Part shown: piece by piece, positions 1-63,381 of the stretch | Layout: each line of letters opens with the position of its first letter | How positions within the stretch are numbered: the first letter of the stretch is position 1 | From: Natrinema mahii | GTDB taxonomy: Archaea; Halobacteriota; Halobacteria; Halobacteriales; Natrialbaceae | Assembly: GCA_000690595.2 (NCBI GenBank) | Contig: JHUT02000012.1 | Span: 22,660 to 86,040 of the forward strand | Reading direction: 5' to 3' | DNA length: 63,381 bases | Made by a program: the position numbers and the translations under genes | The notes under the pieces: model-generated | Seen by the model: the letters and a program-made list of their open reading frames with translations, nothing else | Databases searched by the model: none | Told to the model about the DNA's origin: nothing

Positions 1-807
1 CCCCCCGCCGACCCCGATACCGAACCGTCCGAACCATCACTCGAGTCCGAGCCCGACCCGACCGACGGCTCCGAGGACGCCGAGTTCATCGATGCCGACG
101 AACCCGCGACGGCGGCCGCCGGCCCCGCAACCGCCGATCCGGCCGACGCGGACGCCGTCGACGCGGACGACGGCGACCCGGCCGCCCCCGACCTCGAGGC
201 GGCCGAGCCCGACCCGGCCGGAGTCGACGACGAGATCGATCTCCCGACCGACGAGAACGGCGAACCGGTCACCGACGACGGCGAGATCCTCGAGGACGAC
301 GAGCCGGTCGCCGATCCCGACCGCGACCGCGGCGAGTGGCCCGACTCCGACGACGTCGGGCCGCCGGCGGACGAGCCGAACGAACCGACCGACTGGCCCG
401 ACGACGGTCCCGCAGCTGCCGACGACGCGGCCGAGACCGGTACCGAGATCGATCCGGCCGCGATCGAGGACGACGCCGTCCTCCTCGACGACGAGCCGGA
501 CGACCCCGTCGGCGGCGCTGATGCCGGCGAGGCCGCCGACGCCCGCTCCGTAACCGCCGAGCCGCCGACACAGGAGGCGACCGAGGCCGCCGCCGACGCC
601 CCGTCGGAACCGGGAACCGGCATCGAGCGAGCCGAGTCGGTCCCGACGCCAGTCGAGGCCGACAGCGGCCCCGGCGACGACGTGCCAACCGAGTTCTACT
701 GCCCCCGATGTGAGTACGTCGCCGCCGGCGATCGCGGTTCGCTGCGGGCCGGCGACATCTGTCCCGACTGCCGGAAGGGGTATCTCAGCGAACGCGAGCG
801 GCGCTGA
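1..807 (+). CDS. Acidic haloarchaeal protein with C-terminal zinc ribbon, 5' truncated by window edge
   Basis: Frame 1 is open from the first base to the TGA at 805-807, giving 268 visible residues, so the start lies outside the window. Most of the protein is a low-complexity chain rich in Asp, Glu, Pro and Ala, presumably disordered and highly negatively charged. The last 33 or so residues form a compact domain with two CxxC knuckles (CPRC and CPDC, about 18 residues apart), which should bind one zinc. Haloarchaeal proteins of this build usually have a second zinc knuckle at the N terminus, but that part is not visible here. Function unknown. The reading frame is supported by the terminal zinc ribbon and by GC-rich third codon positions; the overlapping frames on both strands give Arg/Pro-rich nonsense. 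Confidence 0.75.
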   Translation, partial: PPADPDTEPSEPSLESEPDPTDGSEDAEFIDADEPATAAAGPATADPADADAVDADDGDPAAPDLEAAEPDPAGVDDEIDLPTDENGEPVTDDGEILEDDEPVADPDRDRGEWPDSDDVGPPADEPNEPTDWPDDGPAAADDAAETGTEIDPAAIEDDAVLLDDEPDDPVGGADAGEAADARSVTAEPPTQEATEAAADAPSEPGTGIERAESVPTPVEADSGPGDDVPTEFYCPRCEYVAAGDRGSLRAGDICPDCRKGYLSERERR

Positions 808-1019
808 CTCCCACGCCTCGGCGGTTCCGAACGATCGCCGCCCGGGTTTCCGCTCCGTCCCCGCCGTCCGGTGTCCGATCGCCGGGCCGTTCGATCGGCG
901 ACGGTCGACCGGATAGCGTCTGCGCCCGGGACCGTTGCTCGCCCCGTCCCTGACAGGTCAGCGGATCGAATCGTTGGCTATGAAAAGAGGTAAACGCGCC
1001 GCCGTGTTTCTCCCAATCC

Positions 1020-1406
1020 ATGAAGGAGTACAAGATGCGTCGCGGTGAATATCTCGAGGAGCGCATTCCGGACATGGAGTCGACGGTCGAGGAGTACTTC
1101 GGCCCGATCACGGGCACCGAGGAGTACAAGGGCAGCGACCTCTACCTCATCGCGGAGCCGGACAACCCCGTCTTCGAGAAGATCGTCGTCGGTGCCGTCG
1201 AGTACTCCGGCAAGAAGGACAAACTCGGCGTCGAGTTCAACGAGCGCGACCCCACCGAACTCGGCCCCGACGAACTCGAGGCCGCGGCCGACGCCGTCGA
1301 CATCAAGAACGACTTCCTGCTCGAGGCGACCGGCCGCGACGCGAAGGCCCGCCGCGACTCGATGAAGCGGAAAGTCGAGGACGATCCGGACCACGATTTC
1401 GACTAA
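1020..1406 (+). CDS. DUF5611 family protein
   Basis: A 128-residue acidic protein, complete from ATG to TAA, with the family-like start MKEYKMRRGEYLEERIP. The first half is predicted alpha/beta (VEEYFGPITG, then a strand ending IVVGAVEYSGKKDKLGVEF), and the C-terminal third is helical and charged. I recognise it as the haloarchaeal DUF5611 family, whose function is unknown. It is a single gene; the region before it has no coding frame. A perfect long hairpin begins directly at its stop codon and may end its transcript. Confidence 0.75.
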   Translation: MKEYKMRRGEYLEERIPDMESTVEEYFGPITGTEEYKGSDLYLIAEPDNPVFEKIVVGAVEYSGKKDKLGVEFNERDPTELGPDELEAAADAVDIKNDFLLEATGRDAKARRDSMKRKVEDDPDHDFD

Positions 1407-1483
1407 CGAACTTTTGCGCTGCGTTCTGAGCGGACGGCTGCGCCGATAGCGCAGCCGTCCGCTCGTCACTCGGCAAAAGTTCG
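1407..1483. repeat. Nested inverted repeat directly behind the DUF5611 gene
   Basis: Two sets of arms are visible. The outer arms are an exact 11-bp pair at 1407-1417 and 1473-1483. The inner arms are an exact 16-bp pair at 1428-1443 and 1449-1464, closed by the 5-nt loop CGATA. Transcribed from either side it would form a very stable hairpin. Its position right after the stop codon suggests a role in 3' end formation, but a REP-like repeat is equally possible. Confidence 0.7.
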
Positions 1484-1772
1484 ATCAAAAACACTCCTCC
1501 CTCCGTTTCGGGGCGCGCTGCGCCCCTCCACATCGGTCGTCGGTCCGCTCGCTCAGCCCGTCTCGCGGCCGTCGGCCGCTCGACTGTCCGCGGCGCGAAG
1601 CGCCGCGCACGGCTTCGCTCGCGGTCGGAATCGGGTGGTGGCCTGCCCTCCCCCGAGTCGGGCGACTCACCGCGGGTGCGGTGAGCCGCCCGCCCGGCCA
1701 CGGCACCGCCCGTGACGTGGCCTTCCCTGTTGCTTCGTAACGGCTTTGATCGCCGCGTCGAAGTATTCGGTA
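1484..1772. other. Non-coding stretch
   Basis: This is about 290 bp between the nested hairpin and the next start codon. It holds several short GC-rich inverted repeats (for example ggggcgc-gct-gcgcccc near 1511) but no convincing reading frame. Long open frames on the minus strand here are Arg-rich and look like shadows of GC-rich DNA. Confidence 0.4.
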
Positions 1773-1958
1773 ATGGAACCACAGGCGTTTCTCGCGGCGA
1801 CGCTGGTCGCTCACGTCGGCTTCGCGATCTTCGTGACCGCCCACGGCCACCTGACCGGGCGCGACCCCGGCAAGTGGCCGTTCGTGACGCTGGCGTTCGG
1901 CCTGGCCGGGATCGCCGCCTACTTCTTCTACGACGAGTCGGCGGACTCGAGTCCGTGA
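1773..1958 (+). CDS. Small two-helix membrane protein, haloarchaeal
   Basis: A 61-residue protein starting at the ATG at 1773. An upstream in-frame ATG at 1746 would add an unconvincing leader. There are two hydrophobic segments, residues about 5-25 (FLAATLVAHVGFAIFVTAH) and about 37-52 (FVTLAFGLAGIAAYFFY), joined by a short polar loop, with an acidic C terminus. It ends exactly next to the 3' end of the convergent symporter gene. It resembles the many short conserved membrane proteins of haloarchaea; function unknown. Confidence 0.6.
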   Translation: MEPQAFLAATLVAHVGFAIFVTAHGHLTGRDPGKWPFVTLAFGLAGIAAYFFYDESADSSP

Positions 1959-3290
1959 TCAGTCACCGGCTGCGACGCCGTCCTCGCCGTCGGCGCTTGC
2001 GTGCGAGCCGTCGGCCCACACTCCTTCTGTGAGGTCGATTCCGCCGGTCCACTTGCCGACGACCGACGCGACGGCGAGGTCGCCGGTGACGTTGTTCGTC
2101 GTCGCGATCCGGCCGAGGATCGGGTCGACGCCCGCGACGAAGCCGACGATCTCGAGGGGGAGTCCGACGGCGTTCAGAATGACGGTCAGCATGATGAGCC
2201 CGGCACCGGGGACCCCGGCAGTGCCGATACTGATCAGGATCACGGTCGCGAGGACGAGCAACTGATCGCCGAGGCCGAGCGACACGCCGACCATGTTCGC
2301 GGCAAAGACCACCGTCACGGCCTGCCTGATCGCGGCTCCGTCCATGTTGATCGTCGCTCCGAGCGGGAGGGCGAAGCCGTAGACCGACTCGTCGATCCGC
2401 AGGTTCCGTTCGGCGTCGGTGATCGTCACCGGCAGCGTCCCGCTCGAGGAGCGGATGGTAAAGGCCGTTACCATCGCGTCTTTCGCCCCGTCGAGAAACG
2501 CGAGCGGCGACTGACCGAGGATGCCGACGGTCATCACGCCCAGATAGGTGACGGTCATGTGGATCGCGATGCCGATCGCGATGACGCCGACGAGCGCGCC
2601 CAGTTGCACGATCGCGCCGACCCCCTCGGTTCCGATCGCGGCGGCCATGAGCGCGAAGACGCCGACGACGCCGTACTCCATGACGCCCCAGACGATCGTG
2701 AACAGCGCCTGCGTGCCGGCGTCGATAAACGCGAAGAAGCCGTCGATCGCGTCCGCGATCGGCTCTTCGGTCGTCGACTCGCGGACGATCGTCAACGCCA
2801 ACCCGAAGACGATAACCGCGAAGATCGTCGCCAGGATCTCACCGTTGACCATCGCGGCCAGCGGATTCTCGGGGACGATACCGAGGACGACCTCGGAGAC
2901 GGTCGGTGGCTCGGCCTGCTGGGCCTCGCCACCGGTGAACTCCACGGCCGTGCCGGGATCGAACAGGTTCGCGACTGCCAGCCCGATCAGGGCCGCGATC
3001 GTCGTCGTCGCGGCGTAGAGGGCGACGGTCAGCCCGCCGACCTTCCCGAGTTTCGACGGCGTCAGCTCGCGCATCCCTCCGAGCAGCGTAAAGACGATCA
3101 GCGGGATGATCAGCATCTCGAGCAACCGCAAGAAGAGATCGCCGAGCGGGCTGAGAACGGCGGCGCGTTCGCCGGCGATGGCTCCGAGCGCGGTCCCGAG
3201 GACGAACGCGACCGCGATACGGTAGATGATCGGAATCGAGCGATACTGCCCCCACGTCCGTCGCGGCAACGACTCCTGTGCCGTAGTCAT
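1959..3290 (-). CDS. Dicarboxylate/amino acid:cation symporter (DAACS, GltPh-like)
   Basis: A 443-residue secondary transporter of the sodium/proton-coupled glutamate-aspartate-dicarboxylate family. It should import acidic amino acids or C4-dicarboxylates across the cytoplasmic membrane. Family hallmarks are present: the serine-rich hairpin motif SSSGTLPVT near residue 273 and the unwound-helix motif NMDGAAI around residue 313, which in the family contacts sodium and substrate. Six N-terminal hydrophobic segments precede the re-entrant loop region, as in GltPh. A GTG two codons upstream (3296) is a possible start; the ATG at 3290 gives the more usual N terminus MTTAQ. It is a single gene facing away from pitA. 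Confidence 0.88.
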   Translation of the reverse strand: MTTAQESLPRRTWGQYRSIPIIYRIAVAFVLGTALGAIAGERAAVLSPLGDLFLRLLEMLIIPLIVFTLLGGMRELTPSKLGKVGGLTVALYAATTTIAALIGLAVANLFDPGTAVEFTGGEAQQAEPPTVSEVVLGIVPENPLAAMVNGEILATIFAVIVFGLALTIVRESTTEEPIADAIDGFFAFIDAGTQALFTIVWGVMEYGVVGVFALMAAAIGTEGVGAIVQLGALVGVIAIGIAIHMTVTYLGVMTVGILGQSPLAFLDGAKDAMVTAFTIRSSSGTLPVTITDAERNLRIDESVYGFALPLGATINMDGAAIRQAVTVVFAANMVGVSLGLGDQLLVLATVILISIGTAGVPGAGLIMLTVILNAVGLPLEIVGFVAGVDPILGRIATTNNVTGDLAVASVVGKWTGGIDLTEGVWADGSHASADGEDGVAAGD

Positions 3291-3392
3291 CGGCACACCC
3301 TATGAACGGGACCGATCAACCCGTGTCGTTACCGGTGAGACTGTCCCACACCTATGACGGTTGGTCGTGACGGGGGCGGAGACGGGACCGCT

Positions 3393-4880
3393 TTAGGCCA
3401 GGAAGACGTGTCGCGGTCGGTCTGCGAGGACGTCCCGTCCGAACTCGACGGTCTCCGAGAAGGCGTCGCTCCGGAAGAACGTCATGGCGTCCTCCCGGGA
3501 GTCCCAGCGGCTGGCGATGAACATGTCGTTTTCGTCCTCGCGGTTGACCAGCAGGTCGGTCTTGCGATGGCCGTCCATGTCGGCGAGGACGTCACCGACG
3601 TCGTCGAAGGTCCCGACGAAGTCCCCGCGGTGTTCGGGCTTGACCGTGTAGAACATCCCCATCGTCCCCCACGAGTCGTCCTCGTCGTCACCGGCCTGTC
3701 GGACGACGTCGGGCAGTTCGGCGAGGAACCCGGCGGCCGTGTTGGCGGCCCGGTCGGTCTCCCAGAGGCTGACGACTGCGGTTTCGCTGTCCGCGTTCTG
3801 GGCCTCGTAGACCGCCGTCTTCACGTGGGTGTCGTAATGGTCGAAGTTCTCCCGGTAGCCGTCGACCTCTTCGAACAGTTCGTCGGGATCAGCGTCCGAG
3901 TAGAGGACGACCGCGTGGACGTCCTCGCCGTGGGGCTGGCCCGCGTAGATGCCCTCGTCCTCGAGTTCGTCGCGGACGCCCCCGCTCTCGTCGCCGCGGC
4001 TCGAGTCCGACCCGTCGCCGTGGTGGTGGCCGCCGGACCCGCCGTGGTGGCCCTCGGTGTCACCGCCGGCGTGGTGATGAGGCTCCTCGCCGTCGGCCGG
4101 CACGCGGTCGCCGGCCAGGAAGGCCCCGAGGTCCGCCGGCGGGAACCGCCGCGCCGAGAGGAATCGGCCGAACTCGGCGAAGCGGGAACTCGAGGGGTCA
4201 AAGCGCATCTCGTAGAGCAGTTCCTTGACGTCGGTCGGGTCGTCGCCGAACAGGGTCACGCCCCACTCGAAGTCGTCGAGCCCGACGCTGCCGGTGATGA
4301 TCTGGGTGACGCGGCCGGCGTAGTCCTTGCCGATCTCGCCGTGGTTCGAGAGGTAGTCCGCCCGCTCGTCGAATGGCAGTTCGTACCAGTTGTGGTCCGG
4401 CCCGCGGCGCTTGCTCATCGGGTAGAAACTGAGGAACTCGCCGTCGGGAATCTCGGGTTTGAGCCGGGACTCGATGTAGCGCTCGAGGCCGGCGTCCTCG
4501 ACCTCGCTGTCCTCGTCGAAGTAGTCCTCGGACATATAGCCCGAGACCTCAGTGACCGACACGTAGGAGTCGGCTCGCTCGGTGAACTCCGCGAGCGCGG
4601 TGTGTTCGAACCGCCGCTCGAGCGCGTCGATGTCGCCGAGGGTGGGTCGGAGATGGAGGACGAGCAGGTCGGCCTTGTGGCCGAGAACGGCGAACGTCGC
4701 CGAATCGCCCTCGTCGGCGTCGTCGACGGCCTCGCTGGCCTCGAGATAGTCGATGCCCTCCTCGATGGCCCGCTCGCGTCGCCGCTCCGGAGCGGCGCGC
4801 CAGGCGTCCCAGTCGATCGACCGGAAATCGTGGAGCACGTACCAGCCTTCTTCGGTCTGCGGTGGTCGCCGTCGTTCCAT
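3393..4880 (-). CDS. pitA: Heme-binding protein PitA: chlorite dismutase-like domain fused to ABM-type domain
   Basis: A 495-residue two-part protein. The N-terminal part (about 1-250) is a chlorite-dismutase/HemQ-like heme domain, with the NWYELPF stretch and a conserved HG near residue 180 that fits the heme-ligand helix of the family. A glycine/histidine-rich linker follows (about 255-290, with HHH and HH clusters), then a C-terminal antibiotic-biosynthesis-monooxygenase-like ferredoxin-fold domain. This Cld plus ABM fusion is the known haloarchaeal PitA. HemQ relatives decarboxylate coproheme, but the reaction of PitA is not settled by sequence. The start is the ATG at 4880; the open frame runs further upstream but that part is not family-like. 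It is divergent from the PadR gene at 5038. Confidence 0.88.
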   Translation of the reverse strand: MERRRPPQTEEGWYVLHDFRSIDWDAWRAAPERRRERAIEEGIDYLEASEAVDDADEGDSATFAVLGHKADLLVLHLRPTLGDIDALERRFEHTALAEFTERADSYVSVTEVSGYMSEDYFDEDSEVEDAGLERYIESRLKPEIPDGEFLSFYPMSKRRGPDHNWYELPFDERADYLSNHGEIGKDYAGRVTQIITGSVGLDDFEWGVTLFGDDPTDVKELLYEMRFDPSSSRFAEFGRFLSARRFPPADLGAFLAGDRVPADGEEPHHHAGGDTEGHHGGSGGHHHGDGSDSSRGDESGGVRDELEDEGIYAGQPHGEDVHAVVLYSDADPDELFEEVDGYRENFDHYDTHVKTAVYEAQNADSETAVVSLWETDRAANTAAGFLAELPDVVRQAGDDEDDSWGTMGMFYTVKPEHRGDFVGTFDDVGDVLADMDGHRKTDLLVNREDENDMFIASRWDSREDAMTFFRSDAFSETVEFGRDVLADRPRHVFLA

Positions 4881-5037
4881 AGTTGCGGGTTGGAACCGGG
4901 CGCTCAAGAAGGACCGGATTTCGGTTGACAGTTTCGGGGCCGACCGCCGCCACCAGATCAACCGATACCGAACCTGCACCGTCCGTTCTCGACGTGACCG
5001 AAACCCTTTAGCGCCGTCCGTTTTATCCCCGAGACAC
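4881..5037. promoter_or_regulatory. Divergent promoter region pitA / padR-type regulator
   Basis: 157 bp separate the two divergent start codons. For the plus strand a TATA-like ccctttagc at about 5004-5012 lies some 30 nt before the ATG, which would give a leaderless mRNA. The shared promoter makes local control of pitA by the PadR protein plausible; no clear operator palindrome was found. Confidence 0.4.
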
Positions 5038-5562
5038 ATGCGGAAAAGTGGCCCGCCGAAAGGACTCATCGCCTATCTCGTCCTCGAGCTGCTCGCGGAG
5101 AAACCGCGGTACGGGTACGAGATTCTCAAGGAGATCTGCGAGATCAGCGGCGGTCACTGGGAGCCGTCCTACGGCTCGGTCTACCCCATCCTCTACAAGT
5201 TCGAGGAGAAGGGCTGGGCCGAGCGCATCGAACGCGAGGACGAACCCGACCGGAAGTACTTCGAACTGACCGCCGAGGGGCAGGCGGAACTCGAGGACCG
5301 CCGCGAGACGGGCGCGGAGAAGGCCCGGGACTTCGCGGACGTCATCCTCGGCTTTTTCCACGTCTACGCCGCCTTCTCGACGGACGACCGGTTCGAGATC
5401 CCCCCGATGGACGGCGAGTGGCACTTCGACGAGGCGTTCAGCCGCTGGGTCGTCGAACAGGTCGTCCGCCACTACGAACACTACTTCGATACCGAGTTCG
5501 AACGCCTCGAGGCGACGCCCGAGGAGTTCTACGAGCGCCACGGTGTCGAGCAGGAAGAGTGA
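5038..5562 (+). CDS. PadR family transcriptional regulator
   Basis: A 174-residue protein. Residues about 5-85 form the PadR winged helix-turn-helix, with the hallmark LLAEKPRYGYEILKEI and a recognition segment ending in SYGSVYPILYKFEEKGW, then the wing (RKYFELTAEG). The C-terminal half is helical, as in the dimerising part of PadR proteins. Family members usually repress a neighbouring gene and respond to a ligand; the divergent heme protein gene is the obvious candidate target (inference). The ATG at 5038 is chosen because the conserved domain starts immediately after it and a TATA-like box lies about 30 nt upstream. Confidence 0.85.
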   Translation: MRKSGPPKGLIAYLVLELLAEKPRYGYEILKEICEISGGHWEPSYGSVYPILYKFEEKGWAERIEREDEPDRKYFELTAEGQAELEDRRETGAEKARDFADVILGFFHVYAAFSTDDRFEIPPMDGEWHFDEAFSRWVVEQVVRHYEHYFDTEFERLEATPEEFYERHGVEQEE

Positions 5563-5593
5563 GAGAGCGGGCCGAGCAGTCGGTCGACGCCCG

Positions 5594-7435
5594 CTACCCC
5601 GAGACCAACTGCGGCCCGAACAGTAACATGAGGAAGCTCACGAGCATCGTCACGCCGACCGTGGTCGTCACGACTCGGACCATTCCGCGGGTCGCGTCGA
5701 TCGGGAGCCGCGAGATGACCGCCTCGGTACTCGTCCGGAGGATGTGGCCGCCGTCCAGCGGGAACGCCGGGATGCAGTTGAAAAAGCCAAGCTGGAGGTT
5801 GATCCAGCCGGTCCAGAACAGCAGATTCGCCAGCAGGAAGACGGTCCCGTCGCCGAACGCGCCGAGGAGCCCCTGTGCCTCGTAGAAATTCTGAATCCCG
5901 CCGGTGAACCCGGCGAAGTTGAACGGCAGCGCGCCGCTGACGCCCATCACCGGCAACAGGATTGCGAGCCCCACTTTCCCGAGGAACGTGTCGGTAATCG
6001 GTCCGAACCGCGTGTCGCCATCGCCGCCGAGCAGCCCCAGGTACTCGTCAGCGGGATAGAGCTGGACCCCGATGTCGCTGACCGCCACGCCGGACGTTCC
6101 CTGGTACGGCTGAATGCCGAGGAACCCGCTGTCGGATCGCGGATGCTCGTCGAGGGTCACCTCGTAGCTTCCCCGCTCGTCACCGAGATAGCCCGCGACC
6201 GCGACCTCCTGTCCGGGCTCGGTGTCCTCGAGGAGGTCGGCCAGCTCCGCGTAGCTGTGGACCCGTTCGCCGTCGAACCGGGTGATGACCATCGTCTCGT
6301 CGGTCGGCCCGGTCTCGGCCTCGAGCGGTTCGTCGTCGACGACCGAGACGGCGGCCCCGACGGTCACCTCGCGCTCGATTCGGTCGCCGCCGTCGGCGGG
6401 GTCGATCGTCAGGCTCACACGCTCGTTCTCGCCGACGGCGTCGAAGAAGCCGCGTTCGGTCGCGACCGTTTGCCCGTCGACGGCGCGGATCTCGTCGCCG
6501 GTCGACAGGTCGGTCGGCCCGTCGTCGATCGCCGCGGTCACGAGCAGGGATCGGTCGACGGTCACCGTCTCCTCGCCGTTGAGTTCGACGGCGACCTGCT
6601 CGCCGCTCGTGGCCTCGAGGCGGTCCGCGAGGTCGTCGTTGCCCTCGACGGCGGTGCCGTTGATCGCCGTGATGCGGTCGTTGGGTTCGATCCCGGCGTC
6701 GGCAGCGGGGGAGTCGGAGGCGACGCCGCCGACGGCGGCCCCGGAGGCGACGCCAATCGAGCCGACGACAGGGCCGAAAAGCAAGGCGAAGGCAAGCAGC
6801 GTGATCGCGAAGTTGTTCGTGACGCCGGCGGCGAACATCCGGGTCTGGCCGCCGCGGGAGGCAGACTTGCTGCTCTCCTGATCGGGCTCGACGAACGCGC
6901 CGACCGGGAGGACCGCAAGCATCGCGATTCCCATCGAGTCGATGTCGATGTCCTCGACGCGACAGAGCAGCCCGTGGCCGCCCTCGTGGACGACGAGGCC
7001 GACGAGCAGCCCGAAGACGATTCCGGGCGTGGCAGACAGCGGGAGGAAGTCGTTGACCCCGGGAATCACGAGGACGTTTCGCGGCTGTCGAACGGCGGAC
7101 GTCGCCATTTCCGGCGTCGAGAGCGCGGTGAGCGCCGCCTGGACGAGAAAGACGAACATGCCGATCATCACGACCAGCGCGATACCAACGCCGAGGTTCG
7201 ACCACGCTCGCCAGAACCGTTTGGGGCGAGCGAGCCGATCGAGGAGGGCGCGGCCGCGTTTGGTGTGGAGGGTGAGGATCGGTCCCTGCGTGCCGACGTA
7301 GTCCGGGAGCCGGTCCGCGTTTCGCAGGCCGACGATCGCGGCCCAGTAGCAGAGGAGACCGATCAGGACCCACGTGAGGAGTTCGGAGCCGTATATTGCA
7401 GGGGGCGAGACGAAACCGAGGGAACCGTGATCCAT
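5594..7435 (-). CDS. Site-2 protease family metalloprotease with PDZ domains
   Basis: A 613-residue polytopic membrane zinc protease of family M50, expected to cut membrane-spanning substrates. The zinc motif HEGGH is at residues 150-154. The second conserved motif, NCIPAFPLDGG, begins at 553 and puts the third ligand Asp at 561. Between them lie a short membrane segment after about residue 200 and two PDZ-like regions (about 230-420; the first includes PAADAGIEPNDRITAINGT). Hydrophobic segments surround both motifs. It runs convergent to the PadR gene and same-strand with lysS upstream, separated by about 45 bp. The substrate cannot be deduced from context. Confidence 0.88.
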   Translation of the reverse strand: MDHGSLGFVSPPAIYGSELLTWVLIGLLCYWAAIVGLRNADRLPDYVGTQGPILTLHTKRGRALLDRLARPKRFWRAWSNLGVGIALVVMIGMFVFLVQAALTALSTPEMATSAVRQPRNVLVIPGVNDFLPLSATPGIVFGLLVGLVVHEGGHGLLCRVEDIDIDSMGIAMLAVLPVGAFVEPDQESSKSASRGGQTRMFAAGVTNNFAITLLAFALLFGPVVGSIGVASGAAVGGVASDSPAADAGIEPNDRITAINGTAVEGNDDLADRLEATSGEQVAVELNGEETVTVDRSLLVTAAIDDGPTDLSTGDEIRAVDGQTVATERGFFDAVGENERVSLTIDPADGGDRIEREVTVGAAVSVVDDEPLEAETGPTDETMVITRFDGERVHSYAELADLLEDTEPGQEVAVAGYLGDERGSYEVTLDEHPRSDSGFLGIQPYQGTSGVAVSDIGVQLYPADEYLGLLGGDGDTRFGPITDTFLGKVGLAILLPVMGVSGALPFNFAGFTGGIQNFYEAQGLLGAFGDGTVFLLANLLFWTGWINLQLGFFNCIPAFPLDGGHILRTSTEAVISRLPIDATRGMVRVVTTTVGVTMLVSFLMLLFGPQLVSG

Positions 7436-7479
7436 CGGTACTATCTCGGGCGGGCGTTCTCAAATGGCTTTTGTCTGTC

Positions 7480-9192
7480 CTAGCGCTCCCGCCGGAGCCG
7501 CGCGACGACGAACTCCCGGTCGACCTTCGCGAGGAACGGACCGAGCTTCGGCCCCTGGTCCTCGTCGAAGAACAGCCGGTAGCCAGCCGCGAAGAAGTCG
7601 CCGACGTCGACGTCGTGGCGCTTTGCGGTCTCGTAGATCTCGCCTTGTATCTCGTCGGGGTCGTGGCCCGCTTCGATGAAGTCGGCCAACTCCGCCAGCG
7701 CGTCCTCGGTCGCCGCGTCGAACTCGTGGTCGGGGATCTCGCTGCGCTTGAGTTCGTAGTCGAACTCGTTGCCGGTGCGTCGCGCCCAGTTGCGGGCCTG
7801 CTCGACCCGCTCTAAGGCCGCCTCGACGGCCCACTCGGGCGCGTCGTCGGGGATGTGGCCCTCCCGACGGGCGACCTCCTCGCGCAGGTCGGGGTCGTCG
7901 AACATCCCGAGTACCGCGGCGAACGTGTAGGGCAGCCGGATCCGCTCCTCGCGGGGCGCTTCGACAATGAACGGGTAGACCCGCTCGGCGAAGGCTCGCT
8001 CGTCCTCGTCGGCCTCGATCTCGCCGAAGTAGACCGCCTCGAGCCGGTCGAACTCGTCGACCAGCTGATCGAGACGCTCGATACTGAAGTCGCGTGCCTT
8101 CACGGGGTCCTTCGCGAAGAAATAGCGCAGGACTTCAGGCTCGAGCAACTCGAGGACGTCCGAGACCAGAATCACGTTGCCGGCCGAGGAGGAGAACGGC
8201 TCGCCGTCGAGGGTGAACCACTCGTAGACCATCGGCACCGGGGGCTCGATCTCGAGGACGTTGCGGGCGACGTCCTGACCGCTGGGCCACGAGCCCTCGG
8301 CGTGGTCCTTCCCGAAGGGCTCGAAGTCGACGCCGAGCAGCTGCCACTGGCCGGGCCACTCGAAGCGCCAGGGGAGTTTCCCCTCCCGCAGCGTGGCGGT
8401 GCCCTCGTGGCCACAGCCCTCGATCGTCTGATCGCCGGCCTCCATGTCGGTACAGCGGTAGTCGACGGTCGGTTCGTCACCGGCCAGATCGACGCTCGTC
8501 ACCGTTTCGGTGACCTTCCCGCACTCCTCGCAGATCGGGTTGAAGGGGACGTAGTCGCCGTCCGCGTCGACTTTGTCCTGATACTTCGAGAGGACCTCGC
8601 TCGCCCGATCGCGGTGTTCGAGGACGAACCGAGTCACGTCATCGAACTCGCCCGACTCGTACAACTCGGTGTTCGAGACCAGCTCGATCGGCACATCCAG
8701 CGCGTCGGCGCTGTCCTGAATGATCGTCGCGAAGTGGTCGCCGTAGGAGTCACAGCAGCCGAACGGATCCGGGATATCGGTGTAGGGCGCGCCGAGGTTC
8801 CGGCCGAGCGCGCCGGCGTCGACCTCGCCGAGATCGACGAGGTTCCCCTCGAGGTCACAGAGGGTTCGGGGCAGTCCTCGGAGCGGGTCGCGGTCGTCGG
8901 CGGTGAAGACCTGACGGACCTCGTGGCCGCGGTCCCGAAGCACCTCGGCGACGAAGTACCCCCGCATGATCTCGTTGACGTTACCCAGGTGGGGGACGCC
9001 CGAGGGCGAGATGCCGCCCTTGATGACGATCGGCTCGTCGGGATCTCGCTCCTCGATCCGGTCTGCCACCGTGTCCGCCCAAAAGGCGTGTCGCGTCTCG
9101 CTTGCGTCCTCGCTCTGGAGCGTATAAGGGCTGATCGCGTCCGACGCCGCCGCGTCTCCGGTCTCCTCGTCGGTATCGCCGTCGGCACTCAT
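7480..9192 (-). CDS. lysS: Lysine--tRNA ligase, class I
   Basis: A 570-residue class I lysyl-tRNA synthetase, the form typical of euryarchaea. It charges tRNA-Lys in the cytoplasm. The HIGH-type signature appears as PSGVPHLGN near residue 66 and the KMSKS-type loop as FSSSAGNVI near residue 340. A zinc-ribbon insertion with CEECG and later CGH is visible at about residues 210-265. The C-terminal helical part recognises the anticodon stem. The start codon overlaps the stop of the upstream pyrH gene by 4 bp (ATGA), so the two are probably translated from one mRNA. Confidence 0.95.
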   Translation of the reverse strand: MSADGDTDEETGDAAASDAISPYTLQSEDASETRHAFWADTVADRIEERDPDEPIVIKGGISPSGVPHLGNVNEIMRGYFVAEVLRDRGHEVRQVFTADDRDPLRGLPRTLCDLEGNLVDLGEVDAGALGRNLGAPYTDIPDPFGCCDSYGDHFATIIQDSADALDVPIELVSNTELYESGEFDDVTRFVLEHRDRASEVLSKYQDKVDADGDYVPFNPICEECGKVTETVTSVDLAGDEPTVDYRCTDMEAGDQTIEGCGHEGTATLREGKLPWRFEWPGQWQLLGVDFEPFGKDHAEGSWPSGQDVARNVLEIEPPVPMVYEWFTLDGEPFSSSAGNVILVSDVLELLEPEVLRYFFAKDPVKARDFSIERLDQLVDEFDRLEAVYFGEIEADEDERAFAERVYPFIVEAPREERIRLPYTFAAVLGMFDDPDLREEVARREGHIPDDAPEWAVEAALERVEQARNWARRTGNEFDYELKRSEIPDHEFDAATEDALAELADFIEAGHDPDEIQGEIYETAKRHDVDVGDFFAAGYRLFFDEDQGPKLGPFLAKVDREFVVARLRRER

Positions 9193-9914
9193 TGCTCGTC
9201 GGCCGCCCAGTAGGTCGGTTCCGCGCCGGCTCCGTCGGGTACGATGTCGGTCCCCTCGTGATCGCCGTCCCGAACCGCGCGGGCGATCCGGTCCGGATCG
9301 GTGCCGTCGAGGACGATCGTCCGCATCCCCGAGCGCTCGATGATCTTCGCCGCCAGCAGATCCACGGGCGCGGAGGCACCCGCGTTCATCTCGAGGCCGG
9401 CGATGGCGTCGACCAGCTCCGTCGCGGAGAGCCGGTCGTGCTTGGTCGCGTCGTCGTCCTCGTTGGGGTCGGCGCTGTAGACGCCGGGGACGCTCGTGGC
9501 GTAGATCAGCAGATCGGCGTCGATGTACTCCGCGAGGGCGGCCCCGACCGCGTCGGTCGTCTGGGCCGGTGCGACCCCGCCCATGATACAGATGTCGTCC
9601 CGGCGAAGCGCCTCGCTGGCTTCCTCGTAGTCCAGTGCGGGTGCCGTCACCGACTCCTCGCTGAGCGCGGCGATGAGCAGCCGCGCGTTGAGTCGGGTGA
9701 CGTCGATCCCGAGCTGGTCGAGTTCGATCTCGTTGGCACCGAGGTCACGCGCGGCCCCGATGTAGTCGCGGGCGACGCCGCCGCCCCCGACGACGGCCCC
9801 GATCCGACAGCCTTCGGCGATGAGGTCCTCGATGACGGCGGCGTGCTCGGCCACCCGATCCGCGCCCGGCTCGGGGACGAGTACGCTCCCGCCGATGGAG
9901 ACGACCACTTTCAT
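9189..9914 (-). CDS. pyrH: UMP kinase, archaeal type
   Basis: A 241-residue amino-acid-kinase-fold enzyme that makes UDP from UMP. The N terminus MKVVVSIGGSVL is the nucleotide-binding Lys/Gly-rich strand, GAVVGGGGVARDYI the second glycine loop, and the later segment with YSADPNEDDDATKHDRLSA matches the family. The frame is open 14 codons further upstream, but the conserved N terminus starts at the ATG at 9914. Four-base overlap with lysS indicates an operon. Pairing of pyrH with lysS is unusual functionally but common in haloarchaeal gene order. Confidence 0.92.
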   Translation of the reverse strand: MKVVVSIGGSVLVPEPGADRVAEHAAVIEDLIAEGCRIGAVVGGGGVARDYIGAARDLGANEIELDQLGIDVTRLNARLLIAALSEESVTAPALDYEEASEALRRDDICIMGGVAPAQTTDAVGAALAEYIDADLLIYATSVPGVYSADPNEDDDATKHDRLSATELVDAIAGLEMNAGASAPVDLLAAKIIERSGMRTIVLDGTDPDRIARAVRDGDHEGTDIVPDGAGAEPTYWAADEQ

Positions 9915-10044
9915 ACTACCCCGGTGTAGCGGAGTTGCTATCTTAAGGGTTGTCAACTGCCCGGACGGCGTGGTGACACACCGCTCGAGCCGGTCGCCGA
10001 CGCCGGCGGCCGTCGCGACTCGTATGGAGTATCGTCACTTGGTA

Positions 10045-10079
10045 CCGGTGTACCCGCGACTGTCCTGCGGGTATACCGG
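10045..10079. repeat. Imperfect palindrome ccggtRtacccgc
   Basis: 13-bp arms at 10045-10057 and 10067-10079 with one mismatch and a 9-nt centre. It lies between the 3' end of the CapA remnant and pyrH and could be a leftover operator or a terminator hairpin. Confidence 0.5.
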
Positions 10080-10101
10080 AACTGACTGGCAGGACACCGT
10101 A

Positions 10102-10353
10102 TCACCGCTCGAGCGCCAGGACCGCCCAGTCTGGGTCGGCCCGAAAGTGAAACGGGCGGTGAGTGCGCTGCCACTCCCGGCCCCGCGTCGAGAGGACGCA
10201 CTCGAGGTTGCACACCAGCCCGTCCAGTCCGCGGAGTCGTCGAGGGTGGTTCCCCAGACCGCGTCGACCGGACGGCTCCGCTGGCGCTCGTCGACGAGCC
10301 GCCCGAGCATGACGTCACCGGTGAAGCCGATTCGGAGCGCTATACGGACCGTT
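10102..10353 (-). pseudogene. Degraded CapA-family (poly-gamma-glutamate/capsule synthesis) gene fragment
   Basis: Read from about 10353 downwards, the minus strand encodes RIGFTGDVMLGRLVDERQ, the typical N-terminal metallophosphatase-like motif of CapA/PGA_cap proteins, and continues to VWGTTLD. The frame then breaks. One frame over it continues as RLRGLDGLVCNLECVL and REWQRTHRPFHFRADPDW, again CapA-like, and ends at a stop at 10102-10104. A single missing base near 10255 explains the shift. There is no start codon in frame and less than a third of the usual length remains (about 84 codons). The assignment rests on recognition of the family motif; the frame break is seen directly. Confidence 0.6.
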
Positions 10354-10483
10354 CGCGACCGAGACCCAAAATTCCGGACCAGCGTTCGACGGCTCGCGGG
10401 TCCGTGTCCCGACCGTGACGACCCTCCCCCGCCGCGGGGCTTTCGTCGACAGCTACAAAGCCCGACCGACCCACAGTCTAGCC

Positions 10484-11320
10484 ATGCACGTACTCGGTGT
10501 TCGCGACGCGGGGGCCGACGGCGACGCGCTCGAGGCGGTCGTCGACCGGACCGTCGACCGGCTCTCCGAGCGGGGGCGAGTCGGGGTCGTCAGATACGAC
10601 GCGACGATCGCCGACGGGACGCAGGTGCGCGAGTCGGCGACGCGCGGCGGCGACGTCACCTACGACCTCGGCGTCGACGGCGACTGGACCGCTTCGGGGA
10701 CGGGGATGGGCGTCCGCGACGCCCTCGACCGGCTGGCGACCGACTGCGAGTACGCGGTCGTCGTCGGCGTCCCCTCGCTGCAGTACCCCTCGGTCCTCGT
10801 CGGCGGCGACGGGTCCGACCGCGAGGCCGCCGGCGAGGTGCTGGCGGCCGTCGAGGGGCCCGCCGGACTCGACCTCGCGGCGCTGGTCGACGACCTCAAG
10901 GCGGCCGAGCCCCACCGAACCCTCGAGTCGCTGGTGGCCCGGGTCACGGAGTCGCCGGCGGCCGACCGCGCGGGCGCGATCGCGACGTTTACCGGCCGCG
11001 TCCGGGCGAAAGACAGCGCGGACGACGCGCGCACGCAGTACCTCGAGTTCGAGAAGTACGAGGGCGTCGCCGACGAGCGACTGGCCGCCCTCGAGGCCGA
11101 CCTCGAGTCGCGGGCGGGCGTCTTCGCGGTCGAACTCTATCACCGGACTGGGATCGTCGAGGACGGCGAGGACATCGTGTTCGTCGTCGTGCTGGCCGGT
11201 CACCGCGGGGAGGCGTTTCGGACCGTCGAGGACGGGATCAATCGATTGAAGGACGAAGTCCCGCTGTTCAAAAAGGAGGTCACGGTCGAGGATGAGTTCT
11301 GGGTCCACGAGCGATCCTGA
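10484..11320 (+). CDS. Molybdopterin synthase: MobB-like N domain fused to MoaE
   Basis: A 278-residue protein in two parts. Residues about 1-135 have an alpha/beta layout reminiscent of MobB-type P-loop proteins but without a clear P-loop. Residues about 145-275 are the MoaE catalytic subunit of molybdopterin synthase: AGAIATFTGRVR, then YLEFEKYEG, VELYHRTG, VVVLAGHRGEAF and the C-terminal Lys-rich KDEVPLFKKEV holding the catalytic lysines. MoaE transfers sulfur from MoaD to precursor Z to make molybdopterin. The start at 10484 places the conserved N-terminal strand directly after the ATG. It is a single gene; two moeA genes occur 11-14 kb downstream. Confidence 0.85.
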   Translation: MHVLGVRDAGADGDALEAVVDRTVDRLSERGRVGVVRYDATIADGTQVRESATRGGDVTYDLGVDGDWTASGTGMGVRDALDRLATDCEYAVVVGVPSLQYPSVLVGGDGSDREAAGEVLAAVEGPAGLDLAALVDDLKAAEPHRTLESLVARVTESPAADRAGAIATFTGRVRAKDSADDARTQYLEFEKYEGVADERLAALEADLESRAGVFAVELYHRTGIVEDGEDIVFVVVLAGHRGEAFRTVEDGINRLKDEVPLFKKEVTVEDEFWVHERS

Positions 11321-11539
11321 GCGTTCCCGTCGTTCACCGCTCGTCCAAACGCGCGAAACGGTCGGCAAAGCAGAGATTGAATCACCCGTGAACGACGACG
11401 CGAAGATAATGAGTTAGAAGCGGTTCTAAAACGTCTAACTGTTTTTGAGCCACTAAATAATAGTCTTATTACCGATCATAAAACGTTGCTTACCCCCCAG
11501 ATCGCTGAACACAATCGAAACGGGGCTAACCAACCTGTC

Positions 11540-11545
11540 TTTATA
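11540..11545 (+). promoter_or_regulatory. TATA-like box for the DUF7123-type gene
   Basis: The hexamer tttata lies 25-30 nt before the ATG at 11570 in an AT-rich 250-bp spacer. Such spacing predicts transcription starting at or next to the start codon (leaderless mRNA). This supports 11570 rather than the upstream in-frame ATG at 11486. Confidence 0.55.
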
Positions 11546-11569
11546 ACCGGTTCTCGCCACAAGGGACGG

Positions 11570-11815
11570 ATGTCGATGAGCACGACAGCCCACCCCTCCA
11601 CGGAAAGCAAGGAACGCCGCCTGAAACGCTACCTGCGCGAACGTGCCGAAGACGGCGAGCTGTATTTCAAAGGCAAGTTCATCGCGGACGACGTCGGGAT
11701 GTCGCCCAAAGAGATCGGCGCGCTGATGGTCAAGCTCTCGGACTCGGTCAGCGACCTCGAGATCGAGAAGTGGTCGTACACGAGCGCGACGACGTGGCGC
11801 GTCGCCCCCGCGTAA
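11570..11815 (+). CDS. Small haloarchaeal winged-helix-like protein (DUF7123 type)
   Basis: An 81-residue protein; a second Met two codons in (11576) is an alternative start. The sequence RLKRYLRERAEDGELYFKGKFIADDVGMSPKEIGALMVKLSD has the pattern of a winged helix-turn-helix, with the conserved ending WSYTSATTWRVAP. I recognise it as a widespread short haloarchaeal family, listed as DUF7123 to my recollection, without an assigned function. DNA binding is an inference. It stands alone with its own promoter. Confidence 0.75.
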   Translation: MSMSTTAHPSTESKERRLKRYLRERAEDGELYFKGKFIADDVGMSPKEIGALMVKLSDSVSDLEIEKWSYTSATTWRVAPA

Positions 11816-12020
11816 CGCGACAACCGAGCCCGTCCGTCCCCGCAGTCCACTCCCGCGTGCCGGCGCGTCACAGACGCTATCCGGCACGATGCCCGACGCG
11901 CTGACGCGTTCGTCGTCCGATCGCGGTTCGTACTCGTTTTCCCCGCCGGTAGCCGCGTCGCCGTCCCGGTGGCCGTCGTCCTGCTTGCGAGAAACGGACT
12001 CGGCTGCCGACGACAGTCGT

Positions 12021-12026
12021 TTTATA
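12021..12026 (+). promoter_or_regulatory. TATA-like box for the second site-2 protease
   Basis: The hexamer tttata is 25-30 nt before the ATG at 12051 and supports this start over the upstream in-frame ATG at 11889. Confidence 0.5.
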
Positions 12027-12050
12027 CGGTCCCGAGCCGAACTACGGATA

Positions 12051-13214
12051 ATGGACGACGGCGATCGGTCCGGCTTCGACGGACCGGCACGCGACGGCCG
12101 TTCCCCCGCTGACGGACCGCCCATCGAGCGGATCGAGTCGGTGTTTGCGGTCTACGAAGTCCGGCGCGAGGACGACCAGATAGTGTACTACGGCGATCCG
12201 CTGACCCACCCCGAGCGGGTCATGCGCGACCTCTGGCCGGCGTTCAACGACCGGGGCTACGACCTCGAGTTCGGACGCCGACACGGCGAGTACGTCCTCG
12301 TCGCCGAGCGGGCGACCCGCGGCATCGACGGGATTCCCTGGACGAACGTGATCCTGCTGCTGGCGACGATCGCGTCGACGCTGTTCGTCGGCTCGTGGTG
12401 GTGGTATCCGGCGCTTGACCCGTTCGCGAACCCGGTCGACCTCCTCCACGCGTGGCCGTTCTCGCTGGCGATCCTCGGCGTCCTCATGGTTCACGAGATG
12501 GGTCATTACGTCATGAGTCGGTACCACCGGGTCGAGGCCTCGCTGCCCTACTTCATTCCGATCCCGACGCTTATCGGGACGATGGGCGCGGTCATCAGGA
12601 TGAAAGGCCGAATGCCCGACCGGAAGGCGCTGTTCGATATCGGCGTCGCCGGGCCGCTGGCTGGGCTGGTCGCGACGGTCGTCGTGAGCGTAATCGGGCT
12701 TCACCTGCCTCCCGTAACCGTCGACCCGGCGCTACTCCAGAATCCCGATGCGGTCCGGATCGAACTCGGCTATCCGCCGCTGCTCGAGTTGCTCGCGGCA
12801 ACGTTCGACCAGCCGCTGTATCGGGACGATCCGACGACGGGCGTGAACCCGGTCGTCATCGGCGCGTGGGTCGGAATGTTCGTCACGTTTCTGAACCTGA
12901 TCCCGGTCGGCCAGCTCGACGGCGGCCACATTTTGCGGGCGATGACCGGCGAGTTTCACGACACCGTGGCCGCGCTCGTCCCCGGCGCGCTGTTCGTCCT
13001 CGCGGGCTATCTCTACTACGTCCAGGAGTACACCGTGAACGCGGTCTCGGTCTGGCTCATCTGGGGGCTGTTGACGACGGTGTTCGCGTCGGCGGGGGCG
13101 GCGACGCCGATTCGGGACGATCGACTCGGCACCGGTCGGACCGTCCTCGGCGTCGTCACGTTCGGGCTCGGCTTGCTCTGTTTCATGCCGGTTCCGGTGA
13201 TGGTCATCGGCTGA
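12051..13214 (+). CDS. Site-2 protease family protein (M50), short form without PDZ
   Basis: A 387-residue polytopic protease. The cytosolic N-terminal domain (about 1-95) is a soluble alpha/beta unit of the kind that precedes M50 cores in archaea and plant EGY proteins. Then come a membrane segment (about 98-118), the zinc motif HEMGH at residues 148-152, several hydrophobic helices, and the third-ligand motif NLIPVGQLDGGH near 285-296. It is expected to cut transmembrane substrates such as anti-sigma-like or regulatory proteins, but no substrate is visible nearby. It converges with thiL. Confidence 0.87.
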   Translation: MDDGDRSGFDGPARDGRSPADGPPIERIESVFAVYEVRREDDQIVYYGDPLTHPERVMRDLWPAFNDRGYDLEFGRRHGEYVLVAERATRGIDGIPWTNVILLLATIASTLFVGSWWWYPALDPFANPVDLLHAWPFSLAILGVLMVHEMGHYVMSRYHRVEASLPYFIPIPTLIGTMGAVIRMKGRMPDRKALFDIGVAGPLAGLVATVVVSVIGLHLPPVTVDPALLQNPDAVRIELGYPPLLELLAATFDQPLYRDDPTTGVNPVVIGAWVGMFVTFLNLIPVGQLDGGHILRAMTGEFHDTVAALVPGALFVLAGYLYYVQEYTVNAVSVWLIWGLLTTVFASAGAATPIRDDRLGTGRTVLGVVTFGLGLLCFMPVPVMVIG

Positions 13215-13238
13215 GCCGTCGCCGTCAGTCGCCGGCGC

Positions 13239-14117
13239 CTACCCGTGCGTGTAACCCCGGTCCGCCAGCCGTTCGCCGTCCATACTGATCCCGTGGTCGC
13301 GCTCCCGAACCGTCCCGAGGACCGACAGCGGGACGTCGGTCGCCGACCGGACCGCCGACAGCGCGTCCGCGGGGACGGTTGCGACGAGTTCGAAGTCCTC
13401 GCCGAAGGTCGTCGCGCGCTCGAGCGCGTCGTCGTCGCCGTCGGCGATTTCGCGGACGGCGTCGTCGATCGGCACGCGGTCGGACTCGATCGCGAACCCG
13501 CAGTCGCTGGCCTCGGCCAGCTGATGCAGCGAGCGGGCCAGCCCGTCGCTCGAGTCCATCATCGCCGTCGCATGCGGGGCGAGCGCCCGTCCGGCGGCGA
13601 TCCGCGGCTCGAACCGAAAGAGGTCGTTCGCCCGCTCGGCGTGGCCCCGACCGAACAGTTCGAGCGCGGCCGCGCTGCGGCCGAGAGTGCCGGTCACACA
13701 GACGCGGTCGCCGGGGCGGGCCCCCGACCGACGGACGGGGTCGTCGGCGCGGCCGATCGCGGTCGTGGCCGTCGTGAACTCGTCGTGGCCGTCGAGGTCG
13801 CCGCCGACGTATTCGGCATCGACGTGGTCGCAGATTTCGCTCGCGCCACGAACGAAGGCGAGCAGTTCGTCCCGTTCGAAGGTTGGTGCGGCGTAGGCTG
13901 CGACCGCGGCCGTCGCCTCGGCACCCATCGCGGCCACGTCCGACAGCGACGCGCCGACGGCGCGCCAGCCGGCGGTGTACCGGGTCGTCCCGTCCGGGAA
14001 ATCGGTGCGATCGTGGAGCATGTCCGTCGTCACGACCAGCCCGTCGACGACGGCCGCGTCGTCGCCGGCCGCCGCGAGTTCCCCCTCGAGCAGTCGGAGG
14101 GCGGCGCGTTCGTCCAT
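13239..14117 (-). CDS. thiL: Thiamine-phosphate kinase
   Basis: A 292-residue AIR-synthase/PurM-like kinase that phosphorylates thiamine monophosphate to the diphosphate cofactor. Visible family features are the N-terminal MDERAALRLLEGE, the metal/ATP segments DDAAVVDGLVVTTDMLHD and VGASLSDVAAMGA, VGGDLDGH in the middle, and MDSSDGLARSLHQLA. The ATG at 14117 is preferred because the family starts here; the upstream codons are not conserved. It faces rps19e head to head across about 96 bp. Confidence 0.93.
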   Translation of the reverse strand: MDERAALRLLEGELAAAGDDAAVVDGLVVTTDMLHDRTDFPDGTTRYTAGWRAVGASLSDVAAMGAEATAAVAAYAAPTFERDELLAFVRGASEICDHVDAEYVGGDLDGHDEFTTATTAIGRADDPVRRSGARPGDRVCVTGTLGRSAAALELFGRGHAERANDLFRFEPRIAAGRALAPHATAMMDSSDGLARSLHQLAEASDCGFAIESDRVPIDDAVREIADGDDDALERATTFGEDFELVATVPADALSAVRSATDVPLSVLGTVRERDHGISMDGERLADRGYTHG

Positions 14118-14182
14118 ACCCCCCGTTTCGACTCGAGGGCGAAAAGCCACCCGGGCCGGCCGGATCGGCGCGATACGATGGT

Positions 14183-14188
14183 CTTAAA
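14183..14188 (+). promoter_or_regulatory. TATA-like box for rps19e
   Basis: The hexamer cttaaa is 26-31 nt before the ATG at 14214, consistent with a leaderless transcript for the ribosomal protein gene. Confidence 0.45.
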
Positions 14189-14213
14189 TGCCGCGGACGG
14201 AAAGCACACGCCA

Positions 14214-14669
14214 ATGGCTACGATGTACGACGTTCCGGCGGACGACCTCATCGAGGCGCTCGCCGACGATCTCGCGGACCGACTCGAGGAACCGGAGTGG
14301 GGACAGTTCGCCAAGAGCGGTGTCGCCAACGAACTGCCGCCCGAACAGGACGACTTCTGGGCCACCCGCGCGGCCAGCCTCCTGCGCAAGGTCGCCGACC
14401 GCGGCCCGATCGGCGTCGAGCGACTGTCGACCGAGTACGGCGGCGCGAAGGGCGGCTCGAACCGCTATCAGGTCGCGCCCGCGAAGCGAACCGACGGCTC
14501 GAAGAACCTCATCCGGACCATCCTCCAGCAGCTCGAGGAGGAAGACCTCGTCGAGACCGCCGAAGGCGAGGGTCGCCGCATCACCGCCGACGGCCGGAGC
14601 CTGCTCGACGAGACCGCCGACGAGGTCCTCGAGGAACTCGACCGCCCGGAACTCGAGCGCTACGCCTGA
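14214..14669 (+). CDS. rps19e: 30S ribosomal protein S19e
   Basis: A 151-residue winged-helix ribosomal protein shared by archaea and eukaryotes, part of the small-subunit head. Recognisable segments are MYDVPADDLIEALADDLADRL, QDDFWATRAASLLRKVADRGPIGVERL, YGGAKGGSNRY and NLIRTILQQLEEEDLVE. The start at 14214 is supported by the TATA-like box at 14183 and by family alignment from memory. The next gene, the PDCD5-type protein, follows in the same direction after about 105 bp, the usual archaeal order S19e-PDCD5. Confidence 0.95.
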   Translation: MATMYDVPADDLIEALADDLADRLEEPEWGQFAKSGVANELPPEQDDFWATRAASLLRKVADRGPIGVERLSTEYGGAKGGSNRYQVAPAKRTDGSKNLIRTILQQLEEEDLVETAEGEGRRITADGRSLLDETADEVLEELDRPELERYA

Positions 14670-14774
14670 TCGCGGAACGCAGTTGAACCGTTTTCGTGCC
14701 GCTTGCACCCCCCAGAGCGACGCCTCCGTCGTCCGTAATCATTTTCCCGCCCGCCGGCCAAGTACGGGACAACG

Positions 14775-15125
14775 ATGAGTGGCTCACCGGACGAGGAAAA
14801 ACTCGAGGAGCTCCGACAGAAGAAAATGGAGCAGCTACAGGACCGGGCGGAGGCCCAGCAGGGCGAGGGCGGCCAGGAGGCGGCCCAGCAGCAGGCCGAG
14901 GCCCAGAAGAAAGCCGTGTTGCGCCAGCACCTGACCGACGACGCCCGCAAGCGGCTCAACACGGTCAAGATGAGCAAGCCCCAGTTCGGCGAGCAGGTCG
15001 AGCGCCAGGTCATCAGCCTCGCTCGCAGCGGCCGCATTCAGGGGAAGATCGACGACGACAAGATGAAACAGCTCCTCAAGGAGCTGAAACCCGACTCCCA
15101 GAGCTTCGACATCCAGCGCCGGTGA
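14775..15125 (+). CDS. DNA-binding protein, PDCD5 (TFAR19) family
   Basis: A 116-residue, largely helical basic/acidic protein with the family core [54 protein letters not shown] Gln/Glu/Ala-rich coiled segment (about 20-50) precedes it. Archaeal members bind DNA in vitro; the cellular role is unclear. The stop codon overlaps the ATG of the PP-loop gene (TGATG), so the two are translationally coupled, with rps19e upstream in the same direction. Confidence 0.92.
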
Positions 15126-15715
15126 TGGAGCTCGGACTGCTCTACAGCGGCGGCAAAGACTCGACGCTCGCCGCGCTCTTGCTCGAGGAGTTCTACGACG
15201 TGACGCTACTGACGGCCCACTTCGGGATCAGCGACGACTGGCAACACGCCCGCGAGACGGCCGAGTCCGCGGGCTTTGCCTTCGAACGCCTCGAGTGTGA
15301 CCCCGACGTCGCCCGCGAGGCCGTCGACCGTATCCGCGAGGACGGCTTCCCGCGAAACGGCATCCAGCACGTCCACCAGCACGCCTTAGAGCGGCTGGCG
15401 GCCCGGGAGTTCGACGCCATCGCCGACGGCACCCGTCGGGACGACCGCGTGCCGACGGTCTCGCGGGCACAGGCCCAGAGCCTCGAGGATCGCCACGACG
15501 TCGATTACATCGCCCCACTGTCGGGCTTCGGTCGGTCGGCCGTCGACCGACTCGTCGAGGCGCGACTGGACGTGACGGTCGGCCCCAGCGAGGAGATCGA
15601 CCGGGCCGACTACGAGGCGGAGCTCCGGGCGCTCATCGCCGCGGAAGAGGGGCGGGCGGCGATCGCGGACTACTTCCCGGATCACGATCAGACGTACGTG
15701 ACCGACATCCGCTGA
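15125..15715 (+). CDS. PP-loop ATP-pyrophosphatase family protein (asparagine synthetase/ExsB-like)
   Basis: A 196-residue protein beginning [19 protein letters not shown], which is the SGGxDS PP-loop that binds ATP pyrophosphate in N-type ATP pyrophosphatases. These enzymes adenylate a substrate, for instance in tRNA thiolation, queuosine/archaeosine synthesis or amidation. GIQHVHQHALERLA and DAIADGTRRDDRVPTVSRAQAQSLEDR follow, typical of the family. There are no zinc cysteines. The substrate is unknown. The frame is open much further upstream, but the ATG overlapping the preceding stop codon gives the PP-loop its usual N-terminal position. Confidence 0.82.
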   Translation: MELGLLYSGGKDSTLAALLLEEFYDVTLLTAHFGISDDWQHARETAESAGFAFERLECDPDVAREAVDRIREDGFPRNGIQHVHQHALERLAAREFDAIADGTRRDDRVPTVSRAQAQSLEDRHDVDYIAPLSGFGRSAVDRLVEARLDVTVGPSEEIDRADYEAELRALIAAEEGRAAIADYFPDHDQTYVTDIR

Positions 15716-15927
15716 CGGCTAGCGCTTCGGTACTCGTCACCTGCCAGCCGTGGGCGTCGGCGACGCGTTGCACAGTCGGTGTCGGACGCAGACCGGTATC
15801 GATCGACGGGACGGTCTCGGGACGGGACTGGTGGAACGAACGGTACTCAGCGCTGACGCAAACGGGTGGCGACCGCGAGCGCCGCGGGAGCGGAACGAAA
15901 GGATAGAAGTTCGCCGTCCCCGAACGG

Positions 15928-17232
15928 ATGTCCATGTACGACCGGATCAAGGGCTTTCGTGACTTCTACCCCGGCGAGATGGCCGCCAGACGGGAGGCAA
16001 TCGACGTGCTGGAGGACACCGCCCGCGAGTACGGCTTTCGCGAGATCGGGACGCCGGCACTCGAGCGCGCCGAGATGTGGACCGACAAGAGCGGCGACGA
16101 CATCGTCGACGAACTCTACGCCTTCGAGGACCAGAGCGGTCGCCACGTCACGCTGACGCCGGAGCTGACGCCGACCGTCGCCCGGATGGTCGTCGCGAAA
16201 CAGCAGGAACTCTCGAAGCCGATCAAGTGGGTCTCCACGCGGCCGTTCTGGCGCTACGAGCAGGTCCAGCAGGGCCGCTACCGCGAGTTCTACCAGACCA
16301 ACGTCGACATCTTCGGCTCGTCGGAGCCGACGGCCGACGCCGAGATTCTCGCGTGGGCCGCCGACGCCCTGACCGGGCTGGGACTGACCGGCGACCACTT
16401 CGAGTTCCGAATCTCCCACCGGGACATCCTCGGGGGCGTCCTCGAGAGCTACGATACCGAGGTCGACACCGAGGCGGCGATCCGCGCGGTCGACAAATCG
16501 GACAAGCTCTCGCGGGCGGAGTACCACGACCTGCTGATCGGGGCCGGGCTTTCGGCGGACCAGGCCGCCGAGTTCGGCGACCTCATCGCGGGCGGCGACC
16601 TCGAGGAAGTCGAGGCGTTCGCGGGGACCGAGCGTGTGACCGCGGCGGTCGAGAACCTCCAGAACGTGCTGGACGCGGCCGCGGACTTCGGTGCCCGGGA
16701 GTACTGTACGATCTCGCTCGAGACGGCCCGCGGGCTGGACTACTACACGGGCGTCGTCTTCGAGTGTTTCGACTCCGCGGGCGAGGTGTCGCGGTCGATC
16801 TTCGGCGGCGGACGCTACGACGACCTCATCGAGAGCTTCGGCGGCCAGCCGACGCCGGCGGTCGGCGTCGCGCCGGGCCACGCGACGCTCGCGTTGCTCT
16901 GCCAGCGCGCCGGCGTCTGGCCCGAGGAAGACGTGACGACCGACTACTACGTCCTCCAGATCGGCGACACGCGGGCCGAAGCGGCCCGGATCGTCAGCGA
17001 GTTACGCGATCGGGGCCACGTCGTCGAGACGGACGTCGCGGGCCGGTCGTTCGGCGCACAACTCGACTACGCCGACTCGATCAACGCCGAGACGGTCGTC
17101 ATCGTCGGCGAACAGGACCTCGCGAACGACGAAGTGACGATCAAGGACATGGCGTCGGGTGACCAGACGCAGGTCCCCGTCGACGAGTTCCCCGGCGACC
17201 GCGAGCGGCCGACGTTCGAGGACCTCGCCTGA
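15928..17232 (+). CDS. hisS: Histidine--tRNA ligase
   Basis: A 434-residue class II synthetase. Motif 1 region GTPALERAEMW, motif 2 region STRPFWRYEQVQQGRYREFYQTNVDIFG, the histidyl-specific peptide ARGLDYYTGVVFE near residues 268-280, and motif 3 region FGGGRYDDLIESFGG...GVAPG are all visible. The C-terminal alpha/beta anticodon-binding domain covers about 335-434. A second ATG two codons later (15934) is an alternative start. It ends 1 bp before the stop of the convergent zinc-finger gene. Confidence 0.95.
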   Translation: MSMYDRIKGFRDFYPGEMAARREAIDVLEDTAREYGFREIGTPALERAEMWTDKSGDDIVDELYAFEDQSGRHVTLTPELTPTVARMVVAKQQELSKPIKWVSTRPFWRYEQVQQGRYREFYQTNVDIFGSSEPTADAEILAWAADALTGLGLTGDHFEFRISHRDILGGVLESYDTEVDTEAAIRAVDKSDKLSRAEYHDLLIGAGLSADQAAEFGDLIAGGDLEEVEAFAGTERVTAAVENLQNVLDAAADFGAREYCTISLETARGLDYYTGVVFECFDSAGEVSRSIFGGGRYDDLIESFGGQPTPAVGVAPGHATLALLCQRAGVWPEEDVTTDYYVLQIGDTRAEAARIVSELRDRGHVVETDVAGRSFGAQLDYADSINAETVVIVGEQDLANDEVTIKDMASGDQTQVPVDEFPGDRERPTFEDLA

Positions 17233-17233
17233 T

Positions 17234-17464
17234 TCACTCGCGGTTTGGCCGCTGTGCTTCCGTTCCTGACTCCGGCCGCCTTGCCGACTGTGCTTTGGCT
17301 CCCCGACTATCACCGTCGTTTTCGGGGCGACTGTCCGCGTCGCGGCGCTCGACCGGCGAGTGGCCGGTCTCGACGAAGTGGTCGATCATCGCCCGGCTGA
17401 GTTTCCCGTCTGCCCCGTCGGTCCGATACTCCCACCCGCACTCGTCGCAGTACGCGCTCGGCAC
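17234..17464 (-). CDS. Small zinc-finger protein (CxxC...HxxxxxH)
   Basis: A 76-residue protein beginning MPSAYCDECGWEYRTDG. CDEC and the later HFVETGH (two His six residues apart) form a plausible C2H2-type finger, and the second half is charged and disordered. Haloarchaea carry many short finger proteins of this type, often with effects on biofilm or stress, but the role of this one is unknown. It faces hisS tail to tail with only one base between the stops. Confidence 0.65.
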   Translation of the reverse strand: MPSAYCDECGWEYRTDGADGKLSRAMIDHFVETGHSPVERRDADSRPENDGDSRGAKAQSARRPESGTEAQRPNRE

Positions 17465-17596
17465 GTGCGGCCCCTCGAAGGGCGGCCCAATGAACGGTGG
17501 GGTTCACGCGGTTGCGTCTTATAACGGCAGCCGTGCGAGCCGCCGAGAGTCGCCGCAGGTCCCACCATTAACTGCGACCGGGGTGTACGACGGTCG

Positions 17597-19072
17597 ATGG
17601 CCGACTCCGACTCCCGCCCGAACGTCCTGTTCGTCCTCACCGATCAGGAGCGATACGACGCCAGCGCGCCCGACGGGCCCCCGGTCGAGACCCCGACGAT
17701 CGACGCGCTCTCGAGCGAGGGGGTCCGCTTCCAGCAGGCGGTCACCCCGATCAGCATCTGCTCGAGCGCTCGCGCGTCGCTGCTGACCGGGCTGTTTCCC
17801 CACGGGCACGGAATGTTGAACAACTGCCACGAGCCCGACGCAATCCGCGAGGATCTCCCCGACGGGCTGCCGACGTTCTCGGAGGAACTCGTCGCGGCCG
17901 GCTACGACCTGACCTACACCGGCAAGTGGCACGCCGGCCGCGATCGGACGCCCGCCGACTTCGGCTTCTCGTATCTCGGCGGGAGCGACACGCACCACGA
18001 CGACATCGACGAGGCGTTCCGCGAGTACCGCAGGGAGCGGGGCACGCCCGTCGACGAGGCCGACCTCGAGGCGGAGATCTACACCGGGGCGGATCCCAGA
18101 GACGGCGACGAGGGGACGTTCGTCGCCGCGAAGACGACCGTCGACGTCGAGGAGACGCGCGCGTACTTCCTCGCCGAACGGACGATCGACGCGATCGAGT
18201 CTCATGCCGACGGCGACCGGGACGGTCCGTTCTTCCACCGAACGGACTTCTACGGGCCCCACCACCCCTACGTCGTCCCCGAACCGTACGCCTCGATGTA
18301 CGATCCAGACGACATCGAGCCGCCCGATAGCTACGCCGAAACCTACGAGGGGAAACCGCGCGTCCACGAGAACTACCTCGCCTACCGCGGCGTCGCGGGC
18401 TTCGAGTGGGAGCTGTGGGCCGAGGCGCTCGCGAAGTACTGGGGCTTTCTCACGATGATCGACCACCAGCTCGAGCGGATCCTCGCGGCCCTCGACGACC
18501 ACGGGCTGGCCGACGAGACGGTCGTCGTCCACGCCTCCGATCACGGGGACTTCGCCGGGAGCCACCGCCAGTTCAACAAGGGGCCGCTGATGTACGACGA
18601 TACCTATCGGATCCCGCTGCAGATCCGCTGGCCCGGCGTCACCGACGGCGCGACCTGCGAGACGCCGGTCCACCTCCACGACCTCGCGGCGACGTTCCTC
18701 GAGATCGCCGACGTGCCCGCTCCCGAGAGCTTCGATGCGCGGAGCCTGGTCCCGCTGCTCGAGAACGGGGGCGAACCGCCCGCTGCCCTCGAGTGGCCCG
18801 ACTCGACGTTCGCCCAGTACCACGGCGACGAGTTCGGCCTCTACAGTCAGCGGATGGTCCGGACGGCGGCGTACAAGTACGTCTACAACGGCCCCGATAT
18901 CGACGAACTGTACGACCTCGAGGCCGATCCCGCCGAACTGCAAAACCTGATCGATCACCCCGAGTATGCGGACGCCCGACGGGAAATGCGCGAGCGGCTG
19001 ATCGAGTGGATGGACGAGACGGCGGACCCGAACCGGTTGTGGGTGAGCGGCGTCCTCGAGAACGCCTCGTAG
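17597..19072 (+). CDS. Sulfatase-like hydrolase/transferase
   Basis: A 491-residue alkaline-phosphatase-superfamily enzyme that should hydrolyse sulfate esters or a related ester. The start NVLFVLTDQERYD carries the first metal aspartate. ISICSSARASLLTG is the modification region, with Cys at residue 55, and GKWHAG and HASDHGDF are further conserved metal and substrate segments. There is no signal peptide, so it is probably cytoplasmic. Oddity: the canonical CxPxR is here CSSAR, lacking the proline that guides formylglycine formation, so activity as a true sulfatase is uncertain; it could be a phosphonate monoester hydrolase-type enzyme. It is a single gene. Confidence 0.85.
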   Translation: MADSDSRPNVLFVLTDQERYDASAPDGPPVETPTIDALSSEGVRFQQAVTPISICSSARASLLTGLFPHGHGMLNNCHEPDAIREDLPDGLPTFSEELVAAGYDLTYTGKWHAGRDRTPADFGFSYLGGSDTHHDDIDEAFREYRRERGTPVDEADLEAEIYTGADPRDGDEGTFVAAKTTVDVEETRAYFLAERTIDAIESHADGDRDGPFFHRTDFYGPHHPYVVPEPYASMYDPDDIEPPDSYAETYEGKPRVHENYLAYRGVAGFEWELWAEALAKYWGFLTMIDHQLERILAALDDHGLADETVVVHASDHGDFAGSHRQFNKGPLMYDDTYRIPLQIRWPGVTDGATCETPVHLHDLAATFLEIADVPAPESFDARSLVPLLENGGEPPAALEWPDSTFAQYHGDEFGLYSQRMVRTAAYKYVYNGPDIDELYDLEADPAELQNLIDHPEYADARREMRERLIEWMDETADPNRLWVSGVLENAS

Positions 19073-19089
19073 CGTTGTTTTTCAGAACA

Positions 19090-19340
19090 TGCGGTGGCGC
19101 GCGCCGTCTGCCGATCGAGCGCTAGCGAGAGCGGCCGATACCCTCGTGCGGGGTCGTCGCGAGTGAAACGAGCGACTGCTTGGAAGATGCTCCGCATCTT
19201 CCAGTGGATGAGCGAGCGACTGAAGGGAGCGAGCGTTATCGCGGGATCTGGTCCCACGAACCATGATAACAAGTGCTACGCACCCGTGAGCAGCAATCGG
19301 TTGGGGAGGGTGTGGCCGCTCCGTGGTGCCACGATAGCAG
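19090..19340 (+). repeat. Dispersed intergenic repeat, copy A (longest, internally expanded)
   Basis: Starts with the family opening tgcggtggcgcgcg and ends with the family close gtgccacgatagcag. The middle is expanded by an exact 9-bp hairpin (arms 19192-19200 and 19204-19212) and by a further 60 bp or so before the shared ggttggggagggtg block. The rest of the 435-bp spacer before 19508 shows no gene. Confidence 0.7.
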
Positions 19341-19507
19341 CGCGCTCCCTGTTGTCGTCGTCTGTACCGAGAGCGGAGTGTTCAGTCGACTTTTCGCTTG
19401 AAGCACCGACTCCACGACACGATCTCAGAACGGAAGCGTACGTTTACGGTGCCGAAGCCGATACCATCGTCTATGATCGCCGCCACCGACGAGACGGGGG
19501 GACAGCG

Positions 19508-19945
19508 ATGACGCGCGACGACACCGACGACTCGCCCGCCGACCTCCGCGAGCGGGCCGCCCGCGACGAGGAGATCGCCGACGCCCTCGAGGACCTCCTC
19601 GAAGAGTTGCGCGACGAGGACATCAAAGGGTCGCGCCTCGAGGGCCTGTTCGACGAGGTCAGCTCGAGCAATCCGAACATCTGGAACATCGTCTCGGCCT
19701 TTATCGACGTCGAGGACGGCGAAGCGGTCGTCACCGACGAGTCGAAACTGGCACAGGGCAGCTGGGCCCCCGAGATCGTCGACGGCTGTGACACGCTGAT
19801 CACCCTCGAGATCGAGTACGGGATGATGCCCGACGAGTTCGCCTACACCGCCGGGAAGAAGCTGCAAACGCGGATCGAGGAGTTCCGCGAGCGGGCGGCC
19901 GAGGCGCGCGAGCGGGCCGCCGAATTCGAGGAGTCGGCCGACTGA
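19508..19945 (+). CDS. Haloarchaeal conserved protein of unknown function
   Basis: A 145-residue acidic protein. The N terminus (about 1-40) is a charged helix, and the middle carries the conserved-looking NPNIWNIVSAFIDVEDGEAVVTDESKLAQGSWAPEIVDGCDTLITLEIEYGMM. The last 35 residues form a coiled-coil-like helix rich in Arg, Glu and Ala. No catalytic motif is apparent. The ATG at 19508 is chosen; further upstream the frame runs into the repeat element and is not protein-like. It converges with the JAMM protease gene. Confidence 0.6.
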   Translation: MTRDDTDDSPADLRERAARDEEIADALEDLLEELRDEDIKGSRLEGLFDEVSSSNPNIWNIVSAFIDVEDGEAVVTDESKLAQGSWAPEIVDGCDTLITLEIEYGMMPDEFAYTAGKKLQTRIEEFRERAAEARERAAEFEESAD

Positions 19946-19962
19946 TCGCGTAGCCGGCCGTC

Positions 19963-20397
19963 TCACTCGCCGACGACTTGCTCTCGCTCGAACCGATCGC
20001 CGGGAGCGTCGGCTCCGTCCCCGCCGGTCCGCCACCGCCACGACCCCACCGCGAGGGGCTCGAGCGAGACGATCACGTACGACCGATCGGGCCAGGTCGC
20101 CCGTGCAGTATCGGTTGCGCTCGGCCGCGCCGGGCCGCGGGGATGGGAGTGATAGAAACCGACGATCGCCTCGCCGCGGTCCTCGAGCCGATCGAAGATC
20201 GCGAGTTGCTGTTCGGGATCGATCTCGTATCTGGTCCGGGGGGTCTCGGCGACGTTTGCGGCCGGGTACTGCGACGCCACGCGGCTCCGTCCGTCGGGGT
20301 CGTACGCGCCGCCGAGGACGCCACAGATCTCCGTCGGGTCTCCGTCGCGGGCGCGCTCGAGGATCGCCGCCCGAATCCCGGCCGGCAGGACGATCAC
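19963..20397 (-). CDS. JAMM/MPN+ metalloprotease (desampylase-like)
   Basis: A 144-residue JAMM-fold zinc isopeptidase. The complete motif is present: Glu23 in PTEICGVLGG, His83 and His85 in YHSHPRG, Ser93 and Asp96 in the following SATD. Haloarchaeal relatives such as HvJAMM1 remove SAMP ubiquitin-like proteins from conjugates and make free SAMP for sulfur transfer to molybdopterin and tRNA, which makes a desampylase the best guess. The start codon overlaps the stop of the upstream cobalamin-binding gene by 4 bp. The alternative is a JAB-domain protein acting in cofactor sulfur chemistry. Confidence 0.85.
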   Translation of the reverse strand: MIVLPAGIRAAILERARDGDPTEICGVLGGAYDPDGRSRVASQYPAANVAETPRTRYEIDPEQQLAIFDRLEDRGEAIVGFYHSHPRGPARPSATDTARATWPDRSYVIVSLEPLAVGSWRWRTGGDGADAPGDRFEREQVVGE

Positions 20398-21386
20398 GGT
20401 CGCGAGTCGACCCCGGCTCGAGCGTCGGGATCGGCGGTGTCGCCCTCGCTCGCCGGCGCGACCCCCTCGAGGTCCGCGAACGGGACCGCGACCTCGGGGT
20501 CGGGGCCGTCAAATCGTTCGGGGTGGACGATCGGTGCCAGCGCCTCGAGGGTGTCGACCAGCCGCGGGCCGGGCCGGTTGAGGTAGTGGTCGCCGTCCAT
20601 CGCCCAGACGCGTTCTTCCCGGACCGCCGTCAGTTCACCCCAGCCGTCACGTTCGGTCAGATCCGTCGCGTTCCGCGCGATCTGCTCGAGGCCGAACCCA
20701 CAGGGCGCAACGATCAGCACCTCGGGGTCGTACGCCCGGATCTCGTTCCATTCTCGGGGACGCGAGCGCGCGCCGGCGTCGGCCAGCCCGTACTCGCCGC
20801 CGGCCCAATCGACGAGTTCCTCGGTCCAGTGGCCCGCGACCATGACGGGGTCGGTCCAGTCGAGGATCGCCACGCGCGGGCGGTCCGCCGGCGGGATAGC
20901 CGCCGTCCGCTCCCGGACCGCCTCGAGCCGGGCTTCGAGGTCGGCCCGTAGCTCTCGAGCCCGCTGCTTGCGGTCGATCGCCGCGCCGATCCGTTCGACG
21001 TCGTCCAGCACGTCGCCGACGCTGTGGGGATCGGTCGGGACGATCTCGGGGGTCGCATCGATGCGGTCGACGGCGTCTTCGATCACTGCCTCGTCGACCG
21101 CACAGACGTCACACATCCCCTGCGTGACGACGGCGTCGGGCTCGAGGGCGTCGAGCGTTTCCACGTCGACGTCGTAGACGCCGGCCTCGGTGTCGGCGGT
21201 CTCGAGGACTTGGCGGTCGATCTCGGCGCTCGAGGCCGACTCGTCGGCGTCGATCCGAGAGCGCGTGACGGCGGGCGCGTCCGCGGCCGCCGCCGGGTAG
21301 TCGCACTCGTGGGAGACGCCGACCGGCTCGCGGCCGAGCGCGGCGACGATTTCGGTGGCGGATGGGAGCGTCGTAACGGTTCGCAT
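20394..21386 (-). CDS. Cobalamin-binding protein, BtuF-like
   Basis: A 330-residue periplasmic-binding-fold protein of the FeIII/cobalamin type. MRTVTTLPSATEIVAALG and GVSHECDYP are typical of the cytoplasmic-looking BtuF homologues in haloarchaea, and the segment DAVVTQGMCDVCAVDE contains a CDVC pair characteristic of this subgroup. There is no signal peptide or lipobox, so either it is anchored by partners or works inside the cell in cobinamide salvage. No BtuC or BtuD permease genes lie adjacent. Translationally coupled to the JAMM gene (4-bp overlap). Confidence 0.8.
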   Translation of the reverse strand: MRTVTTLPSATEIVAALGREPVGVSHECDYPAAAADAPAVTRSRIDADESASSAEIDRQVLETADTEAGVYDVDVETLDALEPDAVVTQGMCDVCAVDEAVIEDAVDRIDATPEIVPTDPHSVGDVLDDVERIGAAIDRKQRARELRADLEARLEAVRERTAAIPPADRPRVAILDWTDPVMVAGHWTEELVDWAGGEYGLADAGARSRPREWNEIRAYDPEVLIVAPCGFGLEQIARNATDLTERDGWGELTAVREERVWAMDGDHYLNRPGPRLVDTLEALAPIVHPERFDGPDPEVAVPFADLEGVAPASEGDTADPDARAGVDSRP

Positions 21387-21479
21387 GGTCGTCCGTAGGG
21401 GGCGAGCGGTCAAAAACGGCGGGCTCGAGGAACGACGACTCGAATGGTATCGGTAGCTCGAGAGGAGGGACCTGTTTGT

Positions 21480-21620
21480 TCTGCTATCGTGGCAACACGG
21501 AGGAGCCACGCCCTCCCCAGCCGATTCACTCGCTCCTGTCAGTCGCTCGCTCATCCCTCGCGCAATGTCGGGTCGCGGTTCGTCATTGACTCACCGCGCC
21601 CCAGCGCGCGCCACCGCGTG
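21480..21620 (-). repeat. Dispersed intergenic repeat, copy B
   Basis: Minus-strand copy running from the family close (ttctgctatcgtggc) to the opening (gcgcgcgccaccgc). Its variable stem is gggtcgcggt at 21570-21579 opposite accgcgcccc at 21593-21602, with 9 of 10 pairs kept. It fills most of the 326-bp spacer between the cobalamin-binding protein and the moeA fusion gene. Confidence 0.75.
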
Positions 21621-21712
21621 CCGGGTGACTGGTTTAGGACGATCCGTTCCTCACTGCGACGGCCACGCCGATAGCTCTCGAGCGGCCGAGAACTGGTCGA
21701 AAGGACTCGCTG

Positions 21713-23578
21713 CTATCGCTGCGCCGACGACACGTCCGAAAGCGCCGCCTCGAGTTCCCGGACCCCTTCCTTCTCAGTTCGATCCGGATTCGCGAGGACC
21801 CGCACCGGCTGCTCGCCGAGCCGGACGAACCCGAGATCCAGCCGGTCGGCGGTCTCGCGCAGGCCCAGCCCGGCGTCGGCGTCGCCCGCGATGACCTTCC
21901 GGGCGGGGCTCTCGTGGGCGCGCAGCCCCAGCTCGAAGCCGTCGATCGCGTCGACGATCTCGTGGCGGTCCACCCCCCGTTGCTCGGCGAGTTCGGCCAC
22001 CGCCGCGCCGAGACTCGAGCGCAGTCCGGAGTCCGTCGTCCGGTTAATAAAGCGCAGGTCGCGATCGACCAGATCGGCCAGCCCCTCGAGTTCGGCGGGG
22101 TTGCCCGCGGGGACGACCAGCCCCCACTCGCGCTCCCAGCGGCCGAGTTCGACCGCTGCGAACTCCGGGTCGGCGGGGCCAGCGACGACGGCCGCGTCGG
22201 GGACGCCGTCCCGGAGCCGCCGCAGGCCGGGCCGGCTGCCCACCGAGAGAGAGCGGGGGTTCTCGAGGCCGTCGAGAAGCCGGGCGAACGTCGGGTCGTC
22301 CTCGCCGACGGCAAACAGCGTCGGCGGCCGCACGTCCGGCGAAAAGAGTGTGACCGTGACGGGTTCGCCTTTCTCGAGGTAGTCGGTTTCGGGGCCGACC
22401 TCGACGACGCCGTCGGCGTCGGCGAGGCTGGTGGTCGCGCCGCTGCCCTTGTCGACGGGGTAGACGAGCGTCTCGCCGTCGCCGCTCTCGACCAGACCGA
22501 CCGGCATGAGCCGATGGCGGCCCTCTTCGTATCGCTCTTGCCTGGCGAGGCGTCCGGAGACGGTCGCCGACGCGGGTTCCGGGACGCCGGCGGCCTCGCG
22601 GATCGCCGGCGCGACGAAGGTCCGGAACACCATCATCGCGGAGACGGGGTAGCCGGGAAGGCCGACGTAAGCGCTGTCGTCCAGCCGGCCGATCAGCATC
22701 GGCTTCCCCGGCTTGACGCTCACGCCGTGGAGCAACAACTCGCCTTGCTCCTCGATGACCCGGTAGATGACGTCGACTGCGCTCGCGCTGGTCGACCCCG
22801 AGGAGAGGACGAGGTCGCACTCGTCGGCCGCGGTCCGCAAGATCTCCTCCATCTCCGATTGCTCGTCGCCGGCGTGGGGGTAGAGTACAGCCTCGCCGCC
22901 CGAATCCTCGACCCCCGCGGCGATCGTGTAGCTGTTGACGTCGTAGATCTCGCCGCGGGAACTCTCGAGGGCCTCGCCCGGTCGCACGAGTTCGTCGCCC
23001 GTCGAGACGATGCCGACCCGCGGTTTCGCCCGAACCGGCACCTCGTCGACGCCCAGCGCCGACAGCAGGCCGATGTCTCGAGGCGTGATCGTCGTCGCGG
23101 GGCCGAGCGCGCGCTCGCCCGCGGCGACGTCCGCGCCGGCGAACATGACGTTGTCGCCGGGCGCGACCGAGGTGCGGACCAGAACCTCGCTCCCGTCTGA
23201 CGCCGTATCGGTTCGCTCGACCGGCACCATCGCGTCGGCACCGTCGGGCATCACCGCGCCGGTCGAGATCTCGGCGGCCTGTCCCGACTCGAGCGCCACG
23301 TCTGGCTTCTCGCCGGCGTGGACCGCGCCGACGATCTCGAGGCGGGCGGGATCGGCCTCGTCCGCGCCGAACGTGTCCCGTGCCCGGAGCGCGTAGCCGT
23401 CCAGACTCGCCCGGTCGAAGCCGGGAACGTCGAGTTCGGCGTCGAGTCGCGCCACGAGAACCCGGCCGCGGGCGTCTTCGAGCGGGACGCGTTCGACGCC
23501 GCCCTCGAGGGACAGCGAGTCGATCGCCGCCCGCGCTTCGTCGGGGGTGGCGAGATCGCGGAACTCCTTGCGGTTCAT
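21713..23578 (-). CDS. MoeA molybdotransferase fused to C-terminal periplasmic-binding-like domain
   Basis: A 621-residue fusion. Residues about 1-400 are MoeA: the N-terminal DARGRVLVARLDAELDVPGFDRASLDGYALRA, GAVMPDGADAMVPVE, GIVSTGDELVRPGE, the MPT-binding region SSGSTSASAVD and the C-terminal GLPGYPVSAMMVF. MoeA inserts molybdate or tungstate into adenylylated molybdopterin. Residues about 410-620 form a type-2 periplasmic-binding (LysR/ModA-like) domain, as in archaeal MoeA fusions, presumably sensing molybdate or cofactor. The ATG at 23578 is chosen by the family start. It is divergent from the serine hydrolase gene. A second, unfused moeA lies 1.5 kb further on. Confidence 0.88.
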   Translation of the reverse strand: MNRKEFRDLATPDEARAAIDSLSLEGGVERVPLEDARGRVLVARLDAELDVPGFDRASLDGYALRARDTFGADEADPARLEIVGAVHAGEKPDVALESGQAAEISTGAVMPDGADAMVPVERTDTASDGSEVLVRTSVAPGDNVMFAGADVAAGERALGPATTITPRDIGLLSALGVDEVPVRAKPRVGIVSTGDELVRPGEALESSRGEIYDVNSYTIAAGVEDSGGEAVLYPHAGDEQSEMEEILRTAADECDLVLSSGSTSASAVDVIYRVIEEQGELLLHGVSVKPGKPMLIGRLDDSAYVGLPGYPVSAMMVFRTFVAPAIREAAGVPEPASATVSGRLARQERYEEGRHRLMPVGLVESGDGETLVYPVDKGSGATTSLADADGVVEVGPETDYLEKGEPVTVTLFSPDVRPPTLFAVGEDDPTFARLLDGLENPRSLSVGSRPGLRRLRDGVPDAAVVAGPADPEFAAVELGRWEREWGLVVPAGNPAELEGLADLVDRDLRFINRTTDSGLRSSLGAAVAELAEQRGVDRHEIVDAIDGFELGLRAHESPARKVIAGDADAGLGLRETADRLDLGFVRLGEQPVRVLANPDRTEKEGVRELEAALSDVSSAQR

Positions 23579-23688
23579 ACCCGTTCTTGGAGCGCCGCGG
23601 CTAAAAACGTCGGTCGACTCGCGGACGGTTGCCTGCGAGATGTTCTCATACGACAACCGTTAAACGTCCGCCCGGAGAGTACCGTGCC

Positions 23689-24816
23689 ATGTCACGGATC
23701 TCCGAGCGGGACCGCGAGCGCATCGCCGATCTCTTCGATCGCCACCTCGAGGCCGGCCTCCATCACGGGGCCCAACTCGCCGTCTACGTCGACGGCGAAC
23801 CCGAGATCGACCTCGCCGGTGGCGTCGAGGCCCCGGACGGTCCCGCGGAAACCCGCGAGACGCGGCATATCCTCTTCTCGAGTACGAAGCCCTACGCCGC
23901 GGTGACGCTGCACTCGCTGGTCGAGGAGGGCGAACTCGCCTACGACGACCGGGTCGTCGATCACTGGCCCGAGTTCGCCGACGCGGGGACCGCAAAGGCC
24001 GAGATCACGGTCCGGCAGGTACTCAGTCATACGTCGGGGCTCAACCGCGGCGAGATCGACGACCGGCCCGACCTCTGGGGTGACTGGGACGCCGTCGTCG
24101 AGACACTCGAGGCGATGGAGCCGAACTTCACGCCCGGCGAGACGCCGGCCTATCACGCGCTGACGTTCGGCTGGCTGGTCGGCGAACTCGTCCGGCGGGT
24201 ATCGGGAACGCCGATCGAGCAGGCCGCCGAAGAGCGGGTCTTCGACCCGCTCGGACTGGACGACACCGGGATCGGTCTGCGCGACGACGAGGACGACGAC
24301 GTCGCGACCCTGGTCGGCTTCGAGCCGTTCGACCGCTGTCGCGACCCCGACGAGGGGCTCGGAAAGAACGCCGAGGTCGCAGCACCGTTCAACTCCGAGG
24401 AGGTCCACCGCGCGGTGATCCCGGCCGCCAACGGGATCGGCACCGCCGGCGACATGGCCCGCTTCTACGCCTGTCTGGCCAACGGCGGCGAACTCGAGGG
24501 GACGCAGTTGCTCGAGTCCGAGACGGTAAAACGGATGACGCAGGTGCAGGCCGAGACCGAGGCCGACGGCACGATCGGCCGCGAGGGCCGCTTCGCGCTT
24601 GGCTTCTGGAAGGGTGGGACGACGGTCGCGCCGTACGGCTCGCTCTCGCCCGAACGCGTCTTCGGCCACGCGGGGCTGGGCAGCAGCGTCGGCTGGGCCG
24701 ACCCCCAGGAAAACGTCGGCTTCGCCTACGTGACCAACGGCGTCCGGGACGGCTCCTACGAACACGTCGCCCGCGTGAACGCGCTTGGGGACGCGGTTCG
24801 ACACGCGATCCGGTGA
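23689..24816 (+). CDS. Serine hydrolase, class C beta-lactamase-like (EstB type)
   Basis: A 375-residue penicillin-binding-fold esterase. The catalytic SxxK is SSTK at residues 64-67 (ILFSSTKPYAAV). The second-motif tyrosine lies in ETPAYHALTFGWLVGELV, and the third motif appears as GHAGLGSS near residue 325. No signal peptide is present, so it is cytoplasmic. Family members cleave esters, amides or D-peptides; archaea lack murein, so the natural substrate is unknown. It sits between two moeA genes with no evident functional link. Confidence 0.85.
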   Translation: MSRISERDRERIADLFDRHLEAGLHHGAQLAVYVDGEPEIDLAGGVEAPDGPAETRETRHILFSSTKPYAAVTLHSLVEEGELAYDDRVVDHWPEFADAGTAKAEITVRQVLSHTSGLNRGEIDDRPDLWGDWDAVVETLEAMEPNFTPGETPAYHALTFGWLVGELVRRVSGTPIEQAAEERVFDPLGLDDTGIGLRDDEDDDVATLVGFEPFDRCRDPDEGLGKNAEVAAPFNSEEVHRAVIPAANGIGTAGDMARFYACLANGGELEGTQLLESETVKRMTQVQAETEADGTIGREGRFALGFWKGGTTVAPYGSLSPERVFGHAGLGSSVGWADPQENVGFAYVTNGVRDGSYEHVARVNALGDAVRHAIR

Positions 24817-24880
24817 GCCGACGACTCGCCGTCGTGAGAGCTCGCCGATACTTTATGTGATCCGAGACCCAAGCGAGGGT

Positions 24881-25036
24881 ATGCCACACGACCAGGACAT
24901 CGAAGGCGAGAACGATCCGGAGTCCGTATCGACCTACGAGTGTCTCGAGTGCGGCGACGTCGTCGAATCGACCACGCACCCCGGCGTCTGCGACTGCGGC
25001 GGCGAGTATCAGAACCGGGCGAAGTCCCTCGAGTAG
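24881..25036 (+). CDS. Rubrerythrin-like (zinc knuckle) small protein
   Basis: A 51-residue protein with the knuckles CLECG and CDCGG spaced about 14 residues apart, followed by EYQNRAK, which matches the haloarchaeal rubrerythrin-like domain proteins. These are tiny metal-binding proteins without the diiron helix bundle; function unknown. A TATA-like tttatg lies about 28 nt before the ATG at 24881. Confidence 0.75.
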   Translation: MPHDQDIEGENDPESVSTYECLECGDVVESTTHPGVCDCGGEYQNRAKSLE

Positions 25037-25112
25037 GCGCGACGCGATTTCGGCGGCGATTCTGTGGCGCGTGTCCGGACTGCGGCCTCGGTCGTGCAGT
25101 CACGGGGTCGTC

Positions 25113-26432
25113 TCACGAGTGCTGCTCCCAGTCTTCGACGGCGACCGTCTCGCCGGCCGGAATCCCCTCCCGGTCGTCGTCGACGACGACCCAGCCGTCG
25201 GCCAGGGCGACGCTCGAGAGGACGCCCGACCCGCTCGCTCGCGTCGGGATCGCCTCGTAGCGGGGCTCGTCGGTGCCGAAGTCGTCGCCCTCGCGTTCCT
25301 CGAGTCGCACCCGTGCGAACGTCCGCGTCCCGGGTTCGCTGGGAATCTTGCGCTCGAGGCGGGCCCGCGTCGTCGGGTGGGGATCGGGCGTGGTGCCCTC
25401 GAGCCACCGCAGGACCGGCCGGAGGAACTGAACGGCGTTGACGATGCAGGCGACGGGATACCCCGGCAGCGCGAGGACGGGGGTGTCCTGGACGATCCCC
25501 AGACAGACCGGGTGGCCGGGCTTGAGCCCGACGCCGTGGACCAGTACCTCGCCCAAGTCGTCGATCACCTCCGGCAGCAGATCGCGCTCGCCGACGCTCG
25601 AGCCGCCGGTGGTGACGACGACGTCTTTGGTCAGATCGCGCTGGATCGCCACGCGCAGGGACTCGGGGTCGTCGGTGACAACGTCGCGGTAGGTCGCCCT
25701 CGCGCCCCAGCGCTGGGCCAGCCGCGAGACGGTCAGCCCGTTGGTCTCGATCACCTCGCCGGGATCGGGATCGCCCGCCACGAGTTCCTCGCCGGTCGGC
25801 ACCACGCCCACCGTGGGCTGTTGGGCCACCGCGACGCGGCCGTAGCCCGCCGAGCGAAGGAGGCCGAGGTCCGACGGCCGGAGCCGGTGGCCCGCGTCGT
25901 AGAGGTGCTGACCCTCCTCGACGTCCTCGCCGACGGGCGCGACGTTTTCCCCCTCCGCGAGGGCGTCCTCGACCTCGAGTTCGCCGACGGATTCGCGTTC
26001 GGTGACCCGTTCGATCATGACGACGGCGTCGGCTCCCGCCGGGAGCGCGCTGCCGGTGTGGACCCGCGCGGCCGCACCGGGCTCGATCCGGTCTGCGGTT
26101 GCGTGGTCGCCCGCGGCGTCGGCACCGTCGGCCGGTTCCGTGAATCGCAGCACTTCCGGGGAGCGCTCGCTGGCCCCGAAGGTGTCCGCGGCCCGAACGG
26201 CGTAGCCGTCCATCGCCGCCCGTTCGTAGTGGGGGACGTCGCGGGCCGATTCGACGGGCGCGGCGAGGACGCGGCCGTCCGCGCGATCGACGTCGACGGT
26301 CTCGGTTCCGCAGGGTACGTCTCCCTCCTCGCCGTCCCCCACGACCGCCTCCTGCAAAATCCGGCGCGCCTCGTCGACCGGCGTCCGAACCTTGAACCCG
26401 GCCTCCGTGCGCTCGCGGTCGGCTCCTTCCAT
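25113..26432 (-). CDS. moeA: Molybdopterin molybdenumtransferase MoeA, unfused
   Basis: A 439-residue MoeA. The substrate-binding N-terminal domain has ESARDVPHYERAAMDGYAVRAADTFGAS, then PAGADAVVMIE, GVVPTGEELVAGD, TGGSSVGERDLLP and the domain-ending ALPGYPVACIVNAVQFLRP. The start at 26432 gives a 20-residue N-terminal extension before the domain. It catalyses insertion of molybdate into MPT-AMP. The pair of MoeA forms in one neighbourhood suggests separate handling of molybdenum and tungsten, or one with a regulatory domain (inference). Confidence 0.9.
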   Translation of the reverse strand: MEGADRERTEAGFKVRTPVDEARRILQEAVVGDGEEGDVPCGTETVDVDRADGRVLAAPVESARDVPHYERAAMDGYAVRAADTFGASERSPEVLRFTEPADGADAAGDHATADRIEPGAAARVHTGSALPAGADAVVMIERVTERESVGELEVEDALAEGENVAPVGEDVEEGQHLYDAGHRLRPSDLGLLRSAGYGRVAVAQQPTVGVVPTGEELVAGDPDPGEVIETNGLTVSRLAQRWGARATYRDVVTDDPESLRVAIQRDLTKDVVVTTGGSSVGERDLLPEVIDDLGEVLVHGVGLKPGHPVCLGIVQDTPVLALPGYPVACIVNAVQFLRPVLRWLEGTTPDPHPTTRARLERKIPSEPGTRTFARVRLEEREGDDFGTDEPRYEAIPTRASGSGVLSSVALADGWVVVDDDREGIPAGETVAVEDWEQHS

Positions 26433-26510
26433 ACCCTGAATCGGGTCGCCGGAGGCCAAAAGCGTGGGGGAACCCGCCGTCCGATACCGCCGTTCGTGGA
26501 GCGTTCGACG

Positions 26511-26648
26511 TGCGGTGGCGCGCGCTGTCGGCCGACCGAGCGCTAGCGAGGACGGCCGAGAACATTGCGCGAGGGATGAGTGAGCGACTGAACGGAGCGA
26601 ACGAATCGGCTGGGGAGGGCGAGGAAATCCCTGTTGCCACGATAGCAG
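26511..26648 (+). repeat. Dispersed intergenic repeat, copy C
   Basis: Runs from tgcggtggcgcgcgctg to ttgccacgatagcag. The variable stem is tcggccg at 26528-26534 paired with cggccga at 26553-26559, all 7 pairs intact. A conserved middle block, ttgcgcgagggatgagtgagc, and the block aatcggctggggagggc follow. Confidence 0.8.
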
Positions 26649-26694
26649 GACGCTTCTCTCTCTCTCCAGTCGACTATCTATTCAGGTCGACCAT

Positions 26695-26780
26695 CTATAG
26701 TAGCCGCTGAAAGTCATTGCACACCTGATCGCACGAAAGCGTTGCGATCAGTGTGTAAATCGATTCAACGGCTACTATAG
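26695..26780. mobile_element. Palindromic MITE, copy 1
   Basis: An 86-bp element with ends ctatagtagccg and cggctactatag and an inner inverted repeat (tgatcgc/gcgatca). It folds into one long hairpin. A second copy differing at about 7 positions lies at 40917-41002. It has no coding capacity, so it would have to be moved by a transposase elsewhere. No clear target duplication was found. Confidence 0.8.
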
Positions 26781-26829
26781 TCGTCTCGAGCAGAGCGTGG
26801 GTTTTGCCGTGAACAGCAGCTAACGCGTC

Positions 26830-26960
26830 CTGCTATCTGGCAACAATGAGGGCCACACCCTCCCCAGCCGATTCACTCACTTCGTTCGTTCATCCCTCGC
26901 GCAATGTTCTCGCCCGCCTTCGTAAGTACTCAGGCGGCCGACAGCGCGCGCCACCGCACG
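26830..26960 (-). repeat. Dispersed intergenic repeat, copy D
   Basis: Minus-strand copy. Variable stem tcgcccgcct at 26910-26919 opposite aggcggccga at 26932-26941, 9 of 10 pairs. Otherwise the same blocks as copy C, in mirror orientation. Confidence 0.75.
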
Positions 26961-27097
26961 TCGATTGCCCGCCGTCGCCCGACTCGAGGGCGGCCCGTTG
27001 GCGGACAGTCTCTCTCTCTCTCCCCGCGGGACGCTCGAGCGATCGATGAATCGCCGCGACCGCGGCCTTTTTCGTATCGGCGTTCGAACCGGTAGCT

Positions 27098-27469
27098 ATG
27101 TCAGCGCTCCGCGACGCGTTGCGGGACCTCTCCGACGACGTCTTCTTCGATCTCCTCGAGAGCGAGGAGGCCTATCTCCTCGTCCTCGACGTCCCGGGAG
27201 TTGCCGCCGAGTCGCTCGAGGTCGCGATCGAGGACGGTCGCATCTCCATCGACGCCCAGCGGGAGAAAGACCCCGCCGGCGACTACCGCTATCTCGAGGA
27301 AAACCGGTCGCTGTTTCTCGAGATGGACCTTCCGCTGCCCGATGACGCCTCCGACGCCGGCGGCGAGGCGACGGTCGATCGGGGCGTCCTCGAGTTGCGG
27401 CTGCCGAAACGCGGGGCCGGCGAGGAGACGACGATCGATGTCGTCGACGAGGACGCCCAAACGGGGTGA
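27098..27469 (+). CDS. Hsp20/alpha-crystallin family small heat shock protein
   Basis: A 123-residue chaperone holding the alpha-crystallin domain (about 20-110): LLVLDVPGVAAESLEVAIEDGRISIDAQRE, then LFLEMDLPLPDD and the closing GVLELRLPKRG. The IXI-like tail is replaced by an acidic end. It should bind unfolded proteins in the cytoplasm. It runs directly into the ABC1 kinase gene in the same reading frame, separated only by its own TGA, so the two are co-transcribed. Confidence 0.85.
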   Translation: MSALRDALRDLSDDVFFDLLESEEAYLLVLDVPGVAAESLEVAIEDGRISIDAQREKDPAGDYRYLEENRSLFLEMDLPLPDDASDAGGEATVDRGVLELRLPKRGAGEETTIDVVDEDAQTG

Positions 27470-27535
27470 CCGAGGCTGGCCTCCCTCCGTGCGTACAAGC
27501 GGTTCGTCATCGTCGCCTGGCAGTTCCTCCCGCTG

Positions 27536-29182
27536 TTGCTGGCCTACGCTCGTGACCGGCGGCGCTTCCTGCTGTTCGGTCGCCGGCGGCGGGTCGATCC
27601 CGAGACCCATCGCCACCGGGCCGAGGTGTTGCTCGAGTCGCTGCTGACGCTCGGTCCGACGTTCATCAAACTGGGGCAGTTGCTCTCGACCCGCCCCGAT
27701 ATCCTCCCGCCGTCGTACGTCGACGTCCTCGCGTCGCTGCAAGACGACGTGCCGCCGGCCGGCTGGGACGAAGCGAAAGCGGTCCTCGAGGACGAACTCG
27801 GCCCCGTCGACGAGCGCTTCGCCGAGTTCGACACCGAGCCGATCAGCGGCGCGAGCCTGGGGCAAGTCTACCGCGCGCGCCTCGACGCCGAGAGCGAGCG
27901 CGAACGGGAGAGCAGTGACGGTACCGACCACCGCGATGTGGCGGTGAAGATCCGCCGACCGAACATCGAGTCGCTCGTGCAGGCGGACCTGCGGGTGATC
28001 AAGTGGTCCCTGCCGATCCTGCTGTCCTTCGTCGACGACGCCCGGTCGTTCTCGCTCGAGAACTTAGCCGAGGAGTTCTCGAAGACGATCCGCGAGGAGA
28101 TGGACTACGAACGCGAGGCCGAGATGCTCACCGAGATCCGGGCGAACTTCGCGGACGACGACCGCTTTCTCATCCCCGACGTGATCGAGAGCCACTCCGG
28201 CCCCCGCGTGCTGACCATGGAGTACGTCGAGGGGACGAAGATCAACGATGTCGAGGAACTCGAGCGCCGGGGGATCGACCGGACGCGGGTCGCGGAGAAC
28301 TTAGAGCGGTCCTACCTGCAGATGATCATGGACGACGGGGTCTTTCACGCCGATCCCCACCCCGGCAACCTCGCGGTGACCGACGACGGGCGGATCGTCT
28401 TTTACGACTTCGGCATGTCGGGCCGGGTCGACCCGTTCGTCCAGGAGAAGATCGTCGACTTCTATATCGCCGTGGCCAACCAGGACATCGACGGTATCCT
28501 CGACGCCTTAGTCGAGATCGGGACGCTCTCGCCGGAGGCCGATCGGGGCGTGATGGCCGAGGTCATGGAGATCGCCATCCAGGACGCCCGCGGCGAGGAC
28601 GTCGAGCAGTACCGGGTCAACCAGATCGTCGGGCAGGTCGAGGACTCGATCTACGAGTTCCCCCTTCGCCTCCCGAAGAACCTCGCGCTCGTCCTCCGGG
28701 TCGCGACCGTCGTCGAGGGCGTCTGCGTGACCTTAGACGAGGACTTCGATTTCATCTCGGTCGCGACCGACTACCTGACCGAGCAGGGCTACCGCGAGGA
28801 ATCGATCCGACAGTACATCGATCAGACGGGCGACCAACTCCGGCGGACCGGCCAGTCCCTGACCCGGATCGCCCCCAAGGCCGAGCGGGCCCTCGACCGA
28901 CTCGATCGCGACGACCTCTACGTCCGGATCGGCGTCGAGGACGAGTCGAACGTCTTCGAGAACCTCGCCAAGCGGCTCGTCTACGGCATGCTCCTGACGA
29001 TGTCGCTGTTCTCGATGGGCGTGCTGTACGCCCTCGAGGCCCCCCGGGCCTCGATCGTCGCGGCGGTCTTCTCGGTGGTCATCCTGATCCAGCTCTATCG
29101 GTCGTTCCGCTCGGCCACGGGAATCGGTTCCCGGCCGCAGTTCACGCGACAGAACCTCCGCCAGCGCCGCGGCGAGGAGTAA
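27536..29182 (+). CDS. ABC1 (AarF/UbiB/ADCK) family kinase-like protein
   Basis: A 548-residue atypical kinase with C-terminal membrane helices. Family motifs are KLGQLLSTRPDILP (the KxGQ helix), GQVYRARL (A-rich loop region), VAVKIRRP (ATP lysine), HADPHPGNLAV and YDFGMSG (catalytic and metal sites). About the last 80 residues include two hydrophobic helices. Homologues support isoprenoid quinone synthesis. Odd start: the only canonical in-frame start is TTG at 27536. Family-like sequence (SLRAYKRFVIVAWQFLPLL) extends upstream to about 27476, where only a CTG is available before the Hsp20 TGA. A GTG overlapping that TGA (27466) is in another frame, so a one-base indel or a CTG start is possible. 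Confidence 0.85.
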   Translation: MLAYARDRRRFLLFGRRRRVDPETHRHRAEVLLESLLTLGPTFIKLGQLLSTRPDILPPSYVDVLASLQDDVPPAGWDEAKAVLEDELGPVDERFAEFDTEPISGASLGQVYRARLDAESERERESSDGTDHRDVAVKIRRPNIESLVQADLRVIKWSLPILLSFVDDARSFSLENLAEEFSKTIREEMDYEREAEMLTEIRANFADDDRFLIPDVIESHSGPRVLTMEYVEGTKINDVEELERRGIDRTRVAENLERSYLQMIMDDGVFHADPHPGNLAVTDDGRIVFYDFGMSGRVDPFVQEKIVDFYIAVANQDIDGILDALVEIGTLSPEADRGVMAEVMEIAIQDARGEDVEQYRVNQIVGQVEDSIYEFPLRLPKNLALVLRVATVVEGVCVTLDEDFDFISVATDYLTEQGYREESIRQYIDQTGDQLRRTGQSLTRIAPKAERALDRLDRDDLYVRIGVEDESNVFENLAKRLVYGMLLTMSLFSMGVLYALEAPRASIVAAVFSVVILIQLYRSFRSATGIGSRPQFTRQNLRQRRGEE

Positions 29183-29225
29183 CGGGACCGCAAACGTCCT
29201 TCCGTCCCGCCCCCGTAGGACCGGT

Positions 29226-30314
29226 ATGGAGTACGACCGGATCGCCGACCGCTCGGTGTCGATCGACGGCGTCTCGACGGCCCGCCTTGAGCGCGAGACG
29301 ACCAGTGAGTTTACCCGGGTAACGACGGTTATCTCGCTGTCCGGGCCCGCGCCGAACGGGGACGGGACCGTCACGGGACGCGGCGAGGACGTCACCTACG
29401 AAACTGCCGATCACGACCGGCTGGCCGAGACCGGCCTGCCGGATCTCACCGGGACGTACACGCTCGATGGCTTCGCCGACCGGCTCGACGATCTCGACCT
29501 GTTCCCCGGCGGCGCGCCGGATCGCGAGGTGTTCCGGAACTACCGCCGCTGGGGCCTCGAGAGCGCCGCCCTTGACCTGGCGCTCCGACAGACCGAAACC
29601 GACCTCGGGAGCGTCCTCGATCGAACCCCCGATCCCGTCCGGTTCGTCGCCAGCACCCGGCTGGGCGACCCGCCGACGGCCGATCGGCTCGCGGAACTGC
29701 GCGAGCGGGGTCCGGCCCTCGAATTCAAGCTCGACCCGACGCCCGAGTGGGACGCGGCCCTCGTCGACGCGATCGACGAGGCGGTCGGCACCGACGCCGT
29801 CCGCATTCTGGATCTGAAAGGCCACTACGAGGGAACCGACGTCGACGTGCCGGCCGACCCAGAGCTGTACGAACGCGTCCTCGAGGCCTTCCCCGAGGCC
29901 GTCGTCGAGGATCCCGCGCTGACCGACGAGACCCGGCCACTGTTCGACGACCCTGCCGTCCGAGAACGCGTCTCCTGGGACGCGCCGATCCACGGCGTCG
30001 ACGATATCGAGGCGCTGCCGTGGGAGCCCGACTGGCTCAATATCAAACCCTCCCGCTTTGGCTCGTTCGAGTCCCTGTGCGAGACGCTGCGCTACTGCGA
30101 CGAGCATGACATTCGACGCTACGGCGGCGGGCAGTTCGAACTCGGGATCGGTCGCGCCCACCTCCAGACGCTGGCCGCGATCGGCTACCCCGACGGTCCC
30201 AACGACGTCGCGCCGCGGGCGTACAACGACCCTGAGGTCGCGGACGGACTGCCGGCGAGCCCGCTCGAGCCTGCGACGGATACCGTCGGGTTCGGCCCGT
30301 CATTTGACGGCTGA
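29226..30314 (+). CDS. Enolase-superfamily (mandelate racemase/o-succinylbenzoate synthase-like) protein
   Basis: A 362-residue protein with the two-domain layout of the enolase superfamily. The N-terminal alpha+beta cap is about 1-120. The barrel contains ALEFKLDPTPEWD, ILDLKGHYEGT, AVVEDPAL and LNIKPSRFGSFES. The usual three metal acids are not clearly in place, so it may bind metal atypically or be catalytically diverged. It could work in menaquinone synthesis or sugar-acid metabolism; neighbours do not decide. The start is ATG 29226, 43 bp after the ABC1 gene. Confidence 0.65.
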   Translation: MEYDRIADRSVSIDGVSTARLERETTSEFTRVTTVISLSGPAPNGDGTVTGRGEDVTYETADHDRLAETGLPDLTGTYTLDGFADRLDDLDLFPGGAPDREVFRNYRRWGLESAALDLALRQTETDLGSVLDRTPDPVRFVASTRLGDPPTADRLAELRERGPALEFKLDPTPEWDAALVDAIDEAVGTDAVRILDLKGHYEGTDVDVPADPELYERVLEAFPEAVVEDPALTDETRPLFDDPAVRERVSWDAPIHGVDDIEALPWEPDWLNIKPSRFGSFESLCETLRYCDEHDIRRYGGGQFELGIGRAHLQTLAAIGYPDGPNDVAPRAYNDPEVADGLPASPLEPATDTVGFGPSFDG

Positions 30315-30414
30315 ACGGCCGCTGGGTCGATCGACGTTCGAGTCCCCAACTGGTCGGCCAGCAACACTTTACTCGTGTGACCGCAATCGAAGATGTCCGG
30401 GTTGGACTGGATGG

Positions 30415-31845
30415 ATGTCAGCTACCCACCCCTAAAGGGTGGGCTTGTCAGTGGACTCTCGTTCTACCGACACGGGAGTGTCGGACGCCACTTCAGTAGC
30501 GTTCACGGTCATCACCCCTGACTTCAGGGCGTACTGACAGAACACCCCTCCAGCGGGGGACTTCTGCCCCTGCTGGAGATTGAGCGCGAGTTTTCGTGCC
30601 ACGTTCTTCGCCGCGTTATAGTCCGCGTTCGCCGTGTACTCACAGTCAAGACACTCGAAGTGCTGGTCGTCGCGGTTTTCCTCCAGCGTACACCCGCACT
30701 TCGAGCATTGCTGGCTCGTGTACTGTGGATGTACCGTGTCCACGACGATACCGTACTCGTCGGCCTTGTACTCGACCATCTTCTGGAGCGCGTTGAACGC
30801 CCACTGCTGGAACTTCTTGCCGTCGCTGATACGCTCTCGAATCCGTTCCAAGTTCTCGAACGCGATATGCGTACACTCGTGGCGGCGGGCCTCCCCGACG
30901 ATGGCCTTCGAACATTGGTGGAGGTAGTCTTCGCTCCAGCGTCCGAACCTGCCACCGAGACGTTGGAAGGCCAGGTGGGAACTCCGTGTACCCGTCTGTT
31001 GCAGGTTAACACGCCGCTTTTCGAACTCGCGGCGTCGATGATTAAGGTAGTCGGCGTTGCCGATGAACCTACCCGTGCTGGTCACGGCGATATGGTCGTT
31101 GACGTTGCAGTCCACGCCAAGGACGTTCGAATCCTCGGCTTTCTCAGGACTGTCCACGTCAGGTTTCCGCTCCATTGTTGCGTGCAGGTAGAACTCATCG
31201 GCTTCACTGTCGTAGTGGACGGTACTGGTTGAGAAGGAGTAGTCTTCATTCAGCAGGTACTCGCCGTGCGGCGTGCCATCGGGATTCTCAGGAAGATCGT
31301 ACTCGCATTCGACCCTGTCGTTGACGGTGGCGAGACTCACCTTGTCGCGATAGTACGTCGCCGCTCGCTTGTCATAGACGATGCTGAATGTGTCGTACTC
31401 TGGCTTGCTGGTGTTTTCGCCGTCAGCGAGTCGGTCAACGCAGTTGTCGATGTCGTCGGTGGCGCGTTTGATGGCTTTCTGTACGAGATTCGCGTGCAAC
31501 CCGTCGGTTTCCTCGCGGAGGGCGTCGTAGATGGCGGCTTCGGCCTCGCTTTTGCTGGTTACGCAGTTCTCGTCGGGATAGCGCCACGCCCAGTCTGCGG
31601 TGCGGTTCGCGCAGTATTGGAATTTTGTGTTGGTGGCGTGGAGGTCACTCTTGCGGTCGGCGGGAACGTCGAGTCGGACGCGCACGGTTCGCGTTACCTC
31701 CCACGCCATCTATCTCACAGTAACGCTCACTCTTTATTAATAATTTTGAATAGCGGGGAGAGTCGGCAATGCTGTCTCGGTGGTTTGTGTAATGTGGCTT
31801 ACGCGCTTTCTCTCACCCCTTCAGGGAGGGGCTTACGCGCTGTTA
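30415..31845 (-). mobile_element. IS200/IS605-group element carrying only tnpB
   Basis: Boundaries are approximate. At the tnpB 3' side a hairpin with arms cccaccc (30425-30431) and gggtggg (30437-30443) contains the tnpB stop codon in its loop. At the other end a hairpin (cccct/agggg, 31816-31831) is flanked by an exact 12-bp direct repeat ggcttacgcgct at 31796-31807 and 31830-31841. No tnpA is present, so movement would need one in trans. The element sits between the enolase-like gene and the aIF5A gene. Confidence 0.6.
30432..31709 (-). CDS. tnpB: RNA-guided endonuclease TnpB
   Basis: A 425-residue TnpB of the IS605 OrfB type. The RuvC-like triad appears complete: Asp200 in VLGVDCNVND, Glu284 in IAFENLE and Asp362 in NADYNAAKN. 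The zinc finger has Cys334, Cys337, Cys352 and Cys355 (CSKCG, CLDCEY). TnpB proteins use an RNA from the element 3' end to guide DNA cutting that keeps the transposon at its site. The frame is intact and lower in GC than its neighbours, so it may be functional. The guide RNA should overlap the 3' end of the gene and run past the hairpin at 30425-30443. Confidence 0.92.
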   Translation of the reverse strand: MAWEVTRTVRVRLDVPADRKSDLHATNTKFQYCANRTADWAWRYPDENCVTSKSEAEAAIYDALREETDGLHANLVQKAIKRATDDIDNCVDRLADGENTSKPEYDTFSIVYDKRAATYYRDKVSLATVNDRVECEYDLPENPDGTPHGEYLLNEDYSFSTSTVHYDSEADEFYLHATMERKPDVDSPEKAEDSNVLGVDCNVNDHIAVTSTGRFIGNADYLNHRRREFEKRRVNLQQTGTRSSHLAFQRLGGRFGRWSEDYLHQCSKAIVGEARRHECTHIAFENLERIRERISDGKKFQQWAFNALQKMVEYKADEYGIVVDTVHPQYTSQQCSKCGCTLEENRDDQHFECLDCEYTANADYNAAKNVARKLALNLQQGQKSPAGGVFCQYALKSGVMTVNATEVASDTPVSVERESTDKPTL

Positions 31846-32042
31846 TCGCTGTGAATTTTACCCGGACGCTCGCCCAGTTACGGTCATTCCTATGAAAACC
31901 TGTAGGTTTGCTGTCCGGCGATCTGTCCCTGCCCGTACGGGGAGATCGATGCCCCGCCGGCCGGGCCCGCGTCGGGGCTCGGGGCAACCGTCGCGGAACG
32001 CCCCTGTTAGCACATCGAACGCACGCCAGCGGCCATTCCAAA

Positions 32043-32049
32043 CGGTTTA
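32043..32049 (+). promoter_or_regulatory. TATA-like box for aIF5A
   Basis: ggtttat lies about 27-33 nt before the ATG at 32076. The preceding 200 bp between the TnpB element and this box are GC-rich with small hairpins and no gene. Confidence 0.45.
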
Positions 32050-32075
32050 TGCACGTCGATTGATTACGCCGGGAC

Positions 32076-32450
32076 ATGGCGAAACAGCAGACCGAAGTTC
32101 GCGATCTCCAGGAAGGCAGCTACGTCATGATCGAGGACACACCGTGTAAGATCAACGCCTACTCGACGGCCAAGCCGGGCAAACACGGCAGCGCCAAGGC
32201 CCGCGTCGAGGCTGAGGGCGTCTTCGACGGTAAGAAACGCTCGCTCTCCCAGCCCGTCGACGCGAAGATCTGGGTCCCGATCATCGAGCGCAAGAACGGG
32301 CAGGTCGTCTCCGTCGACGGCTCGGACATGCAGGTCATGGACCTCGAAACGTACGAGACGATCACGATGCGGGTCCCCGAGGACATCGATGTCTCCCCCG
32401 ACGAGAACATCGAGTACCTCGAGATGGAAGACCAGCGAAAGATCGTCTAA
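32076..32450 (+). CDS. Translation initiation factor 5A
   Basis: A 124-residue aIF5A that helps ribosomes past difficult peptide bonds. The hypusine loop is [12 protein letters not shown], with Lys36 the predicted modification site, in the N-terminal SH3-like domain; the C-terminal OB domain begins near residue 70. The stop codon overlaps the ATG of the agmatinase gene by one base (TAATG). In haloarchaea the lysine is modified from agmatine, so the overlap joins substrate protein and modifying enzyme. Confidence 0.95.
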
Positions 32451-33298
32451 TGTTTCCCGGGGCGACCGACGACGGCGAGGGAACCGACGCGGCGGACGCT
32501 GCCGACCGTGGAGTCGCGAACTTCGTGGTCGTCGGTGCGCCCCTGGACGCCACGACGACCTTTCAGCCGGGGACCCGATTCGGTCCCCGACGGATCCGTT
32601 CGTTTGCCGAACCGTTCGACGACTACGACCACCGGACGGACCAGCACTTCTCCGAGCTGGGCGTCGTCGACCGCGGCGACGTCCGCGCGTGGAACGACGT
32701 CGAAGCCTACCTCGAGTATCTCACGAGTACGCTCCGCGAGGCCGTTTGGGACGACGCCGTCCCGCTGACGCTGGGCGGGGAACACACCGTCTCGCTCGCG
32801 GGCGCACGCGCAGTCGAACCCGAGGTGGTCGTCTGTTGTGACGCCCACCTCGACCTGTACGACGCCTACGACGGCGAGCGGTTCTCACACGCCGCCGTCA
32901 CCCGGCGGATCCTCGAGGACGTCGACTCGGTCGAAGAGGTCGTCCTGCTCGGCATCCGCACGGGCAGCGAGAGCGAGTGGGACCGAGCCGCTGCCGACGA
33001 CGTGACCGTCGTTCCCCCCGAAGACGTGGGCGACTGGACGCCCGACGGCCGACTCGCGGACCGCGAGGTCTACCTGAGCGTCGACATCGACGCCGCCGAC
33101 CCCGGCTACGCGCCGGGGACGGGCACGAAAGAGCCGTTCGGGCTCGAGCCCCGCGAACTCCGCGACGTGGTGCGCGACGTGGCACCGCAGGCCGGCGGGT
33201 TCGACGTGGTCGAGGTCAACGACCGCGACGACGGGCAGGCGGCCGCACTCGCGGCGAAACTGGTTCGGGAGTTCGTCTTTTCGCACGCCGATGGGTGA
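32450..33298 (+). CDS. speB: Agmatinase (ureohydrolase family), probably for hypusine formation
   Basis: A 282-residue dimanganese ureohydrolase. Metal ligands are His112 in LTLGGEHTVS, Asp131/His133/Asp135 in CCDAHLDLYD and the pair of Asp in LSVDIDAADPGYAPGTG. It cleaves agmatine, or the agmatine adduct on aIF5A, to release urea. Work on Haloferax found an agmatinase-like gene next to the aIF5A gene to be required for the modification, and the one-base overlap here fits that role. The alternative is general polyamine metabolism. Confidence 0.92.
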   Translation: MFPGATDDGEGTDAADAADRGVANFVVVGAPLDATTTFQPGTRFGPRRIRSFAEPFDDYDHRTDQHFSELGVVDRGDVRAWNDVEAYLEYLTSTLREAVWDDAVPLTLGGEHTVSLAGARAVEPEVVVCCDAHLDLYDAYDGERFSHAAVTRRILEDVDSVEEVVLLGIRTGSESEWDRAAADDVTVVPPEDVGDWTPDGRLADREVYLSVDIDAADPGYAPGTGTKEPFGLEPRELRDVVRDVAPQAGGFDVVEVNDRDDGQAAALAAKLVREFVFSHADG

Positions 33299-33325
33299 CC
33301 ATCGGTTCGCTCTCCGTCGGTGTAC

Positions 33326-33527
33326 TGCGGTGGCGCGTGCTGAGCGACAGTGAGCCACGAGGCCCGACCGTCGGGAGGGCCTCGGTACTGCGAACGGTGA
33401 CCGCAGGGAACCGTGAGCCGACGGCGAACTGTCGTTCGAAGCCGCGCGAGGGATGAGCGAGTGAGCGGAGCGAACGAGCGAATCGGCTGGGAAGGGTGTG
33501 GTACCTCCGTGGTGCCACGATAGCAGA
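33326..33527 (+). repeat. Dispersed intergenic repeat, copy E
   Basis: Opening tgcggtggcgcgtgctg, close gtgccacgatagcagaa. The variable stem is gagcgacagt (33342-33351) opposite actgtcgttc (33428-33437), 10 pairs including one G-U. The loop is expanded to about 75 nt with further inner pairing. It fills most of the 320-bp spacer between speB and the NUDIX gene. Confidence 0.75.
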
Positions 33528-33618
33528 AGGGGCTCTCGGGCTTCCAGTTTCATGACCGACTCGAGACACCGTCGAGGAGAGCGTACACCCTTTTCACGCT
33601 CCGAGCGAATCCCCGCGT

Positions 33619-34107
33619 ATGATCGAGGCGACGCTGTGTTTCCCGCTCCGGAACGACGGTGGCGACGCCGACGAGGTCCTCCTCATCGAGAAACGCCGCG
33701 GTCTGGGCGAGGGCTGGTACAACGGCCCCGGCGGGAAACTCGAGACCGGAGAGACCCCCCGCGAGTGTGCCGTCCGCGAGACGCGCGAGGAGGTCGGCCT
33801 CGAGGTCACGGACCTCGCAAAGGCCGGCGAACTCACCTTCCTGCTCGACGGCGAGGGCCACACGCGCTGTCACGTCTACCGCACCCGGTCGTTCGCCGGC
33901 GAGCCGACCGCCTCCGAGGAGGCCTATCCCGAGTGGGTCACCGTCGACGACGTGCCCTACGACCGGATGTGGGACGACGACCACCTCTGGCTGCCCGGCG
34001 TTCTCGCGGGGAACACCGTGGCCGGCGAGTTCCGGTTCGAGGGCGGCGAGCCCTTAGACGAGGCCGATTTCGTCGATCACGACCTCGAGTGGGACGTATC
34101 GTTCTGA
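33619..34107 (+). CDS. NUDIX hydrolase, 8-oxo-dGTP diphosphatase-like
   Basis: A 162-residue NUDIX protein. The Nudix box is complete: GGKLETGETPRECAVRETRE followed by EVGL. The preceding GEGWYNGPGGKLE and the C-terminal DRMWDDDHLWLPGVLAG are typical of MutT/MTH1-like enzymes that clean oxidised purine nucleotides, so 8-oxo-dGTP hydrolysis is the likely job. It ends 22 bp before the stop of the convergent oxidoreductase gene. Confidence 0.85.
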   Translation: MIEATLCFPLRNDGGDADEVLLIEKRRGLGEGWYNGPGGKLETGETPRECAVRETREEVGLEVTDLAKAGELTFLLDGEGHTRCHVYRTRSFAGEPTASEEAYPEWVTVDDVPYDRMWDDDHLWLPGVLAGNTVAGEFRFEGGEPLDEADFVDHDLEWDVSF

Positions 34108-34129
34108 CCCGCGGCCGATACCGACGCCG

Positions 34130-35104
34130 CTAGGGCTTCAGGACGATCTTCCCGGAACTCTTCCGGTCCTCGATGTACTGGTGGGCCTCGGCGGCGTCCT
34201 CGAGCGCGAAGGATTCGCCCAGAATAACCTCGAGGTCGCCGCTCGCGAACCCGTCGGTGAGTTCGGGGATCGCTTTCATGACCCGGTCCGGGTCGTGCAT
34301 GGTGGCCTGCCCGAGGTGGAATCCCTTGACCGTCTTGTTCTCGAAGAGCAGCCGCTGGTTGCTCACTTCTGCGGGGACGCCGCTTGCCACGCCGTAGGTG
34401 ACCATGCGTCCGAAGTGGCTCATCGCGTCGAGGCTGCGATCGAAGACGTCGTCGCCGACGCTCTCTAAGACGAGGTCGACGCCCTCGCCATCGGTCTCGG
34501 CCTCGACGACCTCGCGGAAGTCCGTCTCGGTGTAGTTGATCGGGTGATCACAGCCTAACTCGGCTGCGAGGTCGAGTTTCTCCTGTGTACTCGCGGTGCC
34601 GAAGACCGCCGCGCCGTGGTTCGACGCCAGCTGGACGGCGGCCGTGCCGACCCCGCCCGCGGCGGCCTGAATCAGGACGGACTCGTCCGGCTCGAGACCG
34701 CCCCACTCGAACAGACTCGCGTGAGCGGTGAGGAACTGGACGGGGAAGCCGGCGGCCTCGTCGAAGCTCATCGCCTCGGGGACCGGAAAGAGCAGGGCCG
34801 CCGGGGCGGTGACGTACTCCGCGTAGCCACCGGTATCGAGCATGCCGACGACACGGTCGCCGACCGAGAGATCGTCGACGCCCTCGCCGACCGCGTCGAC
34901 CGTTCCCGCGGCCTCCATGCCGGGAACGTAGGGGGCTTCGGGTCCGTCCGGGTAGTGACCCCGTCGCTGCATGATGTCCGCGAAGTTGATTCCCGCGGCC
35001 TCGATCTCGATCCGGACCTCGCCCGCGCCGGGTTCGGGCGTCGGGACGTCGACGACCGATAGTTCGTCGCTGTCGCCGTAGGACTCGACTTCGATTGCCT
35101 TCAT
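34130..35104 (-). CDS. Quinone oxidoreductase family protein (zinc-free MDR)
   Basis: A 324-residue medium-chain dehydrogenase/reductase. The NADPH-binding Rossmann motif is AAAGGVGTAAVQLA near residues 143-156. The N-terminal GroES-like domain includes AGINFADIMQRRGHYP and PGMEAAGTVDAVGEGV. The catalytic and structural zinc cysteines of alcohol dehydrogenases are absent, so it belongs with the zeta-crystallin-like quinone reductases. It probably reduces quinones or enones with NADPH. It is divergent from proS across about 380 bp. Confidence 0.87.
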   Translation of the reverse strand: MKAIEVESYGDSDELSVVDVPTPEPGAGEVRIEIEAAGINFADIMQRRGHYPDGPEAPYVPGMEAAGTVDAVGEGVDDLSVGDRVVGMLDTGGYAEYVTAPAALLFPVPEAMSFDEAAGFPVQFLTAHASLFEWGGLEPDESVLIQAAAGGVGTAAVQLASNHGAAVFGTASTQEKLDLAAELGCDHPINYTETDFREVVEAETDGEGVDLVLESVGDDVFDRSLDAMSHFGRMVTYGVASGVPAEVSNQRLLFENKTVKGFHLGQATMHDPDRVMKAIPELTDGFASGDLEVILGESFALEDAAEAHQYIEDRKSSGKIVLKP

Positions 35105-35482
35105 GTCGCTCCCCTATAAGACGGTCGCGTCCATAAACCTGTGAGAACCGGATGAAACGAAGCGAGGGTTTCCGAGGTTTCCACACCGATCGCTGTCGGC
35201 GGACGTGACTGCTCGAGTCGCCCGCGGTCCCGCCGGTATCGGTTCGGTGGTGGATGCGGGGACGATAGCTGGCGCTCGAGAGTGTTAGAGAGACGGTGTA
35301 GGTCGGACAGCGGAACCGCCACGGAAACCGCGACGGCTGAAAGGGGCCGGCCGACCGTGCCGCCTACTCCCACCGAGTGGCCATCGGTACAAAACACCTC
35401 CGGTACGCGGACCCGGACGGCGGCCGCGAGCGGGCGTTGCCCTTCGCATGGTTTAAGCCCGCGCTGACTGCATGTCGTACTA
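35105..35482. other. 378-bp spacer upstream of proS
   Basis: No gene found. A TATA-like gtttaag at about 35452 lies about 30 nt before the proS ATG at 35483. Nothing else is evident in the remainder. Confidence 0.4.
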
Positions 35483-36964
35483 ATGAGCGACGAGAGTCAA
35501 GAACTCGGCATCACCGAGTCGAAATCGCACAAGCCCGGCGAGTGGTACGCCGAGGTCGTCCAGAAGGCCGATCTGGCGGACTACGCCCCGATGGGCGGGT
35601 TCATCGTCACCAAACCCCGCGGCTACGCCCTCTGGGAGGCGATTCAGGACTCGCTCGACGGCTGGTTCAAAGACACCGGCGTCGACAACGTCTACTTCCC
35701 GATGTTCATCCCCGAGAGCTTCTTAGAGCGGGAGAAAGACATCGTCGAAGGGTTCGACCCCGAGGTTGCGTGGGTGACTCAGGGCGGGCACGACGAACTC
35801 GAGGAACGCCTCGCAGTGCGTCCGACGAGCGAATCGATCATCGCGCCGTTTATGGCCGACTGGACCCGCAGCCACCGCGACCTCCCGATGCGGCTCAACC
35901 AGTGGTGTTCGGTCGTCCGGTGGGAGGCAACGGAGACGAAGCCGTTCTTCCGCACGAAGGAGTTCATGTGGCAGGAGGGCCACACAGCCCACGCCAGTAA
36001 CGAGGGCGCGTGGGAGGAGGTCTGGACCCGACTGAGCCAGTACGAGCGCGTCTACGAGGACGTCCTCGCGATCCCGGTCCTGCGGGGGAAAAAGCCCGAA
36101 CACGACAAGTTCCCTGGCGCGGACACCACGACGACCGTCGAGGCGCTGATGCCCGACGGCAAGTCCGTCCAGGGCGCGACCAGCCACAACCTCGGCCAGA
36201 GCTTCGCCGAGGCGTTCGACATCACCTTCGCCGACGAGAACGAGGACGAACAGACGGCCTACACCACCTCGTGGGGCCTCTCCTGGCGCGCGCTCGGGGC
36301 GCTCATCATGACCCACTCGGACGATCAGGGGCTCGTCCTCCCACCGACGGTCGCGCCCACGCAGGTCGTCATCGTCCCCATCTGGCAGGAAGACACCAAA
36401 GAGGAGGTCCTCGAGTACTCCGAGGAAATCGCCGAGGACCTCGAGGACGCTGGCGTCCGCGTCGAACTCGACGACCGCGACGGGCGCAATCCCGGCTTCA
36501 AGTTCAACGAGCACGAGCTCAACGGGGTTCCCCTTCGACTCGAGATCGGTCCCCACGAGGTCGACGACGAGGAGGTCACGCTGGTCCACCGGCCGGACAA
36601 CGCCGAATCCGTCGAGGATCGCGACGAGATCGTCGACGCCGTCGACGAGCATCTGGACGAAATCTTCGACAAGCTCTACGAGGCGGCCGAGGAGAACCTC
36701 GAGGACAACGTCCGCGAAGCCCACAGTCCGGAGGAGATCCTCGGGACGATCGGCAAACACGGCGGCTACGTGAAGACGCCGTGGTGTGGCGACGAGGCCT
36801 GCGAGGAGGTCATCAAGGAGAAGATCGCCGCCGAGATCGTCATGCAGCCCCTGGCCGACGAGGGCGGTTCGACGGCCGGCGAGGTCCCCGAACCCGAGCA
36901 CGACGAATGCGGGGTCTGTGGCGATCCCGCCGACGAAATCGCGTACTTCGCGAAGTCGTACTGA
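35483..36964 (+). CDS. proS: Proline--tRNA ligase, archaeal/eukaryal type
   Basis: A 493-residue class II synthetase. Motif 1 region is FIVTKPRGYALWEAIQDSLD, motif 2 region LNQWCSVVRWEATETKPFFRTKEFMWQEGHTAHA, and motif 3 lies in SWGLSWRALGALIMTHSDDQGLVLPP. The anticodon-binding domain is about 290-400. The C-terminal zinc domain has CGDEAC and CGVCGDPADE and ends in the conserved Tyr. The gene is intact, but its last 265 bp or so recur at 38380-38666, and GC content falls abruptly right after its stop codon. Confidence 0.96.
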   Translation: MSDESQELGITESKSHKPGEWYAEVVQKADLADYAPMGGFIVTKPRGYALWEAIQDSLDGWFKDTGVDNVYFPMFIPESFLEREKDIVEGFDPEVAWVTQGGHDELEERLAVRPTSESIIAPFMADWTRSHRDLPMRLNQWCSVVRWEATETKPFFRTKEFMWQEGHTAHASNEGAWEEVWTRLSQYERVYEDVLAIPVLRGKKPEHDKFPGADTTTTVEALMPDGKSVQGATSHNLGQSFAEAFDITFADENEDEQTAYTTSWGLSWRALGALIMTHSDDQGLVLPPTVAPTQVVIVPIWQEDTKEEVLEYSEEIAEDLEDAGVRVELDDRDGRNPGFKFNEHELNGVPLRLEIGPHEVDDEEVTLVHRPDNAESVEDRDEIVDAVDEHLDEIFDKLYEAAEENLEDNVREAHSPEEILGTIGKHGGYVKTPWCGDEACEEVIKEKIAAEIVMQPLADEGGSTAGEVPEPEHDECGVCGDPADEIAYFAKSY

Positions 36965-37156
36965 ATATCCTGTTCCAGCTATCAGAACCGTTTATCATAT
37001 TCACCCACCGGAGTTCCTCCCCCATTATACACATATCTAATTATAATAAATTTTAATAAAAACCTACATAGGAAATTAAAAGGCCTACTCCGATGGTTGT
37101 TGCGTGTCTACAGGAAAATAGTAAAACTAATATGTATTGGTACCAGAAGTACAGAT

Positions 37157-38059
37157 ATGCGTAGGAGAAACATACTCCAAAGCATCGGAGCATCGAGTGC
37201 TGGTTTGACGGTTCTGGGAGCTACAGGTGTACAGGCTGCCACGTCAGAAAACGAAACTTCTTCAAAGAAGTTGAAGGGTGAAGTCCGAACGGACGTATTA
37301 GAGGATATAAAGAGCAATGTGAATGTTACAAAGCTCATTGACGAAGTAGCCGATAAGGGATGGTCTCCTAATTGGGATGATGCTAGTATTAACTGAACAC
37401 AAATAGAGAAGAAAAGAAAAAGTGGCAGATTCGACTCAGCGTTTGTTGAATTTGAAAAGAAAGAGAATAACAGTGATGAGATGTTCCTCCTATGGATGGG
37501 TAACAGGACTCTCGAAATAAGGGAATTCGGACCGATTATTCATCATTTTGAAAAAGCCAAAGACGTTTCTGCTCAGAGTACTGCTGAAATTTATAATAGA
37601 TCGACAGCATATTCTGTCAGTAACAATGAAGTCTCTATGGATTCAGGTGACTTTCATCCAGATACTAGCCCAGAACTAGGCATCCATACAGCATCTTCTG
37701 ATTACTGTGAAATTGATATCTGTCTGGTTCCCGAATCAGACTTTAGCCTATCATGTTTAGCCCGATTAATTGTTGATGCTGGGTTCGCTGGGTTAGCTTG
37801 CTTAGGTTCGTTAGTTACATGGCCCGCAGTTATAGGATGTCTCGGAGCTATTGGGATGACCGGCGACCAAGCTGCTCAATGTATAACTGGAGGGCATGGA
37901 TGTGACGAAGTAAAAACAGTCGAGGTAGAAAAAGAATGGTTACGGGAAGAAGCAAACCAACCAGAAGATAATCCTTGCGAAGCTCACGGTTCACACAATG
38001 ACAAAACGTATCCAATGACAAAAGAATACTTCGAAGAAGAAGTACCAACAAAAGACTAG
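37157..38059 (+). pseudogene. Halocin C8-like exported cysteine-rich protein, interrupted by one in-frame TGA
   Basis: A single frame of 300 codons is broken only by TGA at 37394-37396; 37397-37480 is fully open and the frame then continues to 38059. The N terminus MRRRNILQSIGASSAGLTVLGATGVQAA is a twin-arginine-type signal ending in an AxA site. The middle (residues about 80-190) is hydrophilic. Then comes a Cys-rich hydrophobic core, with CEIDICLVP, SCLARLIVDAGF, ACLGSLVTWP, GCLGAIGM, QCITGGHGC, resembling the mature halocin C8 layout (signal, immunity-like part, peptide). A polar tail of about 50 residues follows. GC is low and codon use foreign. Either a nonsense-inactivated archaeocin gene, or two pieces. 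The halocin assignment is from remembered family pattern. Confidence 0.55.
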
Positions 38060-38076
38060 CATATTATCACATTTTT

Positions 38077-38343
38077 ATGACTTTGATTAAATCTATAGTG
38101 TATGCAATTATTACACTATCTCTGTTGTTTGTAACATTTCATACTTACAACAGCGAATACGACCGAACCGTAGTTGTCACTTTCGCCGCCGGTACCGGGC
38201 TAGGGATCTTATTATCAATTGATGAATTATTGAATTCTGAAGACATCGCAGAATCCGTGTTGTTCGTCGGTATGATCGTTCTGCTACTTGTGGCAGTAAT
38301 CGCGGGAACTGTCGCGGCACGGCGTCGTCGCGATAGTGCGTAG
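38077..38343 (+). CDS. Small membrane protein beside the halocin-like gene
   Basis: An 88-residue protein with three hydrophobic segments (about residues 5-21, 31-46 and 58-79) and a basic C terminus RRRRDS. It begins 17 bp after the halocin-like frame and shares its low GC, so it is probably co-transcribed. Small membrane partners next to bacteriocin genes are often immunity or export factors, which is an inference here. No family recognised. Confidence 0.6.
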   Translation: MTLIKSIVYAIITLSLLFVTFHTYNSEYDRTVVVTFAAGTGLGILLSIDELLNSEDIAESVLFVGMIVLLLVAVIAGTVAARRRRDSA

Positions 38344-38379
38344 ATACTACATTTCTCAGAAGAGGATTCCTCTATATTA

Positions 38380-38666
38380 CAAAAGAACTGTGCGATACGG
38401 CCGAGGACAACGTCCGCGAAGCTCACAGTCCCGAAGAGATCCTCGGGACGATCGGCAAACACGGCGGCTACGTGAAGACGCCGTGGTGTGGCGACGAGGC
38501 CTGCGAGGAGGTCATCAAGGAGAAGATCGCCGCCGAGATCGTCATGCAGCCCCTGGCCGACGAGGGCGGTTCGACTGCCGGCGAGGTCCCCGAACCCGAG
38601 CACGACGAATGCGGGGTCTGTGGCGATCCAGCCGACGAAATCGCGTACTTTGCGAAGTCGTACTGA
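38380..38666 (+). pseudogene. Partial copy of the proS 3' end
   Basis: Encodes NVREAHSPEEILGTIGKHGG onwards to the final AKSY of prolyl-tRNA synthetase, with no start. From about 38407 to the stop it differs from the intact gene at about six bases in roughly 260. Upstream of that the match weakens (KELCDTAED against KLYEAAEEN, with a 12-nt gap) and then ends. Just past the stop both copies share a diverged ctgtt-ccagct stretch. The pattern suggests a homologous fragment from a related proS rather than a fresh duplication. Confidence 0.85.
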
Positions 38667-38787
38667 GTCTGTTACCAGCTTACAGCGGGCAACTATTTCC
38701 CGGCCCGTCTTTTTTTAAATATAGGTTCTTGTATACACATTTCTGCTGTAAAAATCCGGCGACGGTACGCATAGATGTCGTATTCCC

Positions 38788-38910
38788 TCAAACGGCCTCA
38801 TTGATCGCATTGCTGTCAATGCCTTCCGATAGACTACGGAAGAGCGTCTTTGCTTGATTGACTTGGAAGCCTAAACGGTTCAGCGACACGAACGAATCTC
38901 GGACGTACTG
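38788..38910 (-). pseudogene. Remnant coding fragment, family unknown
   Basis: About 40 codons on the minus strand, QYVRDSFVSLNRLGFQVNQ...EGIDSNAINEAV, between two stops and with no start codon. The composition looks protein-like, as the C-terminal end of a lost gene (transposase or plasmid gene are guesses). Confidence 0.25.
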
Positions 38911-38935
38911 CTAAACGATCTTCTGGTACGACCAA

Positions 38936-38964
38936 AACCGCCGCCCTCTCCGTATACGGCGGTT
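38936..38964. repeat. Inverted repeat aaccgccg / cggcggtt
   Basis: Exact 8-bp arms at 38936-38943 and 38957-38964 around a 13-nt loop, followed by AT-rich sequence that should contain the promoter of the next gene. It may be a terminator or a recombination remnant. Confidence 0.45.
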
Positions 38965-39030
38965 AATGACAATTTAAAATCCAATAAAATAGTAATATTT
39001 ATCTGATTGAAATAACTACCAAATATTGCG

Positions 39031-40281
39031 ATGATAGATAGAGATAATTTAGATAGTATAGACAATGAGGAAAATACTGGCGCGGATATGAATGGTCGGC
39101 GAACGTTCCTGACTGGTCTGGCGAGCACGGCCTCTCTGGCTACTGTGGGATCGGTCGCCGCAGAGGAGGACGATAGAGAATACACCGCACTCGGTGCCGC
39201 CGAACCAGGAAACAAAGAGGGAGTGCCCGTCGAGGCCAAAGGAACACTCGAAGGCGAAATTCAGCGGTACAACGACGATGTGTTCGTTCACGAGCGGACC
39301 TTCCGGAGTGAGGACCTCGCCGAACATTTTGGCGATCCCGTGTTCGAGGAGGAACCGGTTTATATTGCCGAGGAGTGGCTCTCCGAAGAGATCGTTCAAA
39401 ACGATGGTCTGACGTACACGACAGAAACGACGAAAGTCATCGGCACTAGCACCGAACACAATCGGGCCGAAGCGAAGATCAAAACACAGAGGAATACCAA
39501 CCATCCGATGTTCGGTGGCGGCCTGGCTCCGCAGTATCACACTGCCATCGACGATATCCCGCTGTACAACTACTCTTCTAAGAGCAGGGCGCGGCGAGAT
39601 CCGAAGGAGCGAACATCACCAACGAATTTGGCCTTCAAGGACGGCGACGCTGCCAAAGTTGGCAAATTCATGGAAGACGCCTGTGGCTGGACGTCTGGTG
39701 TGGATGATATCGCAGATCTTGTCGGCGATATTCCCGGAATCGGAGGCTCCAACGACAATCCCTACGCCCAATCGAGATATCTCAACTACGATGGGGATGT
39801 CGTCGAAACTGATAGACACGTTATGAACCGCGCCGACTGGCGGATTTTCTCCCAGGTGCATATCCGTCTGTACGACGTGAGTTCCTACAACAACTCGTTC
39901 GACGTCGTTGGGCAGGTTCACCGGGATCCTGAGGATCACAACAAAGTCCGTGGCGAGATTCCGATCGACGAGATCGACTGGAGATACAACAAATCCCGAA
40001 GTGAGGTCCGAGATTGCTGGGAGAACAACGACAACGCCAGCGATGATGGTGAAGCCGGGTCATCATTGTATCAGGCAGGAAGAGGTGGTGTCGACACGCA
40101 CGACGGGAAAATAGCTGCGATTGTCAACGACGGTTTCGAGATCCCGTGCACAGGCTTGTTCTGTGGATTCAGTACCGAAGGAAAATCGGACGCTGAAAAC
40201 GAGATCCGGAATCAAAAACACCACTCCCACGATCACAGTTCCTCGGTGGCACGGCCCTGCGCCTGCATGCTGGGCTTCTAA
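39031..40281 (+). CDS. Exported protein with twin-arginine-type signal, unknown function
   Basis: 416 residues from the ATG at 39031; a second ATG at 39088 gives MNGRRTFLTGLASTASLATVGSVAAEEDD, a twin-arginine-like signal with AxA cleavage, and may be the real start. The mature part is acidic and hydrophilic without recognised domains, contains a possible amphipathic glycine-rich stretch (VDDIADLVGDIPGIGGSNDNP), and ends in a His- and Cys-rich tail (PCTGLFCGF, HHSHDH, CACMLGF). GC is intermediate. A membrane protein gene follows, repeating the layout of the halocin-like pair. A toxin or other secreted effector is a guess only. Confidence 0.6.
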   Translation: MIDRDNLDSIDNEENTGADMNGRRTFLTGLASTASLATVGSVAAEEDDREYTALGAAEPGNKEGVPVEAKGTLEGEIQRYNDDVFVHERTFRSEDLAEHFGDPVFEEEPVYIAEEWLSEEIVQNDGLTYTTETTKVIGTSTEHNRAEAKIKTQRNTNHPMFGGGLAPQYHTAIDDIPLYNYSSKSRARRDPKERTSPTNLAFKDGDAAKVGKFMEDACGWTSGVDDIADLVGDIPGIGGSNDNPYAQSRYLNYDGDVVETDRHVMNRADWRIFSQVHIRLYDVSSYNNSFDVVGQVHRDPEDHNKVRGEIPIDEIDWRYNKSRSEVRDCWENNDNASDDGEAGSSLYQAGRGGVDTHDGKIAAIVNDGFEIPCTGLFCGFSTEGKSDAENEIRNQKHHSHDHSSSVARPCACMLGF

Positions 40282-40398
40282 TCCCACTGGCGGTTGTCAG
40301 TGCTTTGCTACGGTGTCCGGTTTCGGAATCCCAACACCCATTAATTCCATTAAATTGTAAGATGATACAAAAGGTTTATTTTTAATAGAATCTATATA

Positions 40399-40932
40399 AT
40401 GGGTATGGATGCGTCATCGGCACTATTTTTGGATGAACAAACGGTCCTCGAGATAGCTGGCATCGTCGGGGCGCTCGTAGCGGGCCTCGGCTACTATTTC
40501 CGATCGCGATTGACCGAGTCCAGACGAACGGTTCTCGCTGGCTGTCTCCTGGGGGGCACCCTGTTTCTTTGTATGTGGATCATACGACAGTTGCTTCTCG
40601 ATCCCGGTTTGAACGATATGAGGGGCGAGTTCGCCGGTTCGGTCGATGTGCTGATATTTTCTGCAGCTCTTGTCGTCTTTTGTATAATAATGGCCGGAAT
40701 GACACTACCGGCCCTGTGGTTGTTCAGTCGTGGGTTGTTGGTCAGTCCAACACTCGGGCTCTTCGCCGTCACGTACAACGTCTTCTGGGCGATGTTCACT
40801 GTCAGCCACGAGAGTAACAGTATTATCATTCACTTCGGCCTTGTCTTCCCCATCATTCTCGTCGGCACTCTGTTGCTCGCGGGGCTCGAGTTCGGAGTAC
40901 TTCGGATCACAGGGCACTATAGTAGCCGCTGA
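40399..40932 (+). CDS. Multi-pass membrane protein, partner of the exported protein
   Basis: A 177-residue protein with five hydrophobic helices (about 17-34, 46-64, 82-104, 108-134 and 145-168). A second Met at 40405 is an alternative start. The last residues, HYSSR, and the TGA stop are supplied by the MITE that begins at 40917, so the natural C terminus was replaced when the MITE inserted. It probably belongs with the gene at 39031, by analogy to the preceding pair; immunity or transport is possible, and no family was recognised. Confidence 0.6.
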   Translation: MGMDASSALFLDEQTVLEIAGIVGALVAGLGYYFRSRLTESRRTVLAGCLLGGTLFLCMWIIRQLLLDPGLNDMRGEFAGSVDVLIFSAALVVFCIIMAGMTLPALWLFSRGLLVSPTLGLFAVTYNVFWAMFTVSHESNSIIIHFGLVFPIILVGTLLLAGLEFGVLRITGHYSSR

Positions 40933-41002
40933 GAGTCATTTCACACCTGATCGCATGACAGCGTTGCGATTAGTGTGTAAATCGTTTCAGCGGCTACTAT
41001 AG
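40917..41002. mobile_element. Palindromic MITE, copy 2
   Basis: Same 86-bp element as at 26695-26780 (ends ctatagtagccg / cggctactatag, about 7 differences). It overlaps the last 16 bp of the membrane protein gene and provides its stop codon. Confidence 0.8.
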
Positions 41003-41036
41003 TAAACTACCATACGACGTTAGAATCAGTTGGGCA

Positions 41037-41778
41037 GGCACTGTCTAGTTCTGTACCTCCTCGATCGGCGTCTTTCCATCGAGAGCTTGATGCGGTCTCT
41101 GATGGTTGTAGTAATGCATAAACTGTTCAAGCCATTCGCGGACGCTCGACCGACTGCCCACCCATGAATTATGGAAGCGGTCGATACGCATTTTGAGGGT
41201 GTGAAACCACTTTTCGATGAGGTTTCGGTCGGTATAGTTGACCTGATCGCTCAAACTTAATCGAGCAAGGGCAGTCCGGTAGCCGAATTGATCAACGAAA
41301 AACTCAGCATCCGAGAGATCGTGTTTCTCCGCGAGTCGATGGAGAAACGCAGCCGCCGGACCGGTGCCATGCCGCCCAAATAACGCAACATCGAGAATCA
41401 ACTTTATCTCGATGTCTATTGCAGCGTACAACCAAGACCATTCGCCGTTAATCTTGACAGCGGTTTCGTCAACGGCGACCCGCTTCGGGTGCGCCTCAGG
41501 CGGGTCGCGTCCACTGTTAGCTAGCCGATGAGCCCAATTCCAAACCGCCCCATGAGAGCGTTGAACACCTAATTCCGCTAAAATTGTTGTTGTCTCCCGA
41601 AGTGAACAACCGGTCTGATGGAGGCGGACGGCGAACGCCCTAACGGGCGTCGCCGTCCGCTCATTCTCCCAAGATTCTTCAAAATGCGGTTCATAGCTCT
41701 TGCTGAGCAGGTCTGCGAGCCTAACCAATTCACTCAACGACCTGCTCACTTCTCAAATTGACTCAACTAGACAGTGCC
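41037..41778 (-). mobile_element. Complete IS6-type insertion sequence with target duplication
   Basis: A 742-bp element with exact 14-bp terminal inverted repeats, ggcactgtctagtt at 41037-41050 and its complement at 41765-41778. It is bordered on both sides by the same 8 bp, gttgggca (41029-41036 and 41779-41786). One transposase fills the inside. The perfect repeats and duplication point to a recent insertion. Confidence 0.92.
41045..41749 (-). CDS. IS6 family transposase
   Basis: A 234-residue DDE transposase of the haloarchaeal IS6 branch. An N-terminal helix-turn-helix (LRETTTILAELGVQRSHGAVWNWAHR) precedes the catalytic core: Asp in KRVAVDETAVKING, Asp in EFFVDQFGYRTAL and Glu in NLIEKWFHTLKMR. 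The C terminus YNHQRPHQALDGKTPIEEV is typical. The frame is intact, so the element may be active. The stop codon lies inside the left terminal repeat region. Confidence 0.93.
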   Translation of the reverse strand: MSRSLSELVRLADLLSKSYEPHFEESWENERTATPVRAFAVRLHQTGCSLRETTTILAELGVQRSHGAVWNWAHRLANSGRDPPEAHPKRVAVDETAVKINGEWSWLYAAIDIEIKLILDVALFGRHGTGPAAAFLHRLAEKHDLSDAEFFVDQFGYRTALARLSLSDQVNYTDRNLIEKWFHTLKMRIDRFHNSWVGSRSSVREWLEQFMHYYNHQRPHQALDGKTPIEEVQN

Positions 41779-41782
41779 GTTG

Positions 41783-42066
41783 GGCACGTAGTGTTTGATA
41801 TCGGAAATGAAAGACAGCAGAACGATACGAGAAGTCAGAGACGAATGCCGTGGACTCGCGAGACGGAGGACGGCGATCCGATCAGGTCGTCGTTTTTTCT
41901 CCGAACCAAGTGAAATACCAACGAGTCCCCCTGACCGACCGGTCTCGATCGACTGCTCTTGGGTGACTGTTTCACACAAACCTAATACTTTAGCCCAAGG
42001 TTGTTTAGCCTAGGGAACGCATCAGAACCATGTGGTGTTCACTCTGGTGGGTGAACACTACGTGCC
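41783..42066. repeat. 284-bp segment bounded by exact 13-bp inverted repeats
   Basis: Ends ggcacgtagtgtt (41783-41795) and aacactacgtgcc (42054-42066). There is no transposase-like frame inside. The left end overlaps the 8-bp target duplication of the IS6 element, so that element landed at its border. It could be a second MITE or a decayed insertion sequence. Confidence 0.5.
42035..42058. repeat. Exact inverted repeat gtgttcac / gtgaacac
   Basis: 8-bp arms at 42035-42042 and 42051-42058 around 8 nt, at the right end of the 284-bp segment. It may be an operator or a part of that element's end. Confidence 0.45.
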
Positions 42067-42086
42067 TCTGACATTTCGTCCCGCCA

Positions 42087-42106
42087 CCGGAAACTCGCGT
42101 TTCCGG
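42087..42106. repeat. Hairpin ccggaaac-tcgc-gtttccgg
   Basis: Exact 8-bp stem with a four-base loop, 170 bp upstream of gltB. It may be a terminator for leftward or rightward island transcription, or a protein site. Confidence 0.45.
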
Positions 42107-42150
42107 GTCGGGATTTCGACCGTCGCTCCGACGACCGCGCGTTTTCCCGT

Positions 42151-42174
42151 CCGATAGTCGGTCCCGATAGTCGG
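42151..42174 (+). promoter_or_regulatory. Tandem palindromic boxes upstream of gltB (ccgatagtcgg twice)
   Basis: Two exact copies of an 11-bp near-palindrome at 42151-42161 and 42164-42174, 13 bp apart from start to start. They lie some 40-65 bp before the TATA-like region of gltB, where a regulator of nitrogen assimilation could bind. The regulator is not identifiable from the window. Confidence 0.5.
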
Positions 42175-42215
42175 AACTAAGGTGTTTACATATACCTTAT
42201 ATTGGTCTATATGTG

Positions 42216-42225
42216 TATATAATAC
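42216..42225 (+). promoter_or_regulatory. TATA-like region of gltB
   Basis: tatataatac at 42216-42225 within a 70-bp AT-rich stretch. Transcription would start near 42245-42250, leaving a short leader before the ATG at 42277. Confidence 0.45.
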
Positions 42226-42276
42226 ACTTAGCCATAATGGATTAGCCTCTTATATCTGTTCCCGCTACGGGGGTGT

Positions 42277-45200
42277 ATGTCACAGCCACATATGGAGTCA
42301 TCCACCGAGCGTTCGCAGGGGCTCGCCGACCCCGCGGACGCGCGGTCGAACTGCGGCGTCGGTGTCGTCATGGATCTCGATGGGGACGGGGGCCACGACA
42401 TCGTCGCCGACGGGCTCGAACTGCTCGAAAACCTCGAACACCGCGGGACGACCGGCGCGGAGAAAGACACCGGCGACGGCGCCGGCATCATGCTCCAGAC
42501 GCCCGATTCGTTCTTCGAGAGCGTTCTCGAGACCGATCTCCCCGAGACCTACGCCGTCGGCTCGCTCTTTCTGCCGCAGGACGATCTGGCACGCGAGCAA
42601 CTCCGCGATCTCGCCGCCGATACCTTCGCTACCTACGATCTCGAGGTGCTGGAGTGGCGCGACGTGCCGACGAACAACGACGGGCTCGGACAGACTGCCG
42701 TCGACTCGGAACCCGACGTCCACCAGGTCGTCGTCGCGCCCGAGGACGATCTCTCCGAGGACGACTTCGACCGCCGGCTCTACGTCGCTCGACGCGCGCT
42801 GGAAAACGCCGTCGAGGACGCCGACATCGAGAACAAAGAGCGGTTCTACGTCGTCTCGCTGGACGCGAAGACGGTCGTCTACAAGGGACTGCTGAAGGGC
42901 GTTCAGGTCCCCGCGTACTACCCCGATCTCACCGACGAGCGCATGGAATCGACGTTCGTGATGGTCCACGAGCGGTTCTCGACGAACACGCTCGGCGCGT
43001 GGCACCTCGCCCATCCCTACCGCAACATCATCCACAACGGCGAGTTCAACACCATTCAGGGCAACATCAACTGGATGCGGGCCCGTGAGACCGACATCGA
43101 GAGCGACGTCCTCTCCGATCTCGAGGCGGTCAAGCCGATCATCGACGATCCCGATCAGTCCGACACCGCAAGCGTCGACAACGCCCTCGAGTTGCTGATG
43201 CAGGACGGCCGCGACCTCGCACACGCCCTGCGAATGCTCGTTCCCGAGGCCTGGCGCGGCGACGACGCGATGGACGCCGACCGCAAGGACTGGTACGACT
43301 TCCACGCGTCGCTGGTCGAGCCGTGGGACGGCCCCGCGTTGGTCGCGGCGACCGACGGCGAACGCGTCGGCGCGGTGCTGGACCGTAACGGACTGCGCCC
43401 GTGCCGGTACGACGTCACGACCGACAACCAACTCGTCATGGCCAGCGAGGCCGGCGCGCTCGAGACCGACCCCGCGGAGATCGAGGAACGGGGCCGTCTC
43501 AAGCCCGGGCAGCTCTTCCTCGCCGACCCCGAGGAGGGTCGGGTCATCCCCGACGAGGAAGTCTTCGACGACCTCACCGACGACCGCTACGGCGAGTGGG
43601 TCGCACAGGAGCAGGTCCATCTAGACGACATCCGGATCACGAACGACCGCTCGCCACAGACGGCGGTTCCGGCGCTGCGCGACCACCAGGCCGCGTTCGG
43701 CTACACGCACGACGAACTCGAGAACCTGATCGAGCCGATGACCCAGAAGGGGAAAGACCCCGTCGGCTCGATGGGCGACGACACGCCGTTGTCGGTGCTG
43801 ACCGAGTTCAACCGACCGCTGTTTTCCTACTTCAAACAGCTGTTCGCACAGGTCACGAACCCGCCGCTGGACTACATCCGCGAGGAACTCGTGACCTCGA
43901 TGGAGTCGCGGCTTGGCTTCCAGCGGAACCTGTTAGACGAATCGCCAGAACACGCCCGCCAGCTCGTGCTGGACTCGCCGATCCTGACCGACGCCGAACT
44001 CGAGTCGGTCCGTGACTGTTCGGCCAACGGGATCACGACCGCGACGATCGACATCACCTACGAGCCCGAGAGCGACGACCTCGGCGCGGACCTCGAGGCT
44101 GCGATCGAGCGCGTCCGCGAGGACGTCGTCGACGCGATCGAGGACGGCGGCCACGACGTCATCGTCCTCTCGGATCGCAACGTCGACGAGGACCGGGTCG
44201 CGATCCCGAGCCTGCTGGCGACCGGCGGCGTCCACCACCACCTCGTGCGCAACGGCCTGCGCAATCACGTGGGCCTCGTCGTCGAGTCGGCCGACCCACG
44301 GACCGTCCATCACTTCGCGACGCTGGTCGGCTACGGTGCCGGCGCGGTCAACCCGTACCTGGCCTACCAGACCATCGAGGACATCACCGCCGGCCCCGAC
44401 GGTGCCGACACCGAGGTTGCGATCGACGCCTACGTCAACGCCCTCGAGGACGGCCTGCTGAAGATCATGGCCAAGATGGGAATCTCGACCGTCGAGAGTT
44501 ACCAGGGCGCCCAGATCTTCGAGGCGGTCGGCCTCGATTCCGACCTCGTCGCCGAGTACTTCGAGGGTACCGAGAACCGCACCGAGGGGATCGGCCTCGC
44601 CGAGATCGAAGAGGACCTCCGCGAGCGCCACGCGACCGCCTTCGGCGACGGCGAGGAACCGGACCTCGACCGCCACGGCGAGTTCGAACACCGCTCGGGC
44701 GGCATCCACCACCAGTGGAACCCCGACACCGTCGGCGCGCTCCAGCAGGCCGTCCGCTCGAACGACTACGAGCGCTACCAGGAGTTCGCCGAACAGATCA
44801 ACGACCAGCAACAGAACCTCCAGACCCTGCGTGGCCTGCTCGAGTTCGACTCCGATCGCGATCCGATCCCGGTCGAGGACGTCGAGCCGATCACGGAGAT
44901 CGTCCAGCGGTTCTCGACCGCCGCGATGTCGCTGGGTTCGCTCTCGCCGGAGGCCCACGAGAACAACTCGATCGCGATGAACCGGCTCGGCGGCAAGAGC
45001 AACTCGGGCGAGGGCGGCGAACCGCCGGAGCGGTTCAACACCGAACGCGAGTGTAACGTCAAGCAGGTCGCGTCCGGCCGGTTCGGCGTCACCTCGACGT
45101 ACCTCTCGAACGCCGACGAACTGCAGATCAAGATGGCCCAGGGCTCCAAGCCCGGCGAGGGCGGCCACCTCCCCGGCTCGAAGGTCAACGAGATGATCGC

Positions 45201-46833
45201 CCACGTCCGCAAGTCCACGCCCGGCGTCGGGCTGATCTCGCCGCCGCCGCTGCACGACATCTACTCGATCGAGGACTTAAAGCAGCTGATCTTCGATCTC
45301 AAGGCCGCCAACGAGACGGCCGACATCAACGTCAAGCTCGTCTCCGAGGCCGGCATCGGGACGGTCGCGGCAGGGGTCGCGAAGGCCAACGCCGACGTGG
45401 TCCACATTTCCGGCCACGACGGCGGGACCGGTGCCTCGCCCAAGACCTCGATCAAGAGCGCCGGTCTCCCGTGGGAACTCGGCCTCGCGGAGGCCAACCA
45501 GATGCTCTGTCGGACCGGCCTCCGCGACCGCATCCGCGTCTCCGCCGACGGCGGGATGAAGACCGGGCGCGACGTCGCCGTCGCCGCCCTGCTGGGTGCC
45601 GAGGAGTACATCTTCGGTACCGCCTCGCTCGTGACCGGCGGCTGTGTGATGGCTCGGCAGTGTCACAAGAACACCTGCCCGGTCGGCGTCGCCACCCAGC
45701 GCGAGGACCTTCGCAAGCGGTTCCCCGGCGAGCCCGAACACGTCATCAACTACATGACCTTCATCGCGCAGGAACTGCGCGAGATCATGGCCGAACTCGG
45801 CTACGAGACGATCGACGAGATGATCGGTCAGGTCGACGCCCTCGAACAGCGCGACGACGTCGACCACCCGAAGGCCCGCAACGTCGACCTCTCGGAGGTG
45901 CTTGCCGACCCCGGCAGCGAGGTCCGACGCAAGATCCGCGAGCAGGACCACGAACTCGAGGACCAACTCGACCGCGATCTCATCGCCGCCGCGGCCGACG
46001 CCATCGAGGATCAGGAGCCGGTCAGCCTCGAGACCGAGGTCACCAACGTCGACCGCACCGTCGGCGCGATGCTTTCCAACCGGATCACCGACCGCTACGG
46101 CGAGCCCGGCCTCCCCGAGGACACCATCACCGTCGACGCGGAAGGGACCGCTGGCCAGAGCTTCGGCGCGTTCCTGGCAAGCGGCGTCTCGATGCACTTA
46201 GACGGCAGCGCCAACGACTACGTCGGCAAGGGCCTCTCTGGCGGAAAACTCACGATTCGGACGCCCGAGACCGCCGCCTACGACCCGACCGAGAACGTCT
46301 CGATCGGCAACGTCGCGCTCTACGGCGCGACCGACGGGCAGCTGTACGTCAACGGCGTCGCCGGCGAGCGCTTCGCGGTGCGCAACTCCGGTGCCAAGGC
46401 CGTCGTCGAGGGCGTCGGCGACCACGGCTGTGAGTACATGACCGGCGGCGTCGTCGCCGTGCTGGGCGAGACGGGCACGAACTTCGCCGCGGGGATGAGT
46501 GGGGGCGTCGCCTACGTCTACGATCCCGACGACGAGTTCGCGGCCAAGGCCAACACCGGTATGGTCTCGCTCCACGACGACCTCGAGGAGAAAGACGAAC
46601 GGATGCTCCGCCGACTCATCGAGAATCACGTCGCCTACACCGGCTCGGAGCGCGGGCAACTGCTGCTCGACAACTGGGAGCGCGCGCTCGAGGCCTTCGT
46701 GAAGGTCATGCCCGAGGCCTACTACGAGGCGATCACCGAGCAGGGCAGCGACGACGTCCGCAACGAACTGCCCGGCGAACCCGAGGCCGCGGCCGAAGCC
46801 GAATCGGCCAGCTTCGCCGCGAGCGACGACTGA
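42277..46833 (+). CDS. gltB: Glutamate synthase large subunit
   Basis: A 1518-residue enzyme making glutamate from glutamine and 2-oxoglutarate. A 25-residue propeptide precedes Cys26 in SNCGVGVVMD, the N-terminal nucleophile of the glutaminase domain (about 26-430). The central domain links to the FMN-binding barrel (about 860-1240), which has HISGHDGGTGASPKTSIKSAG and the 3Fe-4S cysteines in CVMARQCHKNTCPVGVATQ near 1123-1135. The C-terminal beta-helix (about 1270-1500) has repeated GxxGG turns. No gltD lies beside it, so electrons may come from ferredoxin or a distant small subunit. Promoter features lie at 42151-42225. A T-rich run after the stop near 46848 may terminate it. Confidence 0.96.
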   Translation: MSQPHMESSTERSQGLADPADARSNCGVGVVMDLDGDGGHDIVADGLELLENLEHRGTTGAEKDTGDGAGIMLQTPDSFFESVLETDLPETYAVGSLFLPQDDLAREQLRDLAADTFATYDLEVLEWRDVPTNNDGLGQTAVDSEPDVHQVVVAPEDDLSEDDFDRRLYVARRALENAVEDADIENKERFYVVSLDAKTVVYKGLLKGVQVPAYYPDLTDERMESTFVMVHERFSTNTLGAWHLAHPYRNIIHNGEFNTIQGNINWMRARETDIESDVLSDLEAVKPIIDDPDQSDTASVDNALELLMQDGRDLAHALRMLVPEAWRGDDAMDADRKDWYDFHASLVEPWDGPALVAATDGERVGAVLDRNGLRPCRYDVTTDNQLVMASEAGALETDPAEIEERGRLKPGQLFLADPEEGRVIPDEEVFDDLTDDRYGEWVAQEQVHLDDIRITNDRSPQTAVPALRDHQAAFGYTHDELENLIEPMTQKGKDPVGSMGDDTPLSVLTEFNRPLFSYFKQLFAQVTNPPLDYIREELVTSMESRLGFQRNLLDESPEHARQLVLDSPILTDAELESVRDCSANGITTATIDITYEPESDDLGADLEAAIERVREDVVDAIEDGGHDVIVLSDRNVDEDRVAIPSLLATGGVHHHLVRNGLRNHVGLVVESADPRTVHHFATLVGYGAGAVNPYLAYQTIEDITAGPDGADTEVAIDAYVNALEDGLLKIMAKMGISTVESYQGAQIFEAVGLDSDLVAEYFEGTENRTEGIGLAEIEEDLRERHATAFGDGEEPDLDRHGEFEHRSGGIHHQWNPDTVGALQQAVRSNDYERYQEFAEQINDQQQNLQTLRGLLEFDSDRDPIPVEDVEPITEIVQRFSTAAMSLGSLSPEAHENNSIAMNRLGGKSNSGEGGEPPERFNTERECNVKQVASGRFGVTSTYLSNADELQIKMAQGSKPGEGGHLPGSKVNEMIAHVRKSTPGVGLISPPPLHDIYSIEDLKQLIFDLKAANETADINVKLVSEAGIGTVAAGVAKANADVVHISGHDGGTGASPKTSIKSAGLPWELGLAEANQMLCRTGLRDRIRVSADGGMKTGRDVAVAALLGAEEYIFGTASLVTGGCVMARQCHKNTCPVGVATQREDLRKRFPGEPEHVINYMTFIAQELREIMAELGYETIDEMIGQVDALEQRDDVDHPKARNVDLSEVLADPGSEVRRKIREQDHELEDQLDRDLIAAAADAIEDQEPVSLETEVTNVDRTVGAMLSNRITDRYGEPGLPEDTITVDAEGTAGQSFGAFLASGVSMHLDGSANDYVGKGLSGGKLTIRTPETAAYDPTENVSIGNVALYGATDGQLYVNGVAGERFAVRNSGAKAVVEGVGDHGCEYMTGGVVAVLGETGTNFAAGMSGGVAYVYDPDDEFAAKANTGMVSLHDDLEEKDERMLRRLIENHVAYTGSERGQLLLDNWERALEAFVKVMPEAYYEAITEQGSDDVRNELPGEPEAAAEAESASFAASDD

Positions 46834-46891
46834 TTCCGCCGCCGCGTTTTTCTTCGGTTCGCGCCGGCCGACACGTCCCGCCGCCGCTCGA

Positions 46892-47542
46892 CTACTCCGC
46901 CAGCCGCGCGTGGAAATACGGGAACCGGGCGTCTTCCTCGTCGGCCAACGCGTCCCTGAACTCGCCCGTCGCGACCAGTTCGAACCCGGCCGCTTCGAGC
47001 TGCTCCCGCGTCGCTTCCGCCCCGGCCATGTGCCACTGCATCTCGGTGCCGGTCTCGAGCCAGTCCGGGTTCGACCCTGCCCACTCGGTCCACCCCTCGG
47101 TGAGGAGGAACTGCCCGCCCGGTCGAAGGACGCGGGCGAACGCCTCGATCGCCGTCGAGTGGTCGTCGATCGGGACGTGAATCAGCGAGTACAGTGCGGT
47201 GACGGCATCGAACGTGTCCGCGGCGAACGGGAGCCGAGTCATCTCACCCTGGCACAGCGTCGCGTCGGGAACGAGCCGCGTCGCCGTCTCGAGTTGCCCC
47301 CGCGAGAGGTCGAGGCCGACGGCTAGCTCCGGATCGACCCCGTTCGACGGGTCGAGGGCGTACTCGAGCGCCGGGATTCCGTGCCCGCAGCCGGCGTCGA
47401 GGAGGCGACACCCGTCCGGCACCGAATCGAACAGCGCCGCGAGCGCTGCCGACTCGGCCTCGTCGTACGTCGCGACTCGCTCGTTCGCGTACGTCGACGT
47501 GATTTCGTCGTACGCACGGCGGACGGCTTCCCTGTCGACCAT
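46892..47542 (-). CDS. Class I SAM-dependent methyltransferase
   Basis: A 216-residue methyltransferase of the UbiE/Methyltransf_11 type. Motif I is RLLDAGCGHGIPALE, the acidic residue of motif II lies in AVGLDLSRGQLETA, and LPFAADTFDAVTALYSLIHVP and VLRPGGQFLLTEG are motifs IV and VI. The substrate is unknown. It is convergent with gltB and runs in the same direction as the peroxidase-related gene, 48 bp apart. Confidence 0.85.
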   Translation of the reverse strand: MVDREAVRRAYDEITSTYANERVATYDEAESAALAALFDSVPDGCRLLDAGCGHGIPALEYALDPSNGVDPELAVGLDLSRGQLETATRLVPDATLCQGEMTRLPFAADTFDAVTALYSLIHVPIDDHSTAIEAFARVLRPGGQFLLTEGWTEWAGSNPDWLETGTEMQWHMAGAEATREQLEAAGFELVATGEFRDALADEEDARFPYFHARLAE

Positions 47543-47590
47543 GGCCGTCCGTCTCGCGGACGCGACAAGTGCCTTTGGTCGCCGTGCGAT

Positions 47591-48205
47591 TCACTCCCGC
47601 CCGAGCGTGTGGAACTCGTCGTTGGGCCGCATCCCGGCGAAGGTCGCCATGCGATTGCTCATGTTGTAGTAGGCCGTGACGGCCGCGATGTCCCAGATCG
47701 CCTCCTCGCTGAAGCCGGCCTCGCGCAGCGCCTCGAGGTCGGCGGGCTCGATCGCGTCCGGCCGTTCGGTGAGTTTGACGGCCACGTCGAGCATCGTCCG
47801 GTGGGCGTCGCCGATGTCGGCGCTCCGGTAGTTCGCGATCAGCTGGTCGGCCAGCGTCGGGTCGTCGGCGTAGAGCCGGACGAGCGCGCCGTGGGCGACG
47901 TTACAGTAGCAGCAGTGGTTGGTGCCGGAGACGGCAACGATAATCATCTCGATCTCCTCGCGCTCTAAGGCGGAGTCCTCGACGATCGCGTCGTGATACT
48001 GGAAGAACGCCCGGAAGTGAGAGGGCTTGTACGCGAACGCCGAGAACACGTTCGGCGTGAACCCGGACCGCTCGGTTTCCGCTTTGATCCGCTCCTGAAG
48101 GTCCGACGGCAGTTCTTCGAACTCCGGAACGGGAAAGCGGGCCATGGCGTCGTCGTTGAGTTCCGGCGTCGGTTGCGTCGTCGAGTCGGCGTCTGAGTTG
48201 ACCAT
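47591..48205 (-). CDS. Peroxidase-related enzyme, carboxymuconolactone decarboxylase/AhpD fold
   Basis: A 204-residue, mostly helical protein. The redox centre is the CxxC in NHCCYCNVAHG near residue 104, with the following His expected for AhpD-like proton relay. FPVPEFEELPSDLQERIKAE and PNVFSAFAYKPSHFRAFFQYHDAI match the peroxidase-related subgroup. It probably reduces peroxides or acts as a disulfide reductase partner. The start is ATG 48205; the open frame further upstream is not protein-like. Confidence 0.85.
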   Translation of the reverse strand: MVNSDADSTTQPTPELNDDAMARFPVPEFEELPSDLQERIKAETERSGFTPNVFSAFAYKPSHFRAFFQYHDAIVEDSALEREEIEMIIVAVSGTNHCCYCNVAHGALVRLYADDPTLADQLIANYRSADIGDAHRTMLDVAVKLTERPDAIEPADLEALREAGFSEEAIWDIAAVTAYYNMSNRMATFAGMRPNDEFHTLGRE

Positions 48206-48254
48206 AGATACCGTTTCACAACCAGCCTCAAGAACGCATCGGCGACTGCAAGCG

Positions 48255-48665
48255 CTACTCGTCGACGACGCCGCCCGCGTCGACCGCGGCGGTTCGAATC
48301 GCCGCCGTATCAGTGGCCGCGAGGAGATGCGCCGGACAGTCACAATCCGACGCGCCGAACCCCTCGACCGGCTCGCCCGGCAGCGCGGCCGCCAGTTCGC
48401 ACTCCCGATCGGCGTCGGGGAACGTGACCGCGGTCTCGAGTCGCGTCGCGGGATGGCCGAGCAGGTAATCGACGTGCCAGTGACGCGTCTCGCGGTCGCC
48501 GGCGGCCAGTTCGCGGTGGCGATCGACCCGGCTGAAGCCGCCGGGGCCGAACGCCGAGCCGACGTAGGCGTACGCGCCCGCTTCGAACGCCAGGTCGCCC
48601 ATCGCACCGACCTCGATGGTCGCCGCTCGCGTCGCCTCGATCACGAGAACGTACGTCCCGCCCAT
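48255..48665 (-). CDS. GIY-YIG-type nuclease family protein (DUF123)
   Basis: A 136-residue protein with TYVLVIEATRAATIEVG and AYAYVGSAFGPGGFSRVDRHRE, which correspond to the GIY and YIG strands of the archaeal DUF123 group, then RHWHVDYLLGHP and a Cys pair in SDCDCPAHLL. Relatives are small nucleases of unknown target, in some archaea fused to endonuclease III. The ATG at 48665 is preferred because the domain starts there. Confidence 0.82.
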   Translation of the reverse strand: MGGTYVLVIEATRAATIEVGAMGDLAFEAGAYAYVGSAFGPGGFSRVDRHRELAAGDRETRHWHVDYLLGHPATRLETAVTFPDADRECELAAALPGEPVEGFGASDCDCPAHLLAATDTAAIRTAAVDAGGVVDE

Positions 48666-48740
48666 GTCGGCCTCTCGGGACGGAAGCGGCAAAAACGAGG
48701 GTGATGTCGGCCCGCGGGATTCCGCGTGGCGAGTCGCGTC

Positions 48741-49874
48741 TCAGCGCGATCGGTCCTCGGGTCGGCCGTGGTCCTCGTCGACGGTCGGATCGCCCTCGTG
48801 GACGTGCCGGCGGTTACTCGTGTCGTCGTCCCGTCGCTGGGTCTCCGCGTCGCTCGAGCCCCGCGACTCGCGGGACTCGGTCCAATCACCCTCTTCGGCG
48901 CGGCGTCCCTGCTGGCGGTACTCGAGGCCGCCGCCGGATTGCTGCTCGCGGTTCATGCGGCCGCCGGTGGTGTCGCGATCCCCGCCGCGGTCGAACTGCT
49001 GGCTGTCGCCGTAGTCCCGTTGTGACCGGTCCGTCTCCTGCGAGCTGCGGTCCCGCTGTCGTCCGGGTTCGTGGCCCTCGCTTCGCTGGTGGCGACGGGA
49101 CTCGGGCTGGCCCTGTTGGTACTGACTCCCGTGTTGCTGCCCGCGGTGCTGTCGGTCCTGCTCGCTCGTCGTCGCGCCCGGCTGGGCATCTCGGTTCTCG
49201 TGCCAGCGCTGCTGGGCTCCCTGCCGGTCGTCTTCGCGTCGCGTCTCCTCTCGTCGCTGCTGGGACTGGCCCCTCGTTCGGTGTCCCTGCTCCATCGGGC
49301 CGCGCTGGCCGTGTTGGTCCTGCTCGCCGGGCTGTCGCCGCTGCTGGCTTTGTTCGTGTTGTCTCTCCACCCCGCCTCGCTGCTGGCTTTCTTCGCCGTA
49401 GTCGCGCATCCCTCCTTGCTGCTGTCCCCGTCCGCGTCGGCCCTGCATGCCGCGCTGCCCGCCACGGTGTTTCTCATGGCGGGCCTCGCCGCCGTACTCG
49501 AGGGTCGCTTCCCGCATCGCGTTCGTTTCGAAGCCACTGCGCTGCCCGTGGTCGCCCTGCTGATCGGTCCCGCCCCGCCGCCGGCCGGACTGTCGGCCCT
49601 GCTGGTGGCCGGTTCCCTGGCTACGCTCGTGACGCTGGCTCGATCCCTGACCCTGCTGGCGGTCGGACTGGCGACCTTCGGCGCGGCGCTGTTCCCGCCC
49701 GCGGTCGGGCCCCTGGGCCTCCCGATCGTCGCTCCCGCCGCGGCTGAAGAGGCCGTGGAGCCAGCCGCGATCGCCGCCCTCGCGGTCCCGGTCGCCGCCT
49801 TGGTCCCGCGTGCCGCGTCCGCGGTCGGTCGATCGCTCGGTACGCCGGTCTCGGTCCCGGTTTCGATCGGTCAT
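48741..49874 (-). CDS. Arg/Gln/Gly-rich low-complexity protein
   Basis: 377 residues made almost entirely of Arg, Gln, Gly, Ser, Glu, Asp and His, with short units such as QQGGQ and RREDD. Only a few ordered-looking patches occur (GWLHGLFSRGG near residue 37, FETNAMREATLEYGG near 114). It is basic or near-neutral, unusual for a halophile cytoplasm, and would be disordered; RNA or DNA binding or condensate formation is a guess. The opposite strand also has a long frame of Leu/Ala repeats, the mirror of CAG-rich codons; this strand is preferred for its RNA-binding-like composition, ATG context and neighbouring gene direction. Function unknown. Confidence 0.55.
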   Translation of the reverse strand: MTDRNRDRDRRTERSTDRGRGTRDQGGDRDREGGDRGWLHGLFSRGGSDDREAQGPDRGREQRRAEGRQSDRQQGQGSSQRHERSQGTGHQQGRQSGRRRGGTDQQGDHGQRSGFETNAMREATLEYGGEARHEKHRGGQRGMQGRRGRGQQQGGMRDYGEESQQRGGVERQHEQSQQRRQPGEQDQHGQRGPMEQGHRTRGQSQQRREETRREDDRQGAQQRWHENRDAQPGATTSEQDRQHRGQQHGSQYQQGQPESRRHQRSEGHEPGRQRDRSSQETDRSQRDYGDSQQFDRGGDRDTTGGRMNREQQSGGGLEYRQQGRRAEEGDWTESRESRGSSDAETQRRDDDTSNRRHVHEGDPTVDEDHGRPEDRSR

Positions 49875-50100
49875 GGTGTGGCTGTAGATCGTCTCTCACT
49901 GACGCTCGAACGACGCGCCCGCCGCTGGTCGGTGTGTGACTGCGGTCGGTCCTATACCGAACGTCGGGATAAAGCCTGAGCGTGCGTTCGCGTGCAGTCG
50001 GCATCGGAGTCCCCGCGGCTCACGCCCGGTCCGGGTTCGCGACCGCGAGGTGGCTCGAGCGTCGGCCAGCGTCGATACCGAGCCCCAAACACCTCGGTCA

Positions 50101-51105
50101 CTATCTGCGCTGGGTCGACTGGACGGGGTCGTTCCCGAGATCGCCGGCCCGCCGTGTGTCCGTGTTCGGCCCGACCGCGAACAGCCCGCGGGCGGGCTCG
50201 TAGTCGTAGGTCACCCACTGGGGGAGAACCGCCGCCCCGGTCAGCTTCCGGACCGCGAGCTGCTTGCGCCGGGTCTCCGCCGCGCCCCCGTCGGTCAGCC
50301 GCAGGTCGACGATCCCGTCGAAGAGCCGCTCGTGTCTGGGATACTCCGCCCGCCCCGCCGTCGTGGTCGCGGCGACGATCGGGACGAACCGGGCCGTACA
50401 GACCGTCGCTCGGACGTCTTTCACGAAGTCGTGGACGAGTTCGGTACCCGAAAGCGACTCGAGTTCGGCCAGCGAGTCGATCGTCACCAGCCCCGTCTCG
50501 GTCATCTCGAGGTCGTCGAGCGCCCGGTGGAGCCCGTTTGCCACCTCGCGGCGGTCGCTCGGATCGCCCACCTCGACGACCGCGTCGGCGGCGGCCTCGC
50601 CGAGGAAGGTCGCCCACTCGGTTCGCCCGGCGCGAAACTCGTCGCGGTCGTCGAGCCGATGGGTGAAACAGTCGACGATCCGCAGGCGGTCGCGCTCCAG
50701 CGCCGGCAGGACGTTCCAGCCGTTCTCGTAGAAGCCCTCGAGCGTCGCCGTCGGCGGGTTCGCGACCGAACAGACGACCGCGGGCTCGCCGCGCTCTACG
50801 GCGCGCCAGACGAGTTCGGTCCCGAGTTCGGCCCGGCGGGTGCCCTCCTCGCCCGATAGGAGTACCAACGAGTCGGCCGGAATCCCGTTCGGGACCAGCG
50901 AGTCCAGCGGCTCGATCCCCGTCATCACCCGCTTGTAGGCGTCGGGATCGGGTAGCGTCGCGCCGTCGCCGGCGGCCTCGCGACAGGCCGCCGAACAGTA
51001 GCGGCCGTCCTCGTCCACCTCGGGCTCGCCCGGGATCGGATAGTGGCAGTGATCGCACTCGAGGGGGTACTCCCGGGCGCGATCCGTCCAGAGCTGGTCG
51101 GACAT
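50101..51105 (-). CDS. RecA-superfamily (KaiC/RadA-like) protein with N-terminal zinc finger
   Basis: A 334-residue protein. The N-terminal finger has Cys17, Cys20, Cys37 and Cys41 (CDHC, YCSAAC). Residues about 58-300 follow the KaiC/RecA layout beginning VMTGIEPLDSLVPNGIPADSLVLLSGEEG. The P-loop is degenerate: SGEEGTRR replaces the usual GxxGxGKT, with Arg instead of Lys, so ATP hydrolysis is doubtful. The later strand TGLVTIDSLAELESL resembles the Walker B position. Such proteins are common in haloarchaea near signalling genes; role unknown. The start is ATG 51105; the upstream open frame enters a repeat. Confidence 0.75.
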   Translation of the reverse strand: MSDQLWTDRAREYPLECDHCHYPIPGEPEVDEDGRYCSAACREAAGDGATLPDPDAYKRVMTGIEPLDSLVPNGIPADSLVLLSGEEGTRRAELGTELVWRAVERGEPAVVCSVANPPTATLEGFYENGWNVLPALERDRLRIVDCFTHRLDDRDEFRAGRTEWATFLGEAAADAVVEVGDPSDRREVANGLHRALDDLEMTETGLVTIDSLAELESLSGTELVHDFVKDVRATVCTARFVPIVAATTTAGRAEYPRHERLFDGIVDLRLTDGGAAETRRKQLAVRKLTGAAVLPQWVTYDYEPARGLFAVGPNTDTRRAGDLGNDPVQSTQRR

Positions 51106-51207
51106 ATCGACCCGCCCTACCACCGACGGCGGCAAAGAACCCGCCCCTGCAGGCGACCGCGCTGTCCGGGTCCGGACGGCGCTTGAACCTGTTTCGGCCG
51201 ACCGACC

Positions 51208-51347
51208 TGCGGTGGCGCGCGCTCTCGACTGCTCGAGCGACAGCGAGAGCAGTCGTTGACACTGCGCGAGGGATGAGTGAGTGACCAACGGGAACGAACG
51301 AATCGGCTGGGGAGGGTGAGGCATCTCCGTGTTGCCACGATAGCAGA
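51208..51347 (+). repeat. Dispersed intergenic repeat, copy F
   Basis: Opening ctgcggtggcgcgcgctc, close gttgccacgatagcaga. The variable stem is gactgctc (51227-51234) with gagcagtc (51247-51254), all 8 pairs, around loop gagcgacagcga. Confidence 0.8.
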
Positions 51348-51404
51348 ACGGCCTCTTCGAGGCTCTTCTTCGACAGATCTCTCGAGGTTACGTAACAACG
51401 AGCG

Positions 51405-51538
51405 TTCTGCTATCGTGGCTACTAGGGATGACCACGTCCTCCCCAGCCGATTCGCTCACTTCGTTCGCTCATCCCTCGCGCAGTGTCGTCGATCGTCCTC
51501 ACTGCCGTTCGGCCGATCGATAGCGCGCGCCACCGCAT
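51405..51538 (-). repeat. Dispersed intergenic repeat, copy G
   Basis: Minus-strand copy. The variable stem is tcgatcg (51489-51495) with cgatcga (51514-51520), all 7 pairs. Other blocks match copies C and F. Confidence 0.8.
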
Positions 51539-51664
51539 GTTTCGGTCGTCTCGGCCGATACGTGGGCGCGTATCCATCTGTGAAACTCACGCGGACCCCA
51601 CATCCTCGATACCCGTCGACCGCTCGTCCGCCATCGTTTTCCCCGACAGCGGTGACGGGTCGGT

Positions 51665-52654
51665 ATGGACGACGCCTTAGTCATCGGCGGCACGCGCTTT
51701 ATCGGCCGCCACCTCGTCGCGGAACTACTCGAGCACGACTACGACGTGACCCTGTTCACGCGGGGTACCCGCGAGAACCCCTTCGCGGATGACGACCGCG
51801 TCACCCACGTCGAGGGCGACCGGACGAACGACACGGCCCTCGAGGCCGCTGCAACGACCGTCGACCCCGACGCCGTCTTCGACTGCGTGGCCTACCACCC
51901 CAAAGACGTCCGCGCTGCAACCCGCATTTTTGCGGACTGCGAGGCCTACGTGTACGTCTCGAGCGGCGCGGCCTACGGGCGCGAGGAGATCCCCAAACGG
52001 GAGGGCGAGACGCCCTTGCACGACTGCACGCCGGAGCAGGCGACCGATGATAGCTTCGAGACCTACGGCAATCGGAAGGCCGAGGCCGACCGGGCGGCGT
52101 TCGCGGCGGCCGACGACGGCGTACCCGCCATGGTCGTCCGGCCGCCGATCGTCTACGGCCCCCACGACTACACCGAGCGGCTGAACTGGTGGATCGACCG
52201 CGTGAATCGTTTCGACCGGGTCGTCGTCCCTGGCGACGGGACGAACCTCCGTCACCTCGTCTACGTCGAGGACGTCGCCGCCGCGCTGCGGATCGTCGCC
52301 GAACGCGGCGACCCCGGCGAGGCCTACAACGTCGGCGACCGCCGACTCGTCCCGCTCGAGGAACTGGTCGAGCGACTCGCCGACACGCTCGAGACGGCCG
52401 TCGAGATCGTCCACGCCGGGCCACGCGAACTCGCAGCCGGCGAGGTCGCCCTCGAGGACTACCCGCTCTACCGGTCCTACCCGCACGTCCTCTCGACGGC
52501 GAAACTCGCCGAACTGGGCTGGGAATCGACGCCGCTCGAGGACTCGCTGGCTCGGACGGTCGACGATCACCTCGAGAGCGATCGGGACGGCGACGACAAC
52601 GGACCAGCCCGCGAGGACGAAGAGCGCGTGCTGGCGATCCTCGAGACGCTTTAG
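51665..52654 (+). CDS. NAD-dependent epimerase/dehydratase (SDR, atypical)
   Basis: A 329-residue extended short-chain dehydrogenase-like protein. The NAD motif appears as VIGGTRFIGRHL (GGTxFIG). YVYVSSGAAYG is the active Ser strand and YGNRK (Y-x-x-x-K) the catalytic pair. VRPPIVYGPHDYTERLNWWIDR and LRHLVYVEDVAAAL follow, as in nucleotide-sugar epimerases and the CSP41-like subgroup. The substrate is unknown, perhaps a surface sugar nucleotide. The last 4 bp overlap the end of the convergent membrane protein gene. Confidence 0.85.
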   Translation: MDDALVIGGTRFIGRHLVAELLEHDYDVTLFTRGTRENPFADDDRVTHVEGDRTNDTALEAAATTVDPDAVFDCVAYHPKDVRAATRIFADCEAYVYVSSGAAYGREEIPKREGETPLHDCTPEQATDDSFETYGNRKAEADRAAFAAADDGVPAMVVRPPIVYGPHDYTERLNWWIDRVNRFDRVVVPGDGTNLRHLVYVEDVAAALRIVAERGDPGEAYNVGDRRLVPLEELVERLADTLETAVEIVHAGPRELAAGEVALEDYPLYRSYPHVLSTAKLAELGWESTPLEDSLARTVDDHLESDRDGDDNGPAREDEERVLAILETL

Positions 52655-53727
52655 GCGTCGCGGAGTCGCTCGAGCCGCCGGCTCGTCGACGGCCGTGGCG
52701 CGAGCCGTTCGTGGACTCGACTCCGGCCGTCGGTCGGGTCGGTGCCGGCCTCGATCGCGCTCGCGAGGGCGTCCGTGCCGACCGCCCGCGCGGCGCGTCG
52801 ATCGGCGGCGAACGCGGCGCGCTGGAGCGTTCGGCCGAGCAGCGGCCCGGCGACCGCGAGGCCGACGAGCCCGACGGCCAGCGACGCCCAGACGGTCAGC
52901 GTCAGGAACAGTCCGAAGAGGACCGCGACGACCAGCGCCCGTCGCTCGAGGAGCCGACGGTCGTCCGCGGCCGTTGCCCGCGCACACAGTGCCGTTAGTG
53001 CCTCGTCATCGAGAGCGTCGAGCGCGTAGTCGGTGACGTACGCTCGCCGATTCCAGAACGGCCCGTCGAGATAGCAGCCGGCGGTCTCGGTTTCGCGACC
53101 GGGCATCACGCCACCGATCGCCGCCGACAGATCGGCCCGGTCGGCCGCGGCCTCGAGCCGTCGGCGCTGGTCGGGCGTCGGCGCGGTGATCGTCTGCGAG
53201 AGCCGAACGCTGTACTGGAGCCAGGCGTAGCACCCGACGGTGAGGGCGGCAAACAGGAGCGGAATCAGCAGCGGGCTGGGGTCGGAGGCGGCGACCAGCG
53301 CCGTAAACGGCGCGAGCGCGACCACCACGAAGAGCGTAATCGCCCCGAGGTACTTTGCGAGGCGGCCGACTGCCGTTCTGGCACTGATCTCGAGGTCGCG
53401 CCGTTCGCGGGCGAACGGAAAGACGCCGAGGTACGCAACCAGGACGGCGGCGATCGTTCCGCCCGCCGTCGGGAGCCAGGAAAGCGGCGCGGCGACCCCG
53501 ACCGCCAGCGCCGGATGGACGGCCGCGATCGCGCGCTCGGTCGCGTCGACGAGACCGGCGAACGCGAGTGCGAGCAGGGTCACGAGACCGACGACGGCGA
53601 GGAGTCGATACGTCCCGCGGGAGCGGTCGTCCTCGTCGGCGCGTCGGAGCGAGTACCGGCCGTAGAGTCGGCCGCTGCCGTAGCCGACGGCGAGCAATCC
53701 GAGCCAGAGCGCGAGTAGGCCGAGCAT
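52651..53727 (-). CDS. Polytopic membrane protein, degenerate M48-like
   Basis: A 358-residue membrane protein with about eight hydrophobic segments: four in the first 135 residues, then two around 140-180, and two around 258-290. The arrangement (helices, soluble middle with GCYLDGPFWNRRAYVTDYALDAL, more helices) recalls haloarchaeal M48 peptidases, where that soluble part would lead into HExxH. Here the expected position reads LTALCARATAADDRR, with no zinc motif, so it is at most an inactive relative. Function unknown. Divergent from the glycerol-1-phosphate dehydrogenase gene. Confidence 0.6.
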   Translation of the reverse strand: MLGLLALWLGLLAVGYGSGRLYGRYSLRRADEDDRSRGTYRLLAVVGLVTLLALAFAGLVDATERAIAAVHPALAVGVAAPLSWLPTAGGTIAAVLVAYLGVFPFARERRDLEISARTAVGRLAKYLGAITLFVVVALAPFTALVAASDPSPLLIPLLFAALTVGCYAWLQYSVRLSQTITAPTPDQRRRLEAAADRADLSAAIGGVMPGRETETAGCYLDGPFWNRRAYVTDYALDALDDEALTALCARATAADDRRLLERRALVVAVLFGLFLTLTVWASLAVGLVGLAVAGPLLGRTLQRAAFAADRRAARAVGTDALASAIEAGTDPTDGRSRVHERLAPRPSTSRRLERLRDA

Positions 53728-53824
53728 ATGCGGCCATTGAAGTTGGAAATCTTATAATATCGATGATCGCTCCGCTCACTCCGATGAGGAAAAGCACATG
53801 TCCCGAGGGTGTGTGGGATCCGGT

Positions 53825-54886
53825 ATGTTCGAGAAGTCGACGTGGATTCGCCTCCCGCGAAACGTCGTGGTCGGCCACGGCGTTCGCAGCAAGGTCGTCG
53901 ACGTGGTCGACGATCTCCACTTACAGGGGCGGCCGCTGTTCGTCACGAGTCCGACACCCCGCGAGGTCGCCGCCGATCCCATCGCGGCCGACTTCGAGGC
54001 CGCCGGGATCGACCCCGCGATCGTCACGATCGAGAAAGCGACCTTCGACGCCGTCGAGCGGGTGATCGAGGTCGCCGAGGCCGAGGAGGCGTCCTACCTG
54101 GTCGGCATCGGCGGCGGGAAGGCCATCGACATCGCGAAGTTGGCCAGCCACCACCTCGAGATGGGCTTTCTCTCCGTTCCAACGGCGGCGAGCCACGACG
54201 GAATCGTCAGTAATCGCGGCTCGGTGCCGGACGGCGATTCCCGACACAGCGTCGCCGCCGAACCGCCGCTGGCGGTCGTCGCCGACACCGGGATCCTCGC
54301 CGAGGCCCCCTGGGAGCTGACGACCGCCGGCTGTGCCGACATCATCTCCAACTACACCGCCGTCATGGACTGGCGGCTCGCCCAGCGACTCCAGGACGTC
54401 GAGTACTCCGAGTACGCCGCCGCGCTCTCGGAGATGACCGCCGAGATCTTAGTCGACAACGCCGACCTCATTCGGCCCGGGCTCGAGGAGTCTGCCTGGG
54501 TCGTCACCAAGGCGCTGATGTCCTCCGGCGTCGCGATGAGCATCGCCGGCTCCTCGCGGCCGGCCAGCGGGGCCGAACACCTCTTCTCACATCAACTCGA
54601 CCGACTGGCACCCGGCGCGGCCTTACACGGCCATCAGGTCGGCGTCGGCTCGATCATGACTGCCTACCTCCACCAGGGAGCGGACGGGATCTGGCGGGCC
54701 ATCCGTGACGCGCTGGCGAGCATCGACGCGCCGACGACCGCGGCGGAACTGGGCATCGACGACGAGACCGTCATCGAGGCGTTGACGACCTGCCACGAGA
54801 TCCGCGACCGCTACACGATCCTCGGCAGCGGAATGAACGAGCGGGCGGCTCGAGACGTGGCGACGAAAACGGGCGTCATCGACTGA
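53825..54886 (+). CDS. egsA: NAD(P)-dependent glycerol-1-phosphate dehydrogenase
   Basis: A 353-residue enzyme making sn-glycerol-1-phosphate, the backbone of archaeal membrane lipids. The family start MFEKSTWIRLPRNVVVG, the nucleotide motif VGIGGGKAIDIAK, SVPTAASHDGIVSNRGS (metal Asp), AEHLFSHQLD and GAALHGHQVGVGSIM (metal His) are all present. The ATG at 53825 fits the conserved N terminus. It is a single gene, convergent with the ABC permease. Confidence 0.95.
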   Translation: MFEKSTWIRLPRNVVVGHGVRSKVVDVVDDLHLQGRPLFVTSPTPREVAADPIAADFEAAGIDPAIVTIEKATFDAVERVIEVAEAEEASYLVGIGGGKAIDIAKLASHHLEMGFLSVPTAASHDGIVSNRGSVPDGDSRHSVAAEPPLAVVADTGILAEAPWELTTAGCADIISNYTAVMDWRLAQRLQDVEYSEYAAALSEMTAEILVDNADLIRPGLEESAWVVTKALMSSGVAMSIAGSSRPASGAEHLFSHQLDRLAPGAALHGHQVGVGSIMTAYLHQGADGIWRAIRDALASIDAPTTAAELGIDDETVIEALTTCHEIRDRYTILGSGMNERAARDVATKTGVID

Positions 54887-54934
54887 GGCAGCGAGACGAG
54901 TTGCGAGGTCGGATCGGCCGCGCGGGCGACCCGA

Positions 54935-55756
54935 TCAGCCGAGGTCGGCCCGCTGGAACTGCCAGATACCAAGCGCGAGCGGGACGGCGAGCCAGGCGAG
55001 CAAGACGACGAGCATCGTCTCCCCCTGTAGGAACCACGGCAGGTTCGGCGGAATGGTGTTGAACCCGTCGGGGAACGCGAGCCCGGTCGAGTTGACGTAC
55101 GCCGCGGTCGGACTGATCAGCGACTGTACGAACATGATCTGGTTCAGCGAGACCTCGAGACCCGCGAGGTCGTTGAGCAGATAGTCGATGGCCAGTTGGA
55201 GCGGCCCGAACACGTTCAACACGCTCGTGATGAAAAAGAAGGCGATCGAGCCGCCCATCGCACGCGACCGGGAGGCGGTCGCGGCCGAGATCGCAATCGC
55301 GACGGCGACGTAGGTCAGCGCGTACAGGACCGTCAGCGCCGCCATAAGTGCGAACGTGTCCATTTCGGGCGAGGGGTACCATGCCAGCGTGAGGATGCCG
55401 CCGATCAGGAACGCAATCAGGATCGAGGCGCTGACGACGGCCGTTCGGGTCACGAACTTCCCGAGGACGACGTCGGTGCGGCTATTGGGGATCGACAGGA
55501 GGTACTTGATTGCGCCGGACTCGCGCTCGCCGGCGATCGCGAGATACGCCGTCACGAGCGCGATCAGCGGGATAAACATCGCGCCGACGGCGGTCAGGTT
55601 CCAGAGCGCGTTCAGGATGGACGGGTCCGGTCGGTTGTTCTGCCCGAAGTACACCAGCAACAGCATGAACATGGTGTACAACGCGCCGACGAACCAGACA
55701 ATCTTGGCCCGGCGGACGTCGAGGAAGTCCTTCTTCGCGACGTCGAGGGTACTCAT
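54935..55756 (-). CDS. ABC transporter permease (ABC-2 type)
   Basis: A 273-residue membrane protein with six hydrophobic segments. The cytoplasmic amphipathic N terminus MSTLDVAKKDFLDVRRAK and the motif AGERESGAIKYLLSIPNSRTDVVLGKFV between helices 2 and 3 are characteristic of ABC-2/NatB-type exporter permeases. It should form a transport channel with the ATPase next to it, whose stop overlaps its start by 4 bp. The substrate is unknown (drug, lipid or copper-type efflux are options). Confidence 0.9.
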   Translation of the reverse strand: MSTLDVAKKDFLDVRRAKIVWFVGALYTMFMLLLVYFGQNNRPDPSILNALWNLTAVGAMFIPLIALVTAYLAIAGERESGAIKYLLSIPNSRTDVVLGKFVTRTAVVSASILIAFLIGGILTLAWYPSPEMDTFALMAALTVLYALTYVAVAIAISAATASRSRAMGGSIAFFFITSVLNVFGPLQLAIDYLLNDLAGLEVSLNQIMFVQSLISPTAAYVNSTGLAFPDGFNTIPPNLPWFLQGETMLVVLLAWLAVPLALGIWQFQRADLG

Positions 55757-56694
55757 GCCGTCACCTCCGTCGTCGCGGCGTCTTCCTTTCGTCCCCCGTT
55801 GGTGTAGGTGTTGAACAACTGCTCGAGCGAGACGTCCTCGGAGACGATATCTCGGACGGTCGTCGCATCGGCGACGTGCCGGACGACGTCGACCTTGACC
55901 GATGGCTCGGCGCAGGTCGCGGTGATCGTCCCGTCCTCGACGGTGACCGAGCGGACGCCGTCGAGTCCCTCGAGCGCGAGGTTTTCGGGGACGGACTCGA
56001 CCTCGAGCGAAATGGGTGCGCCGAGATCGAGTTCGCCCTGGAGGTCGTCCAACGTTCCAGTCGCGACCAGCCGGCCCTCGTTCATGATGCCGATACGATC
56101 GCAGACGGCCTCGACTTCCCCGAGGATGTGACTCGAGAAGAAAACGGACGTGCCACGGTCGGCCTCGTCGGCGATGATCTCGCGCATCTCCTGCATTCCC
56201 GTCGGATCGAGTCCCGAGGAGGGCTCGTCTAAGATCAGGAGGTCAGGATCGCCGACCAGCGCCATCCCGAACCCGAGTCGCTGTGCCATCCCCTTCGAGT
56301 AGCCGCCGGCGGGACGGTCGCCGTCCGCGGGGGAGAGGCCGACGCGCTCGAGGATGGCGTCCGGATCGTCGTCGGTGCCTTTCGTGTCGATGACCCACTC
56401 GAGGTGTTCGCGTGCGGTGAGCCGATCGTAGAGGGTCGCGCCTTCGGGGAGGACGCCGATTCGGTGGCGGATCTCGTCGGTTTCCGACTGGGCGTCGAGT
56501 CCGAGGACCGTCGCGCTTCCTTCGGTCGGCCGGACGAAGTCCAGTAGCATGTTGATCGTCGTCGACTTGCCGGCTCCGTTCGGACCGAGAAAGCCGAAGA
56601 CCTCGCCGTCTTCGACGGTCAGGTCGAGGTCGTCGACGGCGAGGACCGAGTCGCCGTACCGCTTGGTCAACGAGTTCGTTCGAATGGCAGTCAT
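55753..56694 (-). CDS. ABC transporter ATP-binding protein
   Basis: A 313-residue ATPase. Walker A is GFLGPNGAGKST near residues 33-44, the Q-loop/ABC region includes the signature GGYSKGMAQRLG, Walker B with D-loop is LLILDEPSSGLDPTG, and the switch His lies in FFSSHILGEVEAV. The C-terminal extension of about 80 residues is common in ABC-2 exporters. It energises the adjoining permease; the gene pair overlaps by 4 bp and is read as one unit from the promoter near 56700. Confidence 0.93.
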   Translation of the reverse strand: MTAIRTNSLTKRYGDSVLAVDDLDLTVEDGEVFGFLGPNGAGKSTTINMLLDFVRPTEGSATVLGLDAQSETDEIRHRIGVLPEGATLYDRLTAREHLEWVIDTKGTDDDPDAILERVGLSPADGDRPAGGYSKGMAQRLGFGMALVGDPDLLILDEPSSGLDPTGMQEMREIIADEADRGTSVFFSSHILGEVEAVCDRIGIMNEGRLVATGTLDDLQGELDLGAPISLEVESVPENLALEGLDGVRSVTVEDGTITATCAEPSVKVDVVRHVADATTVRDIVSEDVSLEQLFNTYTNGGRKEDAATTEVTA

Positions 56695-56769
56695 ACTCGT
56701 CAGTCGACGATCACGTCAGGTATAGTTTTTGTAATAACTCCGCGAACCGATTCGGCCTCCCGTGGGGGA

Positions 56770-58587
56770 TCAGACGTGATCGTCGAGGAAGTCCGCGATC
56801 GCGCTGTAGGCCTCGATACGGTTCTCGAGTTTCGAGAAGCCGTGGCCTTCGTCCTCGAAGATGAGCTTTCGAACGGGAACGCCCTGCTCGGCGGCCCGGT
56901 CGGCGATCTGTTCGGCCTCGCCGACGGGTACGCGGGGGTCGTTTTCGCCGTGGAGGACGAACAACGGGGCCGCGATGTTCTCGACGTTGTTGATCGGCGA
57001 GATTTCTTCCAAGAACTCCCGATCCTCGGCGAGGCTCCCGTACTCGGCTTCCCGCAACTCGCGGCGCCAGTCGCCCGTGTTCTCGAGGAAGGTGACGAAG
57101 TTGGCGATCCCGACGACGTCGATCCCGGCGGCCCAGAGGTCGGGATACTCGGTCAGCGCGGCCAGCACCATGAAGCCGCCGTAGGAGCCGCCCTTGGCGG
57201 CGATCCGATCCGGGTCGATCGCGGGGTGGTCCTGTAGCCACTCGACGCAGGCCTCGATGTCCGCGACCGAGTCCATCCGGTTCTCGACGTCGTCCAGCGC
57301 CGCGTAGTCCGCGCCGTAGCCGGACGACCCCCGGACGTTGGGTTCGAAGTAGGCGTAGCCCCGATCGAGGAAGTACTGCTTGACCGAAGAGAAGGAGGGG
57401 CGGCGCTGGCTCTCGGGGCCGCCGTGGATGTCGACGATGACGGGTGTCTCGCCCTTGGTGGACTCGTCCGGGAGGGTGAGAAAGCCGGGTACGTCCAGCC
57501 CGTCGAAACTCTCGATGTCGACGAGGTCGGCGCCGTCGAACGACTCCCGGGGGATGCCCGCGGTCGGCGCGTCCGTCCAGCGCTCGGTTGCGCCCGTCTC
57601 GACGTCGACCACGAAGACGTTCGTGTTGACCGTGTCGCCGCTCGTCGAGAGAGCGACCCGTTCGGCGTCGGGGTCGAAGCTTACGCCGCCGGCCACCCCG
57701 CCCGGCAGGTCGGGGTCGGGGAACGTCTCGAACGCGGTCGGGTCGTCGGGATCGAACTCGCCGACGGTCAACTCGGTGTAGCCCTCGACGTTGCGCGAAC
57801 AGACGAACCGGCCCGTCTCGTCGTCCAGCGCGATGCCGTCGACGTTCCAGCCGTCTCCATCAATGACCGTCTCGAGGTCGTTCGTCGCCAGGTCCAAATA
57901 TGCCAGATAGAGCGTCTCCGCCTCGCCCTCGTCGGTCACGAGGTAGAGCCCCTCGCCGTCCGGAGCCCAGCTCGCGCTCTGGTAGCGGACATCGCCGTCG
58001 TGGGGCGTAAGATGATCGAGGTCGGGCTCGTCGGCCTCGAGATCGAGGACGGAGAGGTCCTGATCGAAGTTGGAGTAGGCCTGCGAGACCAGCAGCCGGG
58101 AGTCATCGGGGCTCCAGCCGGACAGCGAGAGCCAGCCGTCGCCCTCGTAGACCAGTTCCGCGTCGTCGCCGGTCGCGTCGCGGTCCTGTACGTAGACGTC
58201 GAAGACGGACTCGTCGCGGCGGTTCGAGGTGAAGGCGAACCGCTCGCCGTCGTGGCTCCAGCCGCCCCAGCGGTGTTTGGCATCCGGCATCGCGGTCAGG
58301 TTCTCGATCTCGCCGGTCTCGGCGTCGAGTCTGAACAGTTGGGCGCGTTCGTTGCCGCCCTCGTCCATGCCGAAGATCAGCTCCGGGCGCTCGGGCGACC
58401 ACGAGGCGAAGGTCACCCGCTCGTCGTAGAAGGTCCGCTGTTCGGGCCACTCCCGGGCCCCCTCGAGGGTCCAGACCTGCGACGTTCCGGTCGTGTCCAT
58501 CAGGAAGGAGAGGCGGTCCCCTTCGGGACCGAACGAGGCGCCGTAGGCACTGCGAATGTTGAGGTAGCGCTCGATGTCGTAACCCAT
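56770..58587 (-). CDS. S9 family peptidase (prolyl oligopeptidase/acylaminoacyl-peptidase type)
   Basis: A 605-residue cytoplasmic serine peptidase. The N-terminal beta-propeller (about 1-340) shows repeated WSPE/WSHDG/WSPDD/WAPDG blades. The C-terminal alpha/beta-hydrolase domain has VDIHGGPESQRR, the nucleophile in GGSYGGF near residue 467, Asp in HGENDPRVP and His in EDEGHGFSK. It trims peptides or removes N-acylated residues. The start is ATG 58587; the frame is open upstream but non-conserved. Divergent from the acidic anchored protein. Confidence 0.92.
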   Translation of the reverse strand: MGYDIERYLNIRSAYGASFGPEGDRLSFLMDTTGTSQVWTLEGAREWPEQRTFYDERVTFASWSPERPELIFGMDEGGNERAQLFRLDAETGEIENLTAMPDAKHRWGGWSHDGERFAFTSNRRDESVFDVYVQDRDATGDDAELVYEGDGWLSLSGWSPDDSRLLVSQAYSNFDQDLSVLDLEADEPDLDHLTPHDGDVRYQSASWAPDGEGLYLVTDEGEAETLYLAYLDLATNDLETVIDGDGWNVDGIALDDETGRFVCSRNVEGYTELTVGEFDPDDPTAFETFPDPDLPGGVAGGVSFDPDAERVALSTSGDTVNTNVFVVDVETGATERWTDAPTAGIPRESFDGADLVDIESFDGLDVPGFLTLPDESTKGETPVIVDIHGGPESQRRPSFSSVKQYFLDRGYAYFEPNVRGSSGYGADYAALDDVENRMDSVADIEACVEWLQDHPAIDPDRIAAKGGSYGGFMVLAALTEYPDLWAAGIDVVGIANFVTFLENTGDWRRELREAEYGSLAEDREFLEEISPINNVENIAAPLFVLHGENDPRVPVGEAEQIADRAAEQGVPVRKLIFEDEGHGFSKLENRIEAYSAIADFLDDHV

Positions 58588-58775
58588 GCCAGGGCCGTAC
58601 GGACGCGGGGGAGTAATCGTTTCGGTCGCAGGACCGTCCACGGTCCCGCGACCCCCAGTAGGGACCGGTTTCTCGCGGTCGGCCCGCGGACGCTCGCTCG
58701 AGCGCCGTGACCGGCACCTCCCCGTCGCGGAATTGCATCGGTTAACAAAGCCCTTCGAGGGAGTGGCGTCGCTCG

Positions 58776-59477
58776 ATGGCAACCGAAACCGACGCCTCGT
58801 CGGTCGGCGTCGTCCTCGTGACGACCGTTCTCATCCTCGCGGCCTTCGGGCTCACCGTCGCGGCCGTCGGGCCGGAGCTGTTCGTGGGGGATCCGGTCGA
58901 GGACGCGGCGACCGACGGCGGCAGCGAGCCACCGGAACTGGACGGTGAAACCGACGACCCCGAGCGCGACGACGGTGACGACGGCGCTTCGGGCGACGAT
59001 GGGGACAATGCCTCGAGCGAGGACGGCGGTGGCGTGTTCGGAGACGGGGAGCCGGATCCCGCCGACGAGGACGAGTCGGACGACGGGAACGAGTCGGACG
59101 ACGACGAATCCGACGGGAACGAAACTGACGGGACGGACGGCGAAGGCGGGGACGACGAGACGGACGAAGCGGCCGATTCCGGGAGCGACGAGACGGACGG
59201 TGACGACGGTAGCGACGAGACGGACGACGGGGACGGCGGATCGGACGCTGCGGCAGACGATAGCGATGACGGGGACGAGGGCGGTGAGGAAGACGATAGC
59301 GACGCAGGTGACGGCGACGACGGCGGTGACAGCGAGACGGACGGCGACGACGGCGGTGACAGCGAGACGGACGGCGACGACGGCGAAACCTCGAGCGACG
59401 ATGACGACGGCTTTTTCGACGACCTCGAGTCGTTTTTCGGCGACGATGAGGAGTCGGCCAACGACAGCGGCGAGTGA
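58776..59477 (+). CDS. Membrane-anchored, extremely acidic repeat protein
   Basis: A 233-residue protein. One hydrophobic segment (about 10-32, VGVVLVTTVLILAAFGLTVAAVG) anchors it, and the remaining 200 residues are almost only Asp, Glu, Gly, Ser, Thr and Asn. A 30-bp unit is repeated in tandem at 59311-59340 and 59341-59370, with a partial third copy after it, encoding DGDDGGDSET. The tail end FFDDLESFFGDDE is slightly hydrophobic. Such tails are probably exposed outside and hydrated; function unknown. Confidence 0.65.
   Translation: MATETDASSVGVVLVTTVLILAAFGLTVAAVGPELFVGDPVEDAATDGGSEPPELDGETDDPERDDGDDGASGDDGDNASSEDGGGVFGDGEPDPADEDESDDGNESDDDESDGNETDGTDGEGGDDETDEAADSGSDETDGDDGSDETDDGDGGSDAAADDSDDGDEGGEEDDSDAGDGDDGGDSETDGDDGGDSETDGDDGETSSDDDDGFFDDLESFFGDDEESANDSGE
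59311..59370 (+). repeat. Two exact 30-bp tandem repeats within the acidic gene
   Basis: Unit acggcgacgacggcggtgac plus ten further bases, exactly repeated at 59311 and 59341, then about 14 bp of a third. The unit length is a multiple of three, so copy number can change without shifting the frame. Confidence 0.85.
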
Positions 59478-59625
59478 TTAGTCGATACGCCCCGCCGTCC
59501 GTTTTCGCATCTCACCGCAGTACTGGCCGCCCGTGGTCGGCTGGCCGTCCGTCCGCGCGTCCCGCCGGCCGCCGAATCGAGTGAAAAAAGTGACTTTATA
59601 GCCCGGGGCTACGTTGCCGCCGAGT

Positions 59626-60687
59626 ATGCGAATCGCGTTCGTCTCGTTCGAAACGGCTCACCACCGCGATACCGAGACGAACCAGCGGTTCCGAATCGTC
59701 TGTGAGATCCTCGCCGAGAACGGCCACGACGTCCACTGCTACTGTGCGGGCTTTTGGGCCGGCGAAGACGCGACATTCGAGCGAAACGGGATTACCTATC
59801 ACGCGGTCTCGAGCGGCCTCGAGGCCCGGAGTTCGTTTCTCCTTCGTCTCCCGTTCGTCCTCGCCGCCACGCGTCCGGACGTGATCCACGCCAGCGCCGA
59901 GCCCGCGAGTCAGGTCCTCGCCGCCACGTGGGGCGCGCGGCTCGCGCGGGCCCCGCTCGTCCTCGAGTGGTACGGCGACGGCGGCGTCGCTGAGACGCGG
60001 TGGACGCGGGCCGCCGCCCGGCGACCGGATCGGATCGTCACCCCGTCGTCGCTCGTCACGACGTGGGTCCGCGAACTCGGCGCGGACGGCGACCGCGTCG
60101 CGGCCGTCCCGAACCCGATCGACTGCGACCGGATCCGGTCGGTGGAGCCGGCCGACGAGGTCGACGTGATCTACGCCCGCCGGCTCGACGAGGCGGCCAA
60201 CCTCGAGAGCCTGCTGTTGGCCCTCGCGGAACTGCGGGGTCGGGACTGGCAGGCGACGGTCGTCGGCGACGGCCCCGAACGCGATACCTACGAGCGACTC
60301 GCGAGCGACCTCCGGATCGAAGACCGCGTGACCTTCGCCGGCGACTGCGACCTCGAGGAGCGGATCGCGGCCTACCGGGGTGCACACGTCTTCGCCCAGA
60401 CGGCCGACCACACCGTGTTCCCCACGGAAATGCTGTGGGCGCTCGCGGCCGGCTGCGTCGGCGTCGTGGAGTACCACGTCGACTCGAGCGCACACGAACT
60501 CGTCGAGGGCTGGGACCGCGGGTTCCGCACCACCAGCGAGACCGAACTCGTCGAGGCTATCCTCGCGGCGCGTGACCTCGAGCATCGCGAGTTCGACGAC
60601 CGCTTTGCCGACTACGACCGCTCGGCGGTGGCCAAGCGGTACCTCGAACTGTACCGAACGGTCCGGGACGAGTACGGCGTGCTGTGA
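59626..60687 (+). CDS. Glycosyltransferase family 4 protein
   Basis: A 353-residue GT-B glycosyltransferase. The N-terminal MRIAFVSFETAHHRDTETNQRF is the acceptor domain start, and VAAVPNPIDCDRI followed by VDVIYARRLDEAANLESLLLAL is the donor domain hinge. The donor Glu region is FAQTADHTVFPTEMLWALAAGCVGVVEYH, the equivalent of the family EPxGxxxxEA. It should transfer a sugar to a glycan or lipid on the cytoplasmic side. The ATG at 59626 is preferred to 59614. Neighbours do not form a glycan cluster. Confidence 0.85.
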   Translation: MRIAFVSFETAHHRDTETNQRFRIVCEILAENGHDVHCYCAGFWAGEDATFERNGITYHAVSSGLEARSSFLLRLPFVLAATRPDVIHASAEPASQVLAATWGARLARAPLVLEWYGDGGVAETRWTRAAARRPDRIVTPSSLVTTWVRELGADGDRVAAVPNPIDCDRIRSVEPADEVDVIYARRLDEAANLESLLLALAELRGRDWQATVVGDGPERDTYERLASDLRIEDRVTFAGDCDLEERIAAYRGAHVFAQTADHTVFPTEMLWALAAGCVGVVEYHVDSSAHELVEGWDRGFRTTSETELVEAILAARDLEHREFDDRFADYDRSAVAKRYLELYRTVRDEYGVL

Positions 60688-60738
60688 TCGCGACGCGGCC
60701 GGAGATAGCTATTTGTTAGTGCACGAGAACATTCGGCT

Positions 60739-61149
60739 ATGCATGACGACTGTGAGTTCTGCCGAATCGCCGCCGGCGAGCACGCGGCCCACGTCCTGTA
60801 CGAAGACGAACTGACACTCGCCTTCCTCGACGAGAACCCGGCCACGACGGGACACACCCTCGTCGTTCCGCGGGCCCACGAGGAGGAGGTGGTGACCGCC
60901 GACGGGTCGACGGGGGCCGCCGTCTTCGAGACGGTCCGAACCGTCGCGACCGCGCTCGAGTCCGTCCTCGAGTCGGACGGGTTCAGCGTCTTCCACACCA
61001 GCGGCCCGCTGGTCGGCAGCGTCGACCACGCCCACGTCCATCTGGTCCCCCGCCGAACGGACGACGACGTGCGGCTGTCGCTGTCGCGGACGCCGCTCGA
61101 ACCCGACGCGGCGGCCGACCTGACGGGGCGGGTCCGGTCGACCCTATAA
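60739..61149 (+). CDS. HIT family nucleotide hydrolase/transferase
   Basis: A 136-residue histidine-triad protein. The triad HAHVHLV has His97, His99 and His101. The N-terminal CEFC pair, together with a His upstream, could bind zinc as in other HIT proteins. It hydrolyses AMP or related nucleotide adducts. It overlaps the convergent trpB gene by 6 bp at the 3' ends. Confidence 0.9.
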   Translation: MHDDCEFCRIAAGEHAAHVLYEDELTLAFLDENPATTGHTLVVPRAHEEEVVTADGSTGAAVFETVRTVATALESVLESDGFSVFHTSGPLVGSVDHAHVHLVPRRTDDDVRLSLSRTPLEPDAAADLTGRVRSTL

Positions 61150-62295
61150 CTCGAACTTCGCCGCCGCCGTCTCCATGTCCTTGTCGCCTCGCCCGGAGAG
61201 GTTCACCAGGATCGTGTCGTGGTCGCCCTCTTCGGCCAACTCGATCGCGCGAGCGATTCCGTGGCTCGACTCGAGCGCCGGGATGATCCCTTCGGTCTCG
61301 CTCAGTTCGCGGAAGGCCGCAAGCGCCGCGTCGTCGGTGACGCCGGTGTACTCACAGCGGCCGACCTCGCGGAACATGGCGTGTTCGGGGCCGACGCCGG
61401 GGTAGTCCAGTCCCGCCGAGACGGAGTGGACCTCGACGTCGTCGTCGATGACTCTGGTCTTCATCCCGTGGATCGTGTCGTCTTTCCCCGCCGCCAGCGG
61501 CGCGGCGTGGCGGCTCGAGTCGGCGCCCTCGCCGCCGCCCTCGGCGCCGTAGAAGTCGACGTCGTCGTCGCGGAAGGCGTGGAAGAGCCCGATCGCGTTG
61601 GAGCCGCCGCCGACGCAGGCGACCGCGGCGTCGGGCAGATCGCCGGTCCGCTCTCGGATCTGCTCGCGGGCTTCCTCGCCGATCACCGACTGGAAGTCCC
61701 GGACCATCCGCGGGAACGGGTCCGGGCCGACGACGCTGCCCACCAGATAGTGCGTGTCGTCGACGTTCTCGGCGAAGTCTTCCAGCGCCGCGTCGACGGC
61801 GTCGGCCAGCCCCTCGTCGCCGCGGGTGACCTCGTTGACTTCGGCCCCCATCAGTCGCATGCGGAAGACGTTCATCTCCTGGCGCTGGACGTCCTTTTTC
61901 CCCATGTAGATCTCCGTCTCGAGGTCGAGCAGGGCCCCGACCATCGCGGTCGCGGTGCCGTGCTGGCCGGCCCCGGTCTCGGCGATCAGCCGGTCGCGAC
62001 CGGCCTGCTTCGCTAGCAGGGCTTGGCCGAGACAGTTGTTGATCTTGTGTGCGCCGCCGTGGAGCAGGTCCTCCCGCTTGAGGTAGATGTCGGCCCCGTA
62101 GCGCTCGCTCAAGTTCCGCGCGTAGTACAGCGGCGTCGGCCGGCCCGCGAACGTCGCGAGCAGGTCGCGTAGCTCCGACTGGAACTCGTCGGTGGCCGCG
62201 ATGTCGTCGTACGCGGTGGCCAACTGCTCGAGCGGTTCCAGCAGCGGCTCCGGCACGTGCCGTCCGCCGTACCCTTCGAATGCTCCGTTTCCCAT
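61144..62295 (-). CDS. trpB: Tryptophan synthase beta chain
   Basis: A 383-residue PLP enzyme that joins indole and serine. The PLP lysine is Lys84 in LLHGGAHKINN. ETGAGQHGTATA, GSVVGPDPFPRMVRDFQSVIGEEA, the phosphate loop CVGGGSNAIG and the C-terminal SGRGDKD are all standard. No trpA or trpC is beside it, so either the trp operon is elsewhere and this is a second copy, or the gene stands alone. It is a classic TrpB1 by sequence rather than the TrpB2 type. Confidence 0.95.
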   Translation of the reverse strand: MGNGAFEGYGGRHVPEPLLEPLEQLATAYDDIAATDEFQSELRDLLATFAGRPTPLYYARNLSERYGADIYLKREDLLHGGAHKINNCLGQALLAKQAGRDRLIAETGAGQHGTATAMVGALLDLETEIYMGKKDVQRQEMNVFRMRLMGAEVNEVTRGDEGLADAVDAALEDFAENVDDTHYLVGSVVGPDPFPRMVRDFQSVIGEEAREQIRERTGDLPDAAVACVGGGSNAIGLFHAFRDDDVDFYGAEGGGEGADSSRHAAPLAAGKDDTIHGMKTRVIDDDVEVHSVSAGLDYPGVGPEHAMFREVGRCEYTGVTDDAALAAFRELSETEGIIPALESSHGIARAIELAEEGDHDTILVNLSGRGDKDMETAAAKFEL

Positions 62296-62427
62296 ACGCC
62301 GGCGGTTGCCCGTTCAGGGACAAATAGGTTCCTACAGACGGATGGCGGCGTCCGAGCCCCGGTAGCCGCGGTCGGGCCGTCTGGTCGATCGGTACCGTTT
62401 ATGTGTCCGGTCGCCCGTACTCCGCAC

Positions 62428-63363
62428 GTGTCCAGAGGAATCGACTGGTTCGACGCGTTTCGCGAGATCGCGCCGGAGTGGACCGTCGTCGTCCTCGGGC
62501 TGGTGACCCAGCTCGGTGACGTGTGGTTTCTCGGCCTGCTCGTGGGTGCGTTCTACTGGCTCGAGACGGACGACCGGGCCGTTCCCGCCGGGGTCGCCGG
62601 CCTGTTGCTGGCGGGCCTGTCGCTGATCCTCGGGCTGAAACACGTCTTCGCGCTCCCGCGACCGGAACGAGTACTCGTTCGAATGGGGGCGCTTCCCGAC
62701 TCGATCCACCCGCTGTACGAGGCCACCGCGACGGCGACCGGCTACGGCTTTCCGAGCGGCCACGCCCTGATTACGACGGTCGTCTACCTCAGCCTGGCCA
62801 AGACCCTGTCCGTCGGGACGCGCCGCCAGCGGTATCTCGGTGCCGCCGCCGCCGTGACCGTCGTCTCGCTCTCGCGGATCGGGCTCGGCGTTCACTACCT
62901 CGTCGACGTCGTCGCGGGGGTCGGCGTCGGGCTGGCGTTCGCGGCGCTCGCGTGGCGATTGCTGGATCGGTATCCCGCCCACCGCGGCACGCTCGGGTTC
63001 GGGCTCGCGGTCGTCCTCGCCGTCGGCGCAATGATCGTAAGCGGTGCGGCCCGCGACGCCGTCCTCCTGGTCGGGACGTCCGTCGGTGCCTTCGCCGGCT
63101 GGGAACTCGGCGTCCTCGCCCGATCGGTCGCCGCCGGACGCGGGCCGATACGGACCGACCGGGGACTCGCGGCGAGGGCCGCGGCCGTCGCCGCCGCGCT
63201 CGCCGCCCTCGTCGCGCTCACCGGCTACTACTGGCCCGCGCCCCTCTTCGCCGGGAGCGGCCCCCTCGGGCTCGTCGTCGCCGCGCTCGTCACCGCCCCC
63301 GTCGTCTACCGCCTCGAGCGCGCCGGCGGTCGGGGGGAGCGAACGCCCGCTCGCTCGCGGTAG
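62428..63363 (+). CDS. Phosphatase PAP2 family membrane protein
   Basis: A 311-residue integral membrane acid phosphatase. The three signature blocks are KHVFALPRPER, PSGHA and SRIGLGVHYLVDVVAG, surrounded by about eight hydrophobic segments. It probably dephosphorylates isoprenoid or phospholipid head groups. The GTG at 62428 (MSRGIDWFDAF) is chosen because a TATA-like gtttatg lies about 25 nt upstream. An ATG at 62401 inside that box gives a longer but less family-like N terminus. Confidence 0.87.
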   Translation: MSRGIDWFDAFREIAPEWTVVVLGLVTQLGDVWFLGLLVGAFYWLETDDRAVPAGVAGLLLAGLSLILGLKHVFALPRPERVLVRMGALPDSIHPLYEATATATGYGFPSGHALITTVVYLSLAKTLSVGTRRQRYLGAAAAVTVVSLSRIGLGVHYLVDVVAGVGVGLAFAALAWRLLDRYPAHRGTLGFGLAVVLAVGAMIVSGAARDAVLLVGTSVGAFAGWELGVLARSVAAGRGPIRTDRGLAARAAAVAAALAALVALTGYYWPAPLFAGSGPLGLVVAALVTAPVVYRLERAGGRGERTPARSR

Positions 63364-63381
63364 CTCGCTCCCGGCTCGAGC

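Follow-up and report, generated by a model that had tools for sequence, protein, structure and literature searches.

A nonsense-broken gene for a predicted Tat-exported, halocin C8-related precursor and a small membrane protein gene in a low-GC insert at proS of Natrinema mahii

The stretch of DNA analysed here (the window) comprises 63,381 nucleotides of Natrinema mahii and contains an intact proS gene, encoding prolyl-tRNA synthetase (coordinates 35483–36964, forward strand), whose last 265 bp form the left arm of a duplication. The right arm (38402–38666, forward strand) is a displaced proS 3′ end that matches 36700–36964 at 259 of 265 positions, and the sequence downstream of it is colinear with a related genome (G068). 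Between the arms lies an insert (36965–38401) with a GC content of 35–42% compared with 66% for the window, and within it are two genes on the forward strand: a nonsense-broken gene for a predicted Tat-exported, halocin C8-related cysteine-rich precursor (37157–38059) and, 17 bp downstream, an intact gene for an 88-residue protein with three predicted transmembrane (TM) segments, which is a presumptive immunity or partner gene (38077–38343).

The precursor frame extends from an ATG (37157–37159) to a TAG (38057–38059), a total of 301 codons, and is interrupted by an in-frame TGA at codon 80 (37394–37396). The initial annotation described it as open for 300 codons except for this TGA, and re-reading the frame confirms exactly one internal stop; at 42% GC a stretch of 300 codons would be expected to contain some 20 stops, and the probability of one or fewer is ~2e-8. 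The twin-arginine-type signal, polar middle and cysteine-rich hydrophobic core noted in that annotation are also all present. The signal region (codons 1–28, 37157–37240; MRRRNILQSIGAS...VQAAT) has the motif MRRRNILQSIG, with the RR pair invariant in all 20 aligned relatives, such that Tat export is predicted for the family. It is followed by a HalI-like N-terminal domain (37253–37657) with a predicted strand, a helix-loop-helix (codons 41–65) and an antiparallel sheet reaching to about codon 165, assigned by hhalign and hmmsearch comparisons with signal-less TIGR04449 precursors and by an AlphaFold model mostly at pLDDT 80–96 up to codon 130; the TGA is positioned 3′ of the helix-loop-helix, within the first long strand of the sheet. 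Further downstream are a cysteine-rich hydrophobic core, the putative mature peptide (37706–37905), for which four short helices are predicted at low confidence, and a C-terminal tail (WL...PC...PT; 37906–38056) specific to the subfamily of the window precursor. There is no in-frame ATG, GTG or TTG between the TGA and 37481, and because that codon falls within a conserved strand, re-initiation to give a sensible product is unlikely.

Comparison with intact homologues had been proposed in the initial annotation, and searching 125 genomes from the taxonomic family of the strain identified unbroken full-length homologues with 21–33% identity in G034 (33%), G039, G038, G031, G033 and G046/G047 (loci L004–L009). 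All have the RR signal and are in register across the TGA column, where five of six aligned relatives have arginine and one has threonine; the alternative that the halves are separate genes in homologues was not borne out, and the single unbroken frame in each indicates that the two halves are one gene. Nineteen columns are invariant in the six relatives, and the window precursor retains 17 of them, five of five before the TGA and 12 of 14 after it. As judged from the alignment, this conservation is stronger evidence for a real gene than the open frame, and we regard 37157–38059 as a real gene broken by a nonsense codon; the unbroken homologues together with conservation on both sides of the stop suggest that breakage was recent and by that one codon, if the base is correct.

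The family has a patchy distribution, being present in 10 of the 125 genomes at a loose cut-off, and a second draw of 392 genomes yielded no homologue closer than 33% identity. A search of plasmids gave a single distant match, in Haloarcula (23.5% identity, E 9e-4), and no relatives of the C-terminal part were found in the viral or genome contigs scanned. Neither half of the precursor matched a family in Pfam, NCBIfam or PHROGs scans, and the alignment of the window family (A1) is too diverged to serve for pattern scanning. Matches in G086 and G091 (E 0.004–0.01) were taken as chance, as there is no Tat or cysteine-rich protein at those sites.

Few archaeocins have been characterized at the level of genes, and of these halocin C8 has received the most study. 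Its precursor, ProC8, is a 283-residue Tat-exported protein that gives rise to HalI and a 76-residue peptide (PMC11509114). Neither the window protein nor any of six homologues matched TIGR04449 in an NCBIfam scan with a cut-off of E<=10; the same model matches 24 of the 125 genomes, including two genes of the N. mahii genome, and the test for absence of the halocin C8 cysteine-rich domain therefore has power. The A1 profile, in turn, matched the N-terminal halves of ORFs that have TIGR04449 at their C-termini. We therefore compared profiles of the window family (W, 10 sequences), bridging relatives (O, 10) and TIGR04449 proteins (H, 23), treating the N-part and Cys-part separately and removing the Tat signal so that it could not be the cause of the N-half match. 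With hhalign, the N-part scores are 34.7 for W–H and 53.0 for H–O (shuffled maxima 11.1 and 11.2), comparisons that are free of circularity, and 86.3 for W–O (shuffled maximum 16.7), which is partly circular because O was gathered with the W profile. The Cys-part W–O score, to which the same circularity applies, is 30.3 against a shuffled maximum of 12.2, and those for W–H (12.5) and H–O (11.3) lie within the shuffled ranges. An HMM of the combined W and O N-parts recovered 20 of the 23 H proteins by hmmsearch and none of 329 decoys other than the window's own ORF, and the aligned segment spans the RELA-repeat helix-loop-helix of the halocin C8 precursor.

The link to halocin C8 drawn in the initial annotation thus stands for the N-part, whose homology with the HalI region of TIGR04449 precursors places a HalI-type domain upstream of the putative peptide, but not for the core: the halocin C8 spacing attributed to it finds no counterpart in profile similarity, with no TIGR04449 hit and a core profile–profile value of 0.3% in hhalign, which for this part is the outcome named in that annotation as refuting the link. 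Homology in the N-part combined with a core lacking similarity to halocin C8 indicates, at the level of sequence profiles, a family that is sister to the halocin C8 precursors and combines a HalI-like N-part with a different cysteine-rich helical core, rather than halocin C8 itself.

Structure models were compared by the order of their elements. The AlphaFold model of the full window protein, translated across the TGA (mean pLDDT 73), has E33–38, H41–52, H55–65, at least six strands, the four short low-confidence helices and an alpha/beta tail. That of the precursor at L016:1501–2349 (reverse strand), a TIGR04449, halocin C8-type protein of the congener G051 with the same 283-residue length as ProC8, has a mean pLDDT of 62 and contains E47–51, H54–65, H68–79, five strands and four helices. 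The predicted order is identical in the two: strand, helix, helix, five or more strands and about four helices. Foldseek gave no significant match against the PDB or viral models, and VIA-align returned weak cystatin-like rows for both, each below the trust level (4ccv for the window model, Z 6.3, rmsd 5.0, 100 aligned; 6hpv for the halocin C8 model, Z 5.4, rmsd 3.5, 81 aligned).

Small ORFs resembling the downstream membrane gene (83–121 residues, with two to four TM segments counted by a simple hydropathy window) are found no more than 400 bp from the precursor at 16 of 23 family loci compared with 6 of 91 background genes, some of which may be spurious ORFs, and at 6 of 23 TIGR04449 loci. 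The Fisher p value of 9e-10 for the association (16/23 vs 6/91) is optimistic, since the 23 loci are phylogenetically non-independent and were gathered with a profile spanning the Tat signal. The placement of the membrane ORF varies across the family loci (downstream, upstream or convergent), and it is missing at seven of the 23, including the closest relative (L073). The membrane partners form several barely related groups, mostly too diverged to show common descent; a search with the 88-residue protein returned background hydrophobic matches only, and it has no family in Pfam, NCBIfam or PHROGs. This association is the pattern that toxins with matched immunity proteins would be expected to produce, and 38077–38343 is a candidate protection gene. 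Immunity to halocin C8 is reported to act in cis, and a separate immunity gene is therefore not required.

One full proS gene is present in all 29 genomes of the genus, and the N. mahii genome is the only one of them with an extra proS 3′ end; the gap between proS and gltB is variable across the genus. In G068 the counterpart of the displaced fragment is the true proS end, colinear (92.9%) into a gene for a 416-residue Tat protein, and the insert was therefore taken as 36965–38401 only. An import of the proS fragment and the downstream Tat gene as a single unit was considered and dropped as unneeded, given this colinearity. The simplest inference from the sequence arrangement is that DNA carrying a proS 3′ end together with the two-gene module recombined into proS, restoring the gene and displacing its old end. 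The initial annotation did not include the small membrane gene downstream, the insert bracketed by proS sequence or the pattern seen across the family.

The proS–gltB gap of the window also contains a second secreted-plus-membrane pair, namely the 416-residue Tat-signal protein (39031–40281) and a 177-residue protein with four TM segments (40399–40932); the Tat protein is present in G068 at 92%, and DNA of G069 and G066 matches the membrane gene alone. A MITE-like element of ~86 bp is present in two copies (26696–26780 and 40917–41002) that have the same inverted ends (CTATAGTAGCCG), and is also found near proS in several congeners. An insertion sequence at 41037–41778 encodes a DDE transposase of the IS240/IS6 type and has perfect inverted ends of 14 bp.

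Related precursors are broken elsewhere, by a frame change in G048, a TAA in G245 and frame changes in G087, and the small membrane ORF is intact beside the broken precursors of G048 and G245. Within the N. mahii genome itself, a TIGR04449 gene (L039, on contig G000:C2) contains an 80-bp MITE-like insert (874–953; ends GCTATAGTAGCCG...CGGCTACTATAGC) in its Tat signal region, and the counterparts in G075 and G064 are uninterrupted. The same genome has an apparently intact halocin C8-domain gene (L015, G000:C16:13550–13759) that is nearly identical to one in G063.

The analysis shows a single stop, an N-part homologous to that of halocin C8 precursors, a conserved cysteine core, an association with a membrane gene and the proS duplication. 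From these we consider it likely that the locus is a silenced archaeocin-type module that has lost its precursor and retained the presumptive immunity gene. In intact relatives the precursor would be exported folded through the Tat pathway, with the HalI-like helix-loop-helix and sheet holding the disulfide-bonded helical core inactive until extracellular proteolysis frees it. Among secreted precursors of haloarchaea, HFX_0892 has been shown to be activated by a protease (PMC12893001). The released core would presumably attack the membranes of rival haloarchaea, and the co-encoded small membrane protein would shield the producer. In N. mahii the module may have come on the 1.4-kb low-GC insert at the proS 3′ end, probably by a single crossover with DNA bearing 265 bp of proS, and the TGA at codon 80 would have stopped the precursor after its arrival. 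With its presumptive protection gene still whole, the strain would no longer be a producer but may stay protected.

An unlikely but serious alternative is that the cysteine-rich protein is a Tat-exported surface protein without antimicrobial activity (e.g. a signal, adhesin or stress protein) that has just an export and folding N-domain in common with halocin C8, its membrane neighbour being an anchor or processing partner. The restriction of halocin C8 homology to the N-part is consistent with this, as is the lack of a family name in Pfam, NCBIfam or PHROGs. Against it stand several traits characteristic of antagonism genes: a patchy occurrence (10 of 125 genomes), a low GC content, a core that has diverged strongly, repeated inactivation and a small membrane protein gene beside the precursor.

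The TGA itself permits further readings. It is improbable that it reflects a sequencing or assembly error and that living cells of the strain have an unbroken, active gene; the difference is a single one of the substitution type in an otherwise well-conserved frame, and the genome is a draft of 24 contigs, but stops and frameshifts occur in related precursors elsewhere, and N. mahii itself has a TIGR04449 gene interrupted by a MITE. We consider it very improbable that the nonsense codon was selected as an immunity-only allele giving a functional 79-residue product, a Tat-exported helix-loop-helix peptide that binds and neutralises halocins. The TGA does fall past the helix-loop-helix that aligns with the RELA-repeat segment, and an N-terminal motif of HalI is reportedly essential (Mei et al. 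2008), but an essential motif is not thereby sufficient, the sheet on which the fragment packs is lost, there is one case only, and in G245 the TAA precedes the helices, such that no general stop position is conserved. That the TGA is recoded or read through to make the full protein is scarcely credible despite the 220 codons open beyond it, since SepSecS (TIGR03531) is absent from the N. mahii genome (the M. jannaschii control being positive), which makes selenocysteine very unlikely, the column holds neither a stop nor Cys/Sec in any of the six aligned relatives, and the adjacent proS ends in TGA, as expected of an ordinary stop. Among the three explanations of the TGA offered in the initial annotation, recent loss is favoured, both by the lack of selenocysteine machinery and by the independent stop and frameshift losses in relatives.

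More tentatively, and with somewhat less than even confidence, the silenced module may belong to a large, modular haloarchaeal archaeocin superfamily with a common Tat signal and HalI-like N-domain, interchangeable cysteine-rich cores and a small 3-TM immunity partner, in which precursors are repeatedly lost and the membrane gene is kept to give protected non-producers. If the N-domain is such a shared immunity or chaperone module with different cores, it would provide a sequence handle on many new archaeal antimicrobials and a candidate class of membrane immunity proteins, and strains that have lost the precursor and kept the partner would be a natural series in which to follow cheating and resistance within communities of brines.

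The closest known system is ProC8 (HalI plus HalC8; NCBIfam TIGR04449, halocin_C8_dom), with which the window precursor shares a Tat signal, a homologous N-terminal helix-loop-helix/beta domain with the same order of elements, a C-terminal cysteine-rich hydrophobic helical segment and an organization as one gene of about 280–320 residues. It differs in its cysteine pattern and core sequence, in an additional C-terminal tail past the core, and in being TGA-broken in the window copy, and its family usually has a separate small membrane gene alongside (16 of 23 loci versus the 6 of 23 TIGR04449 loci checked). The alignment with HalI, the N-terminal part of ProC8, covers the helix-loop-helix region, but the window gene would be translated only into the signal and the helix-loop-helix segment. 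Makarova et al. 2019 reportedly expanded the halocin C8 family and described archaeal loci for antimicrobial peptides and polymorphic toxins that encode secreted, variable proteins resembling toxins, and in that respect the window family may be likened to them.
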